64,000 nucleotides of DNA. Origin: Promethearchaeota archaeon (lineage in GTDB: Archaea; Asgardarchaeota; Lokiarchaeia; Sigyniarchaeales; SOKP01). The notes below the pieces were generated by a model that did not search any database, was not told where the DNA came from, and worked only from the letters and a program-made list of their open reading frames with translations. A program made the translations under genes and the position numbers. The stretch is from contig JAHPZA010000004.1 of the NCBI GenBank assembly GCA_019058445.1, forward strand, positions 1 through 64,000, written 5' to 3'. Of the stretch, positions 1-64,000 are shown in pieces (position 1 is the first letter of the stretch; the number at the start of each line of letters is the position of its first letter).

Positions 1-278
1 ATTTAAATTCTCAAATCTTACCCTTTATTTCAGCATCATGTTTTGTAATTATATTAATTATATGGTCATTCAACGTTTCAGAAAAAGATTCACTCCAAGA
101 AAGTATGAATAATTCGAATTCATAACGGGGTCGATAAAATAAAAGAAATATCGTTCCAAGAATATTATAATAGGGTATATGGCTCTGTCTTTATATAATT
201 ACAAATATACTAAATAGCACGCTTCAATTCCTTTTTGAAAATAATAATTTTTTTTTTTAATTTTTTATTATAATATTA

Positions 279-704
279 ATGATTAAATATACAAGTGAAC
301 TGTTTGCTATTGATTGGGAAGAAGTAGCTGATGTAATTGCTGAAGCACCTCTAGGAACATATAGACGTAACCCATTTAAGCTAAAAAGAGCTTTTGAGTC
401 AAGTTACCTAGTGAATTTTGTATTTGATGATGATAAGTTAATAGGAATGGGAAGAGCATTATGTGATGGTGAGTTTCAAGCAGCTTTATATGATATTGTT
501 TTGTTACCCGAATATCAAGGTAAGGGAATAGGAAAAAAGTTAGTAAACCGATTATGTTCCCAATTACCTGTTGAAAATATTATTTTGTATTCAGTTCCAG
601 GTCATGAAGGGTTTTATGTTAAGTGTGGATTTAAAAAAATGCGTACAGGCATGGCAATATTTGATGCAACTAAGTCAAAAATAGAAAGTGGATATTTAGA
701 ATAA
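279..704 (+). CDS. GNAT family N-acetyltransferase
   Basis: Predicted acetyl-CoA-dependent N-acetyltransferase of 141 residues, a normal length for a single GNAT domain. The acetyl-CoA-binding motif A is seen as QGKGIGKKLVNRL after the strand ALYDIVLLPEY. The C-terminal part (GFYVKCGFKKMRTGMAIF) is the usual motif B region. The substrate cannot be told from the sequence; small molecules, antibiotics or protein N-termini are all possible. It stands alone, and its stop codon abuts the first copy of a short intergenic repeat. The ATG follows a T-rich, AT-only stretch without a clear Shine-Dalgarno site, so a short or absent leader is likely. The family call is firm; the role is unknown. Confidence 0.85.
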   Translation: MIKYTSELFAIDWEEVADVIAEAPLGTYRRNPFKLKRAFESSYLVNFVFDDDKLIGMGRALCDGEFQAALYDIVLLPEYQGKGIGKKLVNRLCSQLPVENIILYSVPGHEGFYVKCGFKKMRTGMAIFDATKSKIESGYLE

Positions 705-790
705 GGCCCCATGGAATGCAAATACTAAAAAATTTATTAGAACTTTATGAAAGACAGAATAAGAAAATAATAATTAAATTATTAGAGTAA
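705..790 (+). repeat. Intergenic repeat, copy 1
   Basis: This is the first of several related segments between genes of the first 11 kb. The shared core is ATGGAATGCAAATACTAAAA followed by AATTTATTAGAACTT. Read as protein it gives MQILKNLLELYERQNKK followed by IIIKLLE and a stop (716-790), the longest version of the peptide. The other copies are at 1645-1740, 7322-7380, 8277-8376 and, weakly, 10763-10830, all on the plus strand. The copies differ mostly by substitutions. It may be a decayed small gene family or a mobile-element remnant. Confidence 0.55.
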
Positions 791-801
791 AAATTGAGAA
801 T

Positions 802-1413
802 TTATTTAGATTTTTTTAATTTGGGAAATAATGCTCCAGTTGTTTCTTGATATTTCCGATATTTAACACCGAATCGTCTTATAAGATCTTTTTCTTCATA
901 GTGAATCATAATAGGGGTATATAAAATAATAAATATTGAAGAAATCATAACTAAAAACCAAGAATTAAAAGCGAAACTGAGTGCGACAAATGTAGGAAAC
1001 TCTCCAAGTGTCTGTGGATGTCTAATATATTTATAAATTCCACCATACATTTCTGTATCTTTGGATGGGCTAAGAGTCTCGGAACCTGCTGCTTTAACTC
1101 CTAAAATCATTATTATAAGGCATGGAGTAGCAATGCAAATTGCTATAGTAATTCCAATCCATATGTTGGGACTTATTATGCAAGAATTAACAATTGGAAG
1201 GGGAAACCATATCCAAATTATTAAATTGATCACCGAAATCAATTCAAAGAATCCTCCTATAGTACGAAATTTCTTACAATCCTTCCATGCTTTTTCTCCA
1301 TATTTTTCGGATCGTTTTACAGGTTGAATACTTAAGAGATATAAATATCCCATTCCCAATAAAGATATTATTAAAGAACTAAAATTTATTAAAGCAATAA
1401 TCGTTTGAACCAC
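802..1413 (-). CDS. Isoprenylcysteine carboxyl methyltransferase-like membrane protein
   Basis: Polytopic membrane protein of 203 residues with about five hydrophobic segments. The C-terminal part carries the signature of the ICMT/phospholipid methyltransferase superfamily: YIRHPQTLGE for SAM binding, then two helices, then EEKDLIRRFGVKYRKYQ. Members methylate a prenylcysteine carboxylate or a lipid amine at the membrane face using S-adenosylmethionine. The substrate here cannot be assigned; archaeal and bacterial relatives often act on small lipophilic molecules. The gene is monocistronic and convergent with the GNAT gene upstream. Confidence 0.75.
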   Translation of the reverse strand: MVQTIIALINFSSLIISLLGMGYLYLLSIQPVKRSEKYGEKAWKDCKKFRTIGGFFELISVINLIIWIWFPLPIVNSCIISPNIWIGITIAICIATPCLIIMILGVKAAGSETLSPSKDTEMYGGIYKYIRHPQTLGEFPTFVALSFAFNSWFLVMISSIFIILYTPIMIHYEEKDLIRRFGVKYRKYQETTGALFPKLKKSK

Positions 1414-1644
1414 GCTCTTTTAGATATTATTTTAAATTTTCAATGTACTTGTTGTAAATTTTAAATAAAATAAATTTATTTTATTAAGATATAATTATTT
1501 CGCTATAATTTATATATTTGCCAAAAGCATTTATTTCTTTTACAATTTTTCTAAATACATTGAATTTTTCGGAGATTGTGAAAATTACGGATATACTGTA
1601 AATTAAATAATTTTTTTCTTTTAATTAAAATTTCTTTATCATCC

Positions 1645-1740
1645 CGAATCAATAAGAATGAAACCCTATGGAATACAAATACTAAAAAATTTCTTGGAAT
1701 TATAAATTAAGAAAATTTATCCAGAGATTCTTGATGAAAA
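1645..1740 (+). repeat. Intergenic repeat, copy 2
   Basis: This copy contains a 15-codon frame (1658-1705) reading MKPYGIQILKNFLEL and a stop. Similarity to the copy at 8277-8376 extends past both ends, from a CCC(G/T)AATCAATA-like start to a TTCTTGATG-like end, so the repeated unit is about 95 bases and not just the peptide core. It lies in the 522-base gap 1414-1935, which otherwise holds AT-rich sequence and the Kelch relic. Confidence 0.55.
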
Positions 1741-1746
1741 AAAAAA

Positions 1747-1911
1747 TTAAGATAATTGTTATGAAGATTTAACACCCACGTTTCACTATTGCAACCATTA
1801 GTATCTTTACCACCATACAAGACCACTCAGTCTTACGTAGATTCATGAACCATCAAATGTTCATACCTTGCACTTGGTTTGCCATTGGAAGGGTTCCTTT
1901 TCATCAAGGAA
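1747..1911 (-). pseudogene. Decayed Kelch-repeat protein fragment
   Basis: Reading the minus strand in one frame gives NPSNGKPSARYEHLMVHEST, stop, D, stop, then VVLYGGKDTNGCNSETWVLN. This is one Kelch/galactose-oxidase-type blade (P-ARY-H-MV, then VVLYGG and TWVL). Two in-frame stops, at 1833-1835 and 1827-1829, sit exactly where family members carry polar or basic residues (a D-R-V-V-L type turn), so they look like nonsense mutations. No start codon or further blades are seen nearby. The stretch is visibly less AT-rich than its flanks. I read it as the remnant of a larger Kelch protein, deleted on both sides. Confidence 0.6.
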
Positions 1912-1935
1912 TTATTAGTATAATTAATTTTTTTA

Positions 1936-2763
1936 CTAATTTGTTTCGAGCTTTCTAATTTTTTTTAGTAGATCCGTTGCATCCTTAAACTTTTGTGTCG
2001 CTAATGTAAAAACTTCTGAATCATATTCTCCACTTGGTAAATTTTGAGAAAAGAATTCAAAAGATAATTGAATACTCTGTAAAATATTCCCTAAATCGTG
2101 AGAATAATTATCTATTAGCTTTGAATTTAGATAACTGCTGTGATTATATTCGATATGAATTAAAAAAATTAGCATTAATAGCTGACTGTTAATAATTCCA
2201 CAAAAATAGATATTGATAAAAATCTCATTTTTAAGATAATAGACATCAAAGATTGATCCATTTGCGGTAATTATGAATGAAATTGGAAGAAAAACAAGAC
2301 TATTTATTATAAATCCGTAATACCATACAATACTCTTGCCAATTTGCTTTTTAAAATTTGAATATCTTAAGAGAGGAGTCATAATTAATATAACGAAAGT
2401 AATAAGAAAGATGATTACTCCTACATTTGATGCAATTTCTTCACCTAAAAAATAAAATAGACAAAATATAATTGTAATTACTATTCCAATAATTTCCATT
2501 ATTGATTTTACTTTAATTTCTATATAATACGTTAATAGCCCAGCTGTATTAAAAATCATTCCAAGAGATCCAAAAAAGGTGTTTAAAAATGAACTCAAAA
2601 AAAAAAGTACTGCAATTTCAGCTAAAAAATAACAATTCCATGCTATTATGAAATAGATAAATTTGATCTCTTTTTTTCTGATAAAAAAGTCAATTGAAAC
2701 AAATATACCAACAATTCTTAAAACTGAACCTACAATAATGTAAGCTATTACTAGTGGTTCCAT
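1936..2763 (-). CDS. Multi-pass membrane protein with a C-terminal HisKA-like helix, lacking an ATPase domain
   Basis: About seven to eight hydrophobic segments fill residues 1-205. They are followed by a short cytoplasmic tail with the dimerisation/phosphoacceptor-like motif NYSHDLGNILQSIQLSFEF. The same motif (AHDMGNILSNIMSSIQLIE) occurs in the complete histidine kinase at 8846-10735, where an ATP-binding domain follows. Here the protein stops about 60 residues after the histidine, and no HATPase frame is seen downstream, where the Kelch relic lies. It is either a truncated sensor kinase or a deliberate kinase-less sensor that dimerises with other kinases or is phosphorylated by them. Confidence 0.55.
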   Translation of the reverse strand: MEPLVIAYIIVGSVLRIVGIFVSIDFFIRKKEIKFIYFIIAWNCYFLAEIAVLFFLSSFLNTFFGSLGMIFNTAGLLTYYIEIKVKSIMEIIGIVITIIFCLFYFLGEEIASNVGVIIFLITFVILIMTPLLRYSNFKKQIGKSIVWYYGFIINSLVFLPISFIITANGSIFDVYYLKNEIFINIYFCGIINSQLLMLIFLIHIEYNHSSYLNSKLIDNYSHDLGNILQSIQLSFEFFSQNLPSGEYDSEVFTLATQKFKDATDLLKKIRKLETN

Positions 2764-2963
2764 TATTCTTATCCCTATGAAATACTAATTATTTATGGAA
2801 CTTCCTATATTTATAGTTTTGCTAGTTATTTTGTTCATACAGATAGAAGATTAATCCCTACAGCTGATAAATTCTCAGAAAAATCAGAAATCATTTTTAA
2901 AAATTAAAAAAAAAAATAATTTTATTTTAAGATAAATCCTCACTGAGCAACGTTAATTTGGAA

Positions 2964-3911
2964 TTAAACATATTTAGCATAATAATCTAACATTATTTGT
3001 GGCTTATGGCCAAAATAATTATAGGTATCAAATCGATGCAGCGGTTCCTCTTCTTCCAAGAAGAGTAGTTCTTTAGGTTCAGGAGATTTATCATAATAAG
3101 CTTGGATATCATCAAGAGACGCCCATTTATCAGTTTTAGCTTGAATATAGAAAACCGGGCAAGGAATACTATGACAATAATTTAATGGGCTCATTTCGCT
3201 AAACCATTTTCCACTCCAAATTCGACTGATTAAGGTTACTAGGGGAACCATCATTATAGCCATAATAACTGTATATAAGGATTTCACAAGTCTCCATACA
3301 AGGGTATTTCCCGAAATGGGTTGAACCGCTATCATACATTTTATATTTTGAAACAAGTCAGGTCTTTTATTCATTGCGATAATTATGGAATTTGCTCCAG
3401 TGCAAAAACCTAAAAAAGCCTTATCTTGATTTTTTAAATCATCTCGAGAATTAATATAATTCATTGTTCCAATAACATCCTTATATTCATCAAGACCAAT
3501 ATAAACTTTTTTAGTTTTACTTTTACCACTTTCTCCATGATTTCTCAAGTCAAAAAATAATACATTATAACCAGCTTCATTTAATTGTTTTACAGTAGGG
3601 AGAAATTTAACTGTGATTTTAGTTATTTTAGCTAATCCTTGGTTTTTTGGATCAAATCCGGCTCGACTAAAACTTGCAGGATGAACCATTATGATTAATT
3701 TTTTCGAACTTGAGGGGATGTACCACCCGTTTAATTCAACATTATCTTCAGTGTTATATGAAATATCTTCACATTTCATCCCGTAATCTTCTGGTGTTTC
3801 AGTTATGGGATGTACCATAGGATATAATAAAGATTTAGCAAAATAAATTCCCATTGCAAAATAGAACAATATTATAATCCCTATAATAATAAGAAATATT
3901 GTTGTGGTCAT
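2964..3911 (-). CDS. Membrane-anchored alpha/beta hydrolase with a cysteine nucleophile position
   Basis: A single N-terminal membrane helix (residues 4-26) anchors an alpha/beta hydrolase fold. The elements are MVHPASFSRAG (oxyanion strand), LFFDLRNHGESG, the nucleophile elbow GFCTG at residues 168-172, an aspartate in TDKWASLDD, and the late histidine in EEPLHRFD. The nucleophile is Cys170 rather than serine, as in dienelactone hydrolases. The substrate is unknown; an esterase or acyl-transfer role at the membrane is a reasonable inference. The gene is divergent from the HTH gene at 4112, and the gap between them holds a phased ACGT array. Confidence 0.7.
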   Translation of the reverse strand: MTTTIFLIIIGIIILFYFAMGIYFAKSLLYPMVHPITETPEDYGMKCEDISYNTEDNVELNGWYIPSSSKKLIIMVHPASFSRAGFDPKNQGLAKITKITVKFLPTVKQLNEAGYNVLFFDLRNHGESGKSKTKKVYIGLDEYKDVIGTMNYINSRDDLKNQDKAFLGFCTGANSIIIAMNKRPDLFQNIKCMIAVQPISGNTLVWRLVKSLYTVIMAIMMVPLVTLISRIWSGKWFSEMSPLNYCHSIPCPVFYIQAKTDKWASLDDIQAYYDKSPEPKELLFLEEEEPLHRFDTYNYFGHKPQIMLDYYAKYV

Positions 3912-3970
3912 TTTTTTTGAGTCACATTGATTTATTTTTAATTAATACAAAGAAACTTTCTTTACAGAAA

Positions 3971-4079
3971 AATTACGTTGCATATAATGATAAAATAATA
4001 CGTTTTTTTTTATTTAAAAATTTTACGTTTTATTCAATCTAAATTTATTACGTGGCAAATTCCCAATAAAATGAAACGT
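3971..4079. promoter_or_regulatory. Phased array of five ACGT sites
   Basis: ACGT occurs at 3975, 4000, 4025, 4050 and 4076, a spacing of 25, 25, 25 and 26 bases. In the first four copies the preceding base is T (TTACGT three times, ATACGT once); the last is AAACGT. The final copy abuts the TATA-like TTTATAATT at 4079-4087, about 25 bases before the ATG at 4112. The array lies between the divergent hydrolase and HTH genes, so it is a candidate cooperative operator, perhaps autoregulatory. Confidence 0.55.
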
Positions 4080-4111
4080 TTATAATTCAAAAATCATTTA
4101 ATAATAATATT

Positions 4112-4825
4112 ATGAATCAAGAAATAGAACCAATTTCCCCGTCTAAAAATTTAGAAATTATTGAGCAGTTAGGAAACATAATTACCGAAGATAAAGTAGA
4201 TTTTTTAATCATTTTACTCTTAACTGTTTTTAATGAATTAAAACTATCTGAACTGGCAAATTATTCTAAGAAGTCCAAAACGACAATATCACGTCATATT
4301 TATGCTATTAATAGGAAATTTAAGAACTTGATTCTATCCAGAGAATTAAAAGTAAGAGGAAATATCCCAGCTAAAGTTTATAGAATCGATCCCCTAACTA
4401 GACAAAAAATTATGTCGATGGATGTGGATGCGCAATTAATATACCAACATCCAGATTTAATCTCATTCCTTCCAATGCTGCTATCATTAAATCGTACAAC
4501 GGTATTTATAATACAGAATCTCCATGAGAATCTCATTTCCTTTTTCGATTTTTTAGAAGAAGATTTAGAAAAATTAAGAGATAAAGAAGAAGCCCCCATG
4601 TACAGCAAAATAGTTCAAAATATGCCAAATTTTGAAGCAACATATAATAAACATCTTATCTTTTTAACAGAATCCCAGAAAAACAAGATAATTCCCTTAT
4701 ACTTAAGTTTCATCGAAAAAATGCTTAAAATTTTACAGGAAACCACATCAGAAGATAAACAACCTTATTTATTCTATAATATTCTTATTGATTTAGAAAA
4801 AATCTTATCAAATAGGAAGAAATAA
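4112..4825 (+). CDS. Winged-helix transcriptional regulator
   Basis: The 237-residue protein has an N-terminal helix-turn-helix around residues 25-75, with recognition-helix region ELANYSKKSKTTISRHIYAI, resembling ArsR/MarR-type winged helices. The rest is an all-helical effector or dimerisation part that I do not recognise, with no cysteine or metal-binding cluster. The ATG lies about 25 bases after a TATA-like box, so the mRNA is probably leaderless. The upstream phased ACGT array and the divergent hydrolase suggest local regulation of both genes. The ligand is unknown. Confidence 0.65.
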   Translation: MNQEIEPISPSKNLEIIEQLGNIITEDKVDFLIILLLTVFNELKLSELANYSKKSKTTISRHIYAINRKFKNLILSRELKVRGNIPAKVYRIDPLTRQKIMSMDVDAQLIYQHPDLISFLPMLLSLNRTTVFIIQNLHENLISFFDFLEEDLEKLRDKEEAPMYSKIVQNMPNFEATYNKHLIFLTESQKNKIIPLYLSFIEKMLKILQETTSEDKQPYLFYNILIDLEKILSNRKK

Positions 4826-4972
4826 AATGATTGATTTTTTGAAAGATAGTGCTAATTTTAATTTTTAAATAATATGTTATTTCAACGAGATATGAAAAAA
4901 TCTTGAAAATTTTATAGTATTAAAAAAACATCATAAAAAGGACTTAAGGCAAGATATTCCATAGGTTTTAAA

Positions 4973-5188
4973 CTACTCTCTCCATTCTTCTTCATCAAAA
5001 ACGACAGCTTTGTACTGGATTTTATCATCAGAGACATCTACAATAGTGAAGGGTGCGCCACAATCCTCACATTCAAGAACATCGTCTTTTTCTGCATCAT
5101 CAATAGGAAATTGATAATAACAACTGGAGCATTCCAAAATAAATTTGCCCTCTTCATTTTTTGTAGCCTCATATATTTTTTCAGCCAT
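4973..5188 (-). CDS. lysW: LysW-like amino-group carrier protein
   Basis: Acidic 71-residue protein with one zinc ribbon, CSSC (residues 20-23) and CEDC (40-43), and a C-terminal tail EEEWRE. LysW proteins have this zinc ribbon, strong acidity and a C-terminal EDWGE-type motif, whose last glutamate is joined through its side-chain carboxylate to the amino group of aminoadipate or glutamate during lysine or ornithine synthesis. Here glycine in the tail is replaced by arginine. I chose the ATG at 5188 over 5200 because the family starts just before the ribbon. It lies just downstream of lysZ and lysX homologues on the same strand, which strongly supports the call. Confidence 0.75.
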   Translation of the reverse strand: MAEKIYEATKNEEGKFILECSSCYYQFPIDDAEKDDVLECEDCGAPFTIVDVSDDKIQYKAVVFDEEEWRE

Positions 5189-5259
5189 AAATATCACCAT
5201 AATTAATATATAATAATAATATTAAGTTACATTTTTTATTATTCTTTCTATTCTTATTT

Positions 5260-6069
5260 CTAATCAGTTATAATAGTGCAATTCTCATTATTAAGAGCTT
5301 TAATGATTGGATTCTCTCGTAGACCAGATGCGATTATTACTTGTTTAATTCCTTCACTGGCAGATTTTAGAGCTGTAATCACTTTAGTTTTCATACCTCC
5401 CGATACATTTTCAAGGATTGAATCAGCTCTTGAGCTATTTATGTGAGTAATAAGGTTCTTATGTTTATCTAAAACGCCATCAACATCAGTTAAAAGTATT
5501 AATTTATCGGCTTTGGTCGCTACTGCAATTGCATCAGACATTCTATCACTATCACCACCAACAATCTCATTATCTATACTGATAGCAATGGAGGCTACAA
5601 CGGGAATATAATCTTTCTCCCAGAGTGTTTCAATTAATTGAACATTTACTTTAGAAGGTTTTCCTGTGTAGTTATCCTTGAGTTTTTTCTTTCCTTCCAA
5701 AATAACCATCGCTTTTTTAAACCTCTCGGCAATGATCAGCCCTCCGTCAACTCCCGAAATACCAACAGCAGGAAGTCCCTTAGTAACCATTTCTTTTACA
5801 ATACGTTTATTATTTAGACCAGCAACAACCATGATATAAATATCTCTGGTTTCTTCATCTACATAACGAGCTTTATATCCTTTAGTAGAATGGGTAAAAA
5901 TCTGGGGTATACCCATTTTCTCTGCTATAGCTGTAATTACATCAGCTCCAGCATGACATAAAACTATCTTTTTCTTTTCAGCATGTAGGTTTAATAAGTC
6001 TGAGATTACAAAATCTAGGTTTTCCTTTAGTAAATCTCCACCAATCTTAATAACAATTTTTTCTGACAT
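5260..6069 (-). CDS. lysZ: [LysW]-aminoadipate/glutamate kinase
   Basis: Amino-acid kinase family protein of 269 residues. The features match LysZ/ArgB: VIKIGGDLL at the N-terminus, the arginine segment KARYVDEETRDIYIMVVAG, VGISGVDGGLIIAERFKKA, NYTGKPSKVN, the catalytic GGDSDRMSDAIA, DVDGVL, and SGGMKTKVITALKSA before the end. LysZ phosphorylates the distal carboxylate of aminoadipate (lysine branch) or glutamate (ornithine branch) held on LysW. The related isopentenyl phosphate kinase lacks the VDGGL-AERK segment. The gene lies 22 bases after the lysX homologue and 71 bases before lysW, so one transcript is likely. Which branch it serves cannot be told. Confidence 0.8.
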   Translation of the reverse strand: MSEKIVIKIGGDLLKENLDFVISDLLNLHAEKKKIVLCHAGADVITAIAEKMGIPQIFTHSTKGYKARYVDEETRDIYIMVVAGLNNKRIVKEMVTKGLPAVGISGVDGGLIIAERFKKAMVILEGKKKLKDNYTGKPSKVNVQLIETLWEKDYIPVVASIAISIDNEIVGGDSDRMSDAIAVATKADKLILLTDVDGVLDKHKNLITHINSSRADSILENVSGGMKTKVITALKSASEGIKQVIIASGLRENPIIKALNNENCTIITD

Positions 6070-6091
6070 AGTTCTTATCCTCTTTATTTTA

Positions 6092-7240
6092 TTATTCTAA
6101 ATTGCTAACCGCACATTCCACTATTCCGCGAGCTACTTTACCTTCGCTAAATACATGAGTTAGATCTCCAAAATCGATCGTAGCATTAGCTTCGCTTGCA
6201 AATAGCTCAGCCTTACTGGTCCCTTTAATAAGCAAATCTTTTAATTCATGATAGACATCTAAATTCATATATTTAGTCATATCTGAATGGAACTTTTTAT
6301 CCTTGGCCTCAAAATCCGTTTTAAATTGTTTTTTCATGTGAGTTAATTTAAATTCTTCTGAGTTTTTTAGTTTGTTTCCAAGGGCTCTTATCTTCTTTTT
6401 TAGCTCTAGATCATCGGAATTAACGAGAATATCAATCCCTAATAAAATGCCTCGATCCTTAATTCCATCCAATTTAGTAGCACCATCTAAAACTGATTGG
6501 CACATTTTAAATGAAAATTCTTTTATCCTGTCTGTGATCTCAAATTTAACAGAGGGATTGCCTTGAGAAGTATTAGCTACGATATACTCTCTCATAGGTA
6601 TTCTAAATAAAGAGGCAAATATTTCTAGAGGCGAGCTTTTCTTTTTACCCACCACTACTCTAATATCCGCTATGTGGGATTTGTATTCTTGAACATATAG
6701 CCCCCAAGGATTGGCTAGGATACGTTTATCATCGTACAAATATTGATCTAATTCTTCCCGACTTTTAAGAAAAGTTACTCTCCAACCACGACCACCCCCT
6801 GTAGGTTTAATTACTATAGGGTAATTAAATTTGCTTTCTATAGTATCTATAATCGATTCTCGAATCTGGGGTACTCTTAATCTTGGATAATTGGTAATAG
6901 GGACCCAAATTGTTGGGGTTGATTGAAGATTAGCAGCTTCAAAGCATGCCGTAGTCAATGCTTTATTATCACAAATGTTTGTGACGGAAAGATTATTAAA
7001 TAATTCGTAGCCATTGAACGCTATCATAGGTTGAATAAAATTTACTTGAGACATTAAGCCTAATCGGTTGATAATGACAGAGTCTTTTTTATAATCCTTT
7101 ATAGGATTAAGTAGATTCCAATCTGTATCCTCCACAGAAAATATTTGATGTGAATATCCTAAAATTTCTGAGGCTTGTTCAATTCTTTTAATTTCTAACC
7201 AATCGCTTCTATATCCCGATAATATTATTATATTTGGCAT
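6092..7240 (-). CDS. lysX: LysX-like ATP-grasp ligase with an inserted helical segment
   Basis: ATP-grasp ligase expected to join LysW's C-terminal glutamate to aminoadipate or glutamate. Seen: CDNKALTTACFEAANLQSTP (domain entry), YPIVIKPTGGGRGWRV (ATP lysine and glycine loop), YVQEYKSHIADIRVVVG, the LysX-type segment REYIVANTSQGN, and metal ligands near GILLGIDILVN and EANATIDF. It has 382 residues against about 280 for typical LysX. The excess is a lysine-rich helical insertion at about 275-343, between the last two metal-ligand strands. It is first in the cassette lysX-lysZ-lysW. No lysY, lysJ or lysK homologue is in the window. Confidence 0.7.
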   Translation of the reverse strand: MPNIIILSGYRSDWLEIKRIEQASEILGYSHQIFSVEDTDWNLLNPIKDYKKDSVIINRLGLMSQVNFIQPMIAFNGYELFNNLSVTNICDNKALTTACFEAANLQSTPTIWVPITNYPRLRVPQIRESIIDTIESKFNYPIVIKPTGGGRGWRVTFLKSREELDQYLYDDKRILANPWGLYVQEYKSHIADIRVVVGKKKSSPLEIFASLFRIPMREYIVANTSQGNPSVKFEITDRIKEFSFKMCQSVLDGATKLDGIKDRGILLGIDILVNSDDLELKKKIRALGNKLKNSEEFKLTHMKKQFKTDFEAKDKKFHSDMTKYMNLDVYHELKDLLIKGTSKAELFASEANATIDFGDLTHVFSEGKVARGIVECAVSNLE

Positions 7241-7321
7241 TTTAGATGGCGTAATTTTTATTTTATTTTAGTCGTACTTATATATATTGACATTTATTAA
7301 TGAAATTTATGTAATAATAAT

Positions 7322-7380
7322 TCATCAAGATGAATCCATTAGAGATGCAAATATTGAAAAATTTCTTAGATTTATGAGAA
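7322..7380 (+). repeat. Intergenic repeat, copy 3
   Basis: Contains a 15-codon frame at 7330-7377 reading MNPLEMQILKNFLDL and a stop, closely matching copy 2 (MKPYGIQILKNFLEL). It lies between the DUF166 gene and the lysX gene, antisense to both. Confidence 0.5.
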
Positions 7381-7394
7381 TTTTTTAATTTCAT

Positions 7395-8225
7395 CTATTT
7401 CTCAACTTCTTGGCGAATTCCCGCTATATAATCACCTAAGGGAGTACCTAATTTTAAAAGTGAAGGGTTTTCTCTCTCAATAGCAGCAATAAAATTTAGT
7501 AAATGTGTTGCTCCTGAAGAATCAGCCATATTTCTATTAAATATAACTGTCATTGGTTCTCGGCATTCTTGCCGAACATTAAGTGCAAAGTTATTTAGAG
7601 TTTCTTTAGTTAATGGTTTACCTCTAACTTGCTCTAATGTATTAAACGATGCACCACAAGGACTTTGTCTTAGGAGTGTGATTTCAGTGATTAAAGGGTT
7701 CACATCATTATTATATTCAAGGTTCACTTCATAATGGGGGGTTCCAAATTCTTTAAAAAAATCATCGATTACGGATATCCCAGTATTTGGAAGCGCATTA
7801 CACATACTTACAGGCTGTACTACATTGGAATTCGAACTTTTTACTTGATTAAAAAATCCTTCACCAAAATGAACAGGCAGAATCGTTGGTATTTGGCGAT
7901 CGCATATTTCAGTTACTACATCTGGATGTCTCAGATATAAGATTAATAGATCAGCATTCTTAATTGCAAGTTCCACTTCTTCACTAAGAAACACTTCATC
8001 TAAAAACAGAGTAGGATCCTGTTCTTCTAACAAAACAAGCTCTGTTTTAGGAAATTTCTTTTTTACAACCTCTATTGCACGATCCCCGTATTTTCCATCA
8101 GAAAATATTAAAATTTTTAACTCTTTATTCAGTATTCTTCTCATCACATTTACATTAATATCTTTCCAATATATTAAATCGGATAAAAAATTATAATTTT
8201 TCTTTTTCTCATTATTAATATCCAA
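7395..8225 (-). CDS. DUF166 family protein
   Basis: The 276-residue soluble protein resembles the archaeal DUF166 family. It has an N-terminal Rossmann-like start ILIFSDGKYGDRAIEVVKKK, a middle segment ending ILPVHFGEGFF, and a C-terminal part with two cysteines in PVSMCN and RQSPCGASFNT. Older database entries label this family thymidylate synthase, which I do not accept because the ThyA and ThyX motifs are absent. Its true function is unknown. It lies downstream of the lysX-lysZ-lysW cassette's 5' end on the same strand, separated by repeat copy 3, so it is probably transcribed separately. Confidence 0.65.
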   Translation of the reverse strand: MDINNEKKKNYNFLSDLIYWKDINVNVMRRILNKELKILIFSDGKYGDRAIEVVKKKFPKTELVLLEEQDPTLFLDEVFLSEEVELAIKNADLLILYLRHPDVVTEICDRQIPTILPVHFGEGFFNQVKSSNSNVVQPVSMCNALPNTGISVIDDFFKEFGTPHYEVNLEYNNDVNPLITEITLLRQSPCGASFNTLEQVRGKPLTKETLNNFALNVRQECREPMTVIFNRNMADSSGATHLLNFIAAIERENPSLLKLGTPLGDYIAGIRQEVEK

Positions 8226-8276
8226 TATGAGAAAAAAATATCAAGATTATTGAAATTACAATCATTTCAAATTCAC

Positions 8277-8376
8277 CCCTAATCAATACAAATGAAACCT
8301 AATATAATCCTAATTTTTAAAAATTTTTATGAATTGTAAATTGGATTAATCTATTAAGATTTTCTTGATGCTGAAA
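8277..8376 (+). repeat. Intergenic repeat, copy 4 (diverged)
   Basis: A 15-codon frame at 8292-8339 reads MKPNIILIFKNFYEL and a stop, the same length as copies 2 and 3. The flanks align with copy 2 on both sides (AATCAATA before; TTCTTGATG after). It lies between the DUF166 gene and the response regulator and may overlap the promoter region of the latter. Confidence 0.4.
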
Positions 8377-8448
8377 TTATAATATAATTTGTGTAGAAAA
8401 ATGTTTTTAAAGAACTTTTTTTATTAATTTATATAAAGGGGATTTAGA

Positions 8449-8823
8449 GTGACAAGCGTCTTTATCGTTGATGATGACATGTCTTTGCACACCATCTATC
8501 AACTAATTCTAGAACGGGCAGGATTTTCAGAATTTATTTTCGCAAGCAACGGTAAAGAAGCAGTTGAAAAATACATAAAGTTTAATGGATCTCCAGATAT
8601 AATATTAATGGACCATAGAATGCCCTTAATGAGTGGAATCGATGCTTTAATTGAGATTTTAGCTTTTAATAAAAATGCAAAAGTTATTTTTATTAGCGCA
8701 GATGAAGCAGTAAAGGAGCAAACGATAGCTTTAGGTGCTCGAGGATTTATTAAAAAACCCTTTGATATACACCAACTCCTAATTGTTATTAAAAATGTCA
8801 TGAATTTAGAGATAAAAATATAA
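8449..8823 (+). CDS. Stand-alone response-regulator receiver protein
   Basis: The 124-residue single receiver domain has the acidic pocket D8-D10 (FIVDDD), phosphoacceptor D55 in LMDHRMP, S83 in the threonine/serine position (VIFISAD) and K103 before the cis-proline (FIKKPFD). There is no output domain, so it signals through a partner protein or as a phosphorelay intermediate. Translation starts at GTG behind an AAAGGGGA-like ribosome-binding site. It is followed after 22 bases by a PAS histidine kinase, its likely phosphodonor, in one operon. Confidence 0.9.
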   Translation: MTSVFIVDDDMSLHTIYQLILERAGFSEFIFASNGKEAVEKYIKFNGSPDIILMDHRMPLMSGIDALIEILAFNKNAKVIFISADEAVKEQTIALGARGFIKKPFDIHQLLIVIKNVMNLEIKI

Positions 8824-8845
8824 GAAAAAGAGGTTAAAAATAAGA

Positions 8846-10735
8846 ATGAATGAACATAAACAAGATTTTAATAACTCAAAAGAAAATTTAGATAGAAATG
8901 AAGATCCCTTTCAAATTATTGTAGATAACGCAAATGAGGGTTTTATTATAACTGATTCAAGAGGTAATATCCTCTATTGTAATAAAGGAACTTCAATTTT
9001 AATTGGATATGATAATAATGAATTATTAGGAATGAACTTCGAAAATTTATTGCATCCAGATGAGGTCACAAAGGTAACCAATACATTTAAAAATAGGGTT
9101 GTGGGAGATAACCAAACAAATCGATATGAAACCATTTTTCTTAGCAAAAATAAGAAGGAAATACCTGTAGAATACAGTATAACAGAAATAATCTGGAAAG
9201 GCGTGAAAAACATTTTAATAACTATATGTGATATTTCTGATCGAAAAGAAGCTCAAAAAGCACTAATTGATAGTGAGAAATTATTAGATGATATACTCAC
9301 AGCATCTTCGGTAGGAATTGCTTATTCAGTTGATAGAAAGATAATATGGGCAAATGAATCAATGGTCAAATTATTTGGTTTTGAAAGTGAAGAAATGTAT
9401 AAAAACAAAGATACTCGGATTCTATATCCTAATGAAAATGAATATACACGAGTTGGGAAAATAACATATGAACAATTAACCTCAACAGGCAAAGTTGAAC
9501 TCGATGCGAAATTACAGCGGAGGGATGGCTCGATTTTTGATGCCCATATAAGAGTAAATCTTCTTAAGCCAGATGAACCCAAAAAAGGAATGATTGTAAG
9601 TATTATAGATATCACCAAACGAAAACAAGCAGAATTAAAATTAAAAGAATCTGAAAAGAGGTTCAGAGCTTTATACGAAAATATTGCTGGAGGAACACTC
9701 ATTATAGGAAATGATTATCGTATTAAAGATGTAAATGATCGTACATGTGAAATTACAGGATATACTAAAGATGAACTCATCGGGCAATTATGTGATATTG
9801 TGTGCCCAAAAGGTTCAGCATCTGAATCGTGCCCAATATGGGAAGAAAATCTTGATGAATTTAAAGGTATGGATACAGCCATTAAATGTAAGAATAGAAA
9901 GAAAAATCCTATATTAAAAAATGCAAAAAGAATCAAAATTGAAAATGAAAGTTATATATTAGAGAATTTTCAGGATATTTCTGAGAGGAAAAGAACTGAA
10001 GAAATGTTAAGAGAATCTGAAATCAAATATCGAGAAGCTTACAATAAATCAGACTTTTATAAAGATCTGTTAGCTCACGATATGGGGAATATTTTAAGTA
10101 ACATCATGTCTTCCATACAATTAATAGAAATATCAAGAAATAAAGCGGAAGATGATGAAATAAAAGAAAAATTACTAAAACTTATTAAAACACAGGTTCA
10201 GCGAGGGGCTTCTTTAATCTCAAATGTTAGAAAACTCTCATTTTTGGAGGAAAAAGAAGTAAGTATAAAAAATATTGAAATTACTAGTCTACTCGAAAAC
10301 GCCATCGAGTTAATTCGTTCTAGATTTAATCAAAGCAATGTCAAAATAAAAATTGACACGCCACAAAAAGGAATTAAGGTCAAGGGAGGTGATCTTCTTC
10401 TTGATGTTTTTGAAAACATCCTAATTAACGCAATTATTCATAATCACAATGATATAAAGAAAATATGGATAGAAGTATTTCCAATTAAAAAAGATAAAGA
10501 GAAATATGTAAGATTAGAATTTAAAGACAACGCTGTAGGAATAATTGATGATAGAAAAACTGAAATCTTTGAAAGGAGTTATAAAAAAGATAAAAGTACT
10601 GGTGGAATGGGGATAGGGCTCTCACTTGTGAAAATGATAATCGATGGATATGACGGAAAAATATGGGTAGAGGATCGGATAGAGGGAGATCATACAAAAG
10701 GAAGCAACTTCATTATTCTTCTTAAAGAGGTCTAG
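8846..10735 (+). CDS. Triple-PAS sensor histidine kinase
   Basis: Soluble kinase of 629 residues with no membrane helices, so it senses a cytoplasmic signal. Three PAS domains lie at about 20-135, 140-265 and 270-380 (NANEGFIITDSRGNILYCN begins the first; each of the first two ends with an ITDISDRK-like PAC motif). The third contains cysteines (CDIVC, ESCPIW) that could bind a metal or respond to redox state. The phosphoacceptor helix holds AHDMGNIL near residue 411. The ATPase domain has the N box (ENILINAIIHN), G1 (DNAVGI) and G2 (GGMGIGLSLV). It is co-transcribed with the receiver protein upstream. Confidence 0.88.
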   Translation: MNEHKQDFNNSKENLDRNEDPFQIIVDNANEGFIITDSRGNILYCNKGTSILIGYDNNELLGMNFENLLHPDEVTKVTNTFKNRVVGDNQTNRYETIFLSKNKKEIPVEYSITEIIWKGVKNILITICDISDRKEAQKALIDSEKLLDDILTASSVGIAYSVDRKIIWANESMVKLFGFESEEMYKNKDTRILYPNENEYTRVGKITYEQLTSTGKVELDAKLQRRDGSIFDAHIRVNLLKPDEPKKGMIVSIIDITKRKQAELKLKESEKRFRALYENIAGGTLIIGNDYRIKDVNDRTCEITGYTKDELIGQLCDIVCPKGSASESCPIWEENLDEFKGMDTAIKCKNRKKNPILKNAKRIKIENESYILENFQDISERKRTEEMLRESEIKYREAYNKSDFYKDLLAHDMGNILSNIMSSIQLIEISRNKAEDDEIKEKLLKLIKTQVQRGASLISNVRKLSFLEEKEVSIKNIEITSLLENAIELIRSRFNQSNVKIKIDTPQKGIKVKGGDLLLDVFENILINAIIHNHNDIKKIWIEVFPIKKDKEKYVRLEFKDNAVGIIDDRKTEIFERSYKKDKSTGGMGIGLSLVKMIIDGYDGKIWVEDRIEGDHTKGSNFIILLKEV

Positions 10736-10762
10736 GCCATCATTTAAAGCTCATTGTTGAAC

Positions 10763-10830
10763 ATAATGAAGCCTTGCCTTATGGAAGGCAAACTTTTCAT
10801 AATTTCTTAGAACTTAGAATTAGAGAGTAA
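10763..10830 (+). terminator. Hairpin terminator after the kinase, overlapping a weak repeat copy 5
   Basis: A perfect 7-bp stem with a 4-base loop, TTGCCTT-ATGG-AAGGCAA (10774-10791), is followed by ACTTTTC, a typical small intrinsic-terminator shape 40 bases after the kinase stop. The surrounding sequence, from ATGAAGCCT at 10766 through AATTTCTTAGAACTTAGA at 10801-10818, also resembles the intergenic repeat family, although weakly. Confidence 0.45.
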
Positions 10831-10971
10831 TTAGAAAAATATGTTTTTTCTTGTTTTATTGACAATACAAATTCCATCAGTAATATAAAGCTTGTATAAT
10901 TGATTAATACATAAAACTCGGATTTTTAATAGATATTAAATATAGTTTTAGAGAAAAAATGGGGATATAAA

Positions 10972-11949
10972 TTGATTAGAAATCAAAAGCAGAAAGATAA
11001 TATTAAAAATAGAGACATCAGTCACCTAGATAGTAATAGCGTATTAAAGCGAAATATGAATAACTTGAATTTCCATATTAAAGCGATTCTATTTTTATCG
11101 AGTTTAATGATGATACTATGGATAGGAGTGTTAACTATTTTTAGATTTAGTTTTGCATCAAGCGCTTCATCCACATCTGATGGTTTAGAACAAATCTATC
11201 AGTTATTAATAGTGTTTTTTGTATGCAATGCAATCGTTTTTTGTTTGGTTTGGTTGGCAGAAAGGTCATTTATTTCAGGAAAATGGTTAGTGTTCATAAT
11301 ATTTTATTCTAGTTTTATGGTTGCTTTTTTTATGCCACAAATTGAAACAATGATGTTTAACGATTCAGTTCAAATGCCCTTATGGATAATATATAGTGCG
11401 ATTTTTTCTGGATTGGTAGCTTGTTCTATTATAGCAATCTTATTAGTTAGAATGTATGGTAAATATGAAAACAATAATGAACACTTTGTTTCATCTTTAT
11501 GGGATGGAAACAAAACTGAATTATTATGGAAATTTAGTATATTAGCTGTAATTTATGCAGGATTTTATTTTTTCTTTGGATATTATATTGCCTGGCAATT
11601 CCCCGAATTAAGATTTTATTATTCTGGTACTACAGAACTAAAGGGCTTTTTTGAGCAGTGGGAATACTCTTTTTCCCAGAAACCTATTCTACCCTTTTTC
11701 CAAATAATGCGAGGTTTTCTATGGGCTTCCGTTGGATTTTTTACAACTAGAGCACTAAAAAAAGACGTCAATTGGGAAAGTTATATTATTGTAGGCTTGA
11801 TTTTAAGCATAGGTTTAAGCTTTCAATTACTAATCCCAAATCCATATATCCCAGCATCAGTAAGAATAGGTCATTTTTATGAAGCATTAATTGAAAATTT
11901 TTTATTTGGCGTAATAGCAGCAATTATGTTCAAGCAAAAAGAAATATGA
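10972..11949 (+). CDS. Eight-helix membrane protein, unknown
   Basis: About eight membrane segments follow a charged N-terminal tail of roughly 35 residues. The start is probably TTG at 10972, with GGGGAT about nine bases upstream; an in-frame ATG at 11056 would remove only the charged tail. I see no catalytic or ligand motifs and recognise no family. A polar, tyrosine-rich loop lies between helices 5 and 6 (ELRFYYSGTTELKGFFEQWE). It may be co-transcribed with the small membrane protein at 12013, 63 bases downstream. Confidence 0.55.
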   Translation: MIRNQKQKDNIKNRDISHLDSNSVLKRNMNNLNFHIKAILFLSSLMMILWIGVLTIFRFSFASSASSTSDGLEQIYQLLIVFFVCNAIVFCLVWLAERSFISGKWLVFIIFYSSFMVAFFMPQIETMMFNDSVQMPLWIIYSAIFSGLVACSIIAILLVRMYGKYENNNEHFVSSLWDGNKTELLWKFSILAVIYAGFYFFFGYYIAWQFPELRFYYSGTTELKGFFEQWEYSFSQKPILPFFQIMRGFLWASVGFFTTRALKKDVNWESYIIVGLILSIGLSFQLLIPNPYIPASVRIGHFYEALIENFLFGVIAAIMFKQKEI

Positions 11950-12012
11950 GCTTTATTTTGTTCTTAAATCAAAAAATAATTAAAGAAATATAAATTTATG
12001 GAGGAATAGAAA

Positions 12013-12414
12013 ATGAAATCAATTACTATTAAAAAAGCGTCTATATTAGCAACTATAATCTTTATTGGGATGATATGTTTTCAACTTCTACTAGCTCTTG
12101 GCTTTCCAATTGGACATTTAGCCTGGGGAGGTCAATATAAGGTATTGCCCATTGAATTGAGAATAGCAAGTTTAGTTGCGGTCGCAGTTTTTGTAATTGC
12201 TTCGATTTTAGTAATGTCGCGAGCAGAGATAATAAAAATCATTGAAAAACCAAAATTTCTCAAGTCCAGTGTTTTAATTTTAGCAATATATTTTGCGTTT
12301 AACGTTTTTCTAAACCTATTAACAGAAAATTTTTGGGAAATGCTTATTATGATGCCAGTTTCACTTATCTTAAGTATATTATGTTTTATAGTAGCATTGG
12401 GACCGGATTCTTAA
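12013..12414 (+). CDS. Small four-helix membrane protein
   Basis: The 133-residue protein has four membrane helices. The loop after helix 1 carries the conserved-looking segment PIGHLAWGGQYKVLPIELR, which I associate with a family of uncharacterised small membrane proteins found also in bacteria; I do not know its function. A good ribosome-binding site (TATGGAGGAA) precedes the ATG. It follows the larger membrane protein at 10972 and precedes the zinc-finger protein at 12464. Confidence 0.6.
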   Translation: MKSITIKKASILATIIFIGMICFQLLLALGFPIGHLAWGGQYKVLPIELRIASLVAVAVFVIASILVMSRAEIIKIIEKPKFLKSSVLILAIYFAFNVFLNLLTENFWEMLIMMPVSLILSILCFIVALGPDS

Positions 12415-12463
12415 AGTATCTTATTTTTTAGAATTAAAATTTATAAAATATATTAATATAATT

Positions 12464-13183
12464 ATGTGTTTTGAAGAAATAAGCGTATGTCCTGAATGTG
12501 GTACTCCAGTTGGTTATAAAGGGGTAGTAAACAAATTATATAATTTTTTATGTTCCAAATGTGGATGGGAAGGATCTAATTTTAAGACAAAGAAAATTAA
12601 AACTGATTTTAGACATCGGGCAAAACCGTGTCATGACTGTGGAATAGTTGAAGGAGAACTACATAAGGAAAATTGTGATATGGAGGTTTGCCCTTTTTGT
12701 GGGCTTCAACTGTTAACATGTGGTTGTAAGTACACAGAAATCGGCTACGATGCTGATGATCTCCCTGAAGACATCTTTAACGATGGTTTAGATGATGTAG
12801 ATTATAGTAAATGGAAAAAGAGACTACAAGAAAAAGGAAGGATTCCTTACATATTTTTTCCTAATATTTGTGATAAATGTGGAGTTTTATGGCCAATATA
12901 TATAAATATACCTCCTAAAGATCTTATGAAATATACTTTTATTGACGGAAAGCGGAAGTTATTTTGTAGAGAATGTTATAAAGAAATAAAGAGTATGATC
13001 GATAAGGGGAAAAAAGATAATATAAAATTGCCAGAGATGTGTTATTATTGTGGATTCATGGGTAATGATTTAAAAAAGATAAATGATGAGAATTGGACTA
13101 ATAAAATTGAGCCTAGGATGAGAGATAAAACCCTCTGCTCAAAGTGTTATATTAGAATTGACTCACTCTTAAATGATAATTAA
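12464..13183 (+). CDS. Multi-zinc-ribbon protein
   Basis: A cysteine-rich 239-residue soluble protein. Ribbon 1 is CPECG with CSKCG (residues 8-38). Ribbon 2 is CHDCGIVEGELHKENCDME, then CPFCGLQLLTCGC, a Cys/His arrangement that I have seen in uncharacterised bacterial proteins. Ribbon 3 is CDKCG with CRECY, and ribbon 4 is CYYCG with CSKCY near the end. No nucleic-acid-binding or enzymatic domain accompanies them. Probable structural zinc sites suggest a protein- or nucleic-acid-binding adaptor; the role is unknown. Confidence 0.6.
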   Translation: MCFEEISVCPECGTPVGYKGVVNKLYNFLCSKCGWEGSNFKTKKIKTDFRHRAKPCHDCGIVEGELHKENCDMEVCPFCGLQLLTCGCKYTEIGYDADDLPEDIFNDGLDDVDYSKWKKRLQEKGRIPYIFFPNICDKCGVLWPIYINIPPKDLMKYTFIDGKRKLFCRECYKEIKSMIDKGKKDNIKLPEMCYYCGFMGNDLKKINDENWTNKIEPRMRDKTLCSKCYIRIDSLLNDN

Positions 13184-13283
13184 TATTCTAAGGTAAAATT
13201 TTTAAATAAATTAGACCTTAATGATAAACACTGCTCTTTAAAGAAAGTTCTAACATATTGTGTAAGATTAGGAGTAAAATTTA

Positions 13284-13988
13284 ATGAAAGATGCTGACAA
13301 GATCAAGAAAACTGAAGATATTAAAGACCATTTTGAAGAAATATCAGAACGGTATGATAAAGTTATTTTAAAGAATATTCCTTTTTATGATGAATTTTTA
13401 GATACAATGGTTAGTGTAATACCATTTGAGACAGATAAGAAGTTAAATGCCATAGATTTAGGTTGCGGTACCGGAAATCTTACAAAAAGAATTAAGCAAA
13501 ATTATCCGTATGCGAAAATTATATGTATAGATATCTCTCCAAACATGTTAGAGGTTGCAAAATTTAAGTTAAAGGAATATCAAGATATTAAATATTTTGT
13601 GAAAGATTTTTACGATTTAAAATTCGAAAATCAGTATGATGTCGTTCTATCTTCTTTTTCTTTACATCATCTCATAACTGATGAAGATAAAATAAATTTT
13701 TATCAGAAAATCTATAATAGTTTAAATGAGGGTAGTATTTTCTTTAACTTAGACGTGGTATTAGGATCTAACGAACATATCCAAAATTACTACATGGAAG
13801 CATGGAAGAAATATTTAAGAAAAGACTATTCAAAGACTGAAGTACAAACGATTTTAAAGCAATATTATTATGAGGATAGTCCTGCGAAATTGACTGATCA
13901 ATTAAAATGGCTTGAAAATATTGGATTTAAAAGTGTAGATGTAATTAGGAAGTATTTTAATTTTGCGATTTATGGTGGCATAAAATGA
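13284..13988 (+). CDS. Class I SAM-dependent methyltransferase
   Basis: The 234-residue protein has the Rossmann SAM-binding motifs: AIDLGCGTGNLTKRI (motif I), ICIDISPNMLEVAKF (motif II with the acidic residue), KYFVKDFYDL and YDVVLSSFSLHHL (motif IV region). This pattern is closest to the small-molecule Methyltransf_11/25 group. The substrate is unknown. It stands alone with a GGAG-like ribosome-binding site about ten bases before the ATG. Confidence 0.82.
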   Translation: MKDADKIKKTEDIKDHFEEISERYDKVILKNIPFYDEFLDTMVSVIPFETDKKLNAIDLGCGTGNLTKRIKQNYPYAKIICIDISPNMLEVAKFKLKEYQDIKYFVKDFYDLKFENQYDVVLSSFSLHHLITDEDKINFYQKIYNSLNEGSIFFNLDVVLGSNEHIQNYYMEAWKKYLRKDYSKTEVQTILKQYYYEDSPAKLTDQLKWLENIGFKSVDVIRKYFNFAIYGGIK

Positions 13989-14059
13989 GATGTGGGGAAT
14001 AAAAGCAAAACATAAGTTAAATAAAAATTTTTATTAATGTAGATAAAAAATTTAAAATA

Positions 14060-14359
14060 TTGTGGTTAGCTTTGGAAAAGACTGTGCTTCGAGTCATTTT
14101 AAACGAAAATGAAAACAATTTTTGTGCAAAATGCTGTAAAACCAAACAAGTTATAGAACGAATGTTTGAGGCTTTTCCAGAATTTAAAGAAAAAATTGAG
14201 ATACAATATTGGGATATAAGTTCAGATCAAATTATCAAGGAGTATGGAGAATTAACAGCACCTGTAATAATATTAAATGACTTTATTTTTTCAGAAGGTC
14301 ATGTTCCAATTATTAAAAAATTATGTCGAAAAATAATGAATTCTATTAAAGACGCGTAA
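14060..14359 (+). CDS. Small thioredoxin-fold protein
   Basis: The 99-residue protein fits a glutaredoxin/thioredoxin fold: a first strand (VLRVILNENENN), a Cys-x-x-Cys active site FCAKCCKT with a third adjacent cysteine, a middle strand IQYWDI, and the cis-proline loop TAPVIILND before SEGHVPI. It is likely a thiol-disulfide reductase or a thiol-metal handling protein. The start is probably TTG at 14060; there is no ATG near the N-terminus. It lies between the methyltransferase and the TBP gene. Confidence 0.6.
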   Translation: MWLALEKTVLRVILNENENNFCAKCCKTKQVIERMFEAFPEFKEKIEIQYWDISSDQIIKEYGELTAPVIILNDFIFSEGHVPIIKKLCRKIMNSIKDA

Positions 14360-14520
14360 ATTTTAATAGATTTAACCATAATTGAATAATTTGATAAATA
14401 AATAGCAAAAACGATTTAATATCTAAATAGATCTGCAATTTCTGCATTTTTTCTGGCTCAATCCAATATCCTTAAATTAATACATTCGAAATAAAAAATA
14501 TTCATATTAAGTGTAATATC

Positions 14521-15153
14521 ATGTCAGAAAAAAAAAATAAAATTAAGGAACACAATTTTGAAGGAGAATTAGATTATAAGATCGAAAATGTGGTTGCCAC
14601 AGTTGAAGTAGAAATTACAGAAAAGATAGATCTTAACCAAATTACCCGTAAACAAGTAGATGCAGAATATAATCCTGAAAGGTTTCCAGGACTCGTTATG
14701 AGAATCACTGAACCTAAGGCAACATTTCTTATCTTCTCTACGGGAAAGATGGTTGTTACAGGGCTTCGAAGAGCAGATGAGGCAAGTCCTGGAGTAGAAA
14801 AAGTAATGAAAAAAATAAAAAAAGCAGGAATTAATGTGGCAAATCCAAAAATCACGATTCAGAATATTGTCGCAAGCGGAGATTTACACACAAACATAGA
14901 TTTAAACATGGCTGCGATTATAATGGAATATGCCATGTATGAGCCAGAAGTATTCCCAGGGTTAATATATCGCATGCAAGAGCCAAGAACAGTTTTTTTA
15001 ATCTTCTCTACAGGAAGAATAGTCTGCACTGGAGCTAAGAATAAGGAAGAAGTAAGAGAGGCGGTTTTAAAATTAAATTATCAAGTACGCGAATTAGGCG
15101 TAGCTAAAAATAATCTTGCCGACACGGAATATGAAGATATTTCATTTTTTTAA
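14521..15153 (+). CDS. tbp: TATA-binding protein
   Basis: General transcription factor that binds the TATA box and recruits TFB and RNA polymerase. The 210-residue protein has the two direct repeats of the TBP saddle. Repeat 1 contains VENVVATVEVE, RFPGLVMRITEPKATFLIFS and TGKMVVTG. Repeat 2 contains IQNIVASGDL, FPGLIYRMQEPRTVFLIFS and TGRIVCTGAK. A lysine- and acid-rich tail of about 20 residues precedes repeat 1. This protein alone shows that the host is an archaeon, because bacteria lack it. It is convergent with the ABC permease gene at 15191. Confidence 0.97.
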   Translation: MSEKKNKIKEHNFEGELDYKIENVVATVEVEITEKIDLNQITRKQVDAEYNPERFPGLVMRITEPKATFLIFSTGKMVVTGLRRADEASPGVEKVMKKIKKAGINVANPKITIQNIVASGDLHTNIDLNMAAIIMEYAMYEPEVFPGLIYRMQEPRTVFLIFSTGRIVCTGAKNKEEVREAVLKLNYQVRELGVAKNNLADTEYEDISFF

Positions 15154-15190
15154 TTGTGCCCGATTGGTATTTACAAATTAGTTAATGAAA

Positions 15191-17683
15191 CTAACCTATA
15201 AATCTTGTTTGTACTTGTTCATATAAATTCTGCTTGTATACAGTTCTTAAACCGATAAACGAGCCCAATAAATATAGAAATAGAGGTGGTATTGTAATCA
15301 GTAAGATAGCTGGAACCCCGACAATTACTTCTATGGCAAAATCCGCTGCATAAACTTGTCCCATTTCTAGGGTTAAGGGATATGTAAATATAATAGCAAA
15401 TAAGATTGGAATTAGACCTTGTAATATGTTTTCAATTAATATAATTTTAAAAATACTTTTCTTTGAATATCCTAAGGATCTTAAAATGCCATATTCATAA
15501 TTCTTATCATAAATATTCATTACAGAGTTATAAAATACAATGAAAAAAGAGACTAACAAGGTGTAAAAAACAATTACGTATAACACAACAGCATAGTTAT
15601 TTATAAACTCAACAGCTTTTTCATTCATTACTTCCGCATCAAATATAACTTCAACATTATCAAATTTATATAACTCATCTATGATTTTTTCTTTATCAGC
15701 GTTATCATCCAACAGAATATAAATTCCATCAATGAAATTAGAATTGTTATAAAAAATCTTTTGTCCCGCGTTCAAGGTAACATAGGGAGTAACTACTAAT
15801 TCGTTATGGATTCCAACTATTTTAAATTTAAATTCTTCATTGGCAGAATTCTTAATAGTTAATTTATCTCCGAGTTTTTTATCAAGTTTATTTGCATGTA
15901 CCGAAGATATCACGATTTCATTATCATTTTTAGGTGCCCTGTTTTGTTGCGTTTCGCTTTGCCAATGAAACTGATGAAATTTTTTATTCTTTATATCCAT
16001 ACCCTGCAATATAACATTCTGATCTTCTTTATCTCCTTTTGCTTTTGCTAAGATTAATCCTTTTGTGTAAACCTTGATGTCATTAATCCCATCAATATTA
16101 TCGATATCGTTAACGATATTATCTTGACTCGAATAATTAACGCTTGTTTGAAATAGGACGTCTAAATCCCACCTTTCGCTCGTTTCAATGTTATTATTAT
16201 TATTTCTGAATGTTCTATCTACATTATAATACATCGAATCAAGTAGGCTCTCAGTAGCAGACACAATTAAAAGCGAAAAGGTCATTGCTATTACGGTAAA
16301 AGCAATCCTCTTAGGATTTCTGAACACATTTCTAAATACCAACCTACTTTCTATATTTCTAGAATTAGAGCTTTCTTTAACTTTTTTAATTTTTCTAGTG
16401 GTCTCTTTTTGCTCATAGATTAATTCCGCGATTATCTGTTTATTTATTTTTATTATAGAGAAGAAAGTGCTAAGAAACATCAGCAATCCACCAACAATCA
16501 AGCCAAGCAGTAATACATCCGGCAGAAATATGAGAGGGAAATCAAGAACTGATAAATTTGTAATTTCGGCAAACATTACATTTATCATTAAATACCCCAA
16601 TCCAAAACCTAGCATAATTCCCAAGGGAATTGAGATTACAGATATAACCATGACATTGAATAAAAAATATTTAAAAATATCTTTTCGAGTATAACCGAGT
16701 CCTAATAAAATACCAATTTGTTGCTTTTGACTATTCACATATCTATTAAAGATGATATACACAATAATTCCTCCAAGGAATGCCATAAAAAATAATAATA
16801 TTAAAAATATTTCACCCGTATCCTGGACGTCAGATTTCATTAATGAATAGGCGTAAGAATCTTCAAAATTCTCAGATTTCTCTATTTCTACATTACATAC
16901 TTCCTGGAGGTAATTCTCTACTTCGTCATTACCATCAGTGACGTCGTCTTTAAAGGTTACAGCAATATTGTTATAATCAACCAGCTTATAATAATTAATC
17001 AAATCAGTATAATCATCTGGAGTGGAGGCATTTAAACCTATAAAATATTGAATTATATAATTTTTTAATGTATTTTTAGCAAGAAAAATGACTCCCATGG
17101 ATCCTTCTACTGGAAATAAGTATTCAGGATTAGAAGTCATAAATATAAACTCAGGCGCATTACAAGTCCCATATATTTTTAATTTCGCATTATTCAAACC
17201 ATCAATTTCAATTTTATCGCCAACATCTATATTATTTTTAGTGGCATATACATCATCAATCACCGCGCTTATATTATCATCTTTATCAAAATTCTCTCCC
17301 GATATTATATTATAATCATATACTTCAGGTTCTTCTAATTCCGAGTCTAAACCTACAAGCAATACATACTTTCTTTCTTTTTGATCAGGAAATTGTAACG
17401 ATGCGGTCCATAAGAGTCTCCCCGTATACTCATCAACTTCTTCTAAAGAACCTAATCCATCTAATTGTGCTTGAGTAATCCATGTCTCATCTGATAATTG
17501 ATATGTATAATCCGCATGATTTACATCTTCAAAATATAGGTCCATCATGGGGAGGGCTGCTTGAACTCCATAATATAATCCTAAACCTCCACCGAGAGAT
17601 AAAATAATTGTCCCAATAATGAGAGAGCTTCTCCAACCTAAATTTCTAAAATCTTTTATTGCTTTTTTTACGATTATATCCAT
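15191..17683 (-). CDS. FtsX/MacB-type ABC exporter permease
   Basis: The 830-residue permease has an N-terminal membrane helix (about 18-40), a large extracytoplasmic domain, three helices at about 290-420, then a second helix-domain-three-helix unit (about 460-830). This is the duplicated FtsX arrangement of LolC/MacB-like exporters. The family does not move substrates through the membrane but uses mechanotransmission to act on extracellular lipids, lipoproteins or peptides. The start codon directly follows the ATPase stop codon, so both subunits are translated from one mRNA. No substrate protein is encoded beside it. Confidence 0.85.
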   Translation of the reverse strand: MDIIVKKAIKDFRNLGWRSSLIIGTIILSLGGGLGLYYGVQAALPMMDLYFEDVNHADYTYQLSDETWITQAQLDGLGSLEEVDEYTGRLLWTASLQFPDQKERKYVLLVGLDSELEEPEVYDYNIISGENFDKDDNISAVIDDVYATKNNIDVGDKIEIDGLNNAKLKIYGTCNAPEFIFMTSNPEYLFPVEGSMGVIFLAKNTLKNYIIQYFIGLNASTPDDYTDLINYYKLVDYNNIAVTFKDDVTDGNDEVENYLQEVCNVEIEKSENFEDSYAYSLMKSDVQDTGEIFLILLFFMAFLGGIIVYIIFNRYVNSQKQQIGILLGLGYTRKDIFKYFLFNVMVISVISIPLGIMLGFGLGYLMINVMFAEITNLSVLDFPLIFLPDVLLLGLIVGGLLMFLSTFFSIIKINKQIIAELIYEQKETTRKIKKVKESSNSRNIESRLVFRNVFRNPKRIAFTVIAMTFSLLIVSATESLLDSMYYNVDRTFRNNNNNIETSERWDLDVLFQTSVNYSSQDNIVNDIDNIDGINDIKVYTKGLILAKAKGDKEDQNVILQGMDIKNKKFHQFHWQSETQQNRAPKNDNEIVISSVHANKLDKKLGDKLTIKNSANEEFKFKIVGIHNELVVTPYVTLNAGQKIFYNNSNFIDGIYILLDDNADKEKIIDELYKFDNVEVIFDAEVMNEKAVEFINNYAVVLYVIVFYTLLVSFFIVFYNSVMNIYDKNYEYGILRSLGYSKKSIFKIILIENILQGLIPILFAIIFTYPLTLEMGQVYAADFAIEVIVGVPAILLITIPPLFLYLLGSFIGLRTVYKQNLYEQVQTRFIG

Positions 17684-18424
17684 CTAATTTTTTACCTGAG
17701 AAATTTTGTCCAATAATCCATTTTTAATACGAATAATTCTTGTTGCAAACATTTGTGCAATAGATAAATTGTGCGTTACCAAAATAATTGTAATACCAAT
17801 TTCTTTGTTCAATTCCATCATTAAATTGAGAATCCTCTCTCCTGTATCAGTGTCTAAATTTCCAGTTGGTTCGTCACATAGTAATATAAATTCTTTGCCT
17901 ACGAATTGTATTTTTGCCAATGCCCTAGCAATAGCTACTCTTTGCTGTTCACCACCACTAAGTTGTGATGGATAATGATACAATCTGTTTCCTAAACCAA
18001 CCTTTTTTAAATATTCCTTGGCGATTTTATATATATCTAACTTTTCCTTACGTTTTTTATTAAGGATATTTATCCCTATAATTACATTATCTAATGCGGT
18101 TAATGAAGGAAAAAGATTAAAGAATTGAAAAATAAATCCAACTTTATCTCTTCGATAATCAGAAAACTGTTTTTGAGTATAATCTTTAATATTTTTTCTA
18201 AAAATGATTAATTGATCCCCATCTTCATCCGGAGGAGTAATTCCTCCTAAGAGATTTAAAAATGTTGTTTTACCTGACCCTGAGGGTCCTAATACTACAA
18301 CCCTTTCACCCATTTTAATCTTTAAATTTAAATTTATTAAGGCTTCAACTTCTACTTCTCCAGAAATATAAGTTTTTGAAATATTATGTAATTCTACAGC
18401 ATTAGTATTTTTTTCTGAGATCAT
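17684..18424 (-). CDS. LolD/MacB-type ABC exporter ATPase
   Basis: The 246-residue ATPase has Walker A GPSGSGKT, a Q-loop in FIFQFFNLFPSLTALDNV (typical of the LolD/MacB/FtsE group), signature LSGGEQQRVAIARALA, Walker B ILLCDEPTGNLD and H-loop VTHN. It powers the FtsX-type permease encoded immediately downstream. It is transcribed divergently from the FilR1-like regulator at 18631. The 206-base gap between them holds an inverted repeat. A decayed copy of this gene's 5' part lies at 19557-19619. Confidence 0.92.
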   Translation of the reverse strand: MISEKNTNAVELHNISKTYISGEVEVEALINLNLKIKMGERVVVLGPSGSGKTTFLNLLGGITPPDEDGDQLIIFRKNIKDYTQKQFSDYRRDKVGFIFQFFNLFPSLTALDNVIIGINILNKKRKEKLDIYKIAKEYLKKVGLGNRLYHYPSQLSGGEQQRVAIARALAKIQFVGKEFILLCDEPTGNLDTDTGERILNLMMELNKEIGITIILVTHNLSIAQMFATRIIRIKNGLLDKISQVKN

Positions 18425-18576
18425 TTTATGTAAAACAAAACTAAAAACTATTAACCTTTATCAATATTAAAAATGAATGAAAATTTATATTTAAGTGTAA
18501 AGCTTAATTTTTATAGACTTATTATCGGATTTGGATAAAACTTTTTATGATCTCATAATCTACAGTCATCAGATAA

Positions 18577-18595
18577 TTTACGGGTTTTTCGTAAA
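18577..18595 (+). promoter_or_regulatory. Inverted repeat with CGGGTTTTTC core, candidate operator
   Basis: TTTACG-GGTTTTT-CGTAAA is a perfect 6-bp inverted repeat, 35 bases upstream of the regulator at 18631 and 153 bases from the divergent ABC ATPase start. The core CGGGTTTTTC (18581-18590) is identical to that of the inverted repeat upstream of the second FilR1-like regulator (49021-49042), in the same orientation relative to the regulator. Confidence 0.5.
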
Positions 18596-18630
18596 ACATT
18601 TTTAAAGAGAAAAATAATACTATTTTATAA

Positions 18631-19509
18631 ATGATAAACAATAAGTGTTCCCAATTCGAAGAACTTTTAATATCAATCTCTTCAATTATTTCCTACAAAA
18701 TCTTAACGTTATATAGTTCAGATAATAAGGGCTGGAATCTTACGGATACCGCTCATAATTTACAATTACCTATTTCTACTATTCAAGATTATTTATTAAA
18801 ATTGTTGAATTCTAATTTAATCTATAAAAAAGCAAAATTATATTACATTTCAAATTTTGGTAGCTTCTTTTTGACAGAACTTCAAAATTTCGAGATTTTC
18901 AATAAATTTTGTCATATTTTTGGTAAGATTCCGGCTGAAATAATTCCATCTCGTTTCATTCATGAATTAATCCCATATTTAACCGATATCAAGATAGAAG
19001 AAACTTCATGGCATTTTATGACGGTTTTTAACGAAATGATGAATCATTTCAAAAATAGTTTGAATAGACCTGAAAATGCTTTTGATCTAAAAGTATTAGG
19101 TTGGTGGGATATTGATTTCGACTTTCATATGCTAAAAACTTATTTTAAAGATTTAGAGATGAATATTGAGTCAATGCAAAGATTTTTTAAAAATTCAAAT
19201 CTTAATATCAGAGTAATTTCACATAAAAAAATTGTAGATGAAATCAAAGCAGATAAATCATTAGTAGAATTAATGAAACATTTTAATTTGTTTGATGGTT
19301 TTAGAATTTTTGATATAGAAAGCTTTAATTTTACATTTCTCAAATATAATCAAAAAATTAGTCTTTTTTTAGTCAAAGATAATGATATAGATGCTAAACA
19401 TCATATTTTTTTTGAAAACAATTCAGGTATGAATAAATTTTTTGATGATCTTTTTCATTATTATTGGAAAAGATCAATTCCAATTACTGAATTTTTAAAG
19501 AGCTATTAG
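18631..19509 (+). CDS. FilR1-like winged-helix regulator
   Basis: The 292-residue protein has an N-terminal winged helix (residues 10-75; LTDTAHNLQLPISTIQDYLL is the helix-turn-helix) and a C-terminal domain like the FilR1/DUF1724 effector domain of archaeal regulators. Evidence for the latter is the final segment with FDDLFHYYWKRS, which parallels ADVFDYYWNKA in the regulator at 48178. The divergent MacB-like exporter and the intervening inverted repeat suggest that it controls that exporter and itself. The ligand is unknown. Confidence 0.65.
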   Translation: MINNKCSQFEELLISISSIISYKILTLYSSDNKGWNLTDTAHNLQLPISTIQDYLLKLLNSNLIYKKAKLYYISNFGSFFLTELQNFEIFNKFCHIFGKIPAEIIPSRFIHELIPYLTDIKIEETSWHFMTVFNEMMNHFKNSLNRPENAFDLKVLGWWDIDFDFHMLKTYFKDLEMNIESMQRFFKNSNLNIRVISHKKIVDEIKADKSLVELMKHFNLFDGFRIFDIESFNFTFLKYNQKISLFLVKDNDIDAKHHIFFENNSGMNKFFDDLFHYYWKRSIPITEFLKSY

Positions 19510-19556
19510 TTATTTCACAATACTCAAATGTGTTCACTATATTCCGTCTTTATATT

Positions 19557-19619
19557 TCAAATTTTTAACGCCTTAACTATTATTTCTCCAGAAATATATG
19601 TTTTTGTAATATTCGCCAT
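19557..19619 (-). pseudogene. Relic of an ABC ATPase 5' end
   Basis: The minus strand reads MANITKTYISGEIIVKALKI and a stop. This matches residues of the intact ATPase at 17684-18424 (HNISKTYISGEVEVEAL), and the DNA matches at about 26 of 29 positions across TCTCCAGAAATAT and its neighbours. Nothing of the Walker A region follows. It lies downstream of the regulator at 18631, so the regulator is flanked by a whole and a remnant copy, pointing to a past duplication or a deleted second exporter. Confidence 0.65.
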
Positions 19620-19754
19620 TTTATTAAAATTAGTTTTTCTTTCCGTCAAGAGAAATTACCACTTTAAAATGAATTAAAAAAAATTTCAGCTTAAATTAAG
19701 TAAGATTAATATTTATATGGTTGATTCGCTTTTTTTCAACTTGGAGAATGAATT

Positions 19755-20012
19755 ATGTCTGATTTGGAAAAAATAAGAAAAATCATAGAAGCATATGAGA
19801 ATGAACCTAAGAAATGCCCATATTGCTTCAAAAAATTAAAGGCTAAATTCCTTAAAGCAGATAGTTCTGTAAGATACTATTGTTCTTTTTGTGAGCAATA
19901 TGTGGATTTTGAATGGGATTATTTGCACGCCATTGCAATTCGTTCTGAGAAATATCTAGTTGTAGATGATCCTTCTGGACTTTATGATCTTAAAAGTAAT
20001 AAGAAAGCTTGA
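19755..20012 (+). CDS. Small zinc-ribbon protein
   Basis: The 85-residue protein has one CPYC...CSFC ribbon at about residues 20-45 between charged segments. The second half (VDFEWDYLHAIAIRSEKY) has no recognised motif. The start is supported by TTGGAGAA, a good ribbon-binding-length match to the 16S tail, ten bases before the ATG. No function can be assigned; small single ribbons of this sort often serve as protein- or RNA-binding modules. Confidence 0.6.
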   Translation: MSDLEKIRKIIEAYENEPKKCPYCFKKLKAKFLKADSSVRYYCSFCEQYVDFEWDYLHAIAIRSEKYLVVDDPSGLYDLKSNKKA

Positions 20013-20122
20013 TTCAAGTTATTCTCAAATTAGAACGATTTCAAAATTAAAGGAAACTTATATAAATAAATATTTAGATTATGATTATTAAAATACATAA
20101 TTTTTAAAACAGAGGTAAAAAC

Positions 20123-20842
20123 ATGGCATTACTACCTATTGATATTGCAAATGGTGTTTTTAGCATAATATTTGTTTCTATTTCAATCTTAATTGGATTA
20201 ACAATTATTTCAAAATACTTTGAACATAAACGTCGGACTTATTTATTAATAGGATTGACCTGGATCGGGATGTCTGCTCCTTGGACTCCAAGTTCAATTT
20301 CACTGTTATCATATTTACTATTTGGCACAGTTTTATCTATTGAGATCCTCTTATTCATCGCAATTTTCTTTTTACCTATTGTGCAGATTTTGTGGATTAC
20401 CGTAGTTTGTATATTTAAAGAAATTAAAAAGCGTAAATTGATTATTGGTATATTTATAATAGAGGGGATTTTGTTTGAGATTTACTTTCTGCTAAATCTT
20501 TTTACAAATTCTTCTGCTATCGGTGAATTTTCAGGTACATTTGATATGAACTATAGATTGTGGGTAAACCTCTTCTTATTCTCATTGCTGATTGTTTTTC
20601 TCATTACAGGAACAATGCTCGCATTAGAATCTTATAAATCAAATGATCCTGAAGTGAAGTTAAGAGGAAAATTCCTTTTTCTGGCTTTTTATTCCTTTAT
20701 AATAGGCTCAATCTTAGATATTTTTAGTACAAATTCTATTTTAATATTAACAATTGCGAGGCTTATATTAATTTCCAGTGCTTTTGAATTTTATCTTGGA
20801 TTTATACCCCCTGAGTGGATGAAAAAGCGGTTTACAACATAA
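20123..20842 (+). CDS. Seven-helix membrane protein, sensor-like
   Basis: About seven membrane helices in 239 residues, ending FYLGFIPPEWMKKRF, a cytoplasmic amphipathic tail. The helix count, the order of short loops and the tail resemble membrane sensor modules common in Asgard genomes, where they can be fused to kinases, but no output domain is present here. It has a good ribosome-binding site (AGAGGT). It is similar in architecture, but not clearly in sequence, to the protein at 25748. The function is unknown. Confidence 0.5.
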   Translation: MALLPIDIANGVFSIIFVSISILIGLTIISKYFEHKRRTYLLIGLTWIGMSAPWTPSSISLLSYLLFGTVLSIEILLFIAIFFLPIVQILWITVVCIFKEIKKRKLIIGIFIIEGILFEIYFLLNLFTNSSAIGEFSGTFDMNYRLWVNLFLFSLLIVFLITGTMLALESYKSNDPEVKLRGKFLFLAFYSFIIGSILDIFSTNSILILTIARLILISSAFEFYLGFIPPEWMKKRFTT

Positions 20843-20913
20843 AAAAAGGAAAATTAATAAAAAACTTTTTTTTTATTTTAATAAAATTAATCTGATATTA
20901 GCTGTCCCCTATT

Positions 20914-21414
20914 TTAATCAAGATATTTAACAAATTCTTTCAAATTTTTACGGGGTCGAGGATCTGGAATTTCTCCTTTTGGATATCCCAGAGGAAGAAC
21001 GGTTAATACATGATCTTTTTCTTTTAATCCTAAAATTTCCTTTACAGTATCTCTATTTATTCTTCCTATCCAACATGTTCCAATGCCAAAGGTCCATGCT
21101 GCTAATGCTAATTGTAGTGATATAAAACTTAAATCCTGAACATACCAATTTGGCTGAATTTCTTTATCGCCGACTAGAACAACTAGAACAGGGGCACCTG
21201 CAGCAAATGGGCCAGTAGTACACTCGGCAGCTATTTTTTTTATAAGCTCCTTGTTTCGAATTACATAGAACTCCCAAGGTTGTCTATTCACGGCACTCAT
21301 ACAATAGCGACATGCTTCAAATATTTCAGTTAAAATTTCATCTTCAATAGGGCGATCCTCAAAACTTCTGATACTTCTACGAGTCTTTAATAGTTTTAAT
21401 CCCTCACTTTCCAT
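20914..21414 (-). CDS. Nitroreductase family FMN protein
   Basis: The 166-residue protein is of normal length for a compact nitroreductase. It has the FMN-phosphate contacts at the N-terminus (KTRRSIRSFEDRPI), the MSAVNRQPWEFYVI segment, and GIGTCWIGRI with PLGYPKGEIP near the end. Members form dimers that bind FMN at the interface and reduce nitro compounds, quinones or enones with NAD(P)H. The physiological substrate is unknown. It is monocistronic. Confidence 0.88.
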   Translation of the reverse strand: MESEGLKLLKTRRSIRSFEDRPIEDEILTEIFEACRYCMSAVNRQPWEFYVIRNKELIKKIAAECTTGPFAAGAPVLVVLVGDKEIQPNWYVQDLSFISLQLALAAWTFGIGTCWIGRINRDTVKEILGLKEKDHVLTVLPLGYPKGEIPDPRPRKNLKEFVKYLD

Positions 21415-21507
21415 TTAATATCACATTTTTTATTTCGATCGAGCAATTGAATTAGTATTTCATTTTATAATTGAACCTTAATATTTATGATTAACTATTA
21501 AATTTTA

Positions 21508-21969
21508 ATGATAATAGAAAAAGCACTTAAAAAGGATTTAGAGGAGATTTTAGAGCTCCAGAAATTAGCTTATCAGAGCGAGGCCGAAATTTATGATGAT
21601 TATTCGATTCCTCCATTGACCCAGACCTTAGAAGAAATTAAAGAAGATTTTTCTTTTCAAATTTTACTAAAAATTGTAATAAATAATAAATTAATTGGTT
21701 CAGTAAGAGCTTATAGGGAAAATGATACTTGTTATATAGGGAAACTTATTGTTCATCCAAATTCTCAAAATAAGGGTATAGGAACAAAGCTTTTGAAAGA
21801 GGTTGAAATTAAATTTAATGATGTTAAGAGGTATGAATTATTCACAGGCCACAGAAGTGAAAAAAATCTTTATTTATATCAAAAACTCGGATATCTGCAA
21901 TTTAAATCAGAGATAATCAATGAGAATCTACAACTGATATATTTAGAAAAAAAAAAGAAAATTAGTTAA
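21508..21969 (+). CDS. GNAT family N-acetyltransferase
   Basis: The 153-residue single GNAT domain has the strand CYIGKLIVHP, motif A NSQNKGIGTKLLKEVE and the C-terminal NLYLYQKLGYLQFKSE. It acts on an unknown amine with acetyl-CoA. The ATG is at 21508 with no obvious ribosome-binding site. It is divergent from the nitroreductase and convergent, with a 13-base gap, with the membrane protein at 21983. It is not close to the GNAT at 279. Confidence 0.85.
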   Translation: MIIEKALKKDLEEILELQKLAYQSEAEIYDDYSIPPLTQTLEEIKEDFSFQILLKIVINNKLIGSVRAYRENDTCYIGKLIVHPNSQNKGIGTKLLKEVEIKFNDVKRYELFTGHRSEKNLYLYQKLGYLQFKSEIINENLQLIYLEKKKKIS

Positions 21970-21982
21970 AATTTGTAATCAA

Positions 21983-22849
21983 CTATCCGATATCAAGGGG
22001 GTCTTGTAAAGGTCCGGTAATACCATACTTTTCAGCCCATTTTAACATATATTTCTTTCTATGCTCCCGGCTTATGTCTAAAAGAATGAATGCGGGTATG
22101 ATGAAAATCGCAATCATAATTGGCATAACCGGCCATGTTATAAGAAACATAAGATTCATTCCTTTAAGGTCAATCCTTCCAGCTCTAGCTTCCCAGAGAT
22201 ATAGAAAAAATGTATAGTATGACAAAATGACCGAAATTCCAGCATACCCTTTTAATAAATATATGTACCACCCGCCTACACTTCTCACTTCTGTCGGATG
22301 CGCTGTATATTTTACTTTTTCTTTGTTAGTGAACACAATTCCAGAATCAAGCAAGAACCATACAGGAGAGAAGATGCCCATTGAAATACCTGTCATTAAC
22401 GCGAGTAAGGTTGCGAAAGTTACCATTTCTAATTCTTCTCCACTTGAATCCTTAAGAGCAATCTGTTGTATTGCAGGATTGAATGCAAACATTAAAGCAA
22501 AATTTACAGTCATTAAAGCAGGGAATAAAGCCATTAGGAAAATTCCCTTGAATTTATCAGATTTGGGTTTATCCTGTATTCCATATATCATTTTCCTCCC
22601 AACTATACGTTTGTGAATATATAGATAAAGCGGTCCTAAAAGATATCCAACAAAAAGTCCCCCTATTATCGCCGACACAGGTATCATAATAAAAATATAA
22701 ACTGTATCATAGCCAGCATTATTAAAAGGCGATAGCCTAATGAAACTACTACCTTCTCCGCGAAGACCGAAAGAAAGAGCTAATAAGAAAAAACCACCAA
22801 AAACAATTATATAAATAATTAAATAGTTCTTATACCTCAAAAATGGCAT
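21983..22849 (-). CDS. Multi-pass membrane protein, unknown
   Basis: About seven hydrophobic segments in 288 residues. It has an extracytoplasmic loop after helix 1 (GEGSSFIRLSPFNNAGYD) and a cytoplasmic C-terminal tail rich in basic residues (DISREHRKKYMLKWAEKYG). No transporter or enzyme motif is seen and I recognise no family. It is monocistronic. Confidence 0.5.
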   Translation of the reverse strand: MPFLRYKNYLIIYIIVFGGFFLLALSFGLRGEGSSFIRLSPFNNAGYDTVYIFIMIPVSAIIGGLFVGYLLGPLYLYIHKRIVGRKMIYGIQDKPKSDKFKGIFLMALFPALMTVNFALMFAFNPAIQQIALKDSSGEELEMVTFATLLALMTGISMGIFSPVWFLLDSGIVFTNKEKVKYTAHPTEVRSVGGWYIYLLKGYAGISVILSYYTFFLYLWEARAGRIDLKGMNLMFLITWPVMPIMIAIFIIPAFILLDISREHRKKYMLKWAEKYGITGPLQDPLDIG

Positions 22850-23026
22850 GGTTAATCTTCGTTTTTGATAAATTAAAAATGATTACTGTAGATTTTATTT
22901 TTTAACAATTTAAGTTTTTATATTAGTATTTTATATTTCTAATACTTAGTGTTGCAATAAAGAAAAAAAATAACAAAGGATTACTTTTATTACAGTATTT
23001 GCCTCTTTCTTCTTTTTTTTAACGTG

Positions 23027-23590
23027 TTAATTTTTTAATTTTGCTAGTTCTTCTCCGATTTCTTTGGCTTTTTGTATCAATTCTTCTCTTTGATTAATCG
23101 CACCAATTTTACGAAGTCCAGCCCCAATTATTAAGTCTTGCACTTTATAACCCATAAATCTAAATAATTGTGAAGTAGATTCAATATAATGTTTAAATAG
23201 ATCGCTTTTAGGGTTACCATGAGTAAAAACTAATACCAAATTCTTTTTTCCAATTTTACTTTTAAAATCAGAGCCTATTTGGGAAAAATGACGATCAACA
23301 AATGCTTTTGTTTGAGCAGAGATTTGCCCAAAATATATAGGAGACCCAATTATTACTGCGTCTGCTTGTTTGATTTCTTCAAATATTTGTGGCATATCAT
23401 CCTTTATTATACAATCATCATCGGTAGTCTTACAATGATAACAGCTTTGACAGCCTTTTATATCCAGTTCGTTTAAATTAAATATTTTAGTCTCTGCACC
23501 ATGCTCCGCGCCACTTGCTAAGATAATCTCTATTAATTTTTGGGTATTCCCATCTACTCTAGGACTACCAACAACACCTATGATTTTCAT
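23027..23590 (-). CDS. Iron-sulfur flavoprotein / NADPH-dependent FMN reductase family
   Basis: The 187-residue flavodoxin-like protein has the FMN phosphate loop GSPRVDGNTQKL, the compact cysteine motif CQSCYHCKTTDDDC (residues near 49-62) and the second FMN loop GSPIYFGQISAQTKAFVDR. The closely spaced cysteines are characteristic of the iron-sulfur flavoprotein (Isf) family, where they bind a [4Fe-4S] cluster that passes electrons to FMN. A role in electron transfer from ferredoxin, for example in oxygen detoxification, is the usual inference. Confidence 0.82.
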   Translation of the reverse strand: MKIIGVVGSPRVDGNTQKLIEIILASGAEHGAETKIFNLNELDIKGCQSCYHCKTTDDDCIIKDDMPQIFEEIKQADAVIIGSPIYFGQISAQTKAFVDRHFSQIGSDFKSKIGKKNLVLVFTHGNPKSDLFKHYIESTSQLFRFMGYKVQDLIIGAGLRKIGAINQREELIQKAKEIGEELAKLKN

Positions 23591-23736
23591 TTGAATTATG
23601 CACCTTAAATTTAAAATGAGGTTTTTCTAATTTGACCTCAAAACTTTATTTTTCTCAAGTTAAGTGATCGATCGTTTTTAGAGATTAGTTTTTGTAAATA
23701 GATGAGAAAATATAAGTATTTGCTTAATTTTCAAAA

Positions 23737-24339
23737 TCATATAATTTTTTGATCAGGGCTTATGCAAGGGTGAGATCGGATATCAGCAGAATATGGGTTT
23801 TTTGCTTCCCCTGAATCTAAATTGCTAGTTAAGTTTTTTAGCTCATCCATTAAAGTATACATCCAATCTGCTAGTTTAATATTTAAAGGAGAATCGTAAA
23901 ATGGTACGTGGGGTTTAATATCAATTACGGGAGTGTTATCTATGGCATCTAAGCCCTCTACAATTAATTTATCTCCATTTCTTTCAATGAGTCTGACCGT
24001 AGTTTTGGCAATAGGGTTAGGCCTTACTGGCGAGCGGGTAGCGAAAATTCCTTTGGTTGGAATTTTCCTTAATCCCGCAGGATGTACTCTTTTAATTTGT
24101 CGAGCGTTAGGTGGTGTTTTATGAGTCCAAAACAATATAACAAGGTGCGAAAAATCCTCAATCCCATCCAAGCATTCTAAATATTCTTCATTTACTATTA
24201 TCTTGGATGTTATCAAATCGGTGCCTTGGTTTATTGCTGCGTCAAGATCAAGCTTTATATCTTTATTTGCATACTTTAGAACTTCTTTATCTGCTTTATT
24301 TTTCACTATTCCAATTGGTTTTACTAATAATTCAGTCAT
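23737..24339 (-). CDS. trmO: tRNA (N6-threonylcarbamoyladenosine-37) methyltransferase, TrmO family
   Basis: SAM-dependent methyltransferase of the TrmO/TsaA (UPF0066) family, which adds a methyl group to t6A37 of tRNA-Thr. Family motifs seen: VKPIGIVKN at the start, IEDFSHLVILFWTHK, RVHPAGLRK, the SAM-binding FATRSPVRPNPIAKT, and DIKPHVPFYDSP. The 200-residue length is typical of archaeal members with a short C-terminal part. I chose the ATG at 24339 rather than 24351 because the family starts just before the VxPIG motif. It is divergent from the DUF763 gene. Confidence 0.85.
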   Translation of the reverse strand: MTELLVKPIGIVKNKADKEVLKYANKDIKLDLDAAINQGTDLITSKIIVNEEYLECLDGIEDFSHLVILFWTHKTPPNARQIKRVHPAGLRKIPTKGIFATRSPVRPNPIAKTTVRLIERNGDKLIVEGLDAIDNTPVIDIKPHVPFYDSPLNIKLADWMYTLMDELKNLTSNLDSGEAKNPYSADIRSHPCISPDQKII

Positions 24340-24382
24340 AATAATAATCAAGTATGAAAATTATCCATCATTTAAAAGGAGT

Positions 24383-24580
24383 ATGAAAAGATTAGAAGAA
24401 AGTATTACTCAAATATATTTGTTATACTATAGTGTGTTATTATTTTTAGAATTGTTCAGAAAGTTGTTTCATAGGAATTATGCGGTAATCTTATATATTA
24501 ATAAAAGAATAATAAAAATCAATAATTTAGAGGGATGGGTTTTTTTAATAGGAAAACAAATTGTATTTAATTATAAGTAG
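24383..24580 (+). CDS. Possible small hydrophobic protein
   Basis: A 65-codon frame lies wholly within the gap between trmO and the DUF763 gene. One hydrophobic helix (QIYLLYYSVLLFLELF) is followed by a basic segment and a short strand-like end. AAAGGAG precedes the ATG but only by two bases, too close for a good ribosome-binding site. No relatives are recognised. It may be a chance open frame in AT-rich DNA. Confidence 0.25.
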   Translation: MKRLEESITQIYLLYYSVLLFLELFRKLFHRNYAVILYINKRIIKINNLEGWVFLIGKQIVFNYK

Positions 24581-24606
24581 AGATTTATTTACCCTAAACT
24601 GATTAA

Positions 24607-25746
24607 ATGAGTAAAGTTGGAGTGGCAACGCTTCCCCTTCATGGAGGTAAAGCCCCATCATGGTTATTTAAGCGAATGGTTTTGTTAGGAAAGCCAATTT
24701 TCAAAATATTATATGATATGGAAGGTTCAGAGGGAATTCTAAAAAGATTATCTGATACTTATTGGTTTCAAGGTTTAGCTTGCATTTTAGGATATGATTG
24801 GCATTCCAGTGGTGTTACAACTGTATTAGGAGGAGTATTAAACGAAGTACTAAATCCTAAAGAGCATGGAATAATTGTTGCTGGAGGAAAAGGTAAGATT
24901 TCTTTAAGAGTAAAAGAGCATTTACAAAGAAAAGCTAAATTGTTAGAATATAATGGAGAAGAAATTGAAAAACTTAATGAAATTAGTAGATTAGTAGCAA
25001 AAATAGACAATGCTGCTGTACAAGATGGATTCTCATTATACCACCATAATATGATTGTATCAGAAGATAATTGGGTAATTATTCAACAAGGAATGGATGG
25101 AGATATAAAGAAGGCAAGAAGATATCACTGGTTATCTGAAGGACTTACAAACTTTCTCGATAATCCACACACTGACATCAGTTCAGAGATATTAAAAGAT
25201 AAGGTGTTGAATATGGCATCCAAAGAGAGTCAAAGTTGCAGAAAAGCCTCGCTTGAGATAATATCAGAAGGTTCTAATCGAATTAAAAGATATTTAAATA
25301 AACTAAAAGATTCTAATCAAACTAATTTAGATGATTTTATAACTCCTAATAAATCTATTGAACTAATAAAGGTCCCGCATCTTGAAATGCCTATTCCTTT
25401 TACACTCAAATGGGAAAGTATAGAAATGGCTAAAGAACTTGCTTTAAATGATTATATTGAATTGTTAAAGATTCGGGGTTTAGGGGCGGGAATGATAAGG
25501 GCTTTAGCACTAATATCAGAATTTATATGGGGGGAGCCTCCAAGCTGGAAAGATCCCGCGAAATATGCATATGCTGTAGGTGGTAAAGATGCAATTCCAT
25601 ATCCGGTGAATTTAATAAGAATGGAAAAATGTGCTGAAATTTTAGAAGACGCGATTAATCTAGCTAAAATAAATAGAAAAGAAAAATTAGGAGCTTTAAA
25701 GAGATTACATAATTTTGAGAAGGGAAAAAAAGGAATTTTTATATAA
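24607..25746 (+). CDS. DUF763 family protein
   Basis: The 379-residue protein matches the DUF763 family, which is common in archaea. It begins KVGVATLPLHGGKAPSWLF, followed by RLSDTYWFQGLACILGYDWH, GIIVAGGKGKISL, and the long segment VQDGFSLYHHNMIVSEDN with WVIIQQGMD. A helix-hairpin-helix-like stretch (LLKIRGLGAGMIRALALI) lies near residues 290-310, suggesting nucleic-acid contact. Its biochemical role is not known to me. It is convergent with the membrane protein at 25748, one base apart. Confidence 0.8.
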   Translation: MSKVGVATLPLHGGKAPSWLFKRMVLLGKPIFKILYDMEGSEGILKRLSDTYWFQGLACILGYDWHSSGVTTVLGGVLNEVLNPKEHGIIVAGGKGKISLRVKEHLQRKAKLLEYNGEEIEKLNEISRLVAKIDNAAVQDGFSLYHHNMIVSEDNWVIIQQGMDGDIKKARRYHWLSEGLTNFLDNPHTDISSEILKDKVLNMASKESQSCRKASLEIISEGSNRIKRYLNKLKDSNQTNLDDFITPNKSIELIKVPHLEMPIPFTLKWESIEMAKELALNDYIELLKIRGLGAGMIRALALISEFIWGEPPSWKDPAKYAYAVGGKDAIPYPVNLIRMEKCAEILEDAINLAKINRKEKLGALKRLHNFEKGKKGIFI

Positions 25747-25747
25747 C

Positions 25748-26434
25748 TTATTTTTTACCAAGAAAAGAAGTTGCAACAAATAGTACCCCACATGACAAAA
25801 CTCCAAACAATAATGTATCAAACAATACTTCGTTCTCAATGATATTACCTAAAACATCTATAACGAGAGCTGCTATTATGAATATCAACCCTATAAAGAA
25901 AAATTGCATTCTTTTTCTTGAGTTCCCTGTAGTTTTTCTTATTCCGAAAGAATATAGAGTAAAGGCAGAATAAATTAACATAAAAGCCACAAATATTGCA
26001 AATAAAGCAAAAGGAATTGGCTGGAAATGTGTTTCAGCAGTGGCAGCATCAATAACGATAATGAAATCTGTAATGATTAGCACAAGTGTGATTACCAGCG
26101 ATATAACGAGAGGTATCCAAAATCTAACTTTATGGATTTTTATCCATTTACTGGAATATATGAGAACTTGCATAGTAAAATATAGAAGTAAGACTGCCAT
26201 TACAATGGCAACCATACCCAATTTTAGAAAAGTTATTACTGCCCATTCCTGACCGATAATTGAATAAATTATAGTAGAGAGCGCATAGATCCCTACACAT
26301 GTATTGGCGAGGGCAAGAAATGTATTCCCAAGTGGTACCTGAGAGAGTTTCTTCTGTTTAATAAGCAAGAAGGCTGCAAAAAAAGAGATTACCATTGCAA
26401 TAAATTCAAAAATATATGTTATTAATTCAGTCAT
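25748..26434 (-). CDS. Seven-helix membrane protein, sensor-like
   Basis: Seven membrane helices in 228 residues with short loops: the N-terminus begins LITYIFEFIAMVISFF, and the cytoplasmic loop FGIRKTTGNSRKRMQFFF is strongly basic. It resembles the membrane half of Asgard 7-helix sensors but has no output domain. The function is unknown. Transcribed from its own promoter toward the DUF763 gene. Confidence 0.5.
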   Translation of the reverse strand: MTELITYIFEFIAMVISFFAAFLLIKQKKLSQVPLGNTFLALANTCVGIYALSTIIYSIIGQEWAVITFLKLGMVAIVMAVLLLYFTMQVLIYSSKWIKIHKVRFWIPLVISLVITLVLIITDFIIVIDAATAETHFQPIPFALFAIFVAFMLIYSAFTLYSFGIRKTTGNSRKRMQFFFIGLIFIIAALVIDVLGNIIENEVLFDTLLFGVLSCGVLFVATSFLGKK

Positions 26435-26582
26435 ATATCAAAGCCTTAGCCAAGCAAACAATTTGTTTTCAATATTTAAAATCTAATAAAATTAAAATTA
26501 TTTAAATAATCCTAAAAGGAAAAATTATATTCTGAAGGTTATATTCTAATTAAAATTTAAAAAAAAGTAATAAAAAATATTA

Positions 26583-27929
26583 TTATTGCATATCTTCATC
26601 TTCTTTCAATAATTTATCAATCGAATCACGCCATTTATTTGTCCAGCTCTTAACATTATCACCAATTTTTTTACTGACCATCTTCACTCCTATCTCAAAA
26701 GGGGATTCTCCTCCCTCAGGTTTCATAAAAAACCCTCCTATATATCTAAAAACTTGTTTTACGGTGAATTTATCCACCATAAATTCCTTGAAACGAGATG
26801 AAGATTTGAACGTTAACCAGGCAATTAATATGATGATAAATGATAAAATTAAATATATGCGGTGATATAAATCACTGACCTTTAGTCCGGGGTTTATGTA
26901 TGTAGCGAGAATAGGAAAATTGCCTATATAGGTATCGCTTACGAAAAAAGAGCTAAGATACACCATATGGTATCCTAAAGCGATACCCAACACCATTAAA
27001 ACTACTCCTCGTTCTCCAAAAGTTTTCTTCATATGATGTGTAAAATAGACTCTTGATTGAAACTGTACAGGATTCTCAAAAGGTACGGGGCGGTCCGGAG
27101 ATTCCGAAATTCTTCTTGTGAGAACTTGAACTAAATATAATACGCCAAGCAAAAGCATAATAATTTCGATAACTAATGAAAAAGCATTCTCATTTGTGTA
27201 ACCAAAACTCATAATCAAATGATAAAACATAGACATGTTAAAAACTCCCAAAGCAGTCGCAAAGTTCACTGCGCCTGGTTTAGATTCAACTTTTTTAGGA
27301 GCTCCTTTCATCACACCTAACACAATTAAAGAATTTAATACTCCAAAGCAACCAAATATTATAGATGAGGGATCTCCTTGAAAGAACATATAAATATATA
27401 GTGGTAATGTAATTAAAGCAACAATTTTAAGAGCCGATCCAAAGAAAATATGGTCTTTTGGCATTCCTAAGGTAATGACTTTTTTTGGAAAGGAAGTAAA
27501 AAAATACAGGGTTAAGAAGAATAATGAAATCCCGGAAATTAAAATCCACGCAAAAAAGAAAAACAACTTCGCAAACGTAATAATTGGTGAGTCATAAGTC
27601 CAAGTGAGGGAGAAAAATGCAAATATAGAGCCGAATATAATAAGTAAGGCCAGTAAATAATATATAATTATGTTGTTAATCCTTCCTACTACTATCCCTG
27701 TGATAATAATTGCAAATGCTAAAAATAATTCAAATATTAACATCGTTCTAATAAGTTCTAGAGATCCTATTATCCATACATGAAATAACACTGCAAATAT
27801 GGTATTAACCAACATAACCACGAAGACAATTAGAGCAAATAAGATATATTCCTTTTGTTTAAGCTTTTGTACCCCACCAAAGATTCTATTTTTTAAGAAC
27901 CACATTAAAGTACGTTCTAGGTAACTCAT
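26583..27929 (-). CDS. Large multi-pass membrane protein, unknown
   Basis: About eleven to twelve membrane helices in 448 residues. They are followed by an amphipathic C-terminal cytoplasmic tail rich in lysine and acidic residues (GVKMVSKKIGDNVKSWTNKW). The N-terminal 25 residues are basic and cytoplasmic. No transporter signature is seen and I recognise no family. It is divergent from the longin-GTPase gene, with 139 bases between starts, so the two could share control. Confidence 0.5.
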   Translation of the reverse strand: MSYLERTLMWFLKNRIFGGVQKLKQKEYILFALIVFVVMLVNTIFAVLFHVWIIGSLELIRTMLIFELFLAFAIIITGIVVGRINNIIIYYLLALLIIFGSIFAFFSLTWTYDSPIITFAKLFFFFAWILISGISLFFLTLYFFTSFPKKVITLGMPKDHIFFGSALKIVALITLPLYIYMFFQGDPSSIIFGCFGVLNSLIVLGVMKGAPKKVESKPGAVNFATALGVFNMSMFYHLIMSFGYTNENAFSLVIEIIMLLLGVLYLVQVLTRRISESPDRPVPFENPVQFQSRVYFTHHMKKTFGERGVVLMVLGIALGYHMVYLSSFFVSDTYIGNFPILATYINPGLKVSDLYHRIYLILSFIIILIAWLTFKSSSRFKEFMVDKFTVKQVFRYIGGFFMKPEGGESPFEIGVKMVSKKIGDNVKSWTNKWRDSIDKLLKEDEDMQ

Positions 27930-28068
27930 AATAGGAAGAATGATTAGTTTACATAAAAATTTACTCTCCCAATTTATGATTTCTATAGTGGGAACATCTC
28001 ATTTTGGAATTACCAAATTATTTAAATCAATATTTTTCTAGAAATTTAGCAAAATTTTATAATCAATT

Positions 28069-29505
28069 GTGAAAAAGTGCAAAAAAATGCTTAGACAAGT
28101 TTGTGTGATTAAAAAGGATGATATACTTTATGAAAGATTATACGCTAATGCATTAAAAAAAGGGGAAATCGAAGATCTTCGCTTCAAGATCAAGAAAGAT
28201 GCCATTAAAGAAAAGGAAAATATACTTGGGTTTTTTGATTATTACAAATACCGCGTTTCGTACATCGTTGATCTTGAATTAGATATCATCTACATCTTTA
28301 TAACAGGATTGATGGATGATTATTTTAGTTTGATTAAACCTGAAATGGATAGTTTTAAGAATGAATTCTTTGAGCTTTTCGAAACAGAGCTCAATAAGGA
28401 TCAATTGAGTCCAGAAAAAATTGAAATTCTAAATAGCTATATCGATTCGATGCATAAAAATATTAAACCAAAAATTGCTGTAGTTGGATACTCTGGAGTC
28501 GGAAAGACTACAACCAAAAATTTGATTAGAATGGATGAAATACCTTCTCATCATATTCCAACAATTTCGGGAGATGTAGCTATGGCTAAGATCGGAGAAT
28601 TAGAATTTCAAATTTTTGATTTCGCAGGTCAAGAACAATTTAGCTATTTATGGAAAGGTTTTATAAAAGGAAGCAATGCAGTACTAGTAGTTACAGATTC
28701 TACTCCCCTAAATGTAGAAAAAAGCAGATTCTTTATTGATTTGAGAAATGATGAGGCTCCCTATGCCCGCATTGCTATTTTAGGGAACAAACAAGATCTT
28801 GAAAATGCCATGGACGTTGAAAGTATTGAAAATATCTTAGGGATTAAAACATATCCAATGATAGCAAATGAACCTGAGAATCGAGAAAAAATGATCCAGA
28901 TTATTGCTAATATTTTAGACATGAATATCGAAACATCTCCATTATTAGAGGGTTTAGTTAAAGAGGATAAATTTACATCAGAACCAGTAAAAGAAATGAT
29001 TAAAGGAGTGAGTTTAGATGAGAGGAAAGACTATATCAGAGAGATAAATATAGATCAAAAATTATCTAATGAAGTATCTGATGATATAAAGGGTGTAAAA
29101 GTTGAAAATATTTTGAGAAATCATCTTAAAATGATAAATTATACAGTCAAATCAATAAATAATAATGAGGAATTAACGTTCGAAGAGTTTTACAACTACT
29201 TTCAAGATTATACGAGAAATGCACTTGCATGTAGAAATATTGCGCTAAAACAATTTTTAGAAACACAATTCTCCCGCCTGCAAAAATCGATTGAAGAAGA
29301 TGAATTTATCGCCACAAAATTGAAAGATGATGTAGATGCCATAATTAATGCTCTCCTTTGTGCATATCTTACAAAATCTAATCCTCAAAAATATCCGATC
29401 TTTGAAAATATATTAAAAGATTTTACATTTAAAGGATTTGACGCACAGACCATAAAAGATATTCACGCTTATTACTTAAGAGTTATTAATAAATTTGGAG
29501 TCTAA
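28069..29505 (+). CDS. Ras/Arf-like small GTPase with N-terminal longin-like and C-terminal helical parts
   Basis: The central GTPase (about 133-285) has G1 GYSGVGKT, switch I threonine in HIPTISGD, G3 DFAGQEQF, and G4 GNKQD. The DFAGQ glutamine is kept, so hydrolysis is expected. G5 is not clear. The N-terminal 115 residues have the strand-helix pattern of a longin or roadblock-like domain (QVCVIKKDDILYERLYANA; YYKYRVSYIVDLELDIIYIF; then a long amphipathic helix). The C-terminal 190 residues are helical and unrecognised. The fusion suggests a membrane-trafficking-type switch carrying its own adaptor. The start is GTG at 28069, or possibly ATG at 28087. There is no lipidation motif. Confidence 0.8.
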   Translation: MKKCKKMLRQVCVIKKDDILYERLYANALKKGEIEDLRFKIKKDAIKEKENILGFFDYYKYRVSYIVDLELDIIYIFITGLMDDYFSLIKPEMDSFKNEFFELFETELNKDQLSPEKIEILNSYIDSMHKNIKPKIAVVGYSGVGKTTTKNLIRMDEIPSHHIPTISGDVAMAKIGELEFQIFDFAGQEQFSYLWKGFIKGSNAVLVVTDSTPLNVEKSRFFIDLRNDEAPYARIAILGNKQDLENAMDVESIENILGIKTYPMIANEPENREKMIQIIANILDMNIETSPLLEGLVKEDKFTSEPVKEMIKGVSLDERKDYIREINIDQKLSNEVSDDIKGVKVENILRNHLKMINYTVKSINNNEELTFEEFYNYFQDYTRNALACRNIALKQFLETQFSRLQKSIEEDEFIATKLKDDVDAIINALLCAYLTKSNPQKYPIFENILKDFTFKGFDAQTIKDIHAYYLRVINKFGV

Positions 29506-29536
29506 TTTTTTTTTAGATTTAAGAATATCAATAATT

Positions 29537-29563
29537 TTATCTTAAAAACATATGTTTAGATAA
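29537..29563. terminator. Bidirectional terminator candidate
   Basis: TTATCT and AGATAA enclose the palindrome AAACATATGTTT between the convergent GTPase and acyl-CoA synthetase genes. T-rich sequence lies on both sides. The position and symmetry fit a terminator serving both strands. Confidence 0.35.
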
Positions 29564-29605
29564 GAATATTTCATATCGTGATAAAGTTTAGTCATTATAG
29601 GTTCA

Positions 29606-31012
29606 TTACTTTTGAAATGCTAAGGATTGTTGATATTCATACATCATTCTAAAGGCCATAACCGCATGCTTTATCCTTTCTACCACAGGTATATTTAATT
29701 TTGATGCAATATTCATGATAAATTCAAAAACCCAGCGAGAACCAAAACTAACTACTACACACGGCTTATTCGACTTTTCTGATAGTCTTTTTAACAATTG
29801 AAAACCCATTTGTATCCCTTCACCGAAACCTTCGAACTCCTCTAAAGGCCCTCTTGGAACAGTAAAAATAAATAAAATTGCATCAACATTGGTATCATTG
29901 AATAATACTCTAAGCGAAGGGATCAGTGTAGTTCCTTGGGATGGTCCTAAATCAATCGTTCCCCCAATTGATACCCAGTCGGGTATAATTTTTTTTATTT
30001 TTTGAACAGATTCTTCACTTAATGACGCTAAAGTTAATCCTTGGCGTTTTATTTCATCGCAAGCTAAAATGCCTAAACTTCCTGAACCTGTCACTACTGC
30101 AATATTTTTACCTTTAGGGAGAGTTTGAGAAGAAAATATATGAGCAATATTGAATAACTCATAAAAATTATCGACCCGAAAGATTCCAGGGTGTTGTTTG
30201 AACATAGCACCATAAATTCTGTCGTCTCCTGCGATTGAGCTAGTATGGCTTTTGACGGCCCTAGAACCGATATCGCTACGACCGTTTTTTAGAATCAAGA
30301 CGGGTTTTTTCATTTTTTTTAATGTTTTCATCAGTTCTTTGCCTCTTTTTGTGCCTTCTAAGTAAACAGTAATTACTTTTGTTTCTGGATCATCATTTAG
30401 ATATTGTAGCATATCCACCTCATCGACATCAATTTTATTACCGAGCGTTATTGATTTTGAAAACCCTATATTCTGGCTTGAACCCCAATCTATGAATACA
30501 TTACCAAGAACTCCAGACTGAGCTACAATAGAAATATCACCCTTCACTACCCTATGGAATTGTACTTCAGAAGTCGTAAACTCATTACTAAAATTAGAAA
30601 TACCCACGCAATTTGGACCAATTACTCGAGTCTTAGATTTTTTAATTATCTCAACAATTTCATCTTGAAGCTTAATATGCTTATCAAGTCCAGTCTCCGC
30701 AAATCCCGCGGACTCTAATATTATTCCTTTCACTCCCTTTTCAATACTATCTTTTATGGCTTGAGGTACATGCTTATTTCCAACTAAGATAATTGCTAAT
30801 TCAATATCATCAGGAATATCTTTAATATTTTTGTAGGATTTATGCCCTAATATTTCAGTTTTAGTTAAATGGACGGGGTATGTTTTAAATTTTGAATTTA
30901 AGAGATACTTAGTTGTTGTGTAACCAAACCTCAGGGTATCTGAGGCTCCAATAATAGCTATTGACTTTGGATCAAAAAAGTAATCTAAATCTGTCATATA
31001 TTCTAATAACAA
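29606..31012 (-). CDS. ADP-forming acetyl/acyl-CoA synthetase alpha subunit
   Basis: The 468-residue protein matches the alpha part of NDP-forming acyl-CoA synthetase. It has a CoA-binding domain with FDPKSIAIIGASDTLRFGY and a succinyl-CoA-ligase-like domain with RVIGPNCVGISN. The phosphohistidine segment VKSHTSSIAGDD carries the conserved histidine that shuttles phosphate to ADP. The enzyme converts acyl-CoA, ADP and phosphate to acid, CoA and ATP, giving substrate-level ATP in fermenting archaea. The ATP-grasp beta subunit is not adjacent, so it must be encoded elsewhere. The acyl preference is unknown. Confidence 0.87.
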   Translation of the reverse strand: MLLEYMTDLDYFFDPKSIAIIGASDTLRFGYTTTKYLLNSKFKTYPVHLTKTEILGHKSYKNIKDIPDDIELAIILVGNKHVPQAIKDSIEKGVKGIILESAGFAETGLDKHIKLQDEIVEIIKKSKTRVIGPNCVGISNFSNEFTTSEVQFHRVVKGDISIVAQSGVLGNVFIDWGSSQNIGFSKSITLGNKIDVDEVDMLQYLNDDPETKVITVYLEGTKRGKELMKTLKKMKKPVLILKNGRSDIGSRAVKSHTSSIAGDDRIYGAMFKQHPGIFRVDNFYELFNIAHIFSSQTLPKGKNIAVVTGSGSLGILACDEIKRQGLTLASLSEESVQKIKKIIPDWVSIGGTIDLGPSQGTTLIPSLRVLFNDTNVDAILFIFTVPRGPLEEFEGFGEGIQMGFQLLKRLSEKSNKPCVVVSFGSRWVFEFIMNIASKLNIPVVERIKHAVMAFRMMYEYQQSLAFQK

Positions 31013-31167
31013 ATATTTATCTTTAAAAGATAGTAGACCTAATATTCCATGAACCTTAAATATTAGGATATTTGATGTAAATGGTATTTAAAATCCCAGA
31101 TGTTTTTATAGATTATTATAGAATCCTATGATATACAAGAGACATATTTTAGAACTTTGAATAAAAA

Positions 31168-31701
31168 ATGATAACAGGAAGCAAAAATGTTAATATCCAA
31201 ATTATTTGTCCAATATGTAAATCCAAAAAACAGTTAAATATCCCGGAATCAATCATTAATCAAGCAAAGCAATTAACTACAATTTCTATTCAAAAAGGGA
31301 TGTTATGTAATCATCATTTCCAAGCATTTATAGATAAAAACTTTAAAGTTCGTGGTTATCAAAAGATAGATTTTGAAGTGAGCCCTATGAAAAGAGGAGA
31401 TAAAAGCTTTAAAATGGAAAAAATAGGCCGCGCAAAAAATCCCGACAATGAATTATTTGAGAATCTTATTATGGAAGGGAATTATATTGAGTATAAAGCA
31501 AATGCGCTAAATTCCAATGAACTAAAAGTTATTTCTAAAAAAAATGGAACATATAAGAGAAATAAGGACTTGACACTTAAGGAAATATATGAACTCTTTT
31601 GGGATTTTATCGATGAAGATAACAGAGAATTTAGGGAATTAATCATTAAAGATAAAAGAAGGAAGACCTTAAAAAATGCTCTTAAACCTATAGAGCATTG
31701 A
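31168..31701 (+). CDS. Zinc-binding Asgard-type protein, unknown
   Basis: The 177-residue soluble protein begins with a strand leading into CPICKSKKQLNIPESII, then TTISIQKGMLCNHHFQAFI and KNFKVRGYQKIDFEV. Two cysteines plus C-x-H-H could form one zinc site. I associate this N-terminal module with uncharacterised Asgard proteins. The second half is lysine-rich and helical. The gene lies 161 bases upstream of the ABC operon in the same direction, separated by nested palindromes, so it is probably a separate unit. Confidence 0.5.
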   Translation: MITGSKNVNIQIICPICKSKKQLNIPESIINQAKQLTTISIQKGMLCNHHFQAFIDKNFKVRGYQKIDFEVSPMKRGDKSFKMEKIGRAKNPDNELFENLIMEGNYIEYKANALNSNELKVISKKNGTYKRNKDLTLKEIYELFWDFIDEDNREFRELIIKDKRRKTLKNALKPIEH

Positions 31702-31755
31702 TTTATTTTTCTTATTTTCTACTTTTGAAATTTTCTATGAGTTTTTCAATTCTTA

Positions 31756-31796
31756 AAATTGGTTTGTAAAAGGTTTTTAATTTTAAAAACCAATTT
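31756..31796. promoter_or_regulatory. Nested palindromes before the ABC operon
   Basis: Two overlapping inverted repeats. The inner one is GGTTTTTAA-TT-TTAAAAACC, perfect over 20 bases (31772-31791). The outer arms AAATTGGTTT (31756-31765) and AAACCAATTT (31787-31796) are perfect over 10 bp. They sit directly upstream of the TATA-like AATTATATAT (31798-31807) and about 65 bases before the first permease ATG. The best reading is an operator; a terminator for the upstream gene is the alternative. Confidence 0.5.
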
Positions 31797-31862
31797 GAAT
31801 TATATATCTAAATAAAAAGGGATCATTATTTGTTAAAATTATTTCATATTTAGGGTTTATAT

Positions 31863-33011
31863 ATGTATTTAAGTGGATTAGTAAAGAAAGAGTTTGGCAG
31901 GATACAATCAGATAAACGGACATTAGTGTTAATTTTTGTCATTCCTATTATCTTGATTGTGATCTTTGGGCTTACTTCAGGAGGGGGTCCTACTGCATAT
32001 TTTGATACCGCAATCATAACCCGAGATAAAGAACCGTGCGATTGTTATAATTCTACGGATGGTTATGATGATATTTTTATAGACATTGTAGAGGATGATT
32101 GCGAAGCATGGGGTCTCTTTGAAGATTTTGAAAGCGAAGATGATGATGATTTTGATAAAATTTTTGATAAATGTGTCGAATTATTGAGAGATGAAATTAT
32201 TGATGTTTTTATAATATTACCTGATGATTTTTCGGAAACAATTACAAATGATACTAACACAGAAATCATTTATTATATTGATGGTTCCGATCAACAGGCA
32301 AAGGATGCGGTTGAAGTAGCATTGCAAGAACCAATAGGTAAATTTAGATTAGAAATAGATAAAACTACCAATTTTACTACAATGTCTCCCTATTTAGAAT
32401 ATGAAGTACCTTTCTGGGAATCTCAGGTGTTAAATTATGCATTTGCCTTGATTGCATCAATGCTTATCTTAGGATTATTAATGAATCTCACATCCTTGTC
32501 AATTGTTTCAGAAAAACCACTTCCTCGTATGTTGTTAACTCCAACAGCAAAGGACGAGATTATTTTAAGTAAATTAATTGCCAATACAATTATCATGATT
32601 CTACAAGTAACTGAAATTTTCGTAATGTCGGCCATTTTTGGATTATATTGTCTTGGTTCCCTCTTTGAACTTTATTTGGTATTATTAATGACAGGTTTTT
32701 GTGGAATATGTATGGGTTTATTTATTTCAGCAATTTCTAAAACTGAACAAGTTGCTAATCAACTCTATATGATGTTCTTTATAACTGTTATTATGTTTTC
32801 GGGCGCATTCATCAAAATTGATGCCTTGCCACTCGCAATGCAGATCATTATCAATTCACTTCCGTTAAGCCATGCTATCCCTCTTATTGTGAACATTACA
32901 ATGAAAGGACTTCCAATTGATTACGCTCACCTAGGAAGTTTAGCTTTAATATCAACAACCTTTGCCGGTATGGCTTATATCGCATTTAGATTAAAGAAAG
33001 TAGAGGTGTAA
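31863..33011 (+). CDS. ABC-2 type permease, first subunit
   Basis: The 382-residue ABC-2 permease has one membrane helix at the N-terminus (residues 22-42), a large extracytoplasmic loop of about 150 residues, and five helices at the C-terminal end (LNYAFALIASMLILGLL onward). The loop is strongly acidic and carries several cysteines (CDCYNS, DDCEAW and a later KCVE), unlike its partner, so it may be disulfide-bonded or bind cations. It heads a six-gene co-directional operon. ABC-2 permeases export lipids, polysaccharides, drugs or peptides. Confidence 0.85.
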   Translation: MYLSGLVKKEFGRIQSDKRTLVLIFVIPIILIVIFGLTSGGGPTAYFDTAIITRDKEPCDCYNSTDGYDDIFIDIVEDDCEAWGLFEDFESEDDDDFDKIFDKCVELLRDEIIDVFIILPDDFSETITNDTNTEIIYYIDGSDQQAKDAVEVALQEPIGKFRLEIDKTTNFTTMSPYLEYEVPFWESQVLNYAFALIASMLILGLLMNLTSLSIVSEKPLPRMLLTPTAKDEIILSKLIANTIIMILQVTEIFVMSAIFGLYCLGSLFELYLVLLMTGFCGICMGLFISAISKTEQVANQLYMMFFITVIMFSGAFIKIDALPLAMQIIINSLPLSHAIPLIVNITMKGLPIDYAHLGSLALISTTFAGMAYIAFRLKKVEV

Positions 33012-33018
33012 ATAGAGA

Positions 33019-34248
33019 TTGGCAAAATCTAAGACATCCGACAATTGGAGCAGTGGAACTTTTTTTAACAGGCTAAGATATAGTTTATGGAGAATTGTAC
33101 GACAGGTAAAAAAGGAATTCCAGCTCTTGAAAATAGATAAGATGAATTTAGTAATTGCGCTATTGATGCCTCCAGGAATAATTATGCTCTTTGCTTTTAT
33201 GTCCACTAGTGCTTCAGTCACCATACCTGTAAAAGTTAGTGTAGTTAGTTATGATTCCAATACCTTTGTAAATCAAAATAACTACTCGATAACAACAAAA
33301 TGGGATAATTATACCGAAATGTATCTGGATGCGGTAAAAGAATCAGAATTACTAGAACTAATTGAATTTTATGACGCAAGTGAAGATGAAAACGAATATG
33401 CTATGGAAACAGCACGAAATGAGATGCGAGATGGGAATATTGAATGCATCATCGTCATTCCCGTCGAATTTTCGGAGTTATTAACGACTGGCTATCCGGG
33501 GATCATAGAACTTATCCCGGATGCTTCTGATGCCGCTTCAATCCAAGATAAACTTAATGCTGTTCAAGATTCGATTAAAATCTTTGTAGAAGAAAATGAT
33601 CTTGATCCCGAATACGTGCTACAAGAATACGAGGAATTCTCAGTTCCATCCAAGTATAATTTTAGATACAACTATAATATGACCGTCTTATTACCGTTTA
33701 TGACTTTTGGAATTTCCTTTGTGTTAACTATATTAGTAGTCGTCCAGGAAAAACCTATCGCAAGACTTTTACTCACGCCAGTACAAAAAGCTGAGATTTT
33801 ACTTTCAAAATATATTGTTTATTCCATCGTATTAGCACTGCAAGTTTTTTTAGTCCTCACGGTTGCGATAGCTAACGGACTTTATGTTGCTGGAAATGTT
33901 ATTGATTTATTTCTCGGTCTATATATGTTAGGGTTTGCTGGAGTGAGTTTAGGGATGTTTGTCAGTACCGTAAGTAATACTAAAACCGAGGCAAATCAAC
34001 TCTTTTTTGCTCTTTTTATTGTTATTATATTATTAAGCGGTATGTTTGTTCCTATAGATGCAATGCCCGATTATTTACAAAATATTGCATATATTCTTCC
34101 ATTATCTCATGGAGCTCCGATTATCAAAGGAATTCTCTCTAAAGGTAAATCTTTTATTGGATTTGACTTTTTTTGGCTACTTGGTATAAGCTCAGTGCTC
34201 ATTATTCTATCATTCTTGGTAATTAATAGAAAACGATATGAGGTGTAA
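33019..34248 (+). CDS. ABC-2 type permease, second subunit
   Basis: The 409-residue partner permease has the same plan: a cytoplasmic N-terminus of about 45 residues, helix 1 (MNLVIALLMPPGIIMLFAF), an extracytoplasmic loop of about 160 residues and five C-terminal helices. It starts at TTG with GAGGTG ten bases upstream; that site overlaps the stop of the first permease. The two permeases share the core ILLSKYIVYSIVLALQVF-type segment and probably form a heterodimer, served by the ATPases downstream. Confidence 0.85.
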   Translation: MAKSKTSDNWSSGTFFNRLRYSLWRIVRQVKKEFQLLKIDKMNLVIALLMPPGIIMLFAFMSTSASVTIPVKVSVVSYDSNTFVNQNNYSITTKWDNYTEMYLDAVKESELLELIEFYDASEDENEYAMETARNEMRDGNIECIIVIPVEFSELLTTGYPGIIELIPDASDAASIQDKLNAVQDSIKIFVEENDLDPEYVLQEYEEFSVPSKYNFRYNYNMTVLLPFMTFGISFVLTILVVVQEKPIARLLLTPVQKAEILLSKYIVYSIVLALQVFLVLTVAIANGLYVAGNVIDLFLGLYMLGFAGVSLGMFVSTVSNTKTEANQLFFALFIVIILLSGMFVPIDAMPDYLQNIAYILPLSHGAPIIKGILSKGKSFIGFDFFWLLGISSVLIILSFLVINRKRYEV

Positions 34249-34249
34249 C

Positions 34250-35290
34250 TTGATAAGTACTACAGATGTAAAAGAAATCGTTGTTAATGTAGAAAATTTA
34301 GAAGTAAGTTTCGGAGAAAAAAAAATCATACATAAAGTTTCTTTTAATGTAAACCGAGGTGAGATCATCGGATTTTTTGGAATCTCAGGAGCGGGAAAAA
34401 CTACAATAATTCGCGTTTTAACATGTCAGATAAGTCAAAAAAATTGGACGGGATATGTAAAGGTTACGAATCTTAACCCAGGAAGTAAAAAAAATCACGC
34501 AAAAATACTGAGTAATATCGGATATGTCCCACAATTAGAAGAACTCAATCTCTATTATGACTTAACTCCTCTTAAAAATGTGGAGATATTTGCTTCTTGT
34601 TATAACATGAAAAAAAAAGAAGCTTTAGCTATCGCGAAAGAATTATTTTCAATTTTAGATATCCCAGAAGACACTTGGAATAAACCTTTAAAAAAAATGA
34701 GTGGAGGAGAAAAAAAGAGAGTTTCTATGGCTATTGGCTTAATCCACAAGCCGGACATTCTTTTTTTAGACGAACCTACCACAGGAGTTGATGCTGCTAA
34801 GCGCTATGATGTGCTTTCATATTTAAAAAAGCTTAACCGTAGATTAGGTACCACGATGTTCTTAATAACGCATGATATGGAAGCAGCCTTGATTGTAGAT
34901 CGAGCCGCCATTTTAAGAGACGGAAAACTTCTAGAATTTGACTCTAATTCTAATTTGATTACATCATTGCCAAGTAAAGGTTTAGTAGCGCGATTTTCAA
35001 TAGAAAATTTAAATGAGGAAAAAATAAACATTATCAAACAATTTCCAAATGTTAGTAATATTAAAACTATACGAGTTGGCAATGAGACGTTTGAAGTACT
35101 TATGGACGATTTTGAAAAAAACCTCTCAAAATTAATACAGTTCATGATGGAGAAAGGTTTAAAACTCAATGCAATGAGCCGGGATGTTGCTGCGTTTAGG
35201 AGATACTTTCAACTTAGAATTCAAGAAGAAGAAGAGAAAGAGCGCCGGATAAGAATGCAACAAGAAACAAGTGAAGAGGTGCAGTTTTAA
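34250..35290 (+). CDS. ABC transporter ATPase of the ABC-2 operon
   Basis: The protein has Walker A GISGAGKT, Q-loop GYVPQLEELNLYYDLT, signature MSGGEKKRVSMAIGL, Walker B ILFLDEPTTGVD and H-loop ITHDME, so it should be active. The C-terminal 110 residues (after VARFSIENLNEEKINI) form the regulatory domain common in drug- and lipid-exporting ABCB/DrrA-type ATPases, ending in a long charged helix (EEEEKERRIRMQQ). I place the start at TTG 34250, five bases after GAGGTG; an ATG at 34238 lies inside the previous gene. Its stop overlaps the presumed ACG start of the next gene. Confidence 0.88.
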   Translation: MISTTDVKEIVVNVENLEVSFGEKKIIHKVSFNVNRGEIIGFFGISGAGKTTIIRVLTCQISQKNWTGYVKVTNLNPGSKKNHAKILSNIGYVPQLEELNLYYDLTPLKNVEIFASCYNMKKKEALAIAKELFSILDIPEDTWNKPLKKMSGGEKKRVSMAIGLIHKPDILFLDEPTTGVDAAKRYDVLSYLKKLNRRLGTTMFLITHDMEAALIVDRAAILRDGKLLEFDSNSNLITSLPSKGLVARFSIENLNEEKINIIKQFPNVSNIKTIRVGNETFEVLMDDFEKNLSKLIQFMMEKGLKLNAMSRDVAAFRRYFQLRIQEEEEKERRIRMQQETSEEVQF

Positions 35291-38200
35291 CGGAATCCAA
35301 AACTAAGCGCAAAATTAGAGTATTATTAACATTTATAGCTTTTTTCGGTGCCCAATTACTTCTAATTGGGCTTATTAATTACCCATGGATAACCTATTAC
35401 GATGAAAATGAAGTAAAAGATCTTAAAGATAATATGGTGGATTTTGTAAATAGCCATCAAAATCCAGATTCTGATCTTTTTATTGAGCCCACAATAGAGT
35501 CAACCTATAGGGCAATTGATTCACTTAATTTTTCCCATCCTGTTAGTTCCTCTACAAATATAATAAATCCTAGATATAACGACCATCTAAGTGATGATAT
35601 GAGAGATTTCTTTTTTTATTACTTATTTGAGAAACAAAATGATAATGGGTCCTTTTCAGATATTTATGGATTAGGAAACATGTACTCTACGTATCAAGTC
35701 GTTGAAACTATTTACAAATTAGATAGCTCTTTTATGATTTTACGAGATGAAGAATATGAATTTAATAAGATTAGTATGCTTCTTCAGTACTTGGGTAATT
35801 CCTTGGCAGAGAATGGGTACGGATTTAAGTTAAATGAATACTCTCCTATACCTGATATACTGTCAACTTATTGCGCTATAATTTTAGCAAATCGATTCAA
35901 TGCAGAGTCTCTTCTTAAAAATAAAAACATTACTAGGTATGTGAATTCCTCTATTATTGACATTTCGCCAGAATTGACATATTATAGGATCTTGTCTCAT
36001 TTAGAATTAGGGTTGACAATTAACATAACGCAAAAAATAGCTATTCTAGTTTATTTTGCAAGTCTCTATAATAGCCAAGATGGGGGTTTTTCTATAATTG
36101 CTGGAGGTGAGTCAGATGTCCAATCAACCTATTTTGCAATTTCCTCGTTAAATGCAATAAATAGGACGGTCTCTAACCAAAACAAATCACGATATTTCAT
36201 ATTGAATTGTTCAAGTTCAGATGGAGGTTTTGGGTATAGGCCAGACACTGTGAATGCAACGTATAACTCAGATTTTAAATCGGGATGGGCAGCCATGAAA
36301 GCTATTGACATTCTTGAAAAAAATGCCACTGTGAATAACCTCAATAATAATCTATATCGTAAGAATTATTATAATTGGTTATATGCGCATCAAGCAGAGA
36401 ATGGGTTGTTTGGGGAGATTTCACTGCAAGCAAATTATTGGGGTGTATTATCAAATTTTCAAGCTGATCCCGAAAATTTAGCTGATAAGGTGGATATAGA
36501 TGATATCTGGGATTATGTTGAAGACTGTTATGATAGTAGTGAAGGAGGGTTCGGATATAAAGCTGATGAGGAAGCAAGCTTATTTTCGACTTATAGTGCT
36601 CTTAATATTTATGAAATGTTCTATAATTATGATGAATTCGAGGGTGAGCTACCTAATACCAATAAAACTATAGAATATTTAGTTGATAGGCAAAATCAAG
36701 ATGGGGGATTTAATTTAGGTCTTGATTTATATCAAATTACTGCCTTTTTTGGACCATTAAGTGATATTTTTTTAAGTTTATTAAAAACTAATGTTTCTAC
36801 AGTAGAAAGTACATATTGGGCTCTCTCCTCCTTAGATATTTTAGGTGCAATAGATAAAGTATATGAGAAAGATTTAATGCATTGGATGTACTCCTGTCAG
36901 AACGCTGATGGGGGTTTTTCTATAATTTTAGGATTTCACAGTGATACTATATCAACCTATTTTGGATTAGCAGTTTTTAATTTATTAAATACTAAACCGA
37001 TATCCGAAATAGGGCCTATTGAGTTTTTAAAGAATGCTCAAAATGACGAGGGAAGTTTCGATCCTATGCCAGCTCTTTCATTAATATTTGATCTTCCCAC
37101 ATCATTTTTATTAACATATTTCGCAGCCATGGGACTTTACGAATTTGAATATCAACCTGAAGATGTGGAAGAATTAATTGATTGGTATGAAGATTGTTAT
37201 AGTTCAAATACAGGTGGAATGGGAGATAATCCGGGATTCGGAGGTGACTTACGAAATACTCCTTATGGGATAATCCTTATAGAAGAACTTCAATATGATC
37301 AAGCTTTTAACCCTAGACCTTGGACAGAATTAATCACAGTGATAATTTTGACAGAAATTCTACTACTTTTGTTATATGGAATTATAAACGCCATTATGAT
37401 TTTAGATGTAACGATTTCAAAAAAGATAAAGACGAAATTAGGGATTGGGGAAAAGTTTAATATCTCCTATTTAAAAAAGTCGGCTGCGATTTATTGTGAA
37501 AATTTAAATATATTTGCAGGAGGAAAATTAATTGTAGATTCTGTTTCAATGAGATTAGAACATAGTGAAATTTTAGGAGTATTAGGAGAAAGTGGAGCGG
37601 GTAAGTCGACTTTTGTAAAAGCTTTGCTAGGAATGCGTAAGTTCACTGGAATTAATCAAGTGTATGGCATGGATGTAAAAAAGTACTCAAAAAAAATGAG
37701 ACCTATCTATGGATATGTCCCCCAACAACTAATGCTGTATAATAATTTTACTGTTTTACAAAATATTTTCTACTTTGGGAAGAGATATGATTTATCTGAA
37801 AAAGAAATCATAAGTAGGACTAAAAGATTACTAAGATCGTTGGAAATTGAAGACAAAATGTATGAAAAAGTTAAGAACCTTTCAGGAGGGCAGAAACGAC
37901 GAGTAAGCATAGCATTGGCATTAATTCATAATCCTGTTATTCTTTGGATGGATGAGCCGACATCAGGCTTAGATCCTGTGGTACGAGAAAATCTCTGGAT
38001 TGCATTAACCAAAATAAATGAGCAATTTAATACTACATTAATTGTAATTACACATTATCCCGAAGAATCACGTTTCTGTCATCGTGTTGCGATATTTGGG
38101 AGGCAAAAAGGTATGATAGACTATGGGCGTCCAAGGGATTTGCTTACCCAATTACCCGGGCGTGGTCGGAAAATCGAATTATATTTCAATGAGATAAAAG

Positions 38201-38421
38201 AGGAGGCTATTAAGAGATTAGAATCTATTGATGGTGTAGAAACTGTATTAGAGAGGAAAGCAGGGACTGATTTCTTATTGTTTACTGATTTGGACTTGAA
38301 CTCTCTCTTTGAAAAAATTAAACAAGAGTTTCCAAAGTCAATTCCGCAGATGATTCAATCAGATTGTCAAATGGAAGATTTATTCAGAATTTTAGCGTTA
38401 AAGGTGCCTGTAATTGAATAA
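35290..38421 (+). CDS. Membrane-anchored prenyltransferase-like toroid fused to an ABC ATPase
   Basis: Roughly 1043 residues if started at ACG 35290 (TAACG overlaps the previous stop, GAGGTG lies eight bases upstream). The frame is open from there and encodes a membrane helix (RVLLTFIAFFGAQLLLIG) that a start at the first ATG, 35434, would lose. About ten repeats follow with the pattern QNxDGGF then STYxAL (for example SQDGGFSIIAGGESDVQSTY), as in the alpha/alpha toroid of squalene cyclases and prenyltransferases; no DxDD catalytic motif is seen. A second helix (about 678-706) leads to a cytoplasmic ATPase with GESGAGKS, LSGGQKRRVSIAL, WMDEPTSGLD and ITHYPEE. The toroid should face outside. 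Confidence 0.8.
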   Translation, partial: TESKTKRKIRVLLTFIAFFGAQLLLIGLINYPWITYYDENEVKDLKDNMVDFVNSHQNPDSDLFIEPTIESTYRAIDSLNFSHPVSSSTNIINPRYNDHLSDDMRDFFFYYLFEKQNDNGSFSDIYGLGNMYSTYQVVETIYKLDSSFMILRDEEYEFNKISMLLQYLGNSLAENGYGFKLNEYSPIPDILSTYCAIILANRFNAESLLKNKNITRYVNSSIIDISPELTYYRILSHLELGLTINITQKIAILVYFASLYNSQDGGFSIIAGGESDVQSTYFAISSLNAINRTVSNQNKSRYFILNCSSSDGGFGYRPDTVNATYNSDFKSGWAAMKAIDILEKNATVNNLNNNLYRKNYYNWLYAHQAENGLFGEISLQANYWGVLSNFQADPENLADKVDIDDIWDYVEDCYDSSEGGFGYKADEEASLFSTYSALNIYEMFYNYDEFEGELPNTNKTIEYLVDRQNQDGGFNLGLDLYQITAFFGPLSDIFLSLLKTNVSTVESTYWALSSLDILGAIDKVYEKDLMHWMYSCQNADGGFSIILGFHSDTISTYFGLAVFNLLNTKPISEIGPIEFLKNAQNDEGSFDPMPALSLIFDLPTSFLLTYFAAMGLYEFEYQPEDVEELIDWYEDCYSSNTGGMGDNPGFGGDLRNTPYGIILIEELQYDQAFNPRPWTELITVIILTEILLLLLYGIINAIMILDVTISKKIKTKLGIGEKFNISYLKKSAAIYCENLNIFAGGKLIVDSVSMRLEHSEILGVLGESGAGKSTFVKALLGMRKFTGINQVYGMDVKKYSKKMRPIYGYVPQQLMLYNNFTVLQNIFYFGKRYDLSEKEIISRTKRLLRSLEIEDKMYEKVKNLSGGQKRRVSIALALIHNPVILWMDEPTSGLDPVVRENLWIALTKINEQFNTTLIVITHYPEESRFCHRVAIFGRQKGMIDYGRPRDLLTQLPGRGRKIELYFNEIKEEAIKRLESIDGVETVLERKAGTDFLLFTDLDLNSLFEKIKQEFPKSIPQMIQSDCQMEDLFRILALKVPVIE

Positions 38422-40273
38422 ACCTGCATTAAATAAACTTTTTAGAGAAGAAGATGTAAGAGATATCGAATTATCTCTCCTTAAATCTAAGATAAGCAAA
38501 GCAATTAGATTTTCTGAACGATATTGGATGATTTATAAGCAAAAAACATTTGGAATAGCTACAATTATTGATTTAAGTTATAAAAAATCTTATATTGAGG
38601 TATTATTCTCACCTACGATAGATAAAACACAAACTCAAACCTCATTGGTGCAAATCTTTACTCCTGGTAAGACTACATTTAACTTTAATGAGATTCTTAT
38701 CGAACCAGATACTGATGAGGATGGGCTTGTAAGCCCCCAAAAAATAATTCAAAGACTAAATAGATTAATTAAAAAGGAAGTAAATTACCATCTTACCATT
38801 TTAAATTATGAGCTTGAATTATTAAATGAACAATTTGAAAATTATCCAATAGAAGGGAATCCGTACTTTAGAAAAATTATTGTATATTTTCCAAATTATG
38901 TCGTGGAATTAAGAATTAATATAGAAAATTATCCTGAAGTCCCAAGTTTATCTGAAAAAGATCAATTAACTATTAGAAGATTTATTGAACCAATAGCAGA
39001 AAAAATAAGGGTAAAATTATTAGAAAGGTATGGAATATCCGCATTTGAAAGATATGGAGAAGAAGTTCATATTTATGATGATAAATTAGAGATTTTTATA
39101 GAAAAATCTAAAATGCCATTTATAGTGAAATTTAAAAGAGGATTTGAGAAAAGAGTTAGAGAACTATTTAAATTAAAACCTAAAGATGTAATTGAAGATT
39201 ATAAAGACTTAAAATATATTATAAAAGAAAGGGATTTTAACAAAATAGAGCTGATTAAAAACTGGAAAGTTGAGAATGCGCCCCATATTGTCGAGTTAAT
39301 TGAATCAATTTTGGAGATAATGAAAAATTCTCAACATCTTATCCTTAAAAATGTATCACTATTGGATAAAATTCATAATATATCATTTAAAGTTCATAGA
39401 GGACAATCAATTGGCATTTATTATAAGTTAAAAGAACCAAACCATATATTAGCTGAAAATCCTATCATTGAATTATTTCATACAATTGAGGGTAGAAGTG
39501 CCGATTATTCAGGAGAAATTTCTGTTTTTGGTACTAAATACATCCCCAATGGCTATAATAAGAGTGAAGGGATATTGATTACAACCGGTGAAATAGATTC
39601 GAAAATACGAAATATGAAAATTAAAAAAGCAATTCTTTACAATTTATATCTCATAGGAAAGAGAAAAAGCAAAAAAACGTTAATAAACAAGGCACTGGAG
39701 ATAACTGGATTATTATATAGAAAAAACGAAAAAGTGGCTAATTTAACTATATTAGAACAAATTTTATTCTCAATTTCTAGAGCTCTTTTAAGAAGGCAGA
39801 GTATTATAATGGTTTCCATCCCTCTTAGTGAAATAGGACCCTTAGAAAGTGAACAATTTAATCGTTATGTAGAAAACATTAAGCAAGAATTTCATGTTGT
39901 TCTAATAATTCACGGTCCAAAAAGTATTGTTTCAAATTGCGACAAGATTATTACAGTTAAAGATAAACAGGCAGAAATAGGTACAATTAAGCATTATATT
40001 TCAAAAATACCTCAAGCTGGGGAAATTATTACAATTGAATTAGACAAGCCTGATGAAGTTGCTCTTGAAAATATGCTTAAAATTCAAACTGGTATATTTA
40101 TTGAAGAAAGAAAAAATGAAAGATATAAGATATATTGTATAGATGAGAACCCTAATAAAATACTTGTTAAATTATTCGAAACTATTGGAGATCATATGTA
40201 CAATTTTAAAAGACATAAGGCGTCATTAGAAGAATATTTAGAATTTATGGAAATTAAAGAAAAAATGGGATAA
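38414..40273 (+). CDS. Degenerate ABC-ATPase-like protein with a large N-terminal region
   Basis: The 619-residue protein starts at TTG 38414, overlapping the previous stop, with AAGGTG eight bases upstream. Residues from about 310 follow an ABC ATPase (LILKNVSLLDKIHNISFKV, then GQSIGIYY), but Walker A is replaced by YYKLKEPNHILAENP, the signature by LTILEQILFSISRALL and Walker B by IIMVSIPLSEIGPLES, so it cannot bind or hydrolyse ATP normally. The C-terminus keeps the DUF4162-like strand-helix end. Residues 20-300 contain alternating strands and helices, with FPNYVVELRINIENYPEVPS recalling RWD/E2-like folds; that is a weak inference. It is likely a structural subunit of the transporter. Confidence 0.6.
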   Translation: MNKPALNKLFREEDVRDIELSLLKSKISKAIRFSERYWMIYKQKTFGIATIIDLSYKKSYIEVLFSPTIDKTQTQTSLVQIFTPGKTTFNFNEILIEPDTDEDGLVSPQKIIQRLNRLIKKEVNYHLTILNYELELLNEQFENYPIEGNPYFRKIIVYFPNYVVELRINIENYPEVPSLSEKDQLTIRRFIEPIAEKIRVKLLERYGISAFERYGEEVHIYDDKLEIFIEKSKMPFIVKFKRGFEKRVRELFKLKPKDVIEDYKDLKYIIKERDFNKIELIKNWKVENAPHIVELIESILEIMKNSQHLILKNVSLLDKIHNISFKVHRGQSIGIYYKLKEPNHILAENPIIELFHTIEGRSADYSGEISVFGTKYIPNGYNKSEGILITTGEIDSKIRNMKIKKAILYNLYLIGKRKSKKTLINKALEITGLLYRKNEKVANLTILEQILFSISRALLRRQSIIMVSIPLSEIGPLESEQFNRYVENIKQEFHVVLIIHGPKSIVSNCDKIITVKDKQAEIGTIKHYISKIPQAGEIITIELDKPDEVALENMLKIQTGIFIEERKNERYKIYCIDENPNKILVKLFETIGDHMYNFKRHKASLEEYLEFMEIKEKMG

Positions 40274-40312
40274 AATTAATAATCAGAGAAAATAATTAAA
40301 AAAGGTGTTACA

Positions 40313-41125
40313 ATGATAAAAAGACTGTATATTATGAGATATAATGGAACTCTCTTATATTCAAAACATCTTACTGAGGGAGAACGTTTTGATGATAATA
40401 TTTTAATTGGATTTTTTGCTTCATTAGCAAATTTTAGTAGAGAAGCACTAGAAAGTGAAATTCAATATATTGATCTCGGGCATGATAATAAATTAGTGTT
40501 GTTTCCTCATGCAAGTGAAAAATTACTCGCCACAGCTATCGTAAGTTCTATTGATGATAATGAACTTATCATGAAAATTTTGAGAGATATTTTGCAAGAC
40601 TTCATTGGAGCTTTTGCACCAGATTATAATCCAGATGAAATTAATGAAGAAGAGATGGAAAGCATCATTGAATTAAATGTGAGCGGAAAGATAAGTTATC
40701 CATTAATTAAAAGACTTATATTTTCATGGCTTTTGTTAATTCCGCTCTGCATTTTTTTAAATTTCTTAAACATTACTTCGGGAGATTATATCTTTCAAAA
40801 TTTATATCTTGATAAAGATATTTACACACAAGAGGAGATTTATACTGTGGTATTGCCTACAATGATCCGGATTTCTCTAATTGTTTTATTAATTGTATTT
40901 ATATTACCTAATCTAATTTCTGGCTATTTAGTGTTAGATGCAAAGTTTGCCTATTTAAATTCGGTAATATATATTGTCTTAATCATGGTTATATACTTCT
41001 TTACAATAGAATCTCTATTCGCCTATGTTATTCTCGCCTATCTACCGTTGGTTTTCTTAATCTCAATTGGCTTTGCTTACATAGGATTTCGATATGCTAA
41101 AAAGAGAAAAATTATTAGAAATTAG
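40313..41125 (+). CDS. Longin-like domain with four membrane helices
   Basis: Residues 1-110 look like a longin/roadblock-type fold: the strand pair LYIMRYNGTLLYSKHL, a long helix around GFFASLANFSREALESEI, the strand NKLVLFPHASEKLLATAIV, and a final amphipathic helix. An acidic linker follows, then four membrane helices (about 135-260). The protein is a membrane-tethered longin, a form that in eukaryotes is found in SNARE-like and trafficking adaptor proteins. It is the last gene of the ABC operon, 39 bases after the degenerate ABC gene, with its own AAGGTG site and an ATG start. Confidence 0.6.
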   Translation: MIKRLYIMRYNGTLLYSKHLTEGERFDDNILIGFFASLANFSREALESEIQYIDLGHDNKLVLFPHASEKLLATAIVSSIDDNELIMKILRDILQDFIGAFAPDYNPDEINEEEMESIIELNVSGKISYPLIKRLIFSWLLLIPLCIFLNFLNITSGDYIFQNLYLDKDIYTQEEIYTVVLPTMIRISLIVLLIVFILPNLISGYLVLDAKFAYLNSVIYIVLIMVIYFFTIESLFAYVILAYLPLVFLISIGFAYIGFRYAKKRKIIRN

Positions 41126-41177
41126 TTAATTTTCATATCTTAATAATAATACACTTATTAGTAAGCGAATGTAAGGA

Positions 41178-42140
41178 ATGGTTTCGCTAAAACCACCAGT
41201 GATTGATGGGCATATTGATACCGCACTTCAAATTTTAAGAGAACCTCGAAAGTTTGCAGAACGCTCTAAATTTGGACATTGTGATTTACCTCGTATGAAA
41301 GATGCGAATGTGCAAGCTGCGCTTTTTGCGATAGAATCTGGATATACCATGGAAAGTCTGATTACATCCATTGATATTTGGTTTAAATTAGTCTCAAATC
41401 CAGAAAATCAACTTTTCCAGATTAAAAAAATAGATGATTTTAACAGAGCGAGAGATTCTGAACACATTGGTGCTCTGCTTCATTTTGAAGGAGTTTCTGG
41501 AATGGATGATGAGTTAAAGCTTTTAAGAATTGGTTATCAACTCGGACTAAGATCAATGGGATTAACCTGGTCAAATGTCAATAAATTCGCTACTGGAGTA
41601 AGAGTGACCACTAAGCGTCAGCGAAAAACAGGAATTACAGATTTGGGAAGAAAACTTGTCAGAGAAGCGCAAACATTAGGAGTAACAATCGATGTGTCTC
41701 ACTTAAACGACACATCTTTTTGGGATTTATATGAAATTACCGAAAAACCAATTATTGCCACCCATTCAAACGTCCGTTCAGTAAGTAATCACATTAGAAA
41801 CTTAACAAATGAGCAAATTAAAGCCATACATGAAAAACACGGTACTATAGGGATTAATTTTTGTATGAAATTTTTAGATCCTGAACATCCCTATGAAGAA
41901 TATACTAACTTAGGATTAGATGTGATTAAAAAGCATATAGATCATATAGTAAATTTAGCCGATATTAATACCGTTGCTTTAGGGTCTGATTTCGATGGAA
42001 CCTCAGTCCCAAATTGCGTTAGAGACTGTACAAAACTTCCTAATTTATGGGAGTATCTTCTTGAAAACGGTTATAGTGAACAAGATATTAATAAAATCAC
42101 ACATGAGAATCTGCTAAGGGTATTTAAGGAAACGTGGTAA
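41178..42140 (+). CDS. Membrane dipeptidase (renal dipeptidase family)
   Basis: The 320-residue metallopeptidase of the M19 family hydrolyses dipeptides, including D-residue-containing ones, at a binuclear zinc site. The metal ligands are seen in IDGHIDTALQ (His-x-Asp), LLHFEGVSG (Glu), IATHSNVRSVSNHIRN (two histidines) and ALGSDFDGT (Asp). No signal peptide is present, so it is cytoplasmic, as in many bacteria and archaea. It is co-directional with the ABC operon, 52 bases downstream of it, and may be read through from it. Confidence 0.87.
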   Translation: MVSLKPPVIDGHIDTALQILREPRKFAERSKFGHCDLPRMKDANVQAALFAIESGYTMESLITSIDIWFKLVSNPENQLFQIKKIDDFNRARDSEHIGALLHFEGVSGMDDELKLLRIGYQLGLRSMGLTWSNVNKFATGVRVTTKRQRKTGITDLGRKLVREAQTLGVTIDVSHLNDTSFWDLYEITEKPIIATHSNVRSVSNHIRNLTNEQIKAIHEKHGTIGINFCMKFLDPEHPYEEYTNLGLDVIKKHIDHIVNLADINTVALGSDFDGTSVPNCVRDCTKLPNLWEYLLENGYSEQDINKITHENLLRVFKETW

Positions 42141-42252
42141 TGAGGTTTTCCATAATGTCATGATTAATCATTATCAGAAAAAATCGTTTCATTAGTACGA
42201 ATTATTGTAGAAAACTATCATTATTAAATTTCACATTTTTATCAAAGTAGTG

Positions 42253-42279
42253 AAGATTTTAGAGTTCAAATAAAATCTT
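42253..42279. repeat. Inverted repeat in the gap before the gene at 42339
   Basis: AAGATTTTA (42253-42261) and TAAAATCTT (42271-42279) form a perfect 9-bp stem with a 9-base loop. It lies 60 bases before the next gene and 113 after the dipeptidase stop. It could be an operator or a terminator; no T run follows. Confidence 0.35.
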
Positions 42280-42338
42280 AAAACCTAGAAAGCAAAATTT
42301 TAAGGTTATTTAATTAAAAAAAGAAATTTCAAAATGAG

Positions 42339-42740
42339 GTGATTAGAATTTCAACACAACATATATTTCATATTAATAAAGTAGAAGAAATTGAACAGCA
42401 ATTTAAAAATGTAAAAGTTGATGCTATGCAAAAAGGTATGGCTACTGCAATGGCAAACTTGTTAACTAAATTTATTCCATTAAACCAAAGAGCGTTAAGA
42501 GGATTCATTTTTCTCTCTTTTCAAGAATGGCAGAAGAAAACAAAAGCTTTTCTGGCCGATATGAATAACGCGGAAGTGCCATTAGAAAAAAAATTTCAAA
42601 TAACTGATGAAATCAATGACATTCTATTACATAAACTTACACGTGTCTTAATTAATGAAAATGATAAGCCTTTGTTAGAAAATGGAATACGTGAAGGAAC
42701 AAAAATACTCCGTGATATTCTCAGGAAACAATGGGCATAA
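42339..42740 (+). CDS. Small helical protein, unknown
   Basis: The 133-residue protein is predicted to be almost all helical (NKVEEIEQQFKNVKVDAMQK begins it; it ends with IREGTKILRDILRKQWA). No cysteines, membrane helices or catalytic motifs are present. The GTG start at 42339 overlaps GAGGTGA, which could instead be the ribosome-binding site for a later, non-ATG start, so the N-terminus is uncertain by a few residues. It precedes the first FAD oxidase/iron-sulfur cluster by 203 bases but has its own upstream inverted repeat. Confidence 0.5.
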   Translation: MIRISTQHIFHINKVEEIEQQFKNVKVDAMQKGMATAMANLLTKFIPLNQRALRGFIFLSFQEWQKKTKAFLADMNNAEVPLEKKFQITDEINDILLHKLTRVLINENDKPLLENGIREGTKILRDILRKQWA

Positions 42741-42781
42741 TAAATGATTTCAATCAAATTCTTTTCTTTTTTATTTTTTTA

Positions 42782-42799
42782 ATTCTACAATTGTAGAAT
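42782..42799. promoter_or_regulatory. 18-bp perfect palindrome, candidate operator
   Basis: ATTCTACAATTGTAGAAT is fully symmetric over 18 bases. It lies about 20 bases upstream of a TATA-like GATATATAAG (42818-42827) and 145 bases before the FAD oxidase start at 42944. The position just upstream of TATA suits an activator or a repressor that overlaps the BRE. Confidence 0.5.
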
Positions 42800-42943
42800 G
42801 CAAAAATTTGAAATTTAGATATATAAGCGTCTTTGTATTTTAGATTTTCAAATTTCATAGGTAAATTTAAAATTTATTTGTTAATTTTCCCTATTATAAG
42901 ATTTTTCAAATAGTTTAGAAAATTTTAAAAAAAAACAAAATGG

Positions 42944-44437
42944 TTGATTAAAATTTCATACAAATTACCAGATGAAAAAGATTTAGAGGCCATGATTGGC
43001 ATTGTAGGTAAAAAGTATGCCAGCAATAACAAGGCAATCACTGCTTCTTACCTCGCAAAGTCAGTCATGGGGCTGGAAAGCCAAATTCCAGACATCGTAA
43101 TCCGACCGAAATACGTAGAAGAGATTCGTAAAATCTTAATATATTGCTCTGCTGAGAAAATACCTGTTAGTCCTGTTTCGGCAGGATTATCCGGTGGATT
43201 TGCTTGCCCTACTATTAGACCTGGTGGTGTGCTCCTCGATTTGGGGAGAATGGATCGTATCATCGAAATTGACGAAGAAAATCGATATGCTATTATAGAA
43301 CCGGGTGTAACCAATGGTACGCTTTGGGCTTACATGCATAAGAATCATCCTGATTGGGCACCTCCAATTGCTGATGGCGCCCCTCCGGCTGCTACTGTAA
43401 TGGGAGATGCTATAGATAGAGGTTTTTCCTTATATACTTCTAGTGTAGGACCTCAAGGGGATAACTTTATGTGTGGGGAAGTTGTTTTTCCAAATGGTGA
43501 TGTCGTAAGAACAGGATCTTGGGCGCTTCCATTTGCAAAACCATTCTATAAGTATGGGCTTGGTCCAGACATGTGGTCATACCTTATGGGTAGTCAAGGA
43601 ACTATGGGAGTAATAACCAAGGCAGCTGTCAAAATATATCCTCATCCTAAATACAAAACTGTTATAGTATGGGGTATGTCTAATCCTTATGATATGCAAG
43701 ATTTAACACTAGAAGTAGGAAAACAAGAATTTGGGGTTTCTAACCATACCGTTATGGTCCAAGGAGGCAATTATCCACTCGTTATGGCACGCTGGCCAAA
43801 AGATAAAATTCCTCATAATTATGAATTTTTTAAAGAAATAGGTGTAGCAAAGTGGTGGATGAACTGGGAAACATGGGCTCAGACGCAAGAAGAATTGGAT
43901 TATTGTATTAAGAGAATCAACTCTATAGCAAAAGATTTCAAACAAAATCGTGCTAAAGACCCTGATGCTATAAAACCCCAGGAGCTTCATCCTAAACAAA
44001 TCGCAAGCAGAATGAAGAAACCTAATAAGATTGCTATTCCATATTCATTCTGGGAAGCTGGGTTCTTATTCATAACATGGTACACTCCGTGGAACGAATG
44101 TGCCGAATTCGCAGAAATGTACAACGCAGAAATGGAAAAGAGAGGTTTCCCTCCTGTGATGTGGATTGCCAGCATTGAGCGTTGCAGACAAGCAATCTGT
44201 ATGCCAATAATCTGTTTTGACAGTACTAAGGATGAGGATTTTGAAAAGGTCCAAGATTTGAATGCGGTGACTACTGAATATGGTCTAAAAAGAGGATGGC
44301 TTAACTATAGACCAGATCCATACATCCACATACAAGCTTACTATCAAGCAGGTATGTACTGGAAGTATTTACGGGCCTTTAAGAAAATGGTCGATCCTAA
44401 TATGATAATGCATCCCGGCAGATTAGCTCTGCCGTAA
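42944..44437 (+). CDS. FAD-linked oxidase (GlcD/VAO-PCMH type), cluster 1
   Basis: The 497-residue flavoenzyme has a PCMH-type FAD domain: RPKYVEEIRKILIYCSAEKI, then PVSAGLSGGFACPTIRPGGV for FAD pyrophosphate, and GDNFMCGEVVFPNGDVVRTG. A GSQGTMGVITKAAVKIYP segment joins to the substrate cap, and the C-terminal KKMVDPNMIMHPGRLALP closes the FAD fold. Members oxidise 2-hydroxyacids such as D-lactate or glycolate. The start is TTG at 42944. The iron-sulfur gene begins 18 bases later, so the pair is a two-subunit dehydrogenase. The exact substrate is unknown. Confidence 0.85.
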   Translation: MIKISYKLPDEKDLEAMIGIVGKKYASNNKAITASYLAKSVMGLESQIPDIVIRPKYVEEIRKILIYCSAEKIPVSPVSAGLSGGFACPTIRPGGVLLDLGRMDRIIEIDEENRYAIIEPGVTNGTLWAYMHKNHPDWAPPIADGAPPAATVMGDAIDRGFSLYTSSVGPQGDNFMCGEVVFPNGDVVRTGSWALPFAKPFYKYGLGPDMWSYLMGSQGTMGVITKAAVKIYPHPKYKTVIVWGMSNPYDMQDLTLEVGKQEFGVSNHTVMVQGGNYPLVMARWPKDKIPHNYEFFKEIGVAKWWMNWETWAQTQEELDYCIKRINSIAKDFKQNRAKDPDAIKPQELHPKQIASRMKKPNKIAIPYSFWEAGFLFITWYTPWNECAEFAEMYNAEMEKRGFPPVMWIASIERCRQAICMPIICFDSTKDEDFEKVQDLNAVTTEYGLKRGWLNYRPDPYIHIQAYYQAGMYWKYLRAFKKMVDPNMIMHPGRLALP

Positions 44438-44455
44438 ACAAGGAGGTTGAAAAAA

Positions 44456-45838
44456 ATGGCTAAAACAGGAATGGATAGATTACAAGAATTAAAAAAGGAC
44501 ATTTTCAAATGTATTCACTGTAAAGCTTGCAGGTTCGCTTATTCAGGAGAACCAGATAGGGAAGGGATTGGCGAATTTACGGGTAAACAGGGAACAGTTC
44601 TTTATGAAGGAATGGTTGATGCTTGTCCAGCAGGTATAGAATATGGATGGGAAGCGTTTTGGAATGCGGGAAAGATTTGGATTGCTCGATCAATCCTTAA
44701 TGGTGATTTAGAATTTACCGAAGAAGTCAGAGATGTATTGATGCCTTGTATTACTTGCGGACAATGTTCTGCACAATGTGAAAATAAAGTTCGAACAGTC
44801 GATATTATAGAATCCTTACGAGCAGCATGTAAGGAAGCTGGTGTCCCTATGATTGACAAACATCAATTAGTTGATAGATTGGTCAAGGAATTAAACAATC
44901 CGTATGGAGGTAAGGCAGATGAACGATTTAAATGGGCTAAAGACGCAGGCTTAGAAAAATACATTGACAATAAAGATGCGAAAATTGGGTATTATGTGGG
45001 GTGTACTGCGAGCTATCGTCAAGTTGAAGTGGCAATTGCTACTGCAAAAGTATTCGAACAATTAGGGATGAATTTTACCTTGATTTCTGACGAAGTTTGT
45101 TGCGGCAGCCCATTTTTCAGAGTCGGTGCTGTGGATACTGCTCAAGAATTAATGAATAAAAACCTTGAGGCCTTTAAAGGTTTAGAGAAGCTTTACTTCT
45201 CTTGTGCAGGATGTTATCGTACTATAACAATTGATTATCCAAAATGGATGCCCGAAGACCAAAAGCTTCCTTTCAAAACTCAGCATGCTTTTGAATTAAT
45301 TTCTAAATTAATTACAATAGGAAAAGTAAGTTTCAAACCAAATAAAGAATTAAAAGGCAAGGTGGTTACCTATCATGATCCATGTCACACAGGTAGACAC
45401 TTTGCGGTTGACATGGAACAGGAGATGATCAGAGAATCGAAGAATTTAATGTTTGATATGCGCAAAATAAAAGAGAGGCAAGAAGCATGGTTTGATGTTC
45501 CAAGAGTAATCCTAAGGAAATTAGAGGAAGATGTTGGGATAAAATTCACAGAGATGTACCGTATTAAGCTCAATAGCATGTGCTGTGGAGCAGGTGGCGG
45601 AGTCAGAGCAGGATACCCCGACTTTAGTTTGAGAACTGCGAGTTTACGATGTGATGAAGCAAATGCGGTTGGTGCGGATATTTTAACTACAGAATGTCCG
45701 TTCTGCTGGAGAAACTTGTCCGATGCAAACGATCTTTACACGCATGGCTTACAGGTAATGGGCATTCTTGAAATGATAAGTAAGTACAATCTCTTAGACC
45801 TAAAGGAAAAACCAACTCAAAAAGAACTTTTAGAATAA
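44456..45838 (+). CDS. CCG-type iron-sulfur subunit (GlcF/HdrD-like), cluster 1
   Basis: The 460-residue protein has two [4Fe-4S] motifs near the N-terminus (CIHCKACRF with DACPAG; CITCGQCSAQCENK) and two CCG domains (YYVGCTASYR, EVCCGSPF, FSCAGCYR; YHDPCHTGRH, MCCGAGGGVRAG, ECPFCW). CCG domains bind noncubane clusters in heterodisulfide reductase HdrB/HdrD and related glycolate and lactate oxidases. It should receive electrons from the FAD subunit. I chose the ATG at 44456, nine bases after AGGAGG, over the TTG at 44447. A hairpin terminator follows. Confidence 0.88.
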   Translation: MAKTGMDRLQELKKDIFKCIHCKACRFAYSGEPDREGIGEFTGKQGTVLYEGMVDACPAGIEYGWEAFWNAGKIWIARSILNGDLEFTEEVRDVLMPCITCGQCSAQCENKVRTVDIIESLRAACKEAGVPMIDKHQLVDRLVKELNNPYGGKADERFKWAKDAGLEKYIDNKDAKIGYYVGCTASYRQVEVAIATAKVFEQLGMNFTLISDEVCCGSPFFRVGAVDTAQELMNKNLEAFKGLEKLYFSCAGCYRTITIDYPKWMPEDQKLPFKTQHAFELISKLITIGKVSFKPNKELKGKVVTYHDPCHTGRHFAVDMEQEMIRESKNLMFDMRKIKERQEAWFDVPRVILRKLEEDVGIKFTEMYRIKLNSMCCGAGGGVRAGYPDFSLRTASLRCDEANAVGADILTTECPFCWRNLSDANDLYTHGLQVMGILEMISKYNLLDLKEKPTQKELLE

Positions 45839-45844
45839 ACTAAA

Positions 45845-45872
45845 GAGCATTTCTTTGCTCACTAATTTTTTT
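45845..45872 (+). terminator. Intrinsic terminator
   Basis: GAGCA-TTTCTT-TGCTC (45845-45860) is a perfect 5-bp stem, followed after five bases by seven T residues, starting six bases after the iron-sulfur subunit stop. It ends oxidase cluster 1. Confidence 0.55.
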
Positions 45873-46038
45873 ATCTCTATTTAAACAATAATTCTATATT
45901 TTCTATATTAAATATTTAAATAATTCTACATTTTACTTTAAATCATAAATATTGGGCTCTGAATTATATTAATAAATCTCTGGCTATTAATTTAATATAG
46001 AATGAAAATTTCGAAAAAATGGTTTAAAGGTGAAATGG

Positions 46039-48153
46039 ATGAAAGTATTATTAATCTATGGCAGTCCAAGACATAAAAAATCTGCGTCATATCATCTTGG
46101 AGAGAATTTTGCTAAAGGCATGGAAAGAGCAGGGGCAGAAGTGGACGAAATTATGCTTTGTAAGCAAAAGATTAATCATTGTATCGGTTGTTTTACATGT
46201 TGGACTAAAACTCCAGGAAAATGCATTCATAATGATGATATGGCAGATAATTTACCTAAAATAGAACAAGCAGATTTAATAGTTTATGCTGTTCCGCTAT
46301 ATATTTATACGATTCCGGGATTGGTAAAGGATTTCATGGACCGTTCACTGCCTTTATTTGAACCTTATTTAATTGAAGAAAAAGGTTTTAGTTCACATCC
46401 AAAAAGAGTTCCGAAGACACAAAACATTTTTTTAATAAGCGTGGCAGGTTTTCCCGAATTATCTCATTTCGATTCCTTAGTGCATTTGTTCAAGAAGAGA
46501 TATAGAAGAGATGAATATGTAGGTGAAATATTAGTAGGTGGATCAGAACTAATGAGTATGGATTCCATGCAATATCGATATAAGAAATTATATGATGCAA
46601 TGGAACAAGCGGGTTATGAACTCGTTAAGAATGGGAAAATTTCAGCAGATACGAAAAAGGCGATTGAAAAAGAAACAATTGTACCAAAAAATAAATTGAA
46701 GCTTTTTAGAGAAATGGCAAATAAGTATTGGGACTCCCTTTTACCAAAGGAATATTCTAAAGTTCAGCTAGAAGCAACAAATGATAAACTACTGGAGATA
46801 TCAGATGGAGGTATGGGAGCATTTTTTGCGGGAATGGCTTCACAATATAACCCAAATGTGTTATCAGGACTTAAGGCTGTTCTTCAATTTAATCTCGAAA
46901 ACGAACGATATTATCTCAAAGTTAACCAAAATATCTGTAAAGCTTACAAGGGATCCTATCCTAACCCTACTTTAACAATAAATTCACCAAAAGATGTATG
47001 GATAAAGATTTCAACGGGCAAATTAGAAGGAGCAGATGCGTTGATGAATGGGCTTTACAAAGTTGAGGGCGACTTTAAACTTCTCATGAAAATGAACGAC
47101 TTGTTCTCAAGCGATGACGATGATACTAAAGCAACAAAACCTTCCAATAAAGTCAAGCAAAAAACATCGCAAAAAACCTCAAAACAAGCAAAGCTTCTAA
47201 GCGTAAGCGCCGGAGGAAACGCGGCGTTCTTCGCCGGCATGGCGGCTCAGTTCAATCCACACGCAGAGCCTGATTTAAAGCCTGTTATCCAATTTAAGCT
47301 AGAAGACGAAAATTATCATCTCGTCGTTCAAGGAAACGAGTGTAAAGCTTACGAAGGGATCCATCCCGACCCTACCGTGACGGTTAATACTTCAGCGGAC
47401 GTGTGGATGAAAATTTCGTCCGGAGAATTAAACGGAGCCAAAGCGTTCATGAAAAAAATGTATACGGTAGACGGAGACATGGGGATTTTGCTAAAGTTGA
47501 ACAGATTGTTTTCTGGTGAGGAAGAAATTGCGGATGTCCCTTCAGAACCTCAGATTTCTGCTCGAACGCTAGAAAAGATCCCTGAAACTCGCGGACCTCT
47601 CAAGATACCGGCAATGCTGTGGCTCAACGTTGCCTTCGTGCCATGGATCATCTTTTGGATATGGCACTCAATCGCCCCGGGATTTCTTCCAATGCTAAGC
47701 GTAGCGCTCGTCTCGCTTGTTATCACGCTATACCACTTGAAGACGAATCGTCCCACCTTGTTTGAATACGGATCGTGTGTGTATTTAATTATGGCTACGC
47801 TGTTATATTGGATGGGTATTGAGTTTTTTATAACATATATTAGAATGATTAACAACATTTACTTAGGTGCTTTGTGGTTAATCTCGCTAACCAAGACATT
47901 TTCCTTGACGGCCGAATATTCTAGACACGGACTTCCCAGGGCAATCTGGAACACTCGAGCGTTCCTTGACACCAACAATATTTTAACGGGATTGTGGGGC
48001 ATATATTTTTTGTGCTCGGCAATAATGGATTTAGTCGCGATTACGTACTCTGAATTGTCGCTAGTGCTAATGATAGTTGAGTATCTTTTACTTATACCCA
48101 TGTTTTTGTTTACGTCATGGTTTCAAAAATGGTACCCATCTAAAGTGATGTAG
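46039..48153 (+). CDS. Flavodoxin-like reductase fused to two SCP2 domains and a membrane domain
   Basis: Order of parts in about 704 residues: NADPH-dependent FMN-reductase-like domain 1-190 (YGSPRHKKSASYHLGENF; compact cysteines CIGCFTCWTKTPGKC; VPLYIYTIPGLVKDFMDR); SCP2 sterol-carrier domain 1 (about 245-345, ISDGGMGAFFAGMASQYNP); SCP2 domain 2 (about 385-485, VSAGGNAAFFAGMAAQFNP); then five membrane helices. SCP2 domains bind lipids, and the N-terminal part resembles an iron-sulfur flavoprotein, suggesting reduction of a bound isoprenoid or fatty compound at the membrane. I chose ATG 46039, with AAAGGTGA upstream, over GTG 46030. Base composition shifts to GC-rich from about 47190. Confidence 0.8.
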   Translation: MKVLLIYGSPRHKKSASYHLGENFAKGMERAGAEVDEIMLCKQKINHCIGCFTCWTKTPGKCIHNDDMADNLPKIEQADLIVYAVPLYIYTIPGLVKDFMDRSLPLFEPYLIEEKGFSSHPKRVPKTQNIFLISVAGFPELSHFDSLVHLFKKRYRRDEYVGEILVGGSELMSMDSMQYRYKKLYDAMEQAGYELVKNGKISADTKKAIEKETIVPKNKLKLFREMANKYWDSLLPKEYSKVQLEATNDKLLEISDGGMGAFFAGMASQYNPNVLSGLKAVLQFNLENERYYLKVNQNICKAYKGSYPNPTLTINSPKDVWIKISTGKLEGADALMNGLYKVEGDFKLLMKMNDLFSSDDDDTKATKPSNKVKQKTSQKTSKQAKLLSVSAGGNAAFFAGMAAQFNPHAEPDLKPVIQFKLEDENYHLVVQGNECKAYEGIHPDPTVTVNTSADVWMKISSGELNGAKAFMKKMYTVDGDMGILLKLNRLFSGEEEIADVPSEPQISARTLEKIPETRGPLKIPAMLWLNVAFVPWIIFWIWHSIAPGFLPMLSVALVSLVITLYHLKTNRPTLFEYGSCVYLIMATLLYWMGIEFFITYIRMINNIYLGALWLISLTKTFSLTAEYSRHGLPRAIWNTRAFLDTNNILTGLWGIYFLCSAIMDLVAITYSELSLVLMIVEYLLLIPMFLFTSWFQKWYPSKVM

Positions 48154-48177
48154 AAGCTCTGCTCATCAAATCCTAAG

Positions 48178-48990
48178 TTATATATTTAGATTGTTATTTG
48201 GAAGCGTCAAAGCTTTATTCCAATAGTAATCGAACACATCTGCCATCCATTTTGCTCCTTGATTATGGGTTATTTTCCAACTCTGTCTAAAATCAGCTTG
48301 TTCTGATTTATTAAAGAACGCACATCCTAAATGATTCAATGGAAATAATATAATGTGGACGGGAAACGTTGGTAAATAGCGGAAGTCATTTAACGACACA
48401 ATGTTTTCATATTTATTTATAAACTGCCATGGTGTAATTTTAACAGTTTCCAGACTTTCCAATGAAATAATAAATTTATAATCAAAATCATAAGCGGAGG
48501 TTTTTACAGTTGAGGCGATTATTGTTCCGATGCTCGCATCAAGGTTTAAATCAAATGATCCCATTACTTTTGCGTTAAACATTAGCTCTCTTTGCTGCTC
48601 ATCTTGAAAATTTTTAACAATTTCACCAAGAAATGAGGGTGCTTCGATAACTTGAGTAGGGTCTAATTCATAAATCCTAGAAAGAAATTGAATTGGTATA
48701 TCATGAAGCTCATAATTAGAGAGAAAATTAAATGAATTGGAGATTGTTTTAAGCGGTTCAAGGAATTTTTGAATAGTTTTCCATATAGGTTTTACAGAAT
48801 AGAATTTTTCTCCTTGAATAAATTGAGTATCTAATAATTTATCAAGGTGATCTTTAACTGTAGGTGGTGGGATATTCAATTTAGAAGCAATAGTTGATAA
48901 GCGTAAGTCTTTTTCATGTTCATCGAGTAATCTAAGGATTTCCTGCCGCCTCTGAGAAGAGAGTGCTTTTAAAAATTCATAAAAGTCCAT
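48178..48990 (-). CDS. FilR1-like winged-helix regulator
   Basis: The 270-residue protein has an ArsR-type N-terminal winged helix (FLKALSSQRRQEILRLLDEH; recognition region ASKLNIPPPTVKDHLDKLL). The C-terminal domain is like FilR1/DUF1724, with the last helix ADVFDYYWNKALTL. The domain order and the ending match the regulator at 18631. It is divergent from oxidase cluster 2 and convergent with the SCP2 fusion gene, so it may control either. An inverted repeat with the shared CGGGTTTTTC core lies 30 bases upstream. Confidence 0.65.
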   Translation of the reverse strand: MDFYEFLKALSSQRRQEILRLLDEHEKDLRLSTIASKLNIPPPTVKDHLDKLLDTQFIQGEKFYSVKPIWKTIQKFLEPLKTISNSFNFLSNYELHDIPIQFLSRIYELDPTQVIEAPSFLGEIVKNFQDEQQRELMFNAKVMGSFDLNLDASIGTIIASTVKTSAYDFDYKFIISLESLETVKITPWQFINKYENIVSLNDFRYLPTFPVHIILFPLNHLGCAFFNKSEQADFRQSWKITHNQGAKWMADVFDYYWNKALTLPNNNLNI

Positions 48991-49020
48991 ATAGGTGAAG
49001 TATTTACATATGTTTATTTA

Positions 49021-49042
49021 TTTTTCGGAAAAACCCGAAAAA
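49021..49042 (-). promoter_or_regulatory. Inverted repeat with CGGGTTTTTC core, candidate operator
   Basis: The arms TTTTTCGG (49021-49028) and CCGAAAAA (49035-49042) are perfect over 8 bp with a 6-base spacer. On the minus strand, the coding strand of the regulator at 48178-48990, it contains CGGGTTTTTC (49028-49037), identical to the core at 18581-18590 upstream of the other FilR1-like regulator. Confidence 0.5.
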
Positions 49043-49090
49043 TTAGGATAAGCATTATTTTTCGCTAAAAATCGAGATTTATAATGGAAT

Positions 49091-49113
49091 ATAAGAAATA
49101 ATGAATTTCTTAT
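49091..49113. promoter_or_regulatory. Inverted repeat before oxidase cluster 2
   Basis: ATAAGAAA (49091-49098) and TTTCTTAT (49106-49113) are perfect 8-bp arms with a 7-base spacer. They lie about 20 bases upstream of the TATA-like TTAAATATAAA (49131-49141) that should serve the oxidase at 49216/49234. Confidence 0.4.
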
Positions 49114-49215
49114 GCTTTATTGGGCAAAGCTTAAATATAAAATGTGATATAGTAGAAACAACTAAAAATTTATAATGAAATCAAACTTAAAAAAGTAATA
49201 CATTAAAAAAACAAA

Positions 49216-50646
49216 TTGCTAATAGTGAAGATTATGGATTTAAATGAATTCAAAATCGAATTGGAAAAAGTTGTAGATAATAACCATATTATCAAGGATC
49301 AAGATAGGATCAACAGATATTCCCAAGATCAGCATTACCCGCTAATAGAGGAAAAAATACCAGAATTAGTTGTGATTCCAGAATCTTTAGAAGAAGTACA
49401 GCAAATTGTAATAGTTGCAAATCAATTCAAAATACCAATTATTCCTAAAAGCTCAGAAAAAAGCCGTTATGGGGGTACAATGGCAAATAATGGCGGACTA
49501 ATAGTTGATTTAGGAAAGTTAAATCGAATTGTGTCTGTTGATGATACAAACATGCATGTTGTAGTCGAACCAGGAGTTACATTTAAACAATTACAGAACG
49601 AGTTAGATAATTATAAACTTAGAATCCTTCCTACAATTTTTTCTAGTTCCGACTCGATTATCTCCTCTTATTTAGCGCGATATCCAACATATTCCATGGC
49701 TAAGTTTGAATATACCGATTTAGTTGTAAATCTTGAGATTGTTTTAGGGAATGGAGAGATCTTCCGAACTGGATCCTGGGCATCGGTAAAAAGCCCTCCG
49801 GTTTATCCCTATGGGTCTTCTTTAGATTTCTTTAGAATCTTTCACGGAGCGAGAGGTGGATTAGGAATTATTACAAAAGCTTCAATTCGGGTTAAGCCTA
49901 AACCTTTGGTTCAAGAGATAGTATCTGTTCCGTTTTTTACTCATAAAGATTTTGTAAATTTTGTGTATGATGTTCAGAGAAAAGAAATGGGAATTGAATG
50001 TATAGTTTTGAACAAAATAAATGCTCTGAATTATTTACATGTTGAAGATAAATCTATGGATTTTCCTAATTGGATTTTTTTGATTTGTCTGGAGGGACCT
50101 CAGAGATTTCCAGAGGAAAAGATTGAATATGAAAAAGAAGCATTAAATAGGCTTATTAAAAAACATTCTATAAACTTAAAAATGAATAATTTAATCAATC
50201 AATTAGAGCAGAAGATATTAAATGAATTTAATACACCTCAAGATCTCAAGAAAAAATCATATGATCTACCGGTATATCTAACTTTAAATAAATTTCCAGA
50301 GATTTATTCAATTATTCAAAACGAATTAAGTCAAACTAACGAAGATAAAACTGATTTGGGAGTCTCTATTATCCCTGTTGAGCGAAATCGTACAGCGTAT
50401 GTTGAATTTGATCTTTACCCCGCGTTAAATACTGAACGACAAATTACTGAATTTAAAACATTGTTTAGAAATTTAGGTGAATTAGCTTTAAAAGCGGGAG
50501 CGATTATTGATATTCCTTATGGTCCTTTAAAACAAGTAGTGTATTCCAAAGTTGGGAATTATTTAGCTTTAATCAAAGATGTAAAAGATATTTTTGATCC
50601 AAATAATATTATGAATCCTGGAAAAATAGAAAAGGAGGTGATCTAA
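49216..50646 (+). CDS. FAD-linked oxidase (GlcD-like), cluster 2, first subunit
   Basis: A PCMH-type flavoprotein of about 470-476 residues: ELVVIPESLEEVQQIVIVAN, PIIPKSSEKSRYGGTMANNG, LGKLNRIVSVDDTNMHVVVE and GARGGLGIITKASIRVKP, with the C-terminal KDIFDPNNIMNPGKIEK. The FAD loop PKSSEKSRYGG differs from the usual glycine-rich form, but the rest is intact. The start may be TTG 49216, GTG 49225 or ATG 49234; the ATG (MDLNEFKIEL) is the best fit to relatives. The iron-sulfur gene follows after one base. It is likely a 2-hydroxyacid dehydrogenase subunit. Confidence 0.82.
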   Translation: MLIVKIMDLNEFKIELEKVVDNNHIIKDQDRINRYSQDQHYPLIEEKIPELVVIPESLEEVQQIVIVANQFKIPIIPKSSEKSRYGGTMANNGGLIVDLGKLNRIVSVDDTNMHVVVEPGVTFKQLQNELDNYKLRILPTIFSSSDSIISSYLARYPTYSMAKFEYTDLVVNLEIVLGNGEIFRTGSWASVKSPPVYPYGSSLDFFRIFHGARGGLGIITKASIRVKPKPLVQEIVSVPFFTHKDFVNFVYDVQRKEMGIECIVLNKINALNYLHVEDKSMDFPNWIFLICLEGPQRFPEEKIEYEKEALNRLIKKHSINLKMNNLINQLEQKILNEFNTPQDLKKKSYDLPVYLTLNKFPEIYSIIQNELSQTNEDKTDLGVSIIPVERNRTAYVEFDLYPALNTERQITEFKTLFRNLGELALKAGAIIDIPYGPLKQVVYSKVGNYLALIKDVKDIFDPNNIMNPGKIEKEVI

Positions 50647-50647
50647 A

Positions 50648-51820
50648 ATGACCATTGACTTAGATGAGTATTATAAAATCATTCGAAACTGCAGTAAATG
50701 TGCCATGTGTCGTAATATGTCACCTTGGGAAATGCAGAGTAAGGAATTTAAGGATATATGTCCGAGTGGAACAAGATTTCTTTTTGAAGCGTATTTTGCT
50801 CCCGGAAAAATGGAACTCGCCCGGGCATTATTAGACAATGAAATTCAATATTCAGATCGTTTAGAACATATATTATTTGCATGTCCTTTATGCGGGGGGT
50901 GTCAGGCACAGTGTGAGGAGGTAAATATCATTAATCCCCTTGATGTAATGCAAGAATTAAGAAAAAGATATGTTGAAGCAAAAGGGCCTATACCGGCTCA
51001 TGCGAAATTTGCCGAAAGTATAAAAGAGTTGCATAATCCTTATAATGAACCTCATGAAAAGAGATTAGATTGGATTCCTGAAAATATAAATCTCAAGGAA
51101 GATGCTAAAATTGCTTATTTTGTGGGATGTACTTCCTCCTATAGAAGGGAAGAAATTGCGAAAGCAACGGCAAATGTGTTAAATTCATTAGGGGTTGAGT
51201 TTAATATCCTCCATCCAAATGAATGGTGTTGTGGCAGTCCATTATTTATGACAGGGCAAATTGATGCTGGAAAAGAAATGATGAAACATAATTTAGAAGT
51301 GATAAATGAAAAGAGAATTGAAACCTTAGTTTTTTCTTGTGCGGGATGTTATAAAACATTTAAGGAAACGTATCCGCAATTTGTCGGAGACTTAAATTTC
51401 AAAGTCTTTCATTTTACTGAATTTTTATCAGATTATTTCACCAAACACAAGATAGAACTTAAGCCTTACCCTAAAAGTATCACATATCACGATCCCTGTC
51501 ATTTAGGACGGCATTCTAAAGTATATGAAGCACCAAGAGAAGTCCTAACACAAGTACCGGGAATTAAATTAGTGGAAATGGAGAGAATTAAGGAAAATGC
51601 ATGGTGCTGTGGAGCAGGAGCAGGAGTATCATCAGCATATAAAGAATTTGCTTACTGGACTGCATCAGAAAGATTAAAAGAAGCAGAATCTACTGGTGCA
51701 GAAATTTTAACGACATCCTGTCCCTTTTGTATTACAAATTTCCTTGAAGCATCTAAAATGACTAATTGTTCATTTGAAATTATTCCCTTAATTAAAATTA
51801 TTGAGGAGAGTGTTAAATAA
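50648..51820 (+). CDS. CCG-type iron-sulfur subunit (GlcF/HdrD-like), cluster 2
   Basis: The 390-residue protein has cysteine motifs CSKCAMCRN with DICPSG, then CPLCGGCQAQCEE for two [4Fe-4S] clusters. Two CCG domains follow (YFVGCTSSYR, EWCCGSPL, FSCAGCYK; YHDPCHLGRH, AWCCGAGAGVSSA, SCPFCI). It is shorter than its cluster 1 paralogue by about 70 residues, chiefly in the linkers. It is translationally coupled: its ATG follows AAGGAGGTGATC, and its stop overlaps the next gene's ATG (TAATG). It probably serves the two FAD subunits that flank it. Confidence 0.88.
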   Translation: MTIDLDEYYKIIRNCSKCAMCRNMSPWEMQSKEFKDICPSGTRFLFEAYFAPGKMELARALLDNEIQYSDRLEHILFACPLCGGCQAQCEEVNIINPLDVMQELRKRYVEAKGPIPAHAKFAESIKELHNPYNEPHEKRLDWIPENINLKEDAKIAYFVGCTSSYRREEIAKATANVLNSLGVEFNILHPNEWCCGSPLFMTGQIDAGKEMMKHNLEVINEKRIETLVFSCAGCYKTFKETYPQFVGDLNFKVFHFTEFLSDYFTKHKIELKPYPKSITYHDPCHLGRHSKVYEAPREVLTQVPGIKLVEMERIKENAWCCGAGAGVSSAYKEFAYWTASERLKEAESTGAEILTTSCPFCITNFLEASKMTNCSFEIIPLIKIIEESVK

Positions 51821-53379
51821 TGGTTGAGTTAAAATTGTCTGATTTACATCCAGAAGTGTATTCAAAATTGGAGAAAATTGTTGGAAAAGAGAATATTTCT
51901 GATGACCCTTCAATTCTAATAGTGCACTCACGTGATCAGTCTCCTTTTGCTAATTTAAAGCCTACTCCTCCAGAATTCGTAGTTTTGCCTGAAAGCACAG
52001 AGCAGATTCAAGAAATTATGAAGGTGTCAAATGAATATAAAATTCCTGTCGTAGTTCAAAATACAGGTGTTAATGTTGCGGGTTGTTGCGTTCCCTCTGA
52101 AATCGGTTCGATCTTAGTTCATCTGAGACGTTTAAATCATATCATTGAGATTGATAATCGTAATATGTTTGCAACTGTCCAACCTCACGTGAATTACGCT
52201 GAATTGCAAGCAGAAACCATGAAAAAGGGTTTATGGCTTCCTGCTCCCGCGGCACCTTCTACTGTAGGAATTATATCTAATATGTTGTATTGTGGAATGT
52301 CTTGGTGTATGGTTAAATATGGATACGAAAGACGCGCAATTATTTCAATGACGTGGGTTACTCCCGAGGGAAAATTAATAAAAACGGGGTCTCCTTCTTT
52401 AAAAGATTTAGGACATTTCTGGTGGAACGGACCCGGACCAGATTTAAAGGGCTTATTGATAGGCAGTGTTGGGGAATTAGGGATTTGTACCGAAATGACA
52501 GTGAAATTATTTCCATGGGTGGGGGGCGCGAAATTAAGGTTAGAAGAACCTCCTGAGAACACAAAATTTTTCATTATTTCTTATAGGTCTGGTGAGAAGA
52601 TGCTCCTAGGATTGCAAGAATTAGGGCGGGCCGATATCGCCACAATAGTTACTAGGATGCCAATGGAATGGTCGATCTTAGGTATGCCAAAATCTTACGA
52701 AAAATCTAAAGAATTGTGGAATAATAAAGAGCAATTAAAAACATTTCTTCAATATAATATATTCGTTTGTTTACAAGCAATAACTTCTCACAAACAACTT
52801 GCATATGGGGAAAAAGTAATCAAGCAAATTGCTAAAGAAACAAATGGGTTGGTTTTTAATCCAGAGATGCTCCAAAAAATACGTCCAAAAAATATGGAAG
52901 GGATTCAACAGGAAGGAATGTTTAATGAATTCTTTAGAGCTAAAATATCCCCTCGAATTATGCGATTTAAAGGGGGGTTTATGCCCGCGTTTTTTCCTCA
53001 AGAGCCTATAATAAATTCTCTTAAGTCTGAAAATTTGATGGAAGAAACGCTCAAAGAATTTCCAATTTATCCACATGATCTTTATAGCAGCTGTGTAGTT
53101 CCGGTAGATATGGGACATTTTGGTTTACATGAATTAGATATTTTCTATGATCAAAACTCTCCAGAAGAATTAAAGGCAACCTTAGAATTTGCTGGTAAAG
53201 TACAAAAACTCGCCCAATCACAACACAATACGTGGCCTGCTCATAATGAGTGGAAATCATACCACTGGGACGTAGTGAAAGAGATACCAGAATTTAAAAT
53301 TCAGAAATTAATAACTGAAAAAGTTAAAAATTTATTTGATCCGAATAAAATAATGAATCCCGGTAAATGGTTAAAATAA
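51820..53379 (+). CDS. FAD-linked oxidase (GlcD-like), cluster 2, second subunit
   Basis: The 519-residue PCMH-type flavoprotein has EFVVLPESTEQIQEIMKVS, VVVQNTGVNVAGCCVPSEIG, HFWWNGPGPDLKGLLIGSVG and ELGICTEMTVKLFPW, with the C-terminal LFDPNKIMNPGKWLK. It resembles the cluster 1 oxidase more than its own neighbour in the GPGPD-type segment and the long cap domain. Its ATG overlaps the previous stop. One iron-sulfur subunit between two FAD subunits suggests either a heterotrimer or alternative dehydrogenases sharing one electron acceptor. Confidence 0.85.
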   Translation: MVELKLSDLHPEVYSKLEKIVGKENISDDPSILIVHSRDQSPFANLKPTPPEFVVLPESTEQIQEIMKVSNEYKIPVVVQNTGVNVAGCCVPSEIGSILVHLRRLNHIIEIDNRNMFATVQPHVNYAELQAETMKKGLWLPAPAAPSTVGIISNMLYCGMSWCMVKYGYERRAIISMTWVTPEGKLIKTGSPSLKDLGHFWWNGPGPDLKGLLIGSVGELGICTEMTVKLFPWVGGAKLRLEEPPENTKFFIISYRSGEKMLLGLQELGRADIATIVTRMPMEWSILGMPKSYEKSKELWNNKEQLKTFLQYNIFVCLQAITSHKQLAYGEKVIKQIAKETNGLVFNPEMLQKIRPKNMEGIQQEGMFNEFFRAKISPRIMRFKGGFMPAFFPQEPIINSLKSENLMEETLKEFPIYPHDLYSSCVVPVDMGHFGLHELDIFYDQNSPEELKATLEFAGKVQKLAQSQHNTWPAHNEWKSYHWDVVKEIPEFKIQKLITEKVKNLFDPNKIMNPGKWLK

Positions 53380-53399
53380 AATAAAAATTACAAAAAATT

Positions 53400-53831
53400 T
53401 TATTTTTTATGTTTTGGCTTCAAATTTTGAGCAATATAATATCCAATTAGAAAAACAGCTGTTAATGGAATTCGAATAGCATATGATTGAATTAGTCCAT
53501 TTAATGTTAAAAAAGTATTTCCTGCACTAAATAATAATAGATCATATACCATTCCCATTATAATAACGGGAAAAGCAGTCATTAGTAATAAGTCTTTTCT
53601 CTCAATAGGTTTTTGATCACCCCAAATAAGTAGAATAGTCCATCCAATCATAAGACCCGTTCCATGGCGTAAAGCAAGTTTGGCCTGATCTGAAGGATAT
53701 AATAACTCTAGATATACATAAGTATTAAAAACCATATATAATGTCATATCTATCGCCATCAAGGCATCTAATACTGCTCCAAGCCAATAGCAAAATCTAA
53801 CAAATATTATTTTACTTTTTTCTGAATTCAT
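53400..53831 (-). CDS. Four-helix membrane protein, tandem paralogue 4
   Basis: One of four tandem related proteins. It has four membrane helices in 143 residues, with the family signature FVRFCYWLGAVLDALMAIDM at the start and GWTILLIWGDQKPIERKD after helix 2. The start is ATG 53831, whose ATGA overlaps the stop of the paralogue upstream; an upstream in-frame ATG at 53852 would extend into that gene. No function is recognised. It is last in the five-gene operon. Confidence 0.6.
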   Translation of the reverse strand: MNSEKSKIIFVRFCYWLGAVLDALMAIDMTLYMVFNTYVYLELLYPSDQAKLALRHGTGLMIGWTILLIWGDQKPIERKDLLLMTAFPVIIMGMVYDLLLFSAGNTFLTLNGLIQSYAIRIPLTAVFLIGYYIAQNLKPKHKK

Positions 53832-54280
53832 TGTAGATCTCCATCGTTCCATTTGGAGTTTATCTTCTTCAATTGATTTGCTATAATAAACCCAATTAGC
53901 ATTAGAATCATTAAAATCATCTGAATGATAAATGATATTAAATTAGTTCCCAATGAACTCGATTTATTTCCTAACAACAGCAGGACTAAGTCAAGAAGTA
54001 TGCCTAGCAATAGTAGAGGTAGCGCTGTGAATATTAAGATAATTCTTCTTTCTACTGGTTTTTGAACCGCCCAGATTAATAGAATTGTCCATCCAATTAC
54101 AAGCGGAATCACTTGTCTTGCTAAAAATTGAGTTATAGGTGTTAAAGTAGGATATTGCAAATATATTGTTGTACCAAATAAAACATATAATAACAAATCA
54201 CCTGCTAACAGCGCGTCTAAAATTGCAGCTAACCAATAACAAAATCGTATAAATAACATTCTTTTTTGTTTAGATTCCAC
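53828..54280 (-). CDS. Four-helix membrane protein, tandem paralogue 3
   Basis: 150 residues and four membrane helices. It has the shared start LFIRFCYWLAAILDALLAGD and the shared loop GWTILLIWAVQKPVERR. It is closest to its downstream neighbour, and both lie at the end of the array. The stop overlaps the next start by four bases, so the pair is translationally coupled. Function unknown. Confidence 0.6.
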   Translation of the reverse strand: MESKQKRMLFIRFCYWLAAILDALLAGDLLLYVLFGTTIYLQYPTLTPITQFLARQVIPLVIGWTILLIWAVQKPVERRIILIFTALPLLLLGILLDLVLLLLGNKSSSLGTNLISFIIQMILMILMLIGFIIANQLKKINSKWNDGDLQ

Positions 54281-54301
54281 TTATAATTTCACTTCCTCTT
54301 T

Positions 54302-54715
54302 TTAACTTTGACTTTCTTTTAATGCCAAATAAAAACAAATGATATAATAGACTGCAAATATTACTCGCTGTATAGTATAGCCTAACATCATTTCAAAAGC
54401 TATTAATTCGAAATTAAAAGCTAGCATCGTGGAAATCTGTAATCCAAAAACAGGTATTAATGTAAGCAGAAACATATCTCTTCGTTCGATTGGTTTTCGA
54501 TCGGCCCATATTAATAGAAAAGTCCATGCAAACACTAAAGAAGCTGCTAGACACATCGCATATTGATATTGAATCCCTCCTAGAATCGAAAGGCCTAATC
54601 CCGTAAAAGGTGACTGAGTGCCCATAAATGCCGAAAAAAACATTTCAATACCTAAAAGAGCATCTCCTAAAGCACCATACCAATAGCCTATCCTTATTAT
54701 CAATTTTTTATTCAT
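54302..54715 (-). CDS. Four-helix membrane protein, tandem paralogue 2
   Basis: 137 residues with the same plan: KLIIRIGYWYGALGDALLGI opens it and AWTFLLIWADRKPIERRD follows helix 2. The remaining loops diverge. The conserved W-x-x-x-KPIER motif is probably cytoplasmic and may be functionally important. It lies 21 bases from the next paralogue. Function unknown. Confidence 0.6.
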   Translation of the reverse strand: MNKKLIIRIGYWYGALGDALLGIEMFFSAFMGTQSPFTGLGLSILGGIQYQYAMCLAASLVFAWTFLLIWADRKPIERRDMFLLTLIPVFGLQISTMLAFNFELIAFEMMLGYTIQRVIFAVYYIICFYLALKESQS

Positions 54716-54737
54716 AACTTATCATCTTCATTTTTAC

Positions 54738-55121
54738 TTATTTCTCTAAATTTAAACTGATATAATAACTAATTAACAAAGGAGGCATTATTGCGACTAC
54801 TTGAAATAGCCATATATTTGCTAATCCAGTAAAATCGACTAATATTTCAGTTAGAATTAAACCTGAAACGACGGGAAATGCCGTTAACAGCAAAACACCG
54901 TTTCTTTCAATTGGTTTTAAACTCCCCCAGAATAGCAGGCCAGTCCATCCAAGCATTAATGCAGCAGCCCAGCCCATGGCAAATTGGTAATCCATAGATG
55001 AGCTGGAATAGGGTATAATCATGGTTTTCGTATATATCGAAATTACCATCAAAATACCCATTAAACCGTCTAAAAATGTACCATACCAATACACTCCTCT
55101 TATAAAACGCTTTTTATCCAT
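54738..55121 (-). CDS. Four-helix membrane protein, tandem paralogue 1
   Basis: 127 residues and four membrane helices, with KRFIRGVYWYGTFLDGLMGI at the start and GWTGLLFWGSLKPIERNG after helix 2. It is the first paralogue after the thioesterase gene, 16 bases downstream of it. Helix 3 begins with the family's LLLTAFPVV-like segment. Function unknown. Confidence 0.6.
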   Translation of the reverse strand: MDKKRFIRGVYWYGTFLDGLMGILMVISIYTKTMIIPYSSSSMDYQFAMGWAAALMLGWTGLLFWGSLKPIERNGVLLLTAFPVVSGLILTEILVDFTGLANIWLFQVVAIMPPLLISYYISLNLEK

Positions 55122-55137
55122 TTTTTAAACCTTCCTT

Positions 55138-55644
55138 TTAATTTTTATTTTTATGATTCATTAAAGATTTAATATAGTCTGAGTCAATTTGCGTTCTTAA
55201 TAAATCAGATTGACCAATAGATATTGTATTTCCATTAATATGAGAAATCTTAGCTGTAGCATGAATCACGCTTCGACCTTCTCGTATGACTTTAGCATTC
55301 ACTCTAATTTTATCTCCTACTTTTGCCTTTCCTAAGTAATTAATTTGTAAATTAATTGAGATTGAAAAGCTTTCAAGGCCTAAAGTTGCAACTGTGATTC
55401 CAATTATATCATCCATAAGAGTACACTGCATGCCTCCATGTAATAAACCCAGAGGATTTGTCATTTCTGGTTGAGTAATAAATTCTACTTCAACCTCTCC
55501 TCGCTCAGCTGATACTATTTTTCCATTAAAAGCTGAAGTTACCATTGGAGATTTATGAACATTGGGCATAGTTCTACCTATTACAGATTTTAATAGGCCT
55601 AGAATTTGTTCAGATTTGTTTTTCTTATCTTTTATATCAGACAT
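55138..55644 (-). CDS. Hotdog-fold thioesterase (PaaI-like)
   Basis: The 168-residue protein has a hotdog fold with the catalytic segment NPLGLLHGGMQCTLMDD (the HGG...D arrangement of PaaI/YbgC-type thioesterases), then ISINLQINYLGKAKVGDKI and REGRSVIHATAKI. It hydrolyses acyl-CoA thioesters of unknown chain. It heads an operon of four membrane paralogues and is divergent from the PadR-like regulator at 55770. The 125-base gap between them carries repeated TATTAATA elements. Confidence 0.85.
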   Translation of the reverse strand: MSDIKDKKNKSEQILGLLKSVIGRTMPNVHKSPMVTSAFNGKIVSAERGEVEVEFITQPEMTNPLGLLHGGMQCTLMDDIIGITVATLGLESFSISINLQINYLGKAKVGDKIRVNAKVIREGRSVIHATAKISHINGNTISIGQSDLLRTQIDSDYIKSLMNHKNKN

Positions 55645-55673
55645 TTTGTTTCTAACAAAGATGTTTTTTTTTA

Positions 55674-55709
55674 TATTAATATTTTTTTAATATTAATAAT
55701 TTATTAATA
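55674..55709. promoter_or_regulatory. Three TATTAATA elements between divergent genes
   Basis: The palindrome-like octamer TATTAATA occurs at 55674, 55691 and 55702, within the gap between the thioesterase and the PadR-like gene. The elements could be PadR operator half-sites. In DNA this AT-rich, some recurrence is expected by chance. Confidence 0.3.
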
Positions 55710-55769
55710 TTAAAATATTTATAATATATAAAGATTTGTAATTAAATATAATCTTAAGAAGTGAGATAT

Positions 55770-56699
55770 ATGACAGTTAAAAAAGACCAATTTTTTAAGA
55801 AAATCACAAGAGCTGCCGCCGAATTTACAATTCTTTCGATTTTAGCAGAGAAAGGTGTAGCTCATCCCTATGAAATTCAAGAATTAGTTCAAGATGAACT
55901 TCTTAAAAAATATCGATTTCAAATTGAAAGTATTAAATCATTTATAGAAATTTCGGAAGCGATTATTTCTAACTTTAATGATCCGAAACATCAAAAGCAG
56001 AAAGATGTTAATCAAATTTTAAAAGGGACTAAAGATCCTCTCTTTGGCCATTTTGGAAAGATTTTTTTAGGAAAGGTAAAAGATAATAAGGATTTATTAC
56101 TTGATTTGGAACAGCTTAAAGAGGATGCGAAGAGCATACTAATTCGGAGGGGATCTGAATTAAAAATATGGGAACATATTCATTCAATTTACCAAGTAAT
56201 AAAAGAATTGAAAGAAAGAGAATTGATTGAAGAAGCTAGAACTGAGACAATTAAGGGGCGCACCAGAAAACTTTATAGAATTACAGATAGAGGAAGAAAT
56301 GAAGCTTTAAAAATGATTATTTTATTTGCAGATTTGAATCAAGTTATCATACCAAAAGCATTAATTTTTCAGGATAATTTAAATATTTTATTTCAAACGC
56401 ATTTAGATATCCTTTTTCAAATATTTAATAAAATTTTTCCTAATAAATCGATCTTTGATATTTTGCATGAAATAGAATCTTCTTTTCCTCAAGTTCAAAA
56501 AACGTTTGAAGGACTATTTCCATTATTAGATAACGATTTGTTGCTAATTTCCCTTTTATTAGAAGATTTCATTACCTCAGAGAGCATAAATCTAGCAGAA
56601 TTATCACCTAATCAACAACAATTATTTAAACACCTACTATTGAACCACCTTAAAAAACACCGTAAAAAATTAGATGATGTTATAAAAAATCTGGAATAA
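55770..56699 (+). CDS. PadR-like transcriptional regulator with an inserted segment
   Basis: The PadR winged helix is split. The first part is AAEFTILSILAEKGVAHPYEIQELV. The wing and third helix come about 120 residues later (WEHIHSIYQVIKELKERELIEEA, then GRTRKLYRITDRGRNEALKM). A helical insertion of roughly 100 residues lies between, and a helical C-terminal half follows, so at 309 residues it is much longer than classic PadR. I chose ATG 55770 over GTG 55761. It is likely to regulate the divergent thioesterase/membrane-protein operon. Confidence 0.7.
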   Translation: MTVKKDQFFKKITRAAAEFTILSILAEKGVAHPYEIQELVQDELLKKYRFQIESIKSFIEISEAIISNFNDPKHQKQKDVNQILKGTKDPLFGHFGKIFLGKVKDNKDLLLDLEQLKEDAKSILIRRGSELKIWEHIHSIYQVIKELKERELIEEARTETIKGRTRKLYRITDRGRNEALKMIILFADLNQVIIPKALIFQDNLNILFQTHLDILFQIFNKIFPNKSIFDILHEIESSFPQVQKTFEGLFPLLDNDLLLISLLLEDFITSESINLAELSPNQQQLFKHLLLNHLKKHRKKLDDVIKNLE

Positions 56700-56813
56700 A
56701 TAAATTTCACTTAAATTTTGCCACAAAATTCAAAAATTTATAATTGCTCTAATTTTAATACCATTATTTAGAGTAAAGATTTTAAAAGGAAAGAGTTTAG
56801 ATTGTAAAAAATT

Positions 56814-57578
56814 TTAACCTACGTTTTGTTTTTCAAATTTTTCCCAGAAATAAAATAAAATATATTTTCCAACAAGATATGCCAGTAAAATGCCTGCGAT
56901 TTCGTCTATAATATAATGTTGTTTTATGAATAGGGTAGAAAGTATTACACCAATAGCAATGATGAAAGTCGCTATTGCTATAGTTTTAGTAATCACATGG
57001 GGTTTGATTTTATAATATCGATACCAAGCATAAAAGATAATTGTAGATATTGAAGCGTGGAGACTAGGAAAACAATTAAAAGAAGTATCAGTGTGATAAA
57101 TGTTATAGACCTGATCGGCCCAAAAATTACCTCTTATTTTATGAGCTAAAAGTTCTTGTCTATACCAATAAGTTGATACAGGGAAAAAAATGTAAATAAT
57201 GATTGAAAGAGCATTTATTATCACTAATGCCCAGCCAAGCGCTACACCCTTTTCTGATTCTATAAATGCAAAAAAGATCATAGAGATTATAACCATAGGA
57301 TAGAATAAAAACAAATAAAAAATTACCATTTCTGGGACAAATGGAATTAAATCATCAAGACCGAAAAATATAAAATCCAAATGATAACCTGTCCCTTCTG
57401 GATATAAACTACCTGTCCAGTTATATAGAATTGTATTTAAAATTAGATAAAACAAAACCAACATTAAAAATAAATTTACTAGAATATATGTGATTCTTTT
57501 ACTCCAAAGAGTGGATTTTCCCTTAAAAAATATTTTTTCAATCCCATTTTGTATTTTATCATGAATTTTTATAAGCAT
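56814..57578 (-). CDS. PAP2 superfamily phosphatase/phosphotransferase
   Basis: The 254-residue membrane protein has about six helices and the PAP2 signature in its second half: CFPSLHASI (motif 2, with the conserved histidine) and STLFIKQHYIIDEIAG (motif 3, with histidine and aspartate). Motif 1 is poorly conserved. The pattern is closest to the Aur1/Ipt1-like inositol phosphotransferase group (PAP2_3). Probable substrates are lipid phosphates such as polyprenyl diphosphate or phosphatidate at the membrane. The gene is monocistronic. Confidence 0.8.
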   Translation of the reverse strand: MLIKIHDKIQNGIEKIFFKGKSTLWSKRITYILVNLFLMLVLFYLILNTILYNWTGSLYPEGTGYHLDFIFFGLDDLIPFVPEMVIFYLFLFYPMVIISMIFFAFIESEKGVALGWALVIINALSIIIYIFFPVSTYWYRQELLAHKIRGNFWADQVYNIYHTDTSFNCFPSLHASISTIIFYAWYRYYKIKPHVITKTIAIATFIIAIGVILSTLFIKQHYIIDEIAGILLAYLVGKYILFYFWEKFEKQNVG

Positions 57579-57788
57579 TCACCATGAATTATAATAAAAC
57601 TCAAATCAAAATTCAATAATTCTATATTTAAACTTAATTCATATAAATTAAATAGACTAAAAAAGAAAATTTGAATAGAATAAGACTATCTGTTGTGCTA
57701 TAAAAGTATTATTATTTTAATTTTTGACAACATAAAAAGTTAAATTTTCAACTAGAAAATTCAAAAAAGAGATTAATTTCTAATATTT

Positions 57789-58181
57789 ATGCCTTTAGTT
57801 AGAGTAGAGATTTTAAAAGGAAAAAGCTCAGAATATAAAAGAGCCATACTAAATGGAATTCATGCCGCTTTAAAAGAAGCTTTAAAAATCCCCGATTATG
57901 ATAGAACACAACGATTATATGAGCTCGATAAATCTAACTTCGAAATTCATAGACAAAGATCAGAAAACTATACAATAATCGAAATAACCATGTTTAGAGG
58001 TCGAAGTCTCGAAGCGAAAAGAAAGCTATATTCAGAAATTGTGAAGAATCTAAAATGTGCCCCAGGAATCGATGGAATGGATATTGTAATTGTTGTACAT
58101 GAGCCTAAATTAGAGAATTGGGGTATTCGAGGAGGAAAACTTCCAAATGAGGCGGGATTAGAATTTAAAATCGAAGTCTAA
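57789..58181 (+). CDS. Tautomerase superfamily protein
   Basis: The 130-residue protein begins MPLVRVEILKGKSSEYKRA. The catalytic proline follows the initiator methionine, and the beta-alpha-beta pattern occurs twice (the second half is IIEITMFRGRSLEAKRKLY). The length fits the two-unit tautomerases rather than the 62-residue 4-oxalocrotonate type. The C-terminal ENWGIRGGKLPNE is typical of this longer group. Members catalyse keto-enol tautomerisation or dehalogenation through Pro1. The substrate is unknown. Confidence 0.8.
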   Translation: MPLVRVEILKGKSSEYKRAILNGIHAALKEALKIPDYDRTQRLYELDKSNFEIHRQRSENYTIIEITMFRGRSLEAKRKLYSEIVKNLKCAPGIDGMDIVIVVHEPKLENWGIRGGKLPNEAGLEFKIEV

Positions 58182-58311
58182 CAATTAATTTTTTTTTTTA
58201 AATTATAGCATTAGTTTTTAATCCAATCTGATTGATAGTAAATAGATCTTATCTATTATCGGAAAGAATGGTCAGAAAACAAAAAGTTTTTAACATATGA
58301 GATTATTTTTT

Positions 58312-58319
58312 TTTATAAT
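58312..58319 (+). promoter_or_regulatory. TATA box of the leucine-leader transcript
   Basis: TTTATAAT, preceded by a run of T residues, lies about 27 bases before 58341-58346. Transcription would therefore start only a few bases before the leader ATG at 58346, making the leader peptide leaderless or nearly so. Confidence 0.5.
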
Positions 58320-58345
58320 TAACAACTACATTGGGAATAAAAAAA

Positions 58346-58459
58346 ATGAAAACGCTTCGAAAAAGCATTACTTTTGATATAAAAATAAGTTTGAGGCGAA
58401 TTTCTTCCCTAGTCTTGTTGTTAAGTTTATTAGATCTACTTTTATTATTATTACTTTAA
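58346..58459 (+). CDS. Leucine-rich leader peptide
   Basis: A 37-codon frame upstream of the isopropylmalate-synthase-type gene. Fifteen of its residues are leucine, and the last 16 residues are LVLLLSLLDLLLLLLL, ending with seven consecutive leucine codons (CTA, CTT, four TTA, CTT) before TAA. The N-terminal part (MKTLRKSITFDIKISLRR) is basic. This is the hallmark of a leader peptide that senses charged leucyl-tRNA, as upstream of bacterial leu operons. The stop codon lies directly before the first arm of a competing hairpin. A short hydrophobic peptide with another role is the alternative. Confidence 0.75.
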   Translation: MKTLRKSITFDIKISLRRISSLVLLLSLLDLLLLLLL

Positions 58460-58498
58460 GCCTCGTCTCGTTTTATAATATTTGAGGTCTTTGATCTC
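58393..58498 (+). promoter_or_regulatory. Attenuator-like competing hairpins after the leader peptide
   Basis: Arm 1, GAGGC (58393-58397), can pair with arm 2, GCCTC (58460-58464). Arm 2's CCTC can pair instead with arm 3, GAGG (58484-58487). Arm 3 also opens a 6-bp hairpin GAGGTC-TTT-GATCTC (58484-58498, one G-T pair). A ribosome stalled in the leucine run leaves arm 2 free to pair with arm 3; a ribosome at the stop covers arm 2 and lets the 3:4 hairpin form. Only two T residues follow the hairpin, so a strong terminator is not obvious. Confidence 0.55.
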
Positions 58499-58552
58499 TT
58501 ATAAACGTGGTGGGGCGTTGTAATATAAATAAATCAAATTAGGTAATTTAAA

Positions 58553-60166
58553 ATGACAGAAAAAGAGGACATATATGTCTCGCAGATGATGGATAAAATA
58601 CGAGGGTCATTGATCCTTCCTGAAAGGGCGTATTTTTTTGATACGACCCTTCGTGATGGAGAACAGACACCAGGAATTAGTTTCAATCATGAAGAAAAAT
58701 TATCAATAGCTCAAGCTTTAAATGAACTAGGGATTGATATCATTGAGGCTGGATTTCCCGTTATTTCTGAGGGAGATTTTAAAGCATGCAAAGATATTTC
58801 TAAAATGGGTTTAGATTCCGAAATAATGGGTTTAGCTCGCATAAAGAAAATCGACATTGATAAAGTTATTGAAGCAGATATGGATAGCATACACGTGTTT
58901 ATTGCAACTTCAGATCTTCACATGAAAGAAAAATTGCAGATGACACGAGAAGAAGTATTAAAGGATATAGCAGAACTAACTTCATATGCTAAGGAGCATT
59001 ATTCAACAGTTTTATTTTCAGCAGAGGATGCAACACGGTCTGACTTGGATTTTTTAATTAAAGCTAATAAAACTGCTGTTGAAAGTGGCGCTACTCGGGT
59101 AAATATACCAGATACTGTTGGTACCATAACTCCTAATGCTTTTGGTTATATCATTCGAAAAAATTATGAAGCACTACCTAAAAACATAAGAATTGCCGCT
59201 CACTGCCATAACGATTTTGGATTGGCAGTTGCAAATACTATTGCTGCGTTTGAGAATGGGGCGTCTGAGGCACAAACTACAATAATAGGATTAGGAGAAC
59301 GAGCGGGAAACGCGGCTTTCGAGGAAACAGCCATGTCTCTTTATGCTTTATATCGAATACCTATGAATATCAATACCAGAAAAATTTTTCCTACAGCAAA
59401 ATTAATAGAAAGCTATTGTGGTGGAAAGATTAAAATAGGAAGATTGCAGCCATTAATCGGCCAAAATGCGTTTGCCCATGAATCTGGCATTCATGCTCAT
59501 GGAATGATAAAACATGCGCGTGTGTATGAACCAATTACACCAGAATTGATAGGAATTCGACGCTCTGATGATGTTGAGCAAATAGTTAAAAAATCGATTA
59601 AATTAGGAAAGCATACAGGAGGGCATGCCCTTAAAGCAAAATTAGAGGATTTAGGAATTCATCCTACAGATATACAATTTAGAAAAATCTTCGATCATAT
59701 CAAAAGATTTGGAGATAAAGGGCATGAAGTAATGGAAGAAGATTTTTTAGCAATTGTAAAAGATGTTATGGGTGAACTACCCGAAGAAGAGCAATATGTA
59801 AAAATTGAGGAACTGACGGTTTTAACCGGCTCCGTTACTCCTACCAGTACCGTTAGGTTAAAGATTCGTAATAATGGAGATTATATAGAAAGAACTGAAT
59901 CTTCTATAGGCGTAGGTCCTGTTGATGCATCATGTAGAGCAATAGTTAAATGCTTTGAGCCTATGAGTAAAGTTAAGCTTTTGGAATATAATATTGATGC
60001 TGTGACTGGAGGAACTGAAGCTTTAGGACATGTTTCCATTGAGTTAATGGATTTAGAAACTAATAATATTGTAAGGGCATCTGCTGCTCATGAGGATATA
60101 GTAATGAGCTCCGTACTTGCGCTTATAAAAGGACTCAATCGTATCGTGAAAGATAAAAATCCATAA
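58553..60166 (+). CDS. leuA: 2-Isopropylmalate synthase-type acyltransferase
   Basis: The 537-residue enzyme of the LeuA/citramalate/homocitrate synthase family condenses acetyl-CoA with a 2-oxoacid. It has the catalytic barrel (FDTTLRDGEQTPGISF; the AAHCHNDFGLAVANT metal site; GLGERAGNAAFEE) and the subdomains leading to HESGIHAHGM. The C-terminal regulatory LeuA dimer domain (about 415-530) is the site of leucine or isoleucine feedback. Sequence alone does not fully separate LeuA from citramalate synthase, but the leucine-coded leader just upstream argues for leucine biosynthesis. No leuB, leuC or leuD is adjacent. Confidence 0.85.
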   Translation: MTEKEDIYVSQMMDKIRGSLILPERAYFFDTTLRDGEQTPGISFNHEEKLSIAQALNELGIDIIEAGFPVISEGDFKACKDISKMGLDSEIMGLARIKKIDIDKVIEADMDSIHVFIATSDLHMKEKLQMTREEVLKDIAELTSYAKEHYSTVLFSAEDATRSDLDFLIKANKTAVESGATRVNIPDTVGTITPNAFGYIIRKNYEALPKNIRIAAHCHNDFGLAVANTIAAFENGASEAQTTIIGLGERAGNAAFEETAMSLYALYRIPMNINTRKIFPTAKLIESYCGGKIKIGRLQPLIGQNAFAHESGIHAHGMIKHARVYEPITPELIGIRRSDDVEQIVKKSIKLGKHTGGHALKAKLEDLGIHPTDIQFRKIFDHIKRFGDKGHEVMEEDFLAIVKDVMGELPEEEQYVKIEELTVLTGSVTPTSTVRLKIRNNGDYIERTESSIGVGPVDASCRAIVKCFEPMSKVKLLEYNIDAVTGGTEALGHVSIELMDLETNNIVRASAAHEDIVMSSVLALIKGLNRIVKDKNP

Positions 60167-60221
60167 AATACGATTTTATTTTTATTATTCTTTTTCTTTT
60201 TATTACAGTCAAATTCATAAG

Positions 60222-61406
60222 CTATTTTAAGAACTCTTCAAGAGAATTATAGACAATTTCTAAAGTATCTAAATCTGGTAAAAATGTTATTCTAAAATGA
60301 TCTTTTCCATAATTACCAAAACCAGAGCCATAAACAGTGCAAATTCCCGTCTTTTTAAGAAGATCTAACACGAATTCTTTATCATTATTCCATTGAGTAA
60401 ATTCTTTAAAATCAATTTTAGGAAATAAATAAAAAGTCCCATCAGCGTTATTACAGGTTAATCCTTCGATTTGCTTTATTCGCTTATAGGAATAATCGCG
60501 TCTCTCTCTTAATTTTTTGACCATTTCATCTGTATGAGGGCCAGGATTTCGAATAGCTTCAATAGCAGCAAATTGAGCTACAGAATTTGCACATAATCTT
60601 GCTCGAGCTAATTTTTCAATACCCTCCTTTAATTCTGCTAATTTATTTAGCTTATCATGGTAATAGATATATCCCATTCGCCACCCGGTTGCAAGATGAG
60701 CTTTTGAAAATCCATTCATTCCAATAATAGGTACGTCATTACTAAGAGAACTAGGACATACATATTCTTTTTCATAGGTTATTTGATCATAGATTTCATC
60801 AGATAAAATAGGTAAATCATATTCACCTGCTAAATCAATGATCTGTTTGATTTTATTTCTACTATATACTATTCCCGTTGGATTATTGGGAGAACAAATC
60901 AAAATGGCTTTAGTTTTATTAGTAATTTTCTTTCTCAAATCATCAATATTAGGTTCCCAATTATCACTTTCGTCAAGTTCATATTCTACTGGAATCCCAT
61001 CAAAAAATTTGGAATAATTAATATAAACTGGATAGGACGGACCAGGGATAAGAAATTCATTATTATTATCTAATAATCCGGCCATAACAAAAAAAATACC
61101 TTCTGTGACTCCAGATGTAATTAAAACATCGTCCGGCTTAAGATCTATGTCATTTTTATTATTTTCATATTTACATATCGCTTCGCGTAGCTCCCTCACA
61201 CCTAAACTATCAACATAATAATTTTGTCCAGCAAAGGTAGCATCCGCAGATGCTTGTGAAATATATTCTGGAGTTTTAAAGTCATATATAACTGGATCTC
61301 CAATATTTAAGTGATATATTTTTTGACCTGTTTTTTTCAGTTCATTCGCGACTGCTGCTACATCTCTTATTGCGTATTCGAGATCTCTTAACCTCCTAGT
61401 AACCAT
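60222..61406 (-). CDS. PLP-dependent aminotransferase, class I (alanine/aspartate type)
   Basis: The 394-residue fold-type I aminotransferase shows HLNIGDPVIYDF (substrate cap), GVTEGIFFVMAG, PGPSYPVYINYSKFF, CSPNNPTG, LSDEIYDQITY and the PLP lysine in NGFSKAHLATGWRMGY, with the carboxylate-binding arginine near FRITFLPD. It resembles archaeal alanine or broad-specificity aminotransferases. It may serve amino-acid biosynthesis alongside the convergent leuA-type gene, but there is no direct evidence for its substrate. Confidence 0.88.
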   Translation of the reverse strand: MVTRRLRDLEYAIRDVAAVANELKKTGQKIYHLNIGDPVIYDFKTPEYISQASADATFAGQNYYVDSLGVRELREAICKYENNKNDIDLKPDDVLITSGVTEGIFFVMAGLLDNNNEFLIPGPSYPVYINYSKFFDGIPVEYELDESDNWEPNIDDLRKKITNKTKAILICSPNNPTGIVYSRNKIKQIIDLAGEYDLPILSDEIYDQITYEKEYVCPSSLSNDVPIIGMNGFSKAHLATGWRMGYIYYHDKLNKLAELKEGIEKLARARLCANSVAQFAAIEAIRNPGPHTDEMVKKLRERRDYSYKRIKQIEGLTCNNADGTFYLFPKIDFKEFTQWNNDKEFVLDLLKKTGICTVYGSGFGNYGKDHFRITFLPDLDTLEIVYNSLEEFLK

Positions 61407-61561
61407 CGCATTTCACAGACTATTACGTGTGTATTATAAATTTATGAATAGGGTTTTTTGTATTAGAATAATGTAGAATTTTAATATCTTTTCAAAACAT
61501 AAAATTAAATGATTGAATTTTCATTAATTACAAAAAACCTAATTATGAGGTTCATAACTCT

Positions 61562-64000
61562 TTGACAATCATTGAAGGAAAAACAGCATACCCTTATATC
61601 ACCGAATTTAAAAAGGAGCCATTTAAATCATTCGCTTTTATTAAAAGAAGGGACATAGGCAATTTCTTTTTGAGTTCTTATGATAAAGCCATTCATTTTT
61701 ATCGCCATTTTAATGATAATCTATTAAAACATCCAGATTTGAACCTTGAAAATATTTATTGGTTTCTTTTGTTAAGAAAGTATTTAAAGGAAGATAAAGA
61801 GACAAAAAGCAATGAAATTTATGATTTTATAAAGAAATGCATCGTCCATGTTGATAATAAGCTTGGATTTAGATTTTCTCCGAATTCGAAAAATTACCCC
61901 GATATTTGGTCTACTTATTTTGCCTTAGCGAGTCTAAAACTATTAGGGATATTAAACGAATTCTTATCAGCTGAAGGAACAGACCAAAATATAAGAGAGA
62001 TAATGAATTTTATTTTGTCTCATAAAAAAGGGAATTTATTTGTCCATTGTCTAAATGCAGATTGTAAAATCGATAAGAAAACTTCTTCAACAAGAACTTT
62101 ATATTTTGTGTTAGAATCTTTAATATTATTAGGGATGAATATAAGTGCGAGTAGGGATAAATTTACATCCTATTTAGGCAGTTTAAAAAAAGATCCCTCC
62201 GTAGTCTACAGGTTATTATGCCTTAAGTTTTTAGATTTAGAACATGATGTTGATGAAAAAATACTTCAATACCTCTATCAATTCCAAAAGGAAAATGGAG
62301 GTTTTAGCTTTAAAAAAATTAACGGAGATTTAAATACTTCATTTTGGCTGGTATATGCATTAGATAATTATTATTGGCTGTTAGATTATAATCCCGTAGG
62401 AATTTACTCCTTTCTAAATTCTACCTTAAATGATATTTTAAGCTCGGAATCGAATAGAACTATTATTAAATTAATGGAGCTTTCAAAATCTATTATCCTC
62501 CTTTCAATAATTTGGAAGAAATTCATAGATGAGATAGAAAGAGTTATATTTAAGCAATTAGAACAAGAAGAGCATTATGTGGATTTATATTTAATCACTT
62601 CTAAATTTGGGTTAATTCATGGAATTGATGAGGTAATCTCATATATTAATTTAAACTATACTTTTAAACTAAGAATCTTAGATAATAAAATAGAATTTAA
62701 TAATTTTATGCGGAACTTAAGTAACAGTCAAAATACTATAGTTTCTGAAATTTATAACCAATTGAGGCAAAAAAATATTGTATCCCTTAGTGAAATTCAT
62801 AAAAAATATAAAAGATCTTTCAAATTAAAGGAAGACATTTTTCCCTTAGTTAAAGAATTAATGAATAGAAATTTCTTTAAGGGGAAGATTGTCAAGAAGA
62901 GGTTTAATAAGTTTTATCTATATTTAGATTTTTTCATTGAAAAAGTAATAGTTTCCGATACTGAAATTAACTTAAGCCAAATATTAAATGAAAAGGAGAC
63001 TCTGAAGGATATTAAAAATGATATTTACAATATGACTTTAAAACTTAGAAACACATCTAGACGTATAAAAGTAGAAATTGAATCTTACCTAATAATTGAT
63101 GAGATAGATTATGCTAAAGAAAGACTGAAATTTATTCTACGAAATGCCTTAATGGACGCTGATTTTCTTAATGAAAATATTGAAAATTCCTTTAATTTAG
63201 ATTTATATTATATCAATATTCATAGTGTTTTAAAAAATGAAATTTCTAACTGGTATAAAATTTATTCAGTTTTAAGCAAGCGTCTAAGTGAAATTGATTC
63301 ATATCTTAAAGAAAAAATTGCCGAAAAAGAAGAACTTCGAAACTTAAATAAAACATTAGATCAATTAGATGAAAAGATTTTTAATTTTAGCCAATCTATT
63401 AGTAGAAAAATCGACGAATTCCGAATTAACTTAAGAGAATTTAATGAAGTTGAATATATCGATTCTGGTTATTCTGAATTAATTAAAAATTTTGAGGAAA
63501 TAAGAACAAATACTCAAGAATTCGATAAGAAAATCTATGAAATCTCTCAAAAAATAGTATCAAAAGACGAATTTATCACTGAAAAAAGAAAAAAGGTGAT
63601 AAACAATTGGCTAGGCATTAATGAAGAGCTAACTGAAATATTTAATTATTATCTGAGCGGTTTTAACTTTTTCAAAGAGAATTTAGATAAGTTAAATATC
63701 ATGAGAAATGATATTAAAGGAAAATTATTAAATATCACTGAACAAACACAACTAAGAGTAAAAGAAAATCGATTTCAAGAAGCATTTGACTTGATAAAAA
63801 AAGAAACCGACGATCTTTTAAATGTAATAAAGGAAAAGATCGATAACTATCAAAAGACTATTAAGGATGAACTCGAGAATAGGCAGAAATTATATCTCCT
63901 TTTTAGAATGTTAAATAAAATGTCGGAAAATCTCGAGGAGGATATAATAGAATCTATCTCAGAACAAGTTCAATTTCTCAAAAACAAAGTCATCAAAGAA
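61562..64000 (+). CDS. Toroid-repeat protein with a long coiled coil (partial, runs off the end)
   Basis: The frame is open from TTG 61562 (TGAGG 11 bases upstream) to the window end, 813 codons. Residues 1-300 contain the same repeat type as the ABC-fused toroid: GFRFSPNSKNYPDIWSTYFA with LASLKLLGI, and FQKENGGFSFKKINGDLNTS with FWLVYALDN. There is no membrane helix, so this toroid is cytoplasmic. From about residue 380 onward the sequence turns into charged heptad-type coiled coil (EIDSYLKEKIAEKEELRNLN and similar). It is not a recognised catalytic prenyltransferase. The C-terminus is not visible. Confidence 0.6.
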   Translation, partial: MTIIEGKTAYPYITEFKKEPFKSFAFIKRRDIGNFFLSSYDKAIHFYRHFNDNLLKHPDLNLENIYWFLLLRKYLKEDKETKSNEIYDFIKKCIVHVDNKLGFRFSPNSKNYPDIWSTYFALASLKLLGILNEFLSAEGTDQNIREIMNFILSHKKGNLFVHCLNADCKIDKKTSSTRTLYFVLESLILLGMNISASRDKFTSYLGSLKKDPSVVYRLLCLKFLDLEHDVDEKILQYLYQFQKENGGFSFKKINGDLNTSFWLVYALDNYYWLLDYNPVGIYSFLNSTLNDILSSESNRTIIKLMELSKSIILLSIIWKKFIDEIERVIFKQLEQEEHYVDLYLITSKFGLIHGIDEVISYINLNYTFKLRILDNKIEFNNFMRNLSNSQNTIVSEIYNQLRQKNIVSLSEIHKKYKRSFKLKEDIFPLVKELMNRNFFKGKIVKKRFNKFYLYLDFFIEKVIVSDTEINLSQILNEKETLKDIKNDIYNMTLKLRNTSRRIKVEIESYLIIDEIDYAKERLKFILRNALMDADFLNENIENSFNLDLYYINIHSVLKNEISNWYKIYSVLSKRLSEIDSYLKEKIAEKEELRNLNKTLDQLDEKIFNFSQSISRKIDEFRINLREFNEVEYIDSGYSELIKNFEEIRTNTQEFDKKIYEISQKIVSKDEFITEKRKKVINNWLGINEELTEIFNYYLSGFNFFKENLDKLNIMRNDIKGKLLNITEQTQLRVKENRFQEAFDLIKKETDDLLNVIKEKIDNYQKTIKDELENRQKLYLLFRMLNKMSENLEEDIIESISEQVQFLKNKVIKE

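Follow-up and report, generated by a model that had tools for sequence, protein, structure and literature searches.

A co-inherited six-gene ABC-2 locus of Asgard archaea with a predicted extracellular toroid fused to one of its ATPases

The genes at positions 31863-41125 (plus strand) of the 64,000-nucleotide window analyzed here raise the question of whether two ABC-2 permeases, two active ATPases, a degenerate ABC protein and a longin-like membrane protein form a single machine, and what such a machine would do. All six open reading frames (ORFs) are present: two ABC2_membrane_3 permeases (perm1 and perm2), an ATPase (ATPa), a toroid-ABC fusion (TORO), PSEU and LONG (Table 1). The ORFs, the Pfam matches and the ATPase motifs agree on this set and on the domains that a first-pass annotation had assigned to it, and that observation stands, in a stronger form than originally put. 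The ORFs overlap or are separated by gaps of at most 40 nt, the sole exception being the interval between ATPa and TORO if the listed ATG of TORO is taken. This ATG leaves a gap of 143 nt downstream of ATPa, and the gap disappears if the frame is followed from 35275 onward. The gene for a zinc-ribbon-like protein upstream of perm1 is possibly associated with the set, but it is not part of its core.

Table 1. Features of the six-gene locus and of its upstream neighbor, with window positions.
Feature	Position	Strand	Basis
Zinc-ribbon-like protein	31168..31701	+	Frequent neighbor of the set (15/27 loci, on either side)
perm1, ABC-2 permease (ABC2_membrane_3), outer domain between TM1 and TM2	31863..33011	+	Pfam 5.4e-29
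perm2, second ABC-2 permease, perm1 paralogue	33019..34248	+	Pfam 1.1e-28; same family profile as perm1
ATPa, active ABC ATPase, 'a' lineage	34238..35290	+	ABC_tran 7.9e-25; motifs; tree
TORO, TM-toroid-TM-ABC fusion	35275..38421	+	Single open frame in >40 genomes; AlphaFold mean pLDDT 86.8
TORO membrane helix 1, predicted cytoplasm to outside	35299..35376	+	Model helix 9-34; basic N-terminal side
TORO alpha/alpha toroid region, predicted extracellular, ~26 helices	35404..37290	+	PF00432 3e-41; RabGGTase beta 3e-18; sequons
TORO long helix 2, membrane, predicted outside to cytoplasm, then basic stretch	37312..37440	+	Model helix 680-722
TORO nucleotide-binding domain, active, 'b' lineage	37480..38154	+	Motifs 24/24; tree; Foldseek
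TORO C-terminal ferredoxin-like regulatory domain, as in ABCA/NosF-type ATPases	38167..38421	+	Model residues 965-1042; 4yer alignment
PSEU, degenerate ABC protein	38414..40273	+	Family profile to ABC ATPases 4e-14; fold search
PSEU N-terminal pair, probable RWD/UBC-like domains, YPxxP in the second	38447..39052	+	Model element order; P174 and P177 invariant
LONG, longin-like domain (about 40313-40627) and about four C-terminal membrane helices	40313..41125	+	Profile matches

The start at ATG 35434 was rejected for TORO, because the frame upstream of it, which opens at 35275, encodes a membrane helix that is conserved in 24 aligned homologues. The true start codon is probably not an ATG and lies at about 35287-35292; most family members have no ATG, GTG or TTG in the upstream start region. 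The first-pass annotation had described a toroid linked by one membrane helix to an ATPase, with an assembly error as a possible source of the fusion. The fusion was confirmed as one intact open frame in more than 40 Asgard assemblies, which rules out a chance joining or an assembly error, but the N-terminal helix had been missed, and the order is TM-toroid-TM-ATPase. The second, hydrophobic helix was found in 24 of 24 homologues. The two predicted flanking helices support the placement of the toroid outside the cell, as does the density of N-glycosylation sequons, which amounts to 2.3 per 100 amino acids in the toroid versus 0.6-1.0 in the ATPase parts; the sequon density in the outer domain of the permeases, like that in the toroid, also counts in favor of the exporter complex proposed below.

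Pfam recognizes a Prenyltrans toroid (PF00432, 3e-41) and an ABC_tran domain (2e-25) in TORO. The toroid region comprises about 630 residues with some 26 helices, which leaves room for two alpha6/alpha6 toroids, and its nearest solved sequence is the beta subunit of Rab geranylgeranyltransferase (RabGGTase; 3e-18). In protein prenyltransferase beta subunits the zinc ligands are Asp-x-Cys and His. A DxC is not conserved among the 24 toroids, and where the RabGGTase beta segment DPFHTLFG has its His, the toroid has Ser. The class II squalene/terpene cyclase motif DxDD[TSC] and the TED thioester motif GCGEQ are likewise absent from all 24. Based on these missing motifs, the toroid was rejected as a prenyltransferase, a terpene cyclase or a TED enzyme, which weakens the known enzymatic alternatives to the lipid or polypeptide binding that the first-pass annotation had considered for it. 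Searches with the full models of TORO and PSEU left the toroid and the PSEU N-terminus unplaced by structure, because the best 50 fold matches were all ABC ATPases.

All 24 TORO and all 19 ATPa sequences have intact Walker A, signature (LSGGQ/E), Walker B and H-loop motifs. In the ATPase tree the two form one clade each, on different lineages, which is the pattern expected of a heterodimer, and the TORO ATPase groups with the 'b' side of a two-ATPase ABC-2 system that is spread across Asgard archaea. The closest structures found by Foldseek for the TORO ATPase were 4yer (307 aligned columns), ABCA3/ABCA4/ABCA7 and NosF, while DrrA (also RbbA) gave the best NCBIfam matches for both ATPases, far below the curated cut-offs. 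Both permeases belong to ABC2_membrane_3 with values of about 1e-28, above the gathering cut-off; their weak NCBIfam matches, SagH and DrrB, fall below the cut-off, and the best match of their joint profile was the insect ABCH-type transporter 8z01 (8e-28 over 380 positions, profile positions 12-391). Judged by sequence, the set has the core of an ordinary ABC-2 exporter, with its origin in the Asgard-wide two-ATPase system.

In seven related genomes, ATPa carries an insert of 31-34 nt of the bulge-helix-bulge (BHB) type after Walker B, which is absent here. Sequencing errors were rejected as the cause of the split ATPa frames in these relatives, since the inserts of 31-34 nt occur at a single site and show BHB pairing with compensatory changes; by this pattern they are probable BHB-type introns.

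A single PSEU sequence gave no match in Pfam. Walker A and the Walker B Asp-Glu are absent from the aligned sequences of its family, and according to the fold search the model nevertheless folds as an ABC ATPase; the long branch of PSEU makes its position in the ATPase tree uncertain. The designation as a degenerate ABC protein thus holds, but a probable pair of RWD-like domains at the N-terminus had been overlooked. The order of helix, antiparallel sheet and helix, together with the YPxxP motif and a sub-threshold match of one family member to RWD (0.0075), suggests that PSEU probably opens with two tandem RWD/UBC-like domains. The profile of LONG matched TRAPPC1/BET5 (0.006 and 0.013), then AP-2 mu and VAMP7 in the PDB, and its homologues weakly match Fuz_longin_1, Longin, Sybindin and Intu_longin_1 in Pfam, none of these matches passing the curated cut-offs. 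Weak singly, they are mutually consistent and support the longin-like N-terminus proposed for this membrane subunit. A tie of the machine to small GTPases through this domain is plausible, because members of this domain family occur in related genomes as fusions to GTPase-like domains (Arf at 0.0057, below the cut-off).

To define how far the six genes travel together, co-occurrence was counted over 228 genomes with strict thresholds. TORO is carried by 47 of these genomes, of which 45 also have PSEU and 42 have LONG, and neither PSEU nor LONG ever occurs without TORO. Fisher tests of co-occurrence with TORO gave p-values of about 1e-45 for PSEU and 1e-40 for LONG, values that are uncorrected for shared ancestry. 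Outside the window, the same gene order was found at 23 further loci, and it is kept across families; in family f1 the set is patchy, being present in 41 of 65 genomes and jointly absent from the other 24. The neighbors therefore do co-occur in other Asgard genomes, and the view that they encode one machine is backed by this strict co-inheritance and conserved order. For the same reasons it is highly improbable that the genes are mere neighbors with unrelated jobs, the fusion having arisen by chance; the one point found in favor of this is that synteny within the family extends to some of the flanking genes.

The searches for this fusion beyond Asgard archaea should be read with their sensitivity in mind. 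When GTDB contigs were scanned with the whole TORO alignment, generic ABC matches dominated, and the result tells little about non-Asgard fusions. With the toroid only, 300 genomes of the phylum containing Bathyarchaeota gave only short matches to frames of ~300 amino acids, and no match was obtained in 294 Planctomycetota and 301 Chloroflexota genomes, the query being a single protein of low sensitivity and, for the latter two phyla, run with no positive control. A frame of ~2600 amino acids labeled 'ABC' in another Asgard genome was discarded, as it consists mostly of N.

We consider the chances about even that the six genes encode a single heteromeric ABC-2 exporter, similar in kind to ABCA, ABCH and DrrAB, for an amphipathic substrate, with the toroid as acceptor or lever and PSEU and LONG as regulators. 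In such an exporter, perm1 and perm2 would form the membrane path and ATPa and the TORO ATPase an asymmetric motor pair, whereas the N-terminal helix and long helix 2 of TORO would hold the toroid outside, tied to its own motor. The dead ABC subunit PSEU, with its RWD-like adaptor domains, and LONG would act from the cytoplasmic side, regulating or docking the complex. The substrate would most likely be a lipid, a glycolipid or a lipidated peptide lifted from the membrane, and either the toroid would take it up or the ATPase cycle would move the toroid to act on a surface partner. This guess at a lipid is drawn from the nearest relatives only, since drugs and peptides, too, are cargo of ABC2_membrane_3 exporters.

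Alternatively, the machine could transport little or nothing and do mechanical work with its tethered extracellular domain: ATP binding would drive the toroid to open, load or release a protein or polymer at the cell surface, in the way that NosFY acts on NosD, or MacB, LolCDE and YbbAP on periplasmic partners. The single long helix that, in the model, ties the toroid covalently to the motor would fit this idea, as would the fact that NosF ranks with the top structural matches of the TORO ATPase, and an ABC core that works for a partner outside the cytoplasm is already known from YbbAP-TesA (PMC12646458). However, the Pfam and PDB matches of the permeases are of the ABC-2 type, which makes them ABC2_membrane_3 exporters and not MacB/FtsX-type proteins, and the neighborhood comparison of loci revealed no conserved extracellular partner gene adjoining the set; we regard this alternative as rather unlikely. 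A drug-exporter-like role, in which a secreted peptide or a natural product would be exported and the toroid would be its maturation factor or chaperone, appears unlikely: the DrrA and SagH/DrrB matches, all below cut-off, point in this direction, and Asgard proteomes commonly contain drug exporters of this ABC2 class (PMC7997004), but DrrA-like matches are generic for this ATPase class, the toroid lacks the prenyltransferase, cyclase and thioester motifs, and the same comparison showed no biosynthetic or precursor gene conserved beside the set. Nor is it probable, to a still clearer degree, that the toroid captures an external ligand, for instance a syntrophic partner's lipid or peptide, for import by the ABC core. 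Its predicted tethering outside is receptor-like, but relatives in ABC2_membrane_3 are generally known as exporters or outward floppases, and no solute-binding protein gene was found adjoining the set in the compared neighborhoods.

If the proposed exporter complex exists, it would be a new way of coupling ATP hydrolysis to extracellular work, with motor and extracellular domain on one membrane-spanning chain, and it would give a membrane longin of Asgard archaea a co-inherited genetic setting. Asgard archaea are the closest living relatives of eukaryotes, and to our knowledge the job of most of their trafficking-like domains is not known. More tentatively, and in our estimate rather improbably, the toroid may be driven directly by its own motor through a single TM helix, and the exporter gated from the cytoplasm by the longin, the RWD-like domains and small GTPases; the archaea closest to eukaryotes would then have a lipid-handling machine controlled in a proto-trafficking manner.

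As the first-pass annotation had held, no described transporter with this set was found in the libraries and literature searched, but its core is of a common kind. In the insect ABCH transporters (8z01, 8yzp, 9ju6) and the ABCA lipid exporters, too, a large outer domain follows TM1 of the ABC-2 membrane domain, which by the profile match is homologous along its entire length, and these exporters share with this set the ABCA/DrrA-type ATPase with a C-terminal regulatory domain. Their permease and ATPase are on one chain, whereas here these are separate genes with two different ATPases, one carrying the toroid, and PSEU and LONG are added. Insect ABCH and human ABCA12 act at surface lipid barriers (PMC6980720). 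The exporters of the DrrAB, RbbA and SagGH type, which include the distant best NCBIfam matches DrrA and RbbA, have no toroid, pseudo-ATPase or longin subunit. NosDFY shares the NosF-like ATPase fold, and its ABC-2 core serves an extracytoplasmic protein, but it lacks a motor-toroid fusion: NosD is a separate periplasmic protein with a fold different from the toroid. RabGGTase beta and other PF00432 toroids share the toroid repeats, while that of TORO has no conserved zinc-ligand motif, is about twice as long, is predicted to lie outside the cell and is fused to an ABC motor. A long PF00432 region on a membrane machine is also found in the L071-like proteins of other Asgard families (extracellular toroid, 7TM_transglut and ATPgrasp_ST), whose membrane part is 7TM/ATP-grasp instead of ABC and whose neighbor is a transglutaminase-like protein. 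The Asgard two-ATPase ABC-2 system (L037-L047, L083) has the same ATPase lineages and permease type; it is without PSEU or LONG, and its b subunit has a soluble N-terminal domain (TrmB-regulator-like, or winged helices in L043) in place of TM-toroid-TM. A widespread Asgard ABC-2 system thus appears to have swapped the accessory domain of one motor, which is soluble in most lineages and a predicted extracellular toroid here.

Within the 4.6-Mb Asgard archaeal source genome, the consecutive ORFs of the six-gene set overlap or are separated by short gaps. The order of two ABC-2 permeases (perm1, perm2), an ABC ATPase (ATPa), a toroid-ABC fusion (TORO), a degenerate ABC protein (PSEU) and a longin-like membrane protein (LONG) is the same in the window and 23 additional loci; genome G081 has an altered gene order and a divergent PSEU. 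At strict thresholds, TORO was found in 47 of 228 genomes, accompanied by PSEU in 45 and by LONG in 42 of these, and neither PSEU nor LONG was found without TORO among the 228. Some TORO genomes that miss PSEU or LONG (e.g. G082 and G158) have the locus at a contig end. Fisher tests of co-occurrence with TORO, which ignore shared ancestry, gave 1e-45 for PSEU and 1e-40 for LONG. The neighbours of the fusion thus co-occur in other Asgard genomes, a check that the first-pass annotation had called for. Of the 65 genomes in the window's family, 41 carry TORO; the other 24, some of them rated 100% complete, lack TORO, PSEU and LONG alike. That many relatives lack all three together speaks for the set being a functional unit. 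Extra stretches of ~1.5-2.1 kb lie between set genes in some relatives.

Features of the locus and of related loci (window positions unless a related locus, L-number, is named; G-numbers are genomes)
Feature	Position	Strand	Remarks
Arf/Ras-like GTPase	28069-29505		478 aa, upstream of set
Zinc-ribbon-like gene	31168-31701		adjoins set in 15/27 loci
perm1	31863-33011	+	Pfam ABC2_membrane_3
perm2	33019-34248	+	Pfam ABC2_membrane_3
ATPa	34238-35290	+	Pfam ABC_tran
TORO frame	35275-38421	+	Pfam Prenyltrans toroid family + ABC_tran
TORO without canonical start	35275-35310		same place in L049, L050, L052, L054-L056, L060, L065, L068, L070
PSEU	38414-40273	+	ORF; Pfam: nothing above cut-off
LONG	40313-41125	+	ORF; Pfam: nothing above cut-off
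FAD-linked oxidase-like and HdrD-like Fe-S protein genes	42944-45838		named by reading the sequence
ATPa inserts	L004/L052 (G107), L006/L054 (G154), L009/L056 (G103), L015/L061 (G131), L017 (G138), L024 (G137), L028 (G117)
Extra stretch, perm2 to ATPa	L054 12280-13829; L055 12297-14281; L061 4913-7041
Extra stretch, TORO to PSEU	L056 7734-9376; L065 4935-6955
Longin fused to GTPase-like domain	L195 712-3333; L197 2-862, 2454-5075
Pair of long toroid proteins	L071 8080-15683; L072; L074-L079		other Asgard families

Two other neighbours were observed. The GTPase gene, whose product has long N- and C-terminal extensions, is not kept beside the set in the other genomes' loci compared. In 15 of the loci from the window's family, the set is accompanied by the FAD-linked oxidase-like and HdrD-like genes, which is probably general synteny.

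Most genomes in the window's family encode the toroid and ATPase of TORO in a single open frame. The same holds for other families of the order (G158 and G159; G093 has the frame in pieces) and for three more families of the class (G081, G082 and G084). The nearest aligned homologue is 86% identical to the window protein and the others 35-60%. Since the single frame recurs in many genomes at such varied identity, an assembly error is excluded and the fusion is genuine. Asgard genomes outside the class gave matches to TORO via the ATPase or weak toroid similarity only. In all the genomes searched, at limited sensitivity, the fusion did not turn up outside the class.

The first 50 codons of the TORO frame specify a basic stretch plus a hydrophobic helix, the latter conserved among aligned homologues. 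The listed ATG at 35434 was rejected as the start because it lies downstream of the codons for this helix. In about 15 of 24 genomes no ATG, GTG or TTG precedes the helix; the candidate start is often AUA (ACG or UUA in the window), a few bases 3' of a GGTGA/GGTGG motif, and this AUA aligns with UUG in one relative (L066). In most family members the start codon looks non-canonical, and a weak start codon may be conserved. The AlphaFold model of TORO (mean pLDDT 86.8) has helices at residues 9-34 and 680-722, the latter 43 residues long, with about 26 helices between them (residues 44-672), then the ATPase and a C-terminal ferredoxin-like domain. Basic residues stand before the first and after the second flanking helix. 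N-glycosylation sequons per 100 residues number 2.31 in the toroid and 3.14 in the permease outer domain, compared with 0.97 in the TORO ATPase, 0.87 in ATPa, 0.58 in PSEU and 0.12 in the remaining permease parts; this density is supportive only, because the TORO ATPase also lies twofold above shuffled expectation. Based on helices, basic flanks and sequons, the toroid is most likely outside the cell, as originally annotated, and tied at both ends.

The solved sequences nearest to the toroid are Rab geranylgeranyltransferase beta subunits (3e-18). A motif check of 24 toroid sequences found no conserved DxC, DxDD[TSC] or GCGEQ, which makes a binding or lever role likelier than chemistry of the prenyl, terpene or thioester kind; the missing motifs do not prove lipid binding. 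The long toroid pair of other Asgard families adjoins a Transglut_core membrane protein in L071-type loci, and one long toroid protein, in L071, carries 7TM_transglut and ATPgrasp_ST domains.

Neither Walker A nor the catalytic Walker B survives in PSEU, and its ABC fold is kept according to the family profile (4e-14 against ABC ATPases) and the predicted model, which bears out its description as a degenerate ABC protein. Because the ABC domain of a distant relative (L034) is still readable (1.4e-6), PSEU probably decayed from an ATPase. Its first 215 residues are modelled as two units, each of a helix, three or four strands and a helix, with an invariant YPxxP in the second; one distant member matches RWD at 0.0075, and a pair of RWD/UBC-like domains is probable, not proven. 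Among the best matches of the N-terminal LONG profile are TRAPPC1, BET5, AP-2 mu and VAMP7 (0.006 to about 0.1), and LONG homologues match Fuz_longin_1, Longin, Intu_longin_1 and Sybindin, all below cut-off. As every matched family has the longin fold, the longin call of the first-pass annotation is likely right. Related genomes encode fusions of LONG-like longin domains with GTPase-like domains, and the 874-aa form also matches CN_hydrolase.

In seven related Lokiarchaeal genomes of five genera, ATPa carries inserts of 31-34 nt at a single site, between DEPTT and GVDA; the ATPa of the window has none. The inserts would fold like archaeal bulge-helix-bulge introns, with an outer CC:GG, a 3-nt bulge (ACA), a 4-bp central helix (UACC:GGUA, AACU:AGUU or GACU:AGUU), a further 3-nt bulge and an inner hairpin. 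In this structure 98% of cells pair, four pairs show compensatory change on both sides, and none of 500 shuffles reached the covariation score of 0.51. Splicing within the bulges would re-create the codons ACA GGN. When run over 65 genomes, a covariance model returned only these seven as strong cases. Such introns in archaeal protein genes had been confirmed for cbf5 only as of 2009 (PMC2738675), and a paper from 2020 refers to a single mRNA case and reports one further mRNA substrate (PMC7714728).

By its permeases and motor domains, the set is classed as an ABC-2 exporter. Along its full length, the permease profile best matches an insect ABCH-type transporter (8e-28); the matched entries themselves bear the name ABC transporter G family member 23-like. 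For the ATPases, TM_1403, ABCA3/4/7 and NosF are the best matches. Both insect ABCH proteins and human ABCA12 act in lipid barriers at the surface (PMC6980720). These matches and the role of the relatives favour export of an amphipathic substrate, with the tethered toroid acting as acceptor or lever. We give this reading an even chance; a single complex of all six products is quite likely, more so than the substrate class, which is a tentative assignment. The best rival is a pure mechanotransmitter, and YbbAP-TesA lends it weight by showing that ABC cores can present hydrophobic molecules to a partner outside the cytoplasm (PMC12646458).

All 24 TORO and all 19 ATPa sequences compared retain an intact Walker A, signature, Walker B and H-loop. 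In a maximum-likelihood tree with a weakly supported base, ATPa forms a lineage (a) separate from the b side, where the TORO ATPase falls with the b subunits of a two-ATPase ABC-2 system of many Asgard groups; the long PSEU branch joins this side without reliable support. That system was seen Asgard-wide (L032, L037-L047, L083). No published description of the toroid-ABC fusion or of this gene set was found in a largely open-access literature, thin on subscription journals, in agreement with the first-pass annotation. The set is not of type VII; nor is it a member of ABCA/ABCH, since its permeases and ATPases are on separate chains. In the Asgard two-ATPase system the b subunit has an exchangeable soluble N-terminal domain (TrmB-regulator-like matches in some; winged helices with E3_UFM1_ligase/PCI-like matches in L043), whereas the TORO ATPase carries the toroid, which appears to be an accessory domain swapped onto an old motor.

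Follow-up and report, generated by a model that had tools for sequence, protein, structure and literature searches.

A Leucine-Coded Leader and Hairpin Upstream of leuA in Lokiarchaea: A Probable Ribosome-Operated Leucine Sensor

In bacteria, leader peptides that monitor amino-acid supply through their own codons are a classic means of control. Does an archaeon use one to gauge its leucine supply? The question is raised by a leuA gene (2-isopropylmalate synthase, 537 aa; positions 58553–60166) in a 64,000-nt window of the Promethearchaeota archaeon contig JAHPZA010000004.1; coordinates here are positions in this window, and all features lie on its forward strand. The gene is identified by its match to NF002085 (581.8 bits; cut-off, 517), and its closest named relatives come from Lokiarchaeota MAGs, the top one being 95% identical. 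Lokiarchaea are kin to the lineage from which our own cells descend, and the Asgard archaea are the group nearest eukaryotes. If the control described below operates, Asgard archaea sense amino acids by the pace of a translating ribosome, and translation must act in cis on gene output.

The Leader Peptide and Its Codons

The original prediction described a 371-nt gap ahead of leuA, holding a 37-codon frame with 15 leucines, and both are there. The gap runs from 58182 to 58552. The frame, MKTLRKSITFDIKISLRRISSLVLLLSLLDLLLLLLL (58346–58459), ends with seven consecutive leucine codons followed by TAA, and these codons (CTA CTT TTA TTA TTA TTA CTT; 58436–58456) form the proposed sensor. The families in Rfam 15 include the leucine leader and T-boxes. 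Covariance-model searches with this collection returned no match at gathering score anywhere in the window; the best score in the leader region (E 0.39) was to a microRNA model, far under its cut-off.

Genomes with a leuA ortholog, defined by E <= 1e-100, were counted at four ranks: family, 32 of 65; order, 41 of 79; class, 45 of 83; and phylum, 62 of 227. (Loci L033–L046 and L049 lie on contigs equal in length to those of loci already included, L045 being L055, and enter the counts once.) Each of the 32 leuA-bearing family genomes has a leucine run at or near the end of an ORF upstream of leuA. The run comprises at least four consecutive leucines in 29 genomes and three in the others (L023, L025, and L026). 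The weakest family leader is that of L026, with LHLLLRYL; that of L027 is truncated by a contig edge, yet LLLLNLLLLLL-stop is visible. The stop codon interchanges among TAA, TAG, and TGA, and the amino-terminal half of the peptide is poorly conserved.

Outside the family, the leader is present in two of three testable genomes of sister family f3 (L057 and L058; it is absent from L059), genome G070 being left out for its absence of DNA upstream of leuA. Other Asgard families (L060–L088) show a few loosely leucine-rich frames, none of which ends in a leucine run at the leader position. Nor do the non-Lokiarchaeal archaeal loci L047, L048, and L050–L053 have a leader, although L051 offers merely 31 nt of upstream DNA. 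Because the other Asgard leuA families lack it, the leader appears confined to one lineage rather than common to all Asgards. As to the suggested comparison of related Asgard genomes for a leucine run and matching hairpin arms upstream of leuA, the run is kept in 32 of 32 within the family and the arms are co-adapted (see below); the other Asgard families show no terminal run at the leader position.

Could A/T-rich DNA simply generate TTA repeats? TTA is indeed the commonest codon of the run. CTT and CTC also occur, and in 31 distinct sequences the eight final codon columns contain 197 leucine codons and not one phenylalanine codon (TTT or TTC). Nucleotide-column shuffles (5000) yield 151.1 ± 3.4 leucine codons (maximum, 162) and 25.9 ± 3.0 phenylalanine codons (minimum, 15); these shuffles take no account of relatedness, and the margin is nonetheless large. 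Over the last ten codons, the synonymous share of codon differences is 0.40 in the leader frame, compared with 0.02 and 0.12 in the other frames. Moreover, a scan of 184 kb of the window's genome found at least five leucines in six codons ahead of only four of 12207 stop codons, and the leader is one of those four. With the 32 of 32 conservation and the leuC controls that lack a terminal run (see below), these counts already refute chance, whose probability we put at next to nil. Judged by its codon statistics, the leader has leucine codons that are under selection, at a level that exceeds chance.

A Hairpin That Abuts the Stop Codon

Right after the leader stop codon, the window sequence forms the predicted hairpin GCCTCGTC...GGTGGGGC (58460–58516; 5′ arm, 58460–58467; 3′ arm, 58509–58516), with an energy of −20.5 kcal/mol and a z value of −3.75. 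Among per-sequence folds of 32 sequences, 23 have a hairpin that starts 0–4 nt past the stop codon, and the other nine hairpins include stop-codon bases. Hairpin length ranges from 47 to 66 nt. The distance from the hairpin end to the leuA ATG is 32–43 nt in 29 of 32 sequences (34–40 nt in 24 of them) and 52–73 nt in L005, L008, and L013. Across 34 sequences the mean z is −3.14, with 24 below −2; the ten above −2 are six of genus g8 plus L017, L019, L020, and L024. Control segments from inside leuA have a mean z of −0.18, and the one control of 30 below −2 is the window's own.

The hairpin sequence drifts among leuA loci while the pairing stays. Cognate arms of the hairpin (arms 3 and 4) pair at −11.85 kcal/mol, versus −7.27 kcal/mol for arms swapped across species (0 of 5000 permutations). 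In an 18-sequence subset picked for alignability (family rows L011, L012, L013, L019, L021, L026–L032, L055, and L056 were excluded), 12 of 19 stem pairs show changes on both sides, compared with 7.3 in shuffles and 3–10 in slid versions of the stem; paired cells make up 76.8%, versus 48–59% for the slid versions. RNAalifold found zero consensus pairs in the 31-sequence leader alignment, presumably because hairpin lengths differ too much. (L027, at its contig edge, is absent from the linker, start-helix, arm-pairing, T-run, TATA, and constraint-folding analyses; L031, whose last 14 codons are the same as those of L029, is absent from all of these except the linker and start-helix analyses.)

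A stable, conserved hairpin might also be the binding site of a regulatory protein or RNA-binding factor, with the ORF incidental or secondary. Such a site was suggested for the Actinobacterial LEU element, the closest outward relative of the present leader, where the leucine codons were reported to be dispensable (PMC1262725). Against this explanation stand the retention of pairing while the leuA hairpin sequence drifts, and the codon-level selection with its zero phenylalanine codons; we consider it quite unlikely.

The original prediction had also proposed two mutually exclusive pairings: CCTC with GAGG, or a GAGGTC-TTT-GATCTC hairpin. These arms are not conserved. The CCTC/GAGG pairing is missing from the predicted fold, and GAGGTC-TTT-GATCTC is the nested apex of the conserved hairpin in the window's species, not a competing structure. 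The bacterial four-arm logic is not clearly supported either: the 2:3 pairing is not clearly better for cognate arms (−4.95) than for swapped arms (−4.52; 358 of 5000 permutations as low).

Another helix can form at the start of the leader, between arm 1 (CGCTTCGAA; 58353–58361), which overlaps the first leader codons, and arm 2 (TTTGAGGCG; 58390–58398), thereby pairing the leader start with codons about 15–18. Here too cognate arms are favored (−9.18 versus −6.98 kcal/mol; 0 of 5000 permutations). By hand count this helix is found in 17 of 31 family sequences, with arms CTACTCAAAA/TTTTGAGTGG in L008 and AACACTTC/GAAGTGTT in L023; L019 has a shifted copy, and a sizeable share of the family lacks the helix. 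The arm 1:3 pairing, intended as a control, itself reached 22 of 5000 permutations, so ancestry may contribute part of the 3:4 and 1:2 signal. Pairing of the leucine run with the leuA Shine-Dalgarno sequence was considered and rejected (cognate, −6.54; swapped, −6.56; 2606 of 5000 permutations as low).

The stretch with the greatest complementarity to the archaeal anti-Shine-Dalgarno sequence is the region of the hairpin 3′ arm (mean, −5.4 kcal/mol). This complementarity may reflect a standby site, or it may simply follow from the pairing of this arm with a 5′ arm rich in pyrimidines.

By the measures of codon usage and pairing applied here, the leucine-coded leader plus hairpin is real, conserved, and selected.

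Tryptophan Leaders as an Independent Test

If attenuation is codon-specific, leaders in other pathways are expected to be built on codons for the amino acid that each pathway makes. Genes of the trpE type (PF00425, E <= 1e-30) are found in 11 of the 65 family genomes. In five of these trpE is the first gene of its operon, and in each of the five an ORF that ends in TW[FV]WxWRWH[AV]-stop (for example, TWFWAWRWHA-stop) lies 146–162 nt upstream. A DNA pattern for this leader, applied to the 227 genomes, recovered the same five plus G010 and G064. (Two of its nine matches, in G083 and G104, lie inside apparent coding genes and are attributed to chance.) The other six genomes have an internal trpE, and leaders were sought at the operon start: MSVNRKNRISPLTWFWFWHWHA precedes a trpA-type gene in G012; ..FRWQWLWRA or ..FRWHWSWRA precedes a trpD-type operon in G004, G022, and G024; and ..GWQMPWRY, with just two tryptophans, was found in G013 and G014 after the threshold was lowered. 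(Names of trp genes other than trpE were judged by eye from protein starts.) A tryptophan-coded short ORF is thus present at all 13 family trp operon starts examined, with three or four tryptophans in 11 and two in the remaining two.

Eight four-tryptophan leaders, plus the three-tryptophan leaders L226 and L227, have a predicted hairpin with the stop codon in its loop. This hairpin is missing from the minimum-energy fold of L225, L228, and L230, the first two of which could form it. The possible arms that flank the stop codon change in step by leader type: GCAC with GTGC; GCGC with GCGC; and GCGTT with AACGC (L230 would have a mismatch). As to termination beyond these leaders, a run of at least six T lies within 140 nt in 10 of 13 cases against 5.7 expected, which is too weak to be accepted.

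Scans of other pathways serve as controls. Those at ilvB-like, aconitase-type, hisG, and pheA genes took in some 400 nt ahead of the farthest in-frame start, such that operons led by another gene can escape, as trp first did. Stand-alone leuC (17 loci) shows no terminal leucine run; four loci (L158, L168, L169, and L171) have a loosely leucine- or isoleucine-rich frame, and three (L159, L161, and L165) have merely 150–310 nt of upstream DNA. No leader of the expected residue was found at ilvB-like (30 loci), aconitase-type (29 loci, leaving out L143, which is without upstream DNA), or hisG (30 loci) genes. The 30 pheA loci yielded nothing convincing, with one weak phenylalanine-rich frame (L235). 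At L191, a frame with a histidine-rich end is located farther from its gene, some 1 kb ahead of hisG.

The tryptophan leaders bear on two further explanations for the leucine run. One is an arrest peptide: the growing chain would hold its own ribosome in place, perhaps at high leucine, giving a response of opposite sign. Long leucine runs are unusual as nascent chains, and arrest often occurs at a stop codon, which is where this run ends. However, the tryptophan leaders differ in sequence while sharing the layout, and the length and interruptions of the leucine run vary (as in LHLLLRYL of L026), so we regard arrest as very unlikely. The other explanation treats the leader peptide as a small membrane protein with a function of its own, made from the same transcript as leuA. 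Its hydrophobic carboxyl terminus would fit, yet the weak conservation of its amino-terminal half argues against a functional protein, and the hairpin/stop geometry and the tryptophan counterparts are left unexplained; we judge this reading highly improbable.

Codon identity matches the pathway for two amino acids. The central claim of the original prediction, a leucine-coded leader peptide, is strongly supported by its presence at all 32 family loci, by codon-level selection, and by the tryptophan counterparts before trp operons.

From Stalled Ribosome to leuA Expression

Where might transcription begin? A TATA-like box (TTTATAAT; 58312–58319) lies 34 nt 5′ of the leader ATG and is the probable promoter element. 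By weight-matrix scoring (score >=5), TATA-like boxes occur at −36 to −31 relative to the leader ATG in 16 of 30 sequences and at −60 to −55 in 12 of 30, some having both; other bins upstream of or inside the leader hold 0–3 matches. Near leuA, matches are fewer and scattered, with at most 6 of 30 per bin (−30 to −25), and a box in that bin would give a transcript that begins close to the ATG and omits the conserved Shine-Dalgarno sequence. Because the boxes cluster upstream of the leader, transcription from there is likely. This clustering of predicted boxes speaks against transcripts that start solely downstream of 58460.

We propose, with a probability of roughly 0.78, that the leuA leader is a leucine sensor run by the ribosome that translates the short leader peptide, that is, an instance of codon-specific ribosome-mediated control. 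Promoter position, leader translation, stalling, and the direction of the response are inferred, as follows. Transcription would start just 5′ of the leader ATG, placing the mRNA start close to the start codon. With plentiful leucyl-tRNA, the ribosome would pass the leucine run and leave at the stop codon; once it is gone, the hairpin at the stop codon would fold and leuA expression would be low. With scarce leucyl-tRNA, the ribosome would linger on the last leucine codons. Since the run lies just 5′ of the hairpin, a ribosome stalled there would cover the 5′ arm directly, the hairpin would stay open, and leuA would be expressed. The family trp operons would use a similar device built on tryptophan codons.

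Constraint folding of 28 sequences (L055–L058 were also left out) is consistent with this geometry. When a ribosome is modelled on the last leucine codon, the mean unpaired share of the 3′ arm rises from 0.15 to 0.44; when it is modelled six or eleven codons earlier, the hairpin stays closed.

How would the hairpin be read? The original prediction noted a weak T tract, and rightly so: a run of five T is absent from the first 15 nt past the hairpin in 30 of 32 sequences, the exceptions being L011 and L019. An intrinsic terminator at leuA is therefore rejected, and with it the bacterial version of attenuation that relies on one. Sequestration of the Shine-Dalgarno sequence was likewise rejected. 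The hairpin is followed by an A-rich 36-nt linker (58517–58552) with a Shine-Dalgarno-like AGGT at 58541–58544, and across the family the 30 nt past the hairpin are 51% A and 32% T. The leuA ribosome site thus lies outside the hairpin and is similarly accessible in every modelled state: in the 28 sequences, the unpaired share of the Shine-Dalgarno sequence and ATG is 0.48 for free RNA and 0.54 with a stalled ribosome, and 0.48–0.61 over all modelled states. With no U-tract and an exposed leuA ribosome site, the arrangement matches neither a textbook terminator nor erm-type control.

Two kinds of read-out may be considered: factor-dependent termination of the FttA (aCPSF1) type; or an effect through mRNA translation or decay. 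We slightly favor the former, because trp leaders lie at variable distances, about 140 to 450 nt, ahead of the first gene of their operon. FttA terminators are described as preferring U-rich RNA 30–36 nt behind the 3′ end, and FttA has been proposed as a possible monitor of transcription-translation coupling, in the part of the report available (PMC11616081). Beyond the leuA leader stop codon, U content reaches 65% at +35 to +39 and remains high through +44 (45%); that this stretch at +35 to +44 serves FttA is our conjecture.

The leader could instead be a constitutive helper ORF: ribosomes that finish it would start again at leuA and boost leuA translation, with no sensing of leucine. Reinitiation has been proposed for bacterial leader genes, in the accessible text of one study (PMC4833913), and the hairpin and short linker would shorten the gap from stop to start. 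That gap, however, is 87–132 nt across the family, and little to no coupling is given for distances above 30 nt in the accessible text of another (PMC12548453). Moreover, reinitiation leaves unexplained why leucine codons precede leuA and tryptophan codons precede trp operons. We consider a helper ORF unlikely.

Ribosome-mediated sensing, the reading preferred here, invites a broader and more tentative proposal: that Lokiarchaea have a general attenuation system (for leucine, tryptophan, and perhaps more) in which the stalled ribosome shields the hairpin and blocks FttA termination. It might be an archaeal invention or a retention, with hardware unlike the bacterial one. We hold this generalization to be possible, at odds well short of even.

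Comparison with Known Systems

Bacterial leu, ilv, and trp attenuators (the E. coli leuL/trpL type) consist of a short ORF rich in end-product codons, followed by hairpins. The archaeal leaders resemble the leu and trp attenuators in overall plan: an ORF rich in codons of the pathway's amino acid sits directly upstream of the first biosynthetic gene and is followed by hairpins. The leuA leader differs in three respects: there is no hairpin-plus-U-tract terminator; there is no clearly supported 2:3 antiterminator; and the regulatory codons close the ORF and adjoin the hairpin. In erm-type translation attenuation, a stalled leader ribosome opens a downstream hairpin. The proposed opening of the leuA hairpin is alike in this step; unlike erm, the leuA Shine-Dalgarno sequence is outside the hairpin.

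The Actinobacterial LEU element likewise precedes leuA. Its leucine codons form base pairs with the Shine-Dalgarno box of leuA, a pseudoknot has been proposed, and mutation of the leucine codons was reported to be without effect (PMC1262725). In the archaeal leader, the leucine run lacks cognate pairing with the linker or Shine-Dalgarno sequence, and the hairpin lies 3′ of the stop codon. Even so, we would take the dispensable codons of the LEU element as the most serious warning against inferring function from layout.

Two archaeal systems offer partial points of contact. The FttA report, in its available portion, does not link termination to amino-acid-coded leaders (PMC11616081), and the connection to leuA is ours to conjecture. 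Ribosome profiling in Methanosarcina mazei revealed translated small ORFs in 5′ untranslated regions, amounting to 10% of unannotated small ORFs; the available portion of that report mentions no codon run, amino-acid pathway, or attenuation (PMC11456600). In the open-access literature, searched by titles and the starts of abstracts, no precedent for archaeal leader-peptide attenuation appeared among the matches listed. The leucine leader, together with its tryptophan counterpart, suggests an amino-acid gauge worked by the ribosome, a type of device otherwise associated with bacteria.

By coordinates, leuC lies immediately downstream of leuA in 14 genomes of the Lokiarchaeal family (for example, G041:C236, G053:C140, and G034:C24). 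The Leu leader, the short leucine-coded reading frame and hairpin upstream of leuA, therefore would govern both genes in these genomes. In the window genome, leuC is at a place separate from leuA, and the region upstream of leuC (L155) has no leader.

The reading frame just upstream of the window's leader region (57789-58181, + strand) matches tautomerase models in both halves, with scores below the cut-offs; it perhaps encodes a fused 4-oxalocrotonate tautomerase.

The family comprises 65 genomes, many of them incomplete. Only 32 of these contain leuA (E <= 1e-100) and only 11 contain trpE (E <= 1e-30), and no match reached the cut-off of the acetolactate synthase model TIGR00118. Together, these results suggest that amino-acid synthesis across the family is patchy or divergent.

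Trp leaders, short frames ending in tryptophan codons, are present at the trp operon starts examined in the family. In one genome (G064:C12, near 154380; loci L224 and L232), the trpE frame following an intact Trp leader stops short at 42 codons: either the leader has outlived its gene, or the assembly is at fault. Upstream of the trp operon in genomes G014 and G013 are two side-by-side reading frames of about 730 codons each (L228, 196-4713; L230, 306-4820, reverse complement), seemingly paralogous to each other.

Outside the family, the leuA upstream regions of four relatives (L060, L064, L065, and L067, from genomes G079, G080, G081, and G082) share a different motif, roughly GGATYGCGTTCTC. 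These four copies have no match in Rfam. The motif ends 119-149 nt before the leuA match, and perhaps represents another regulatory element.
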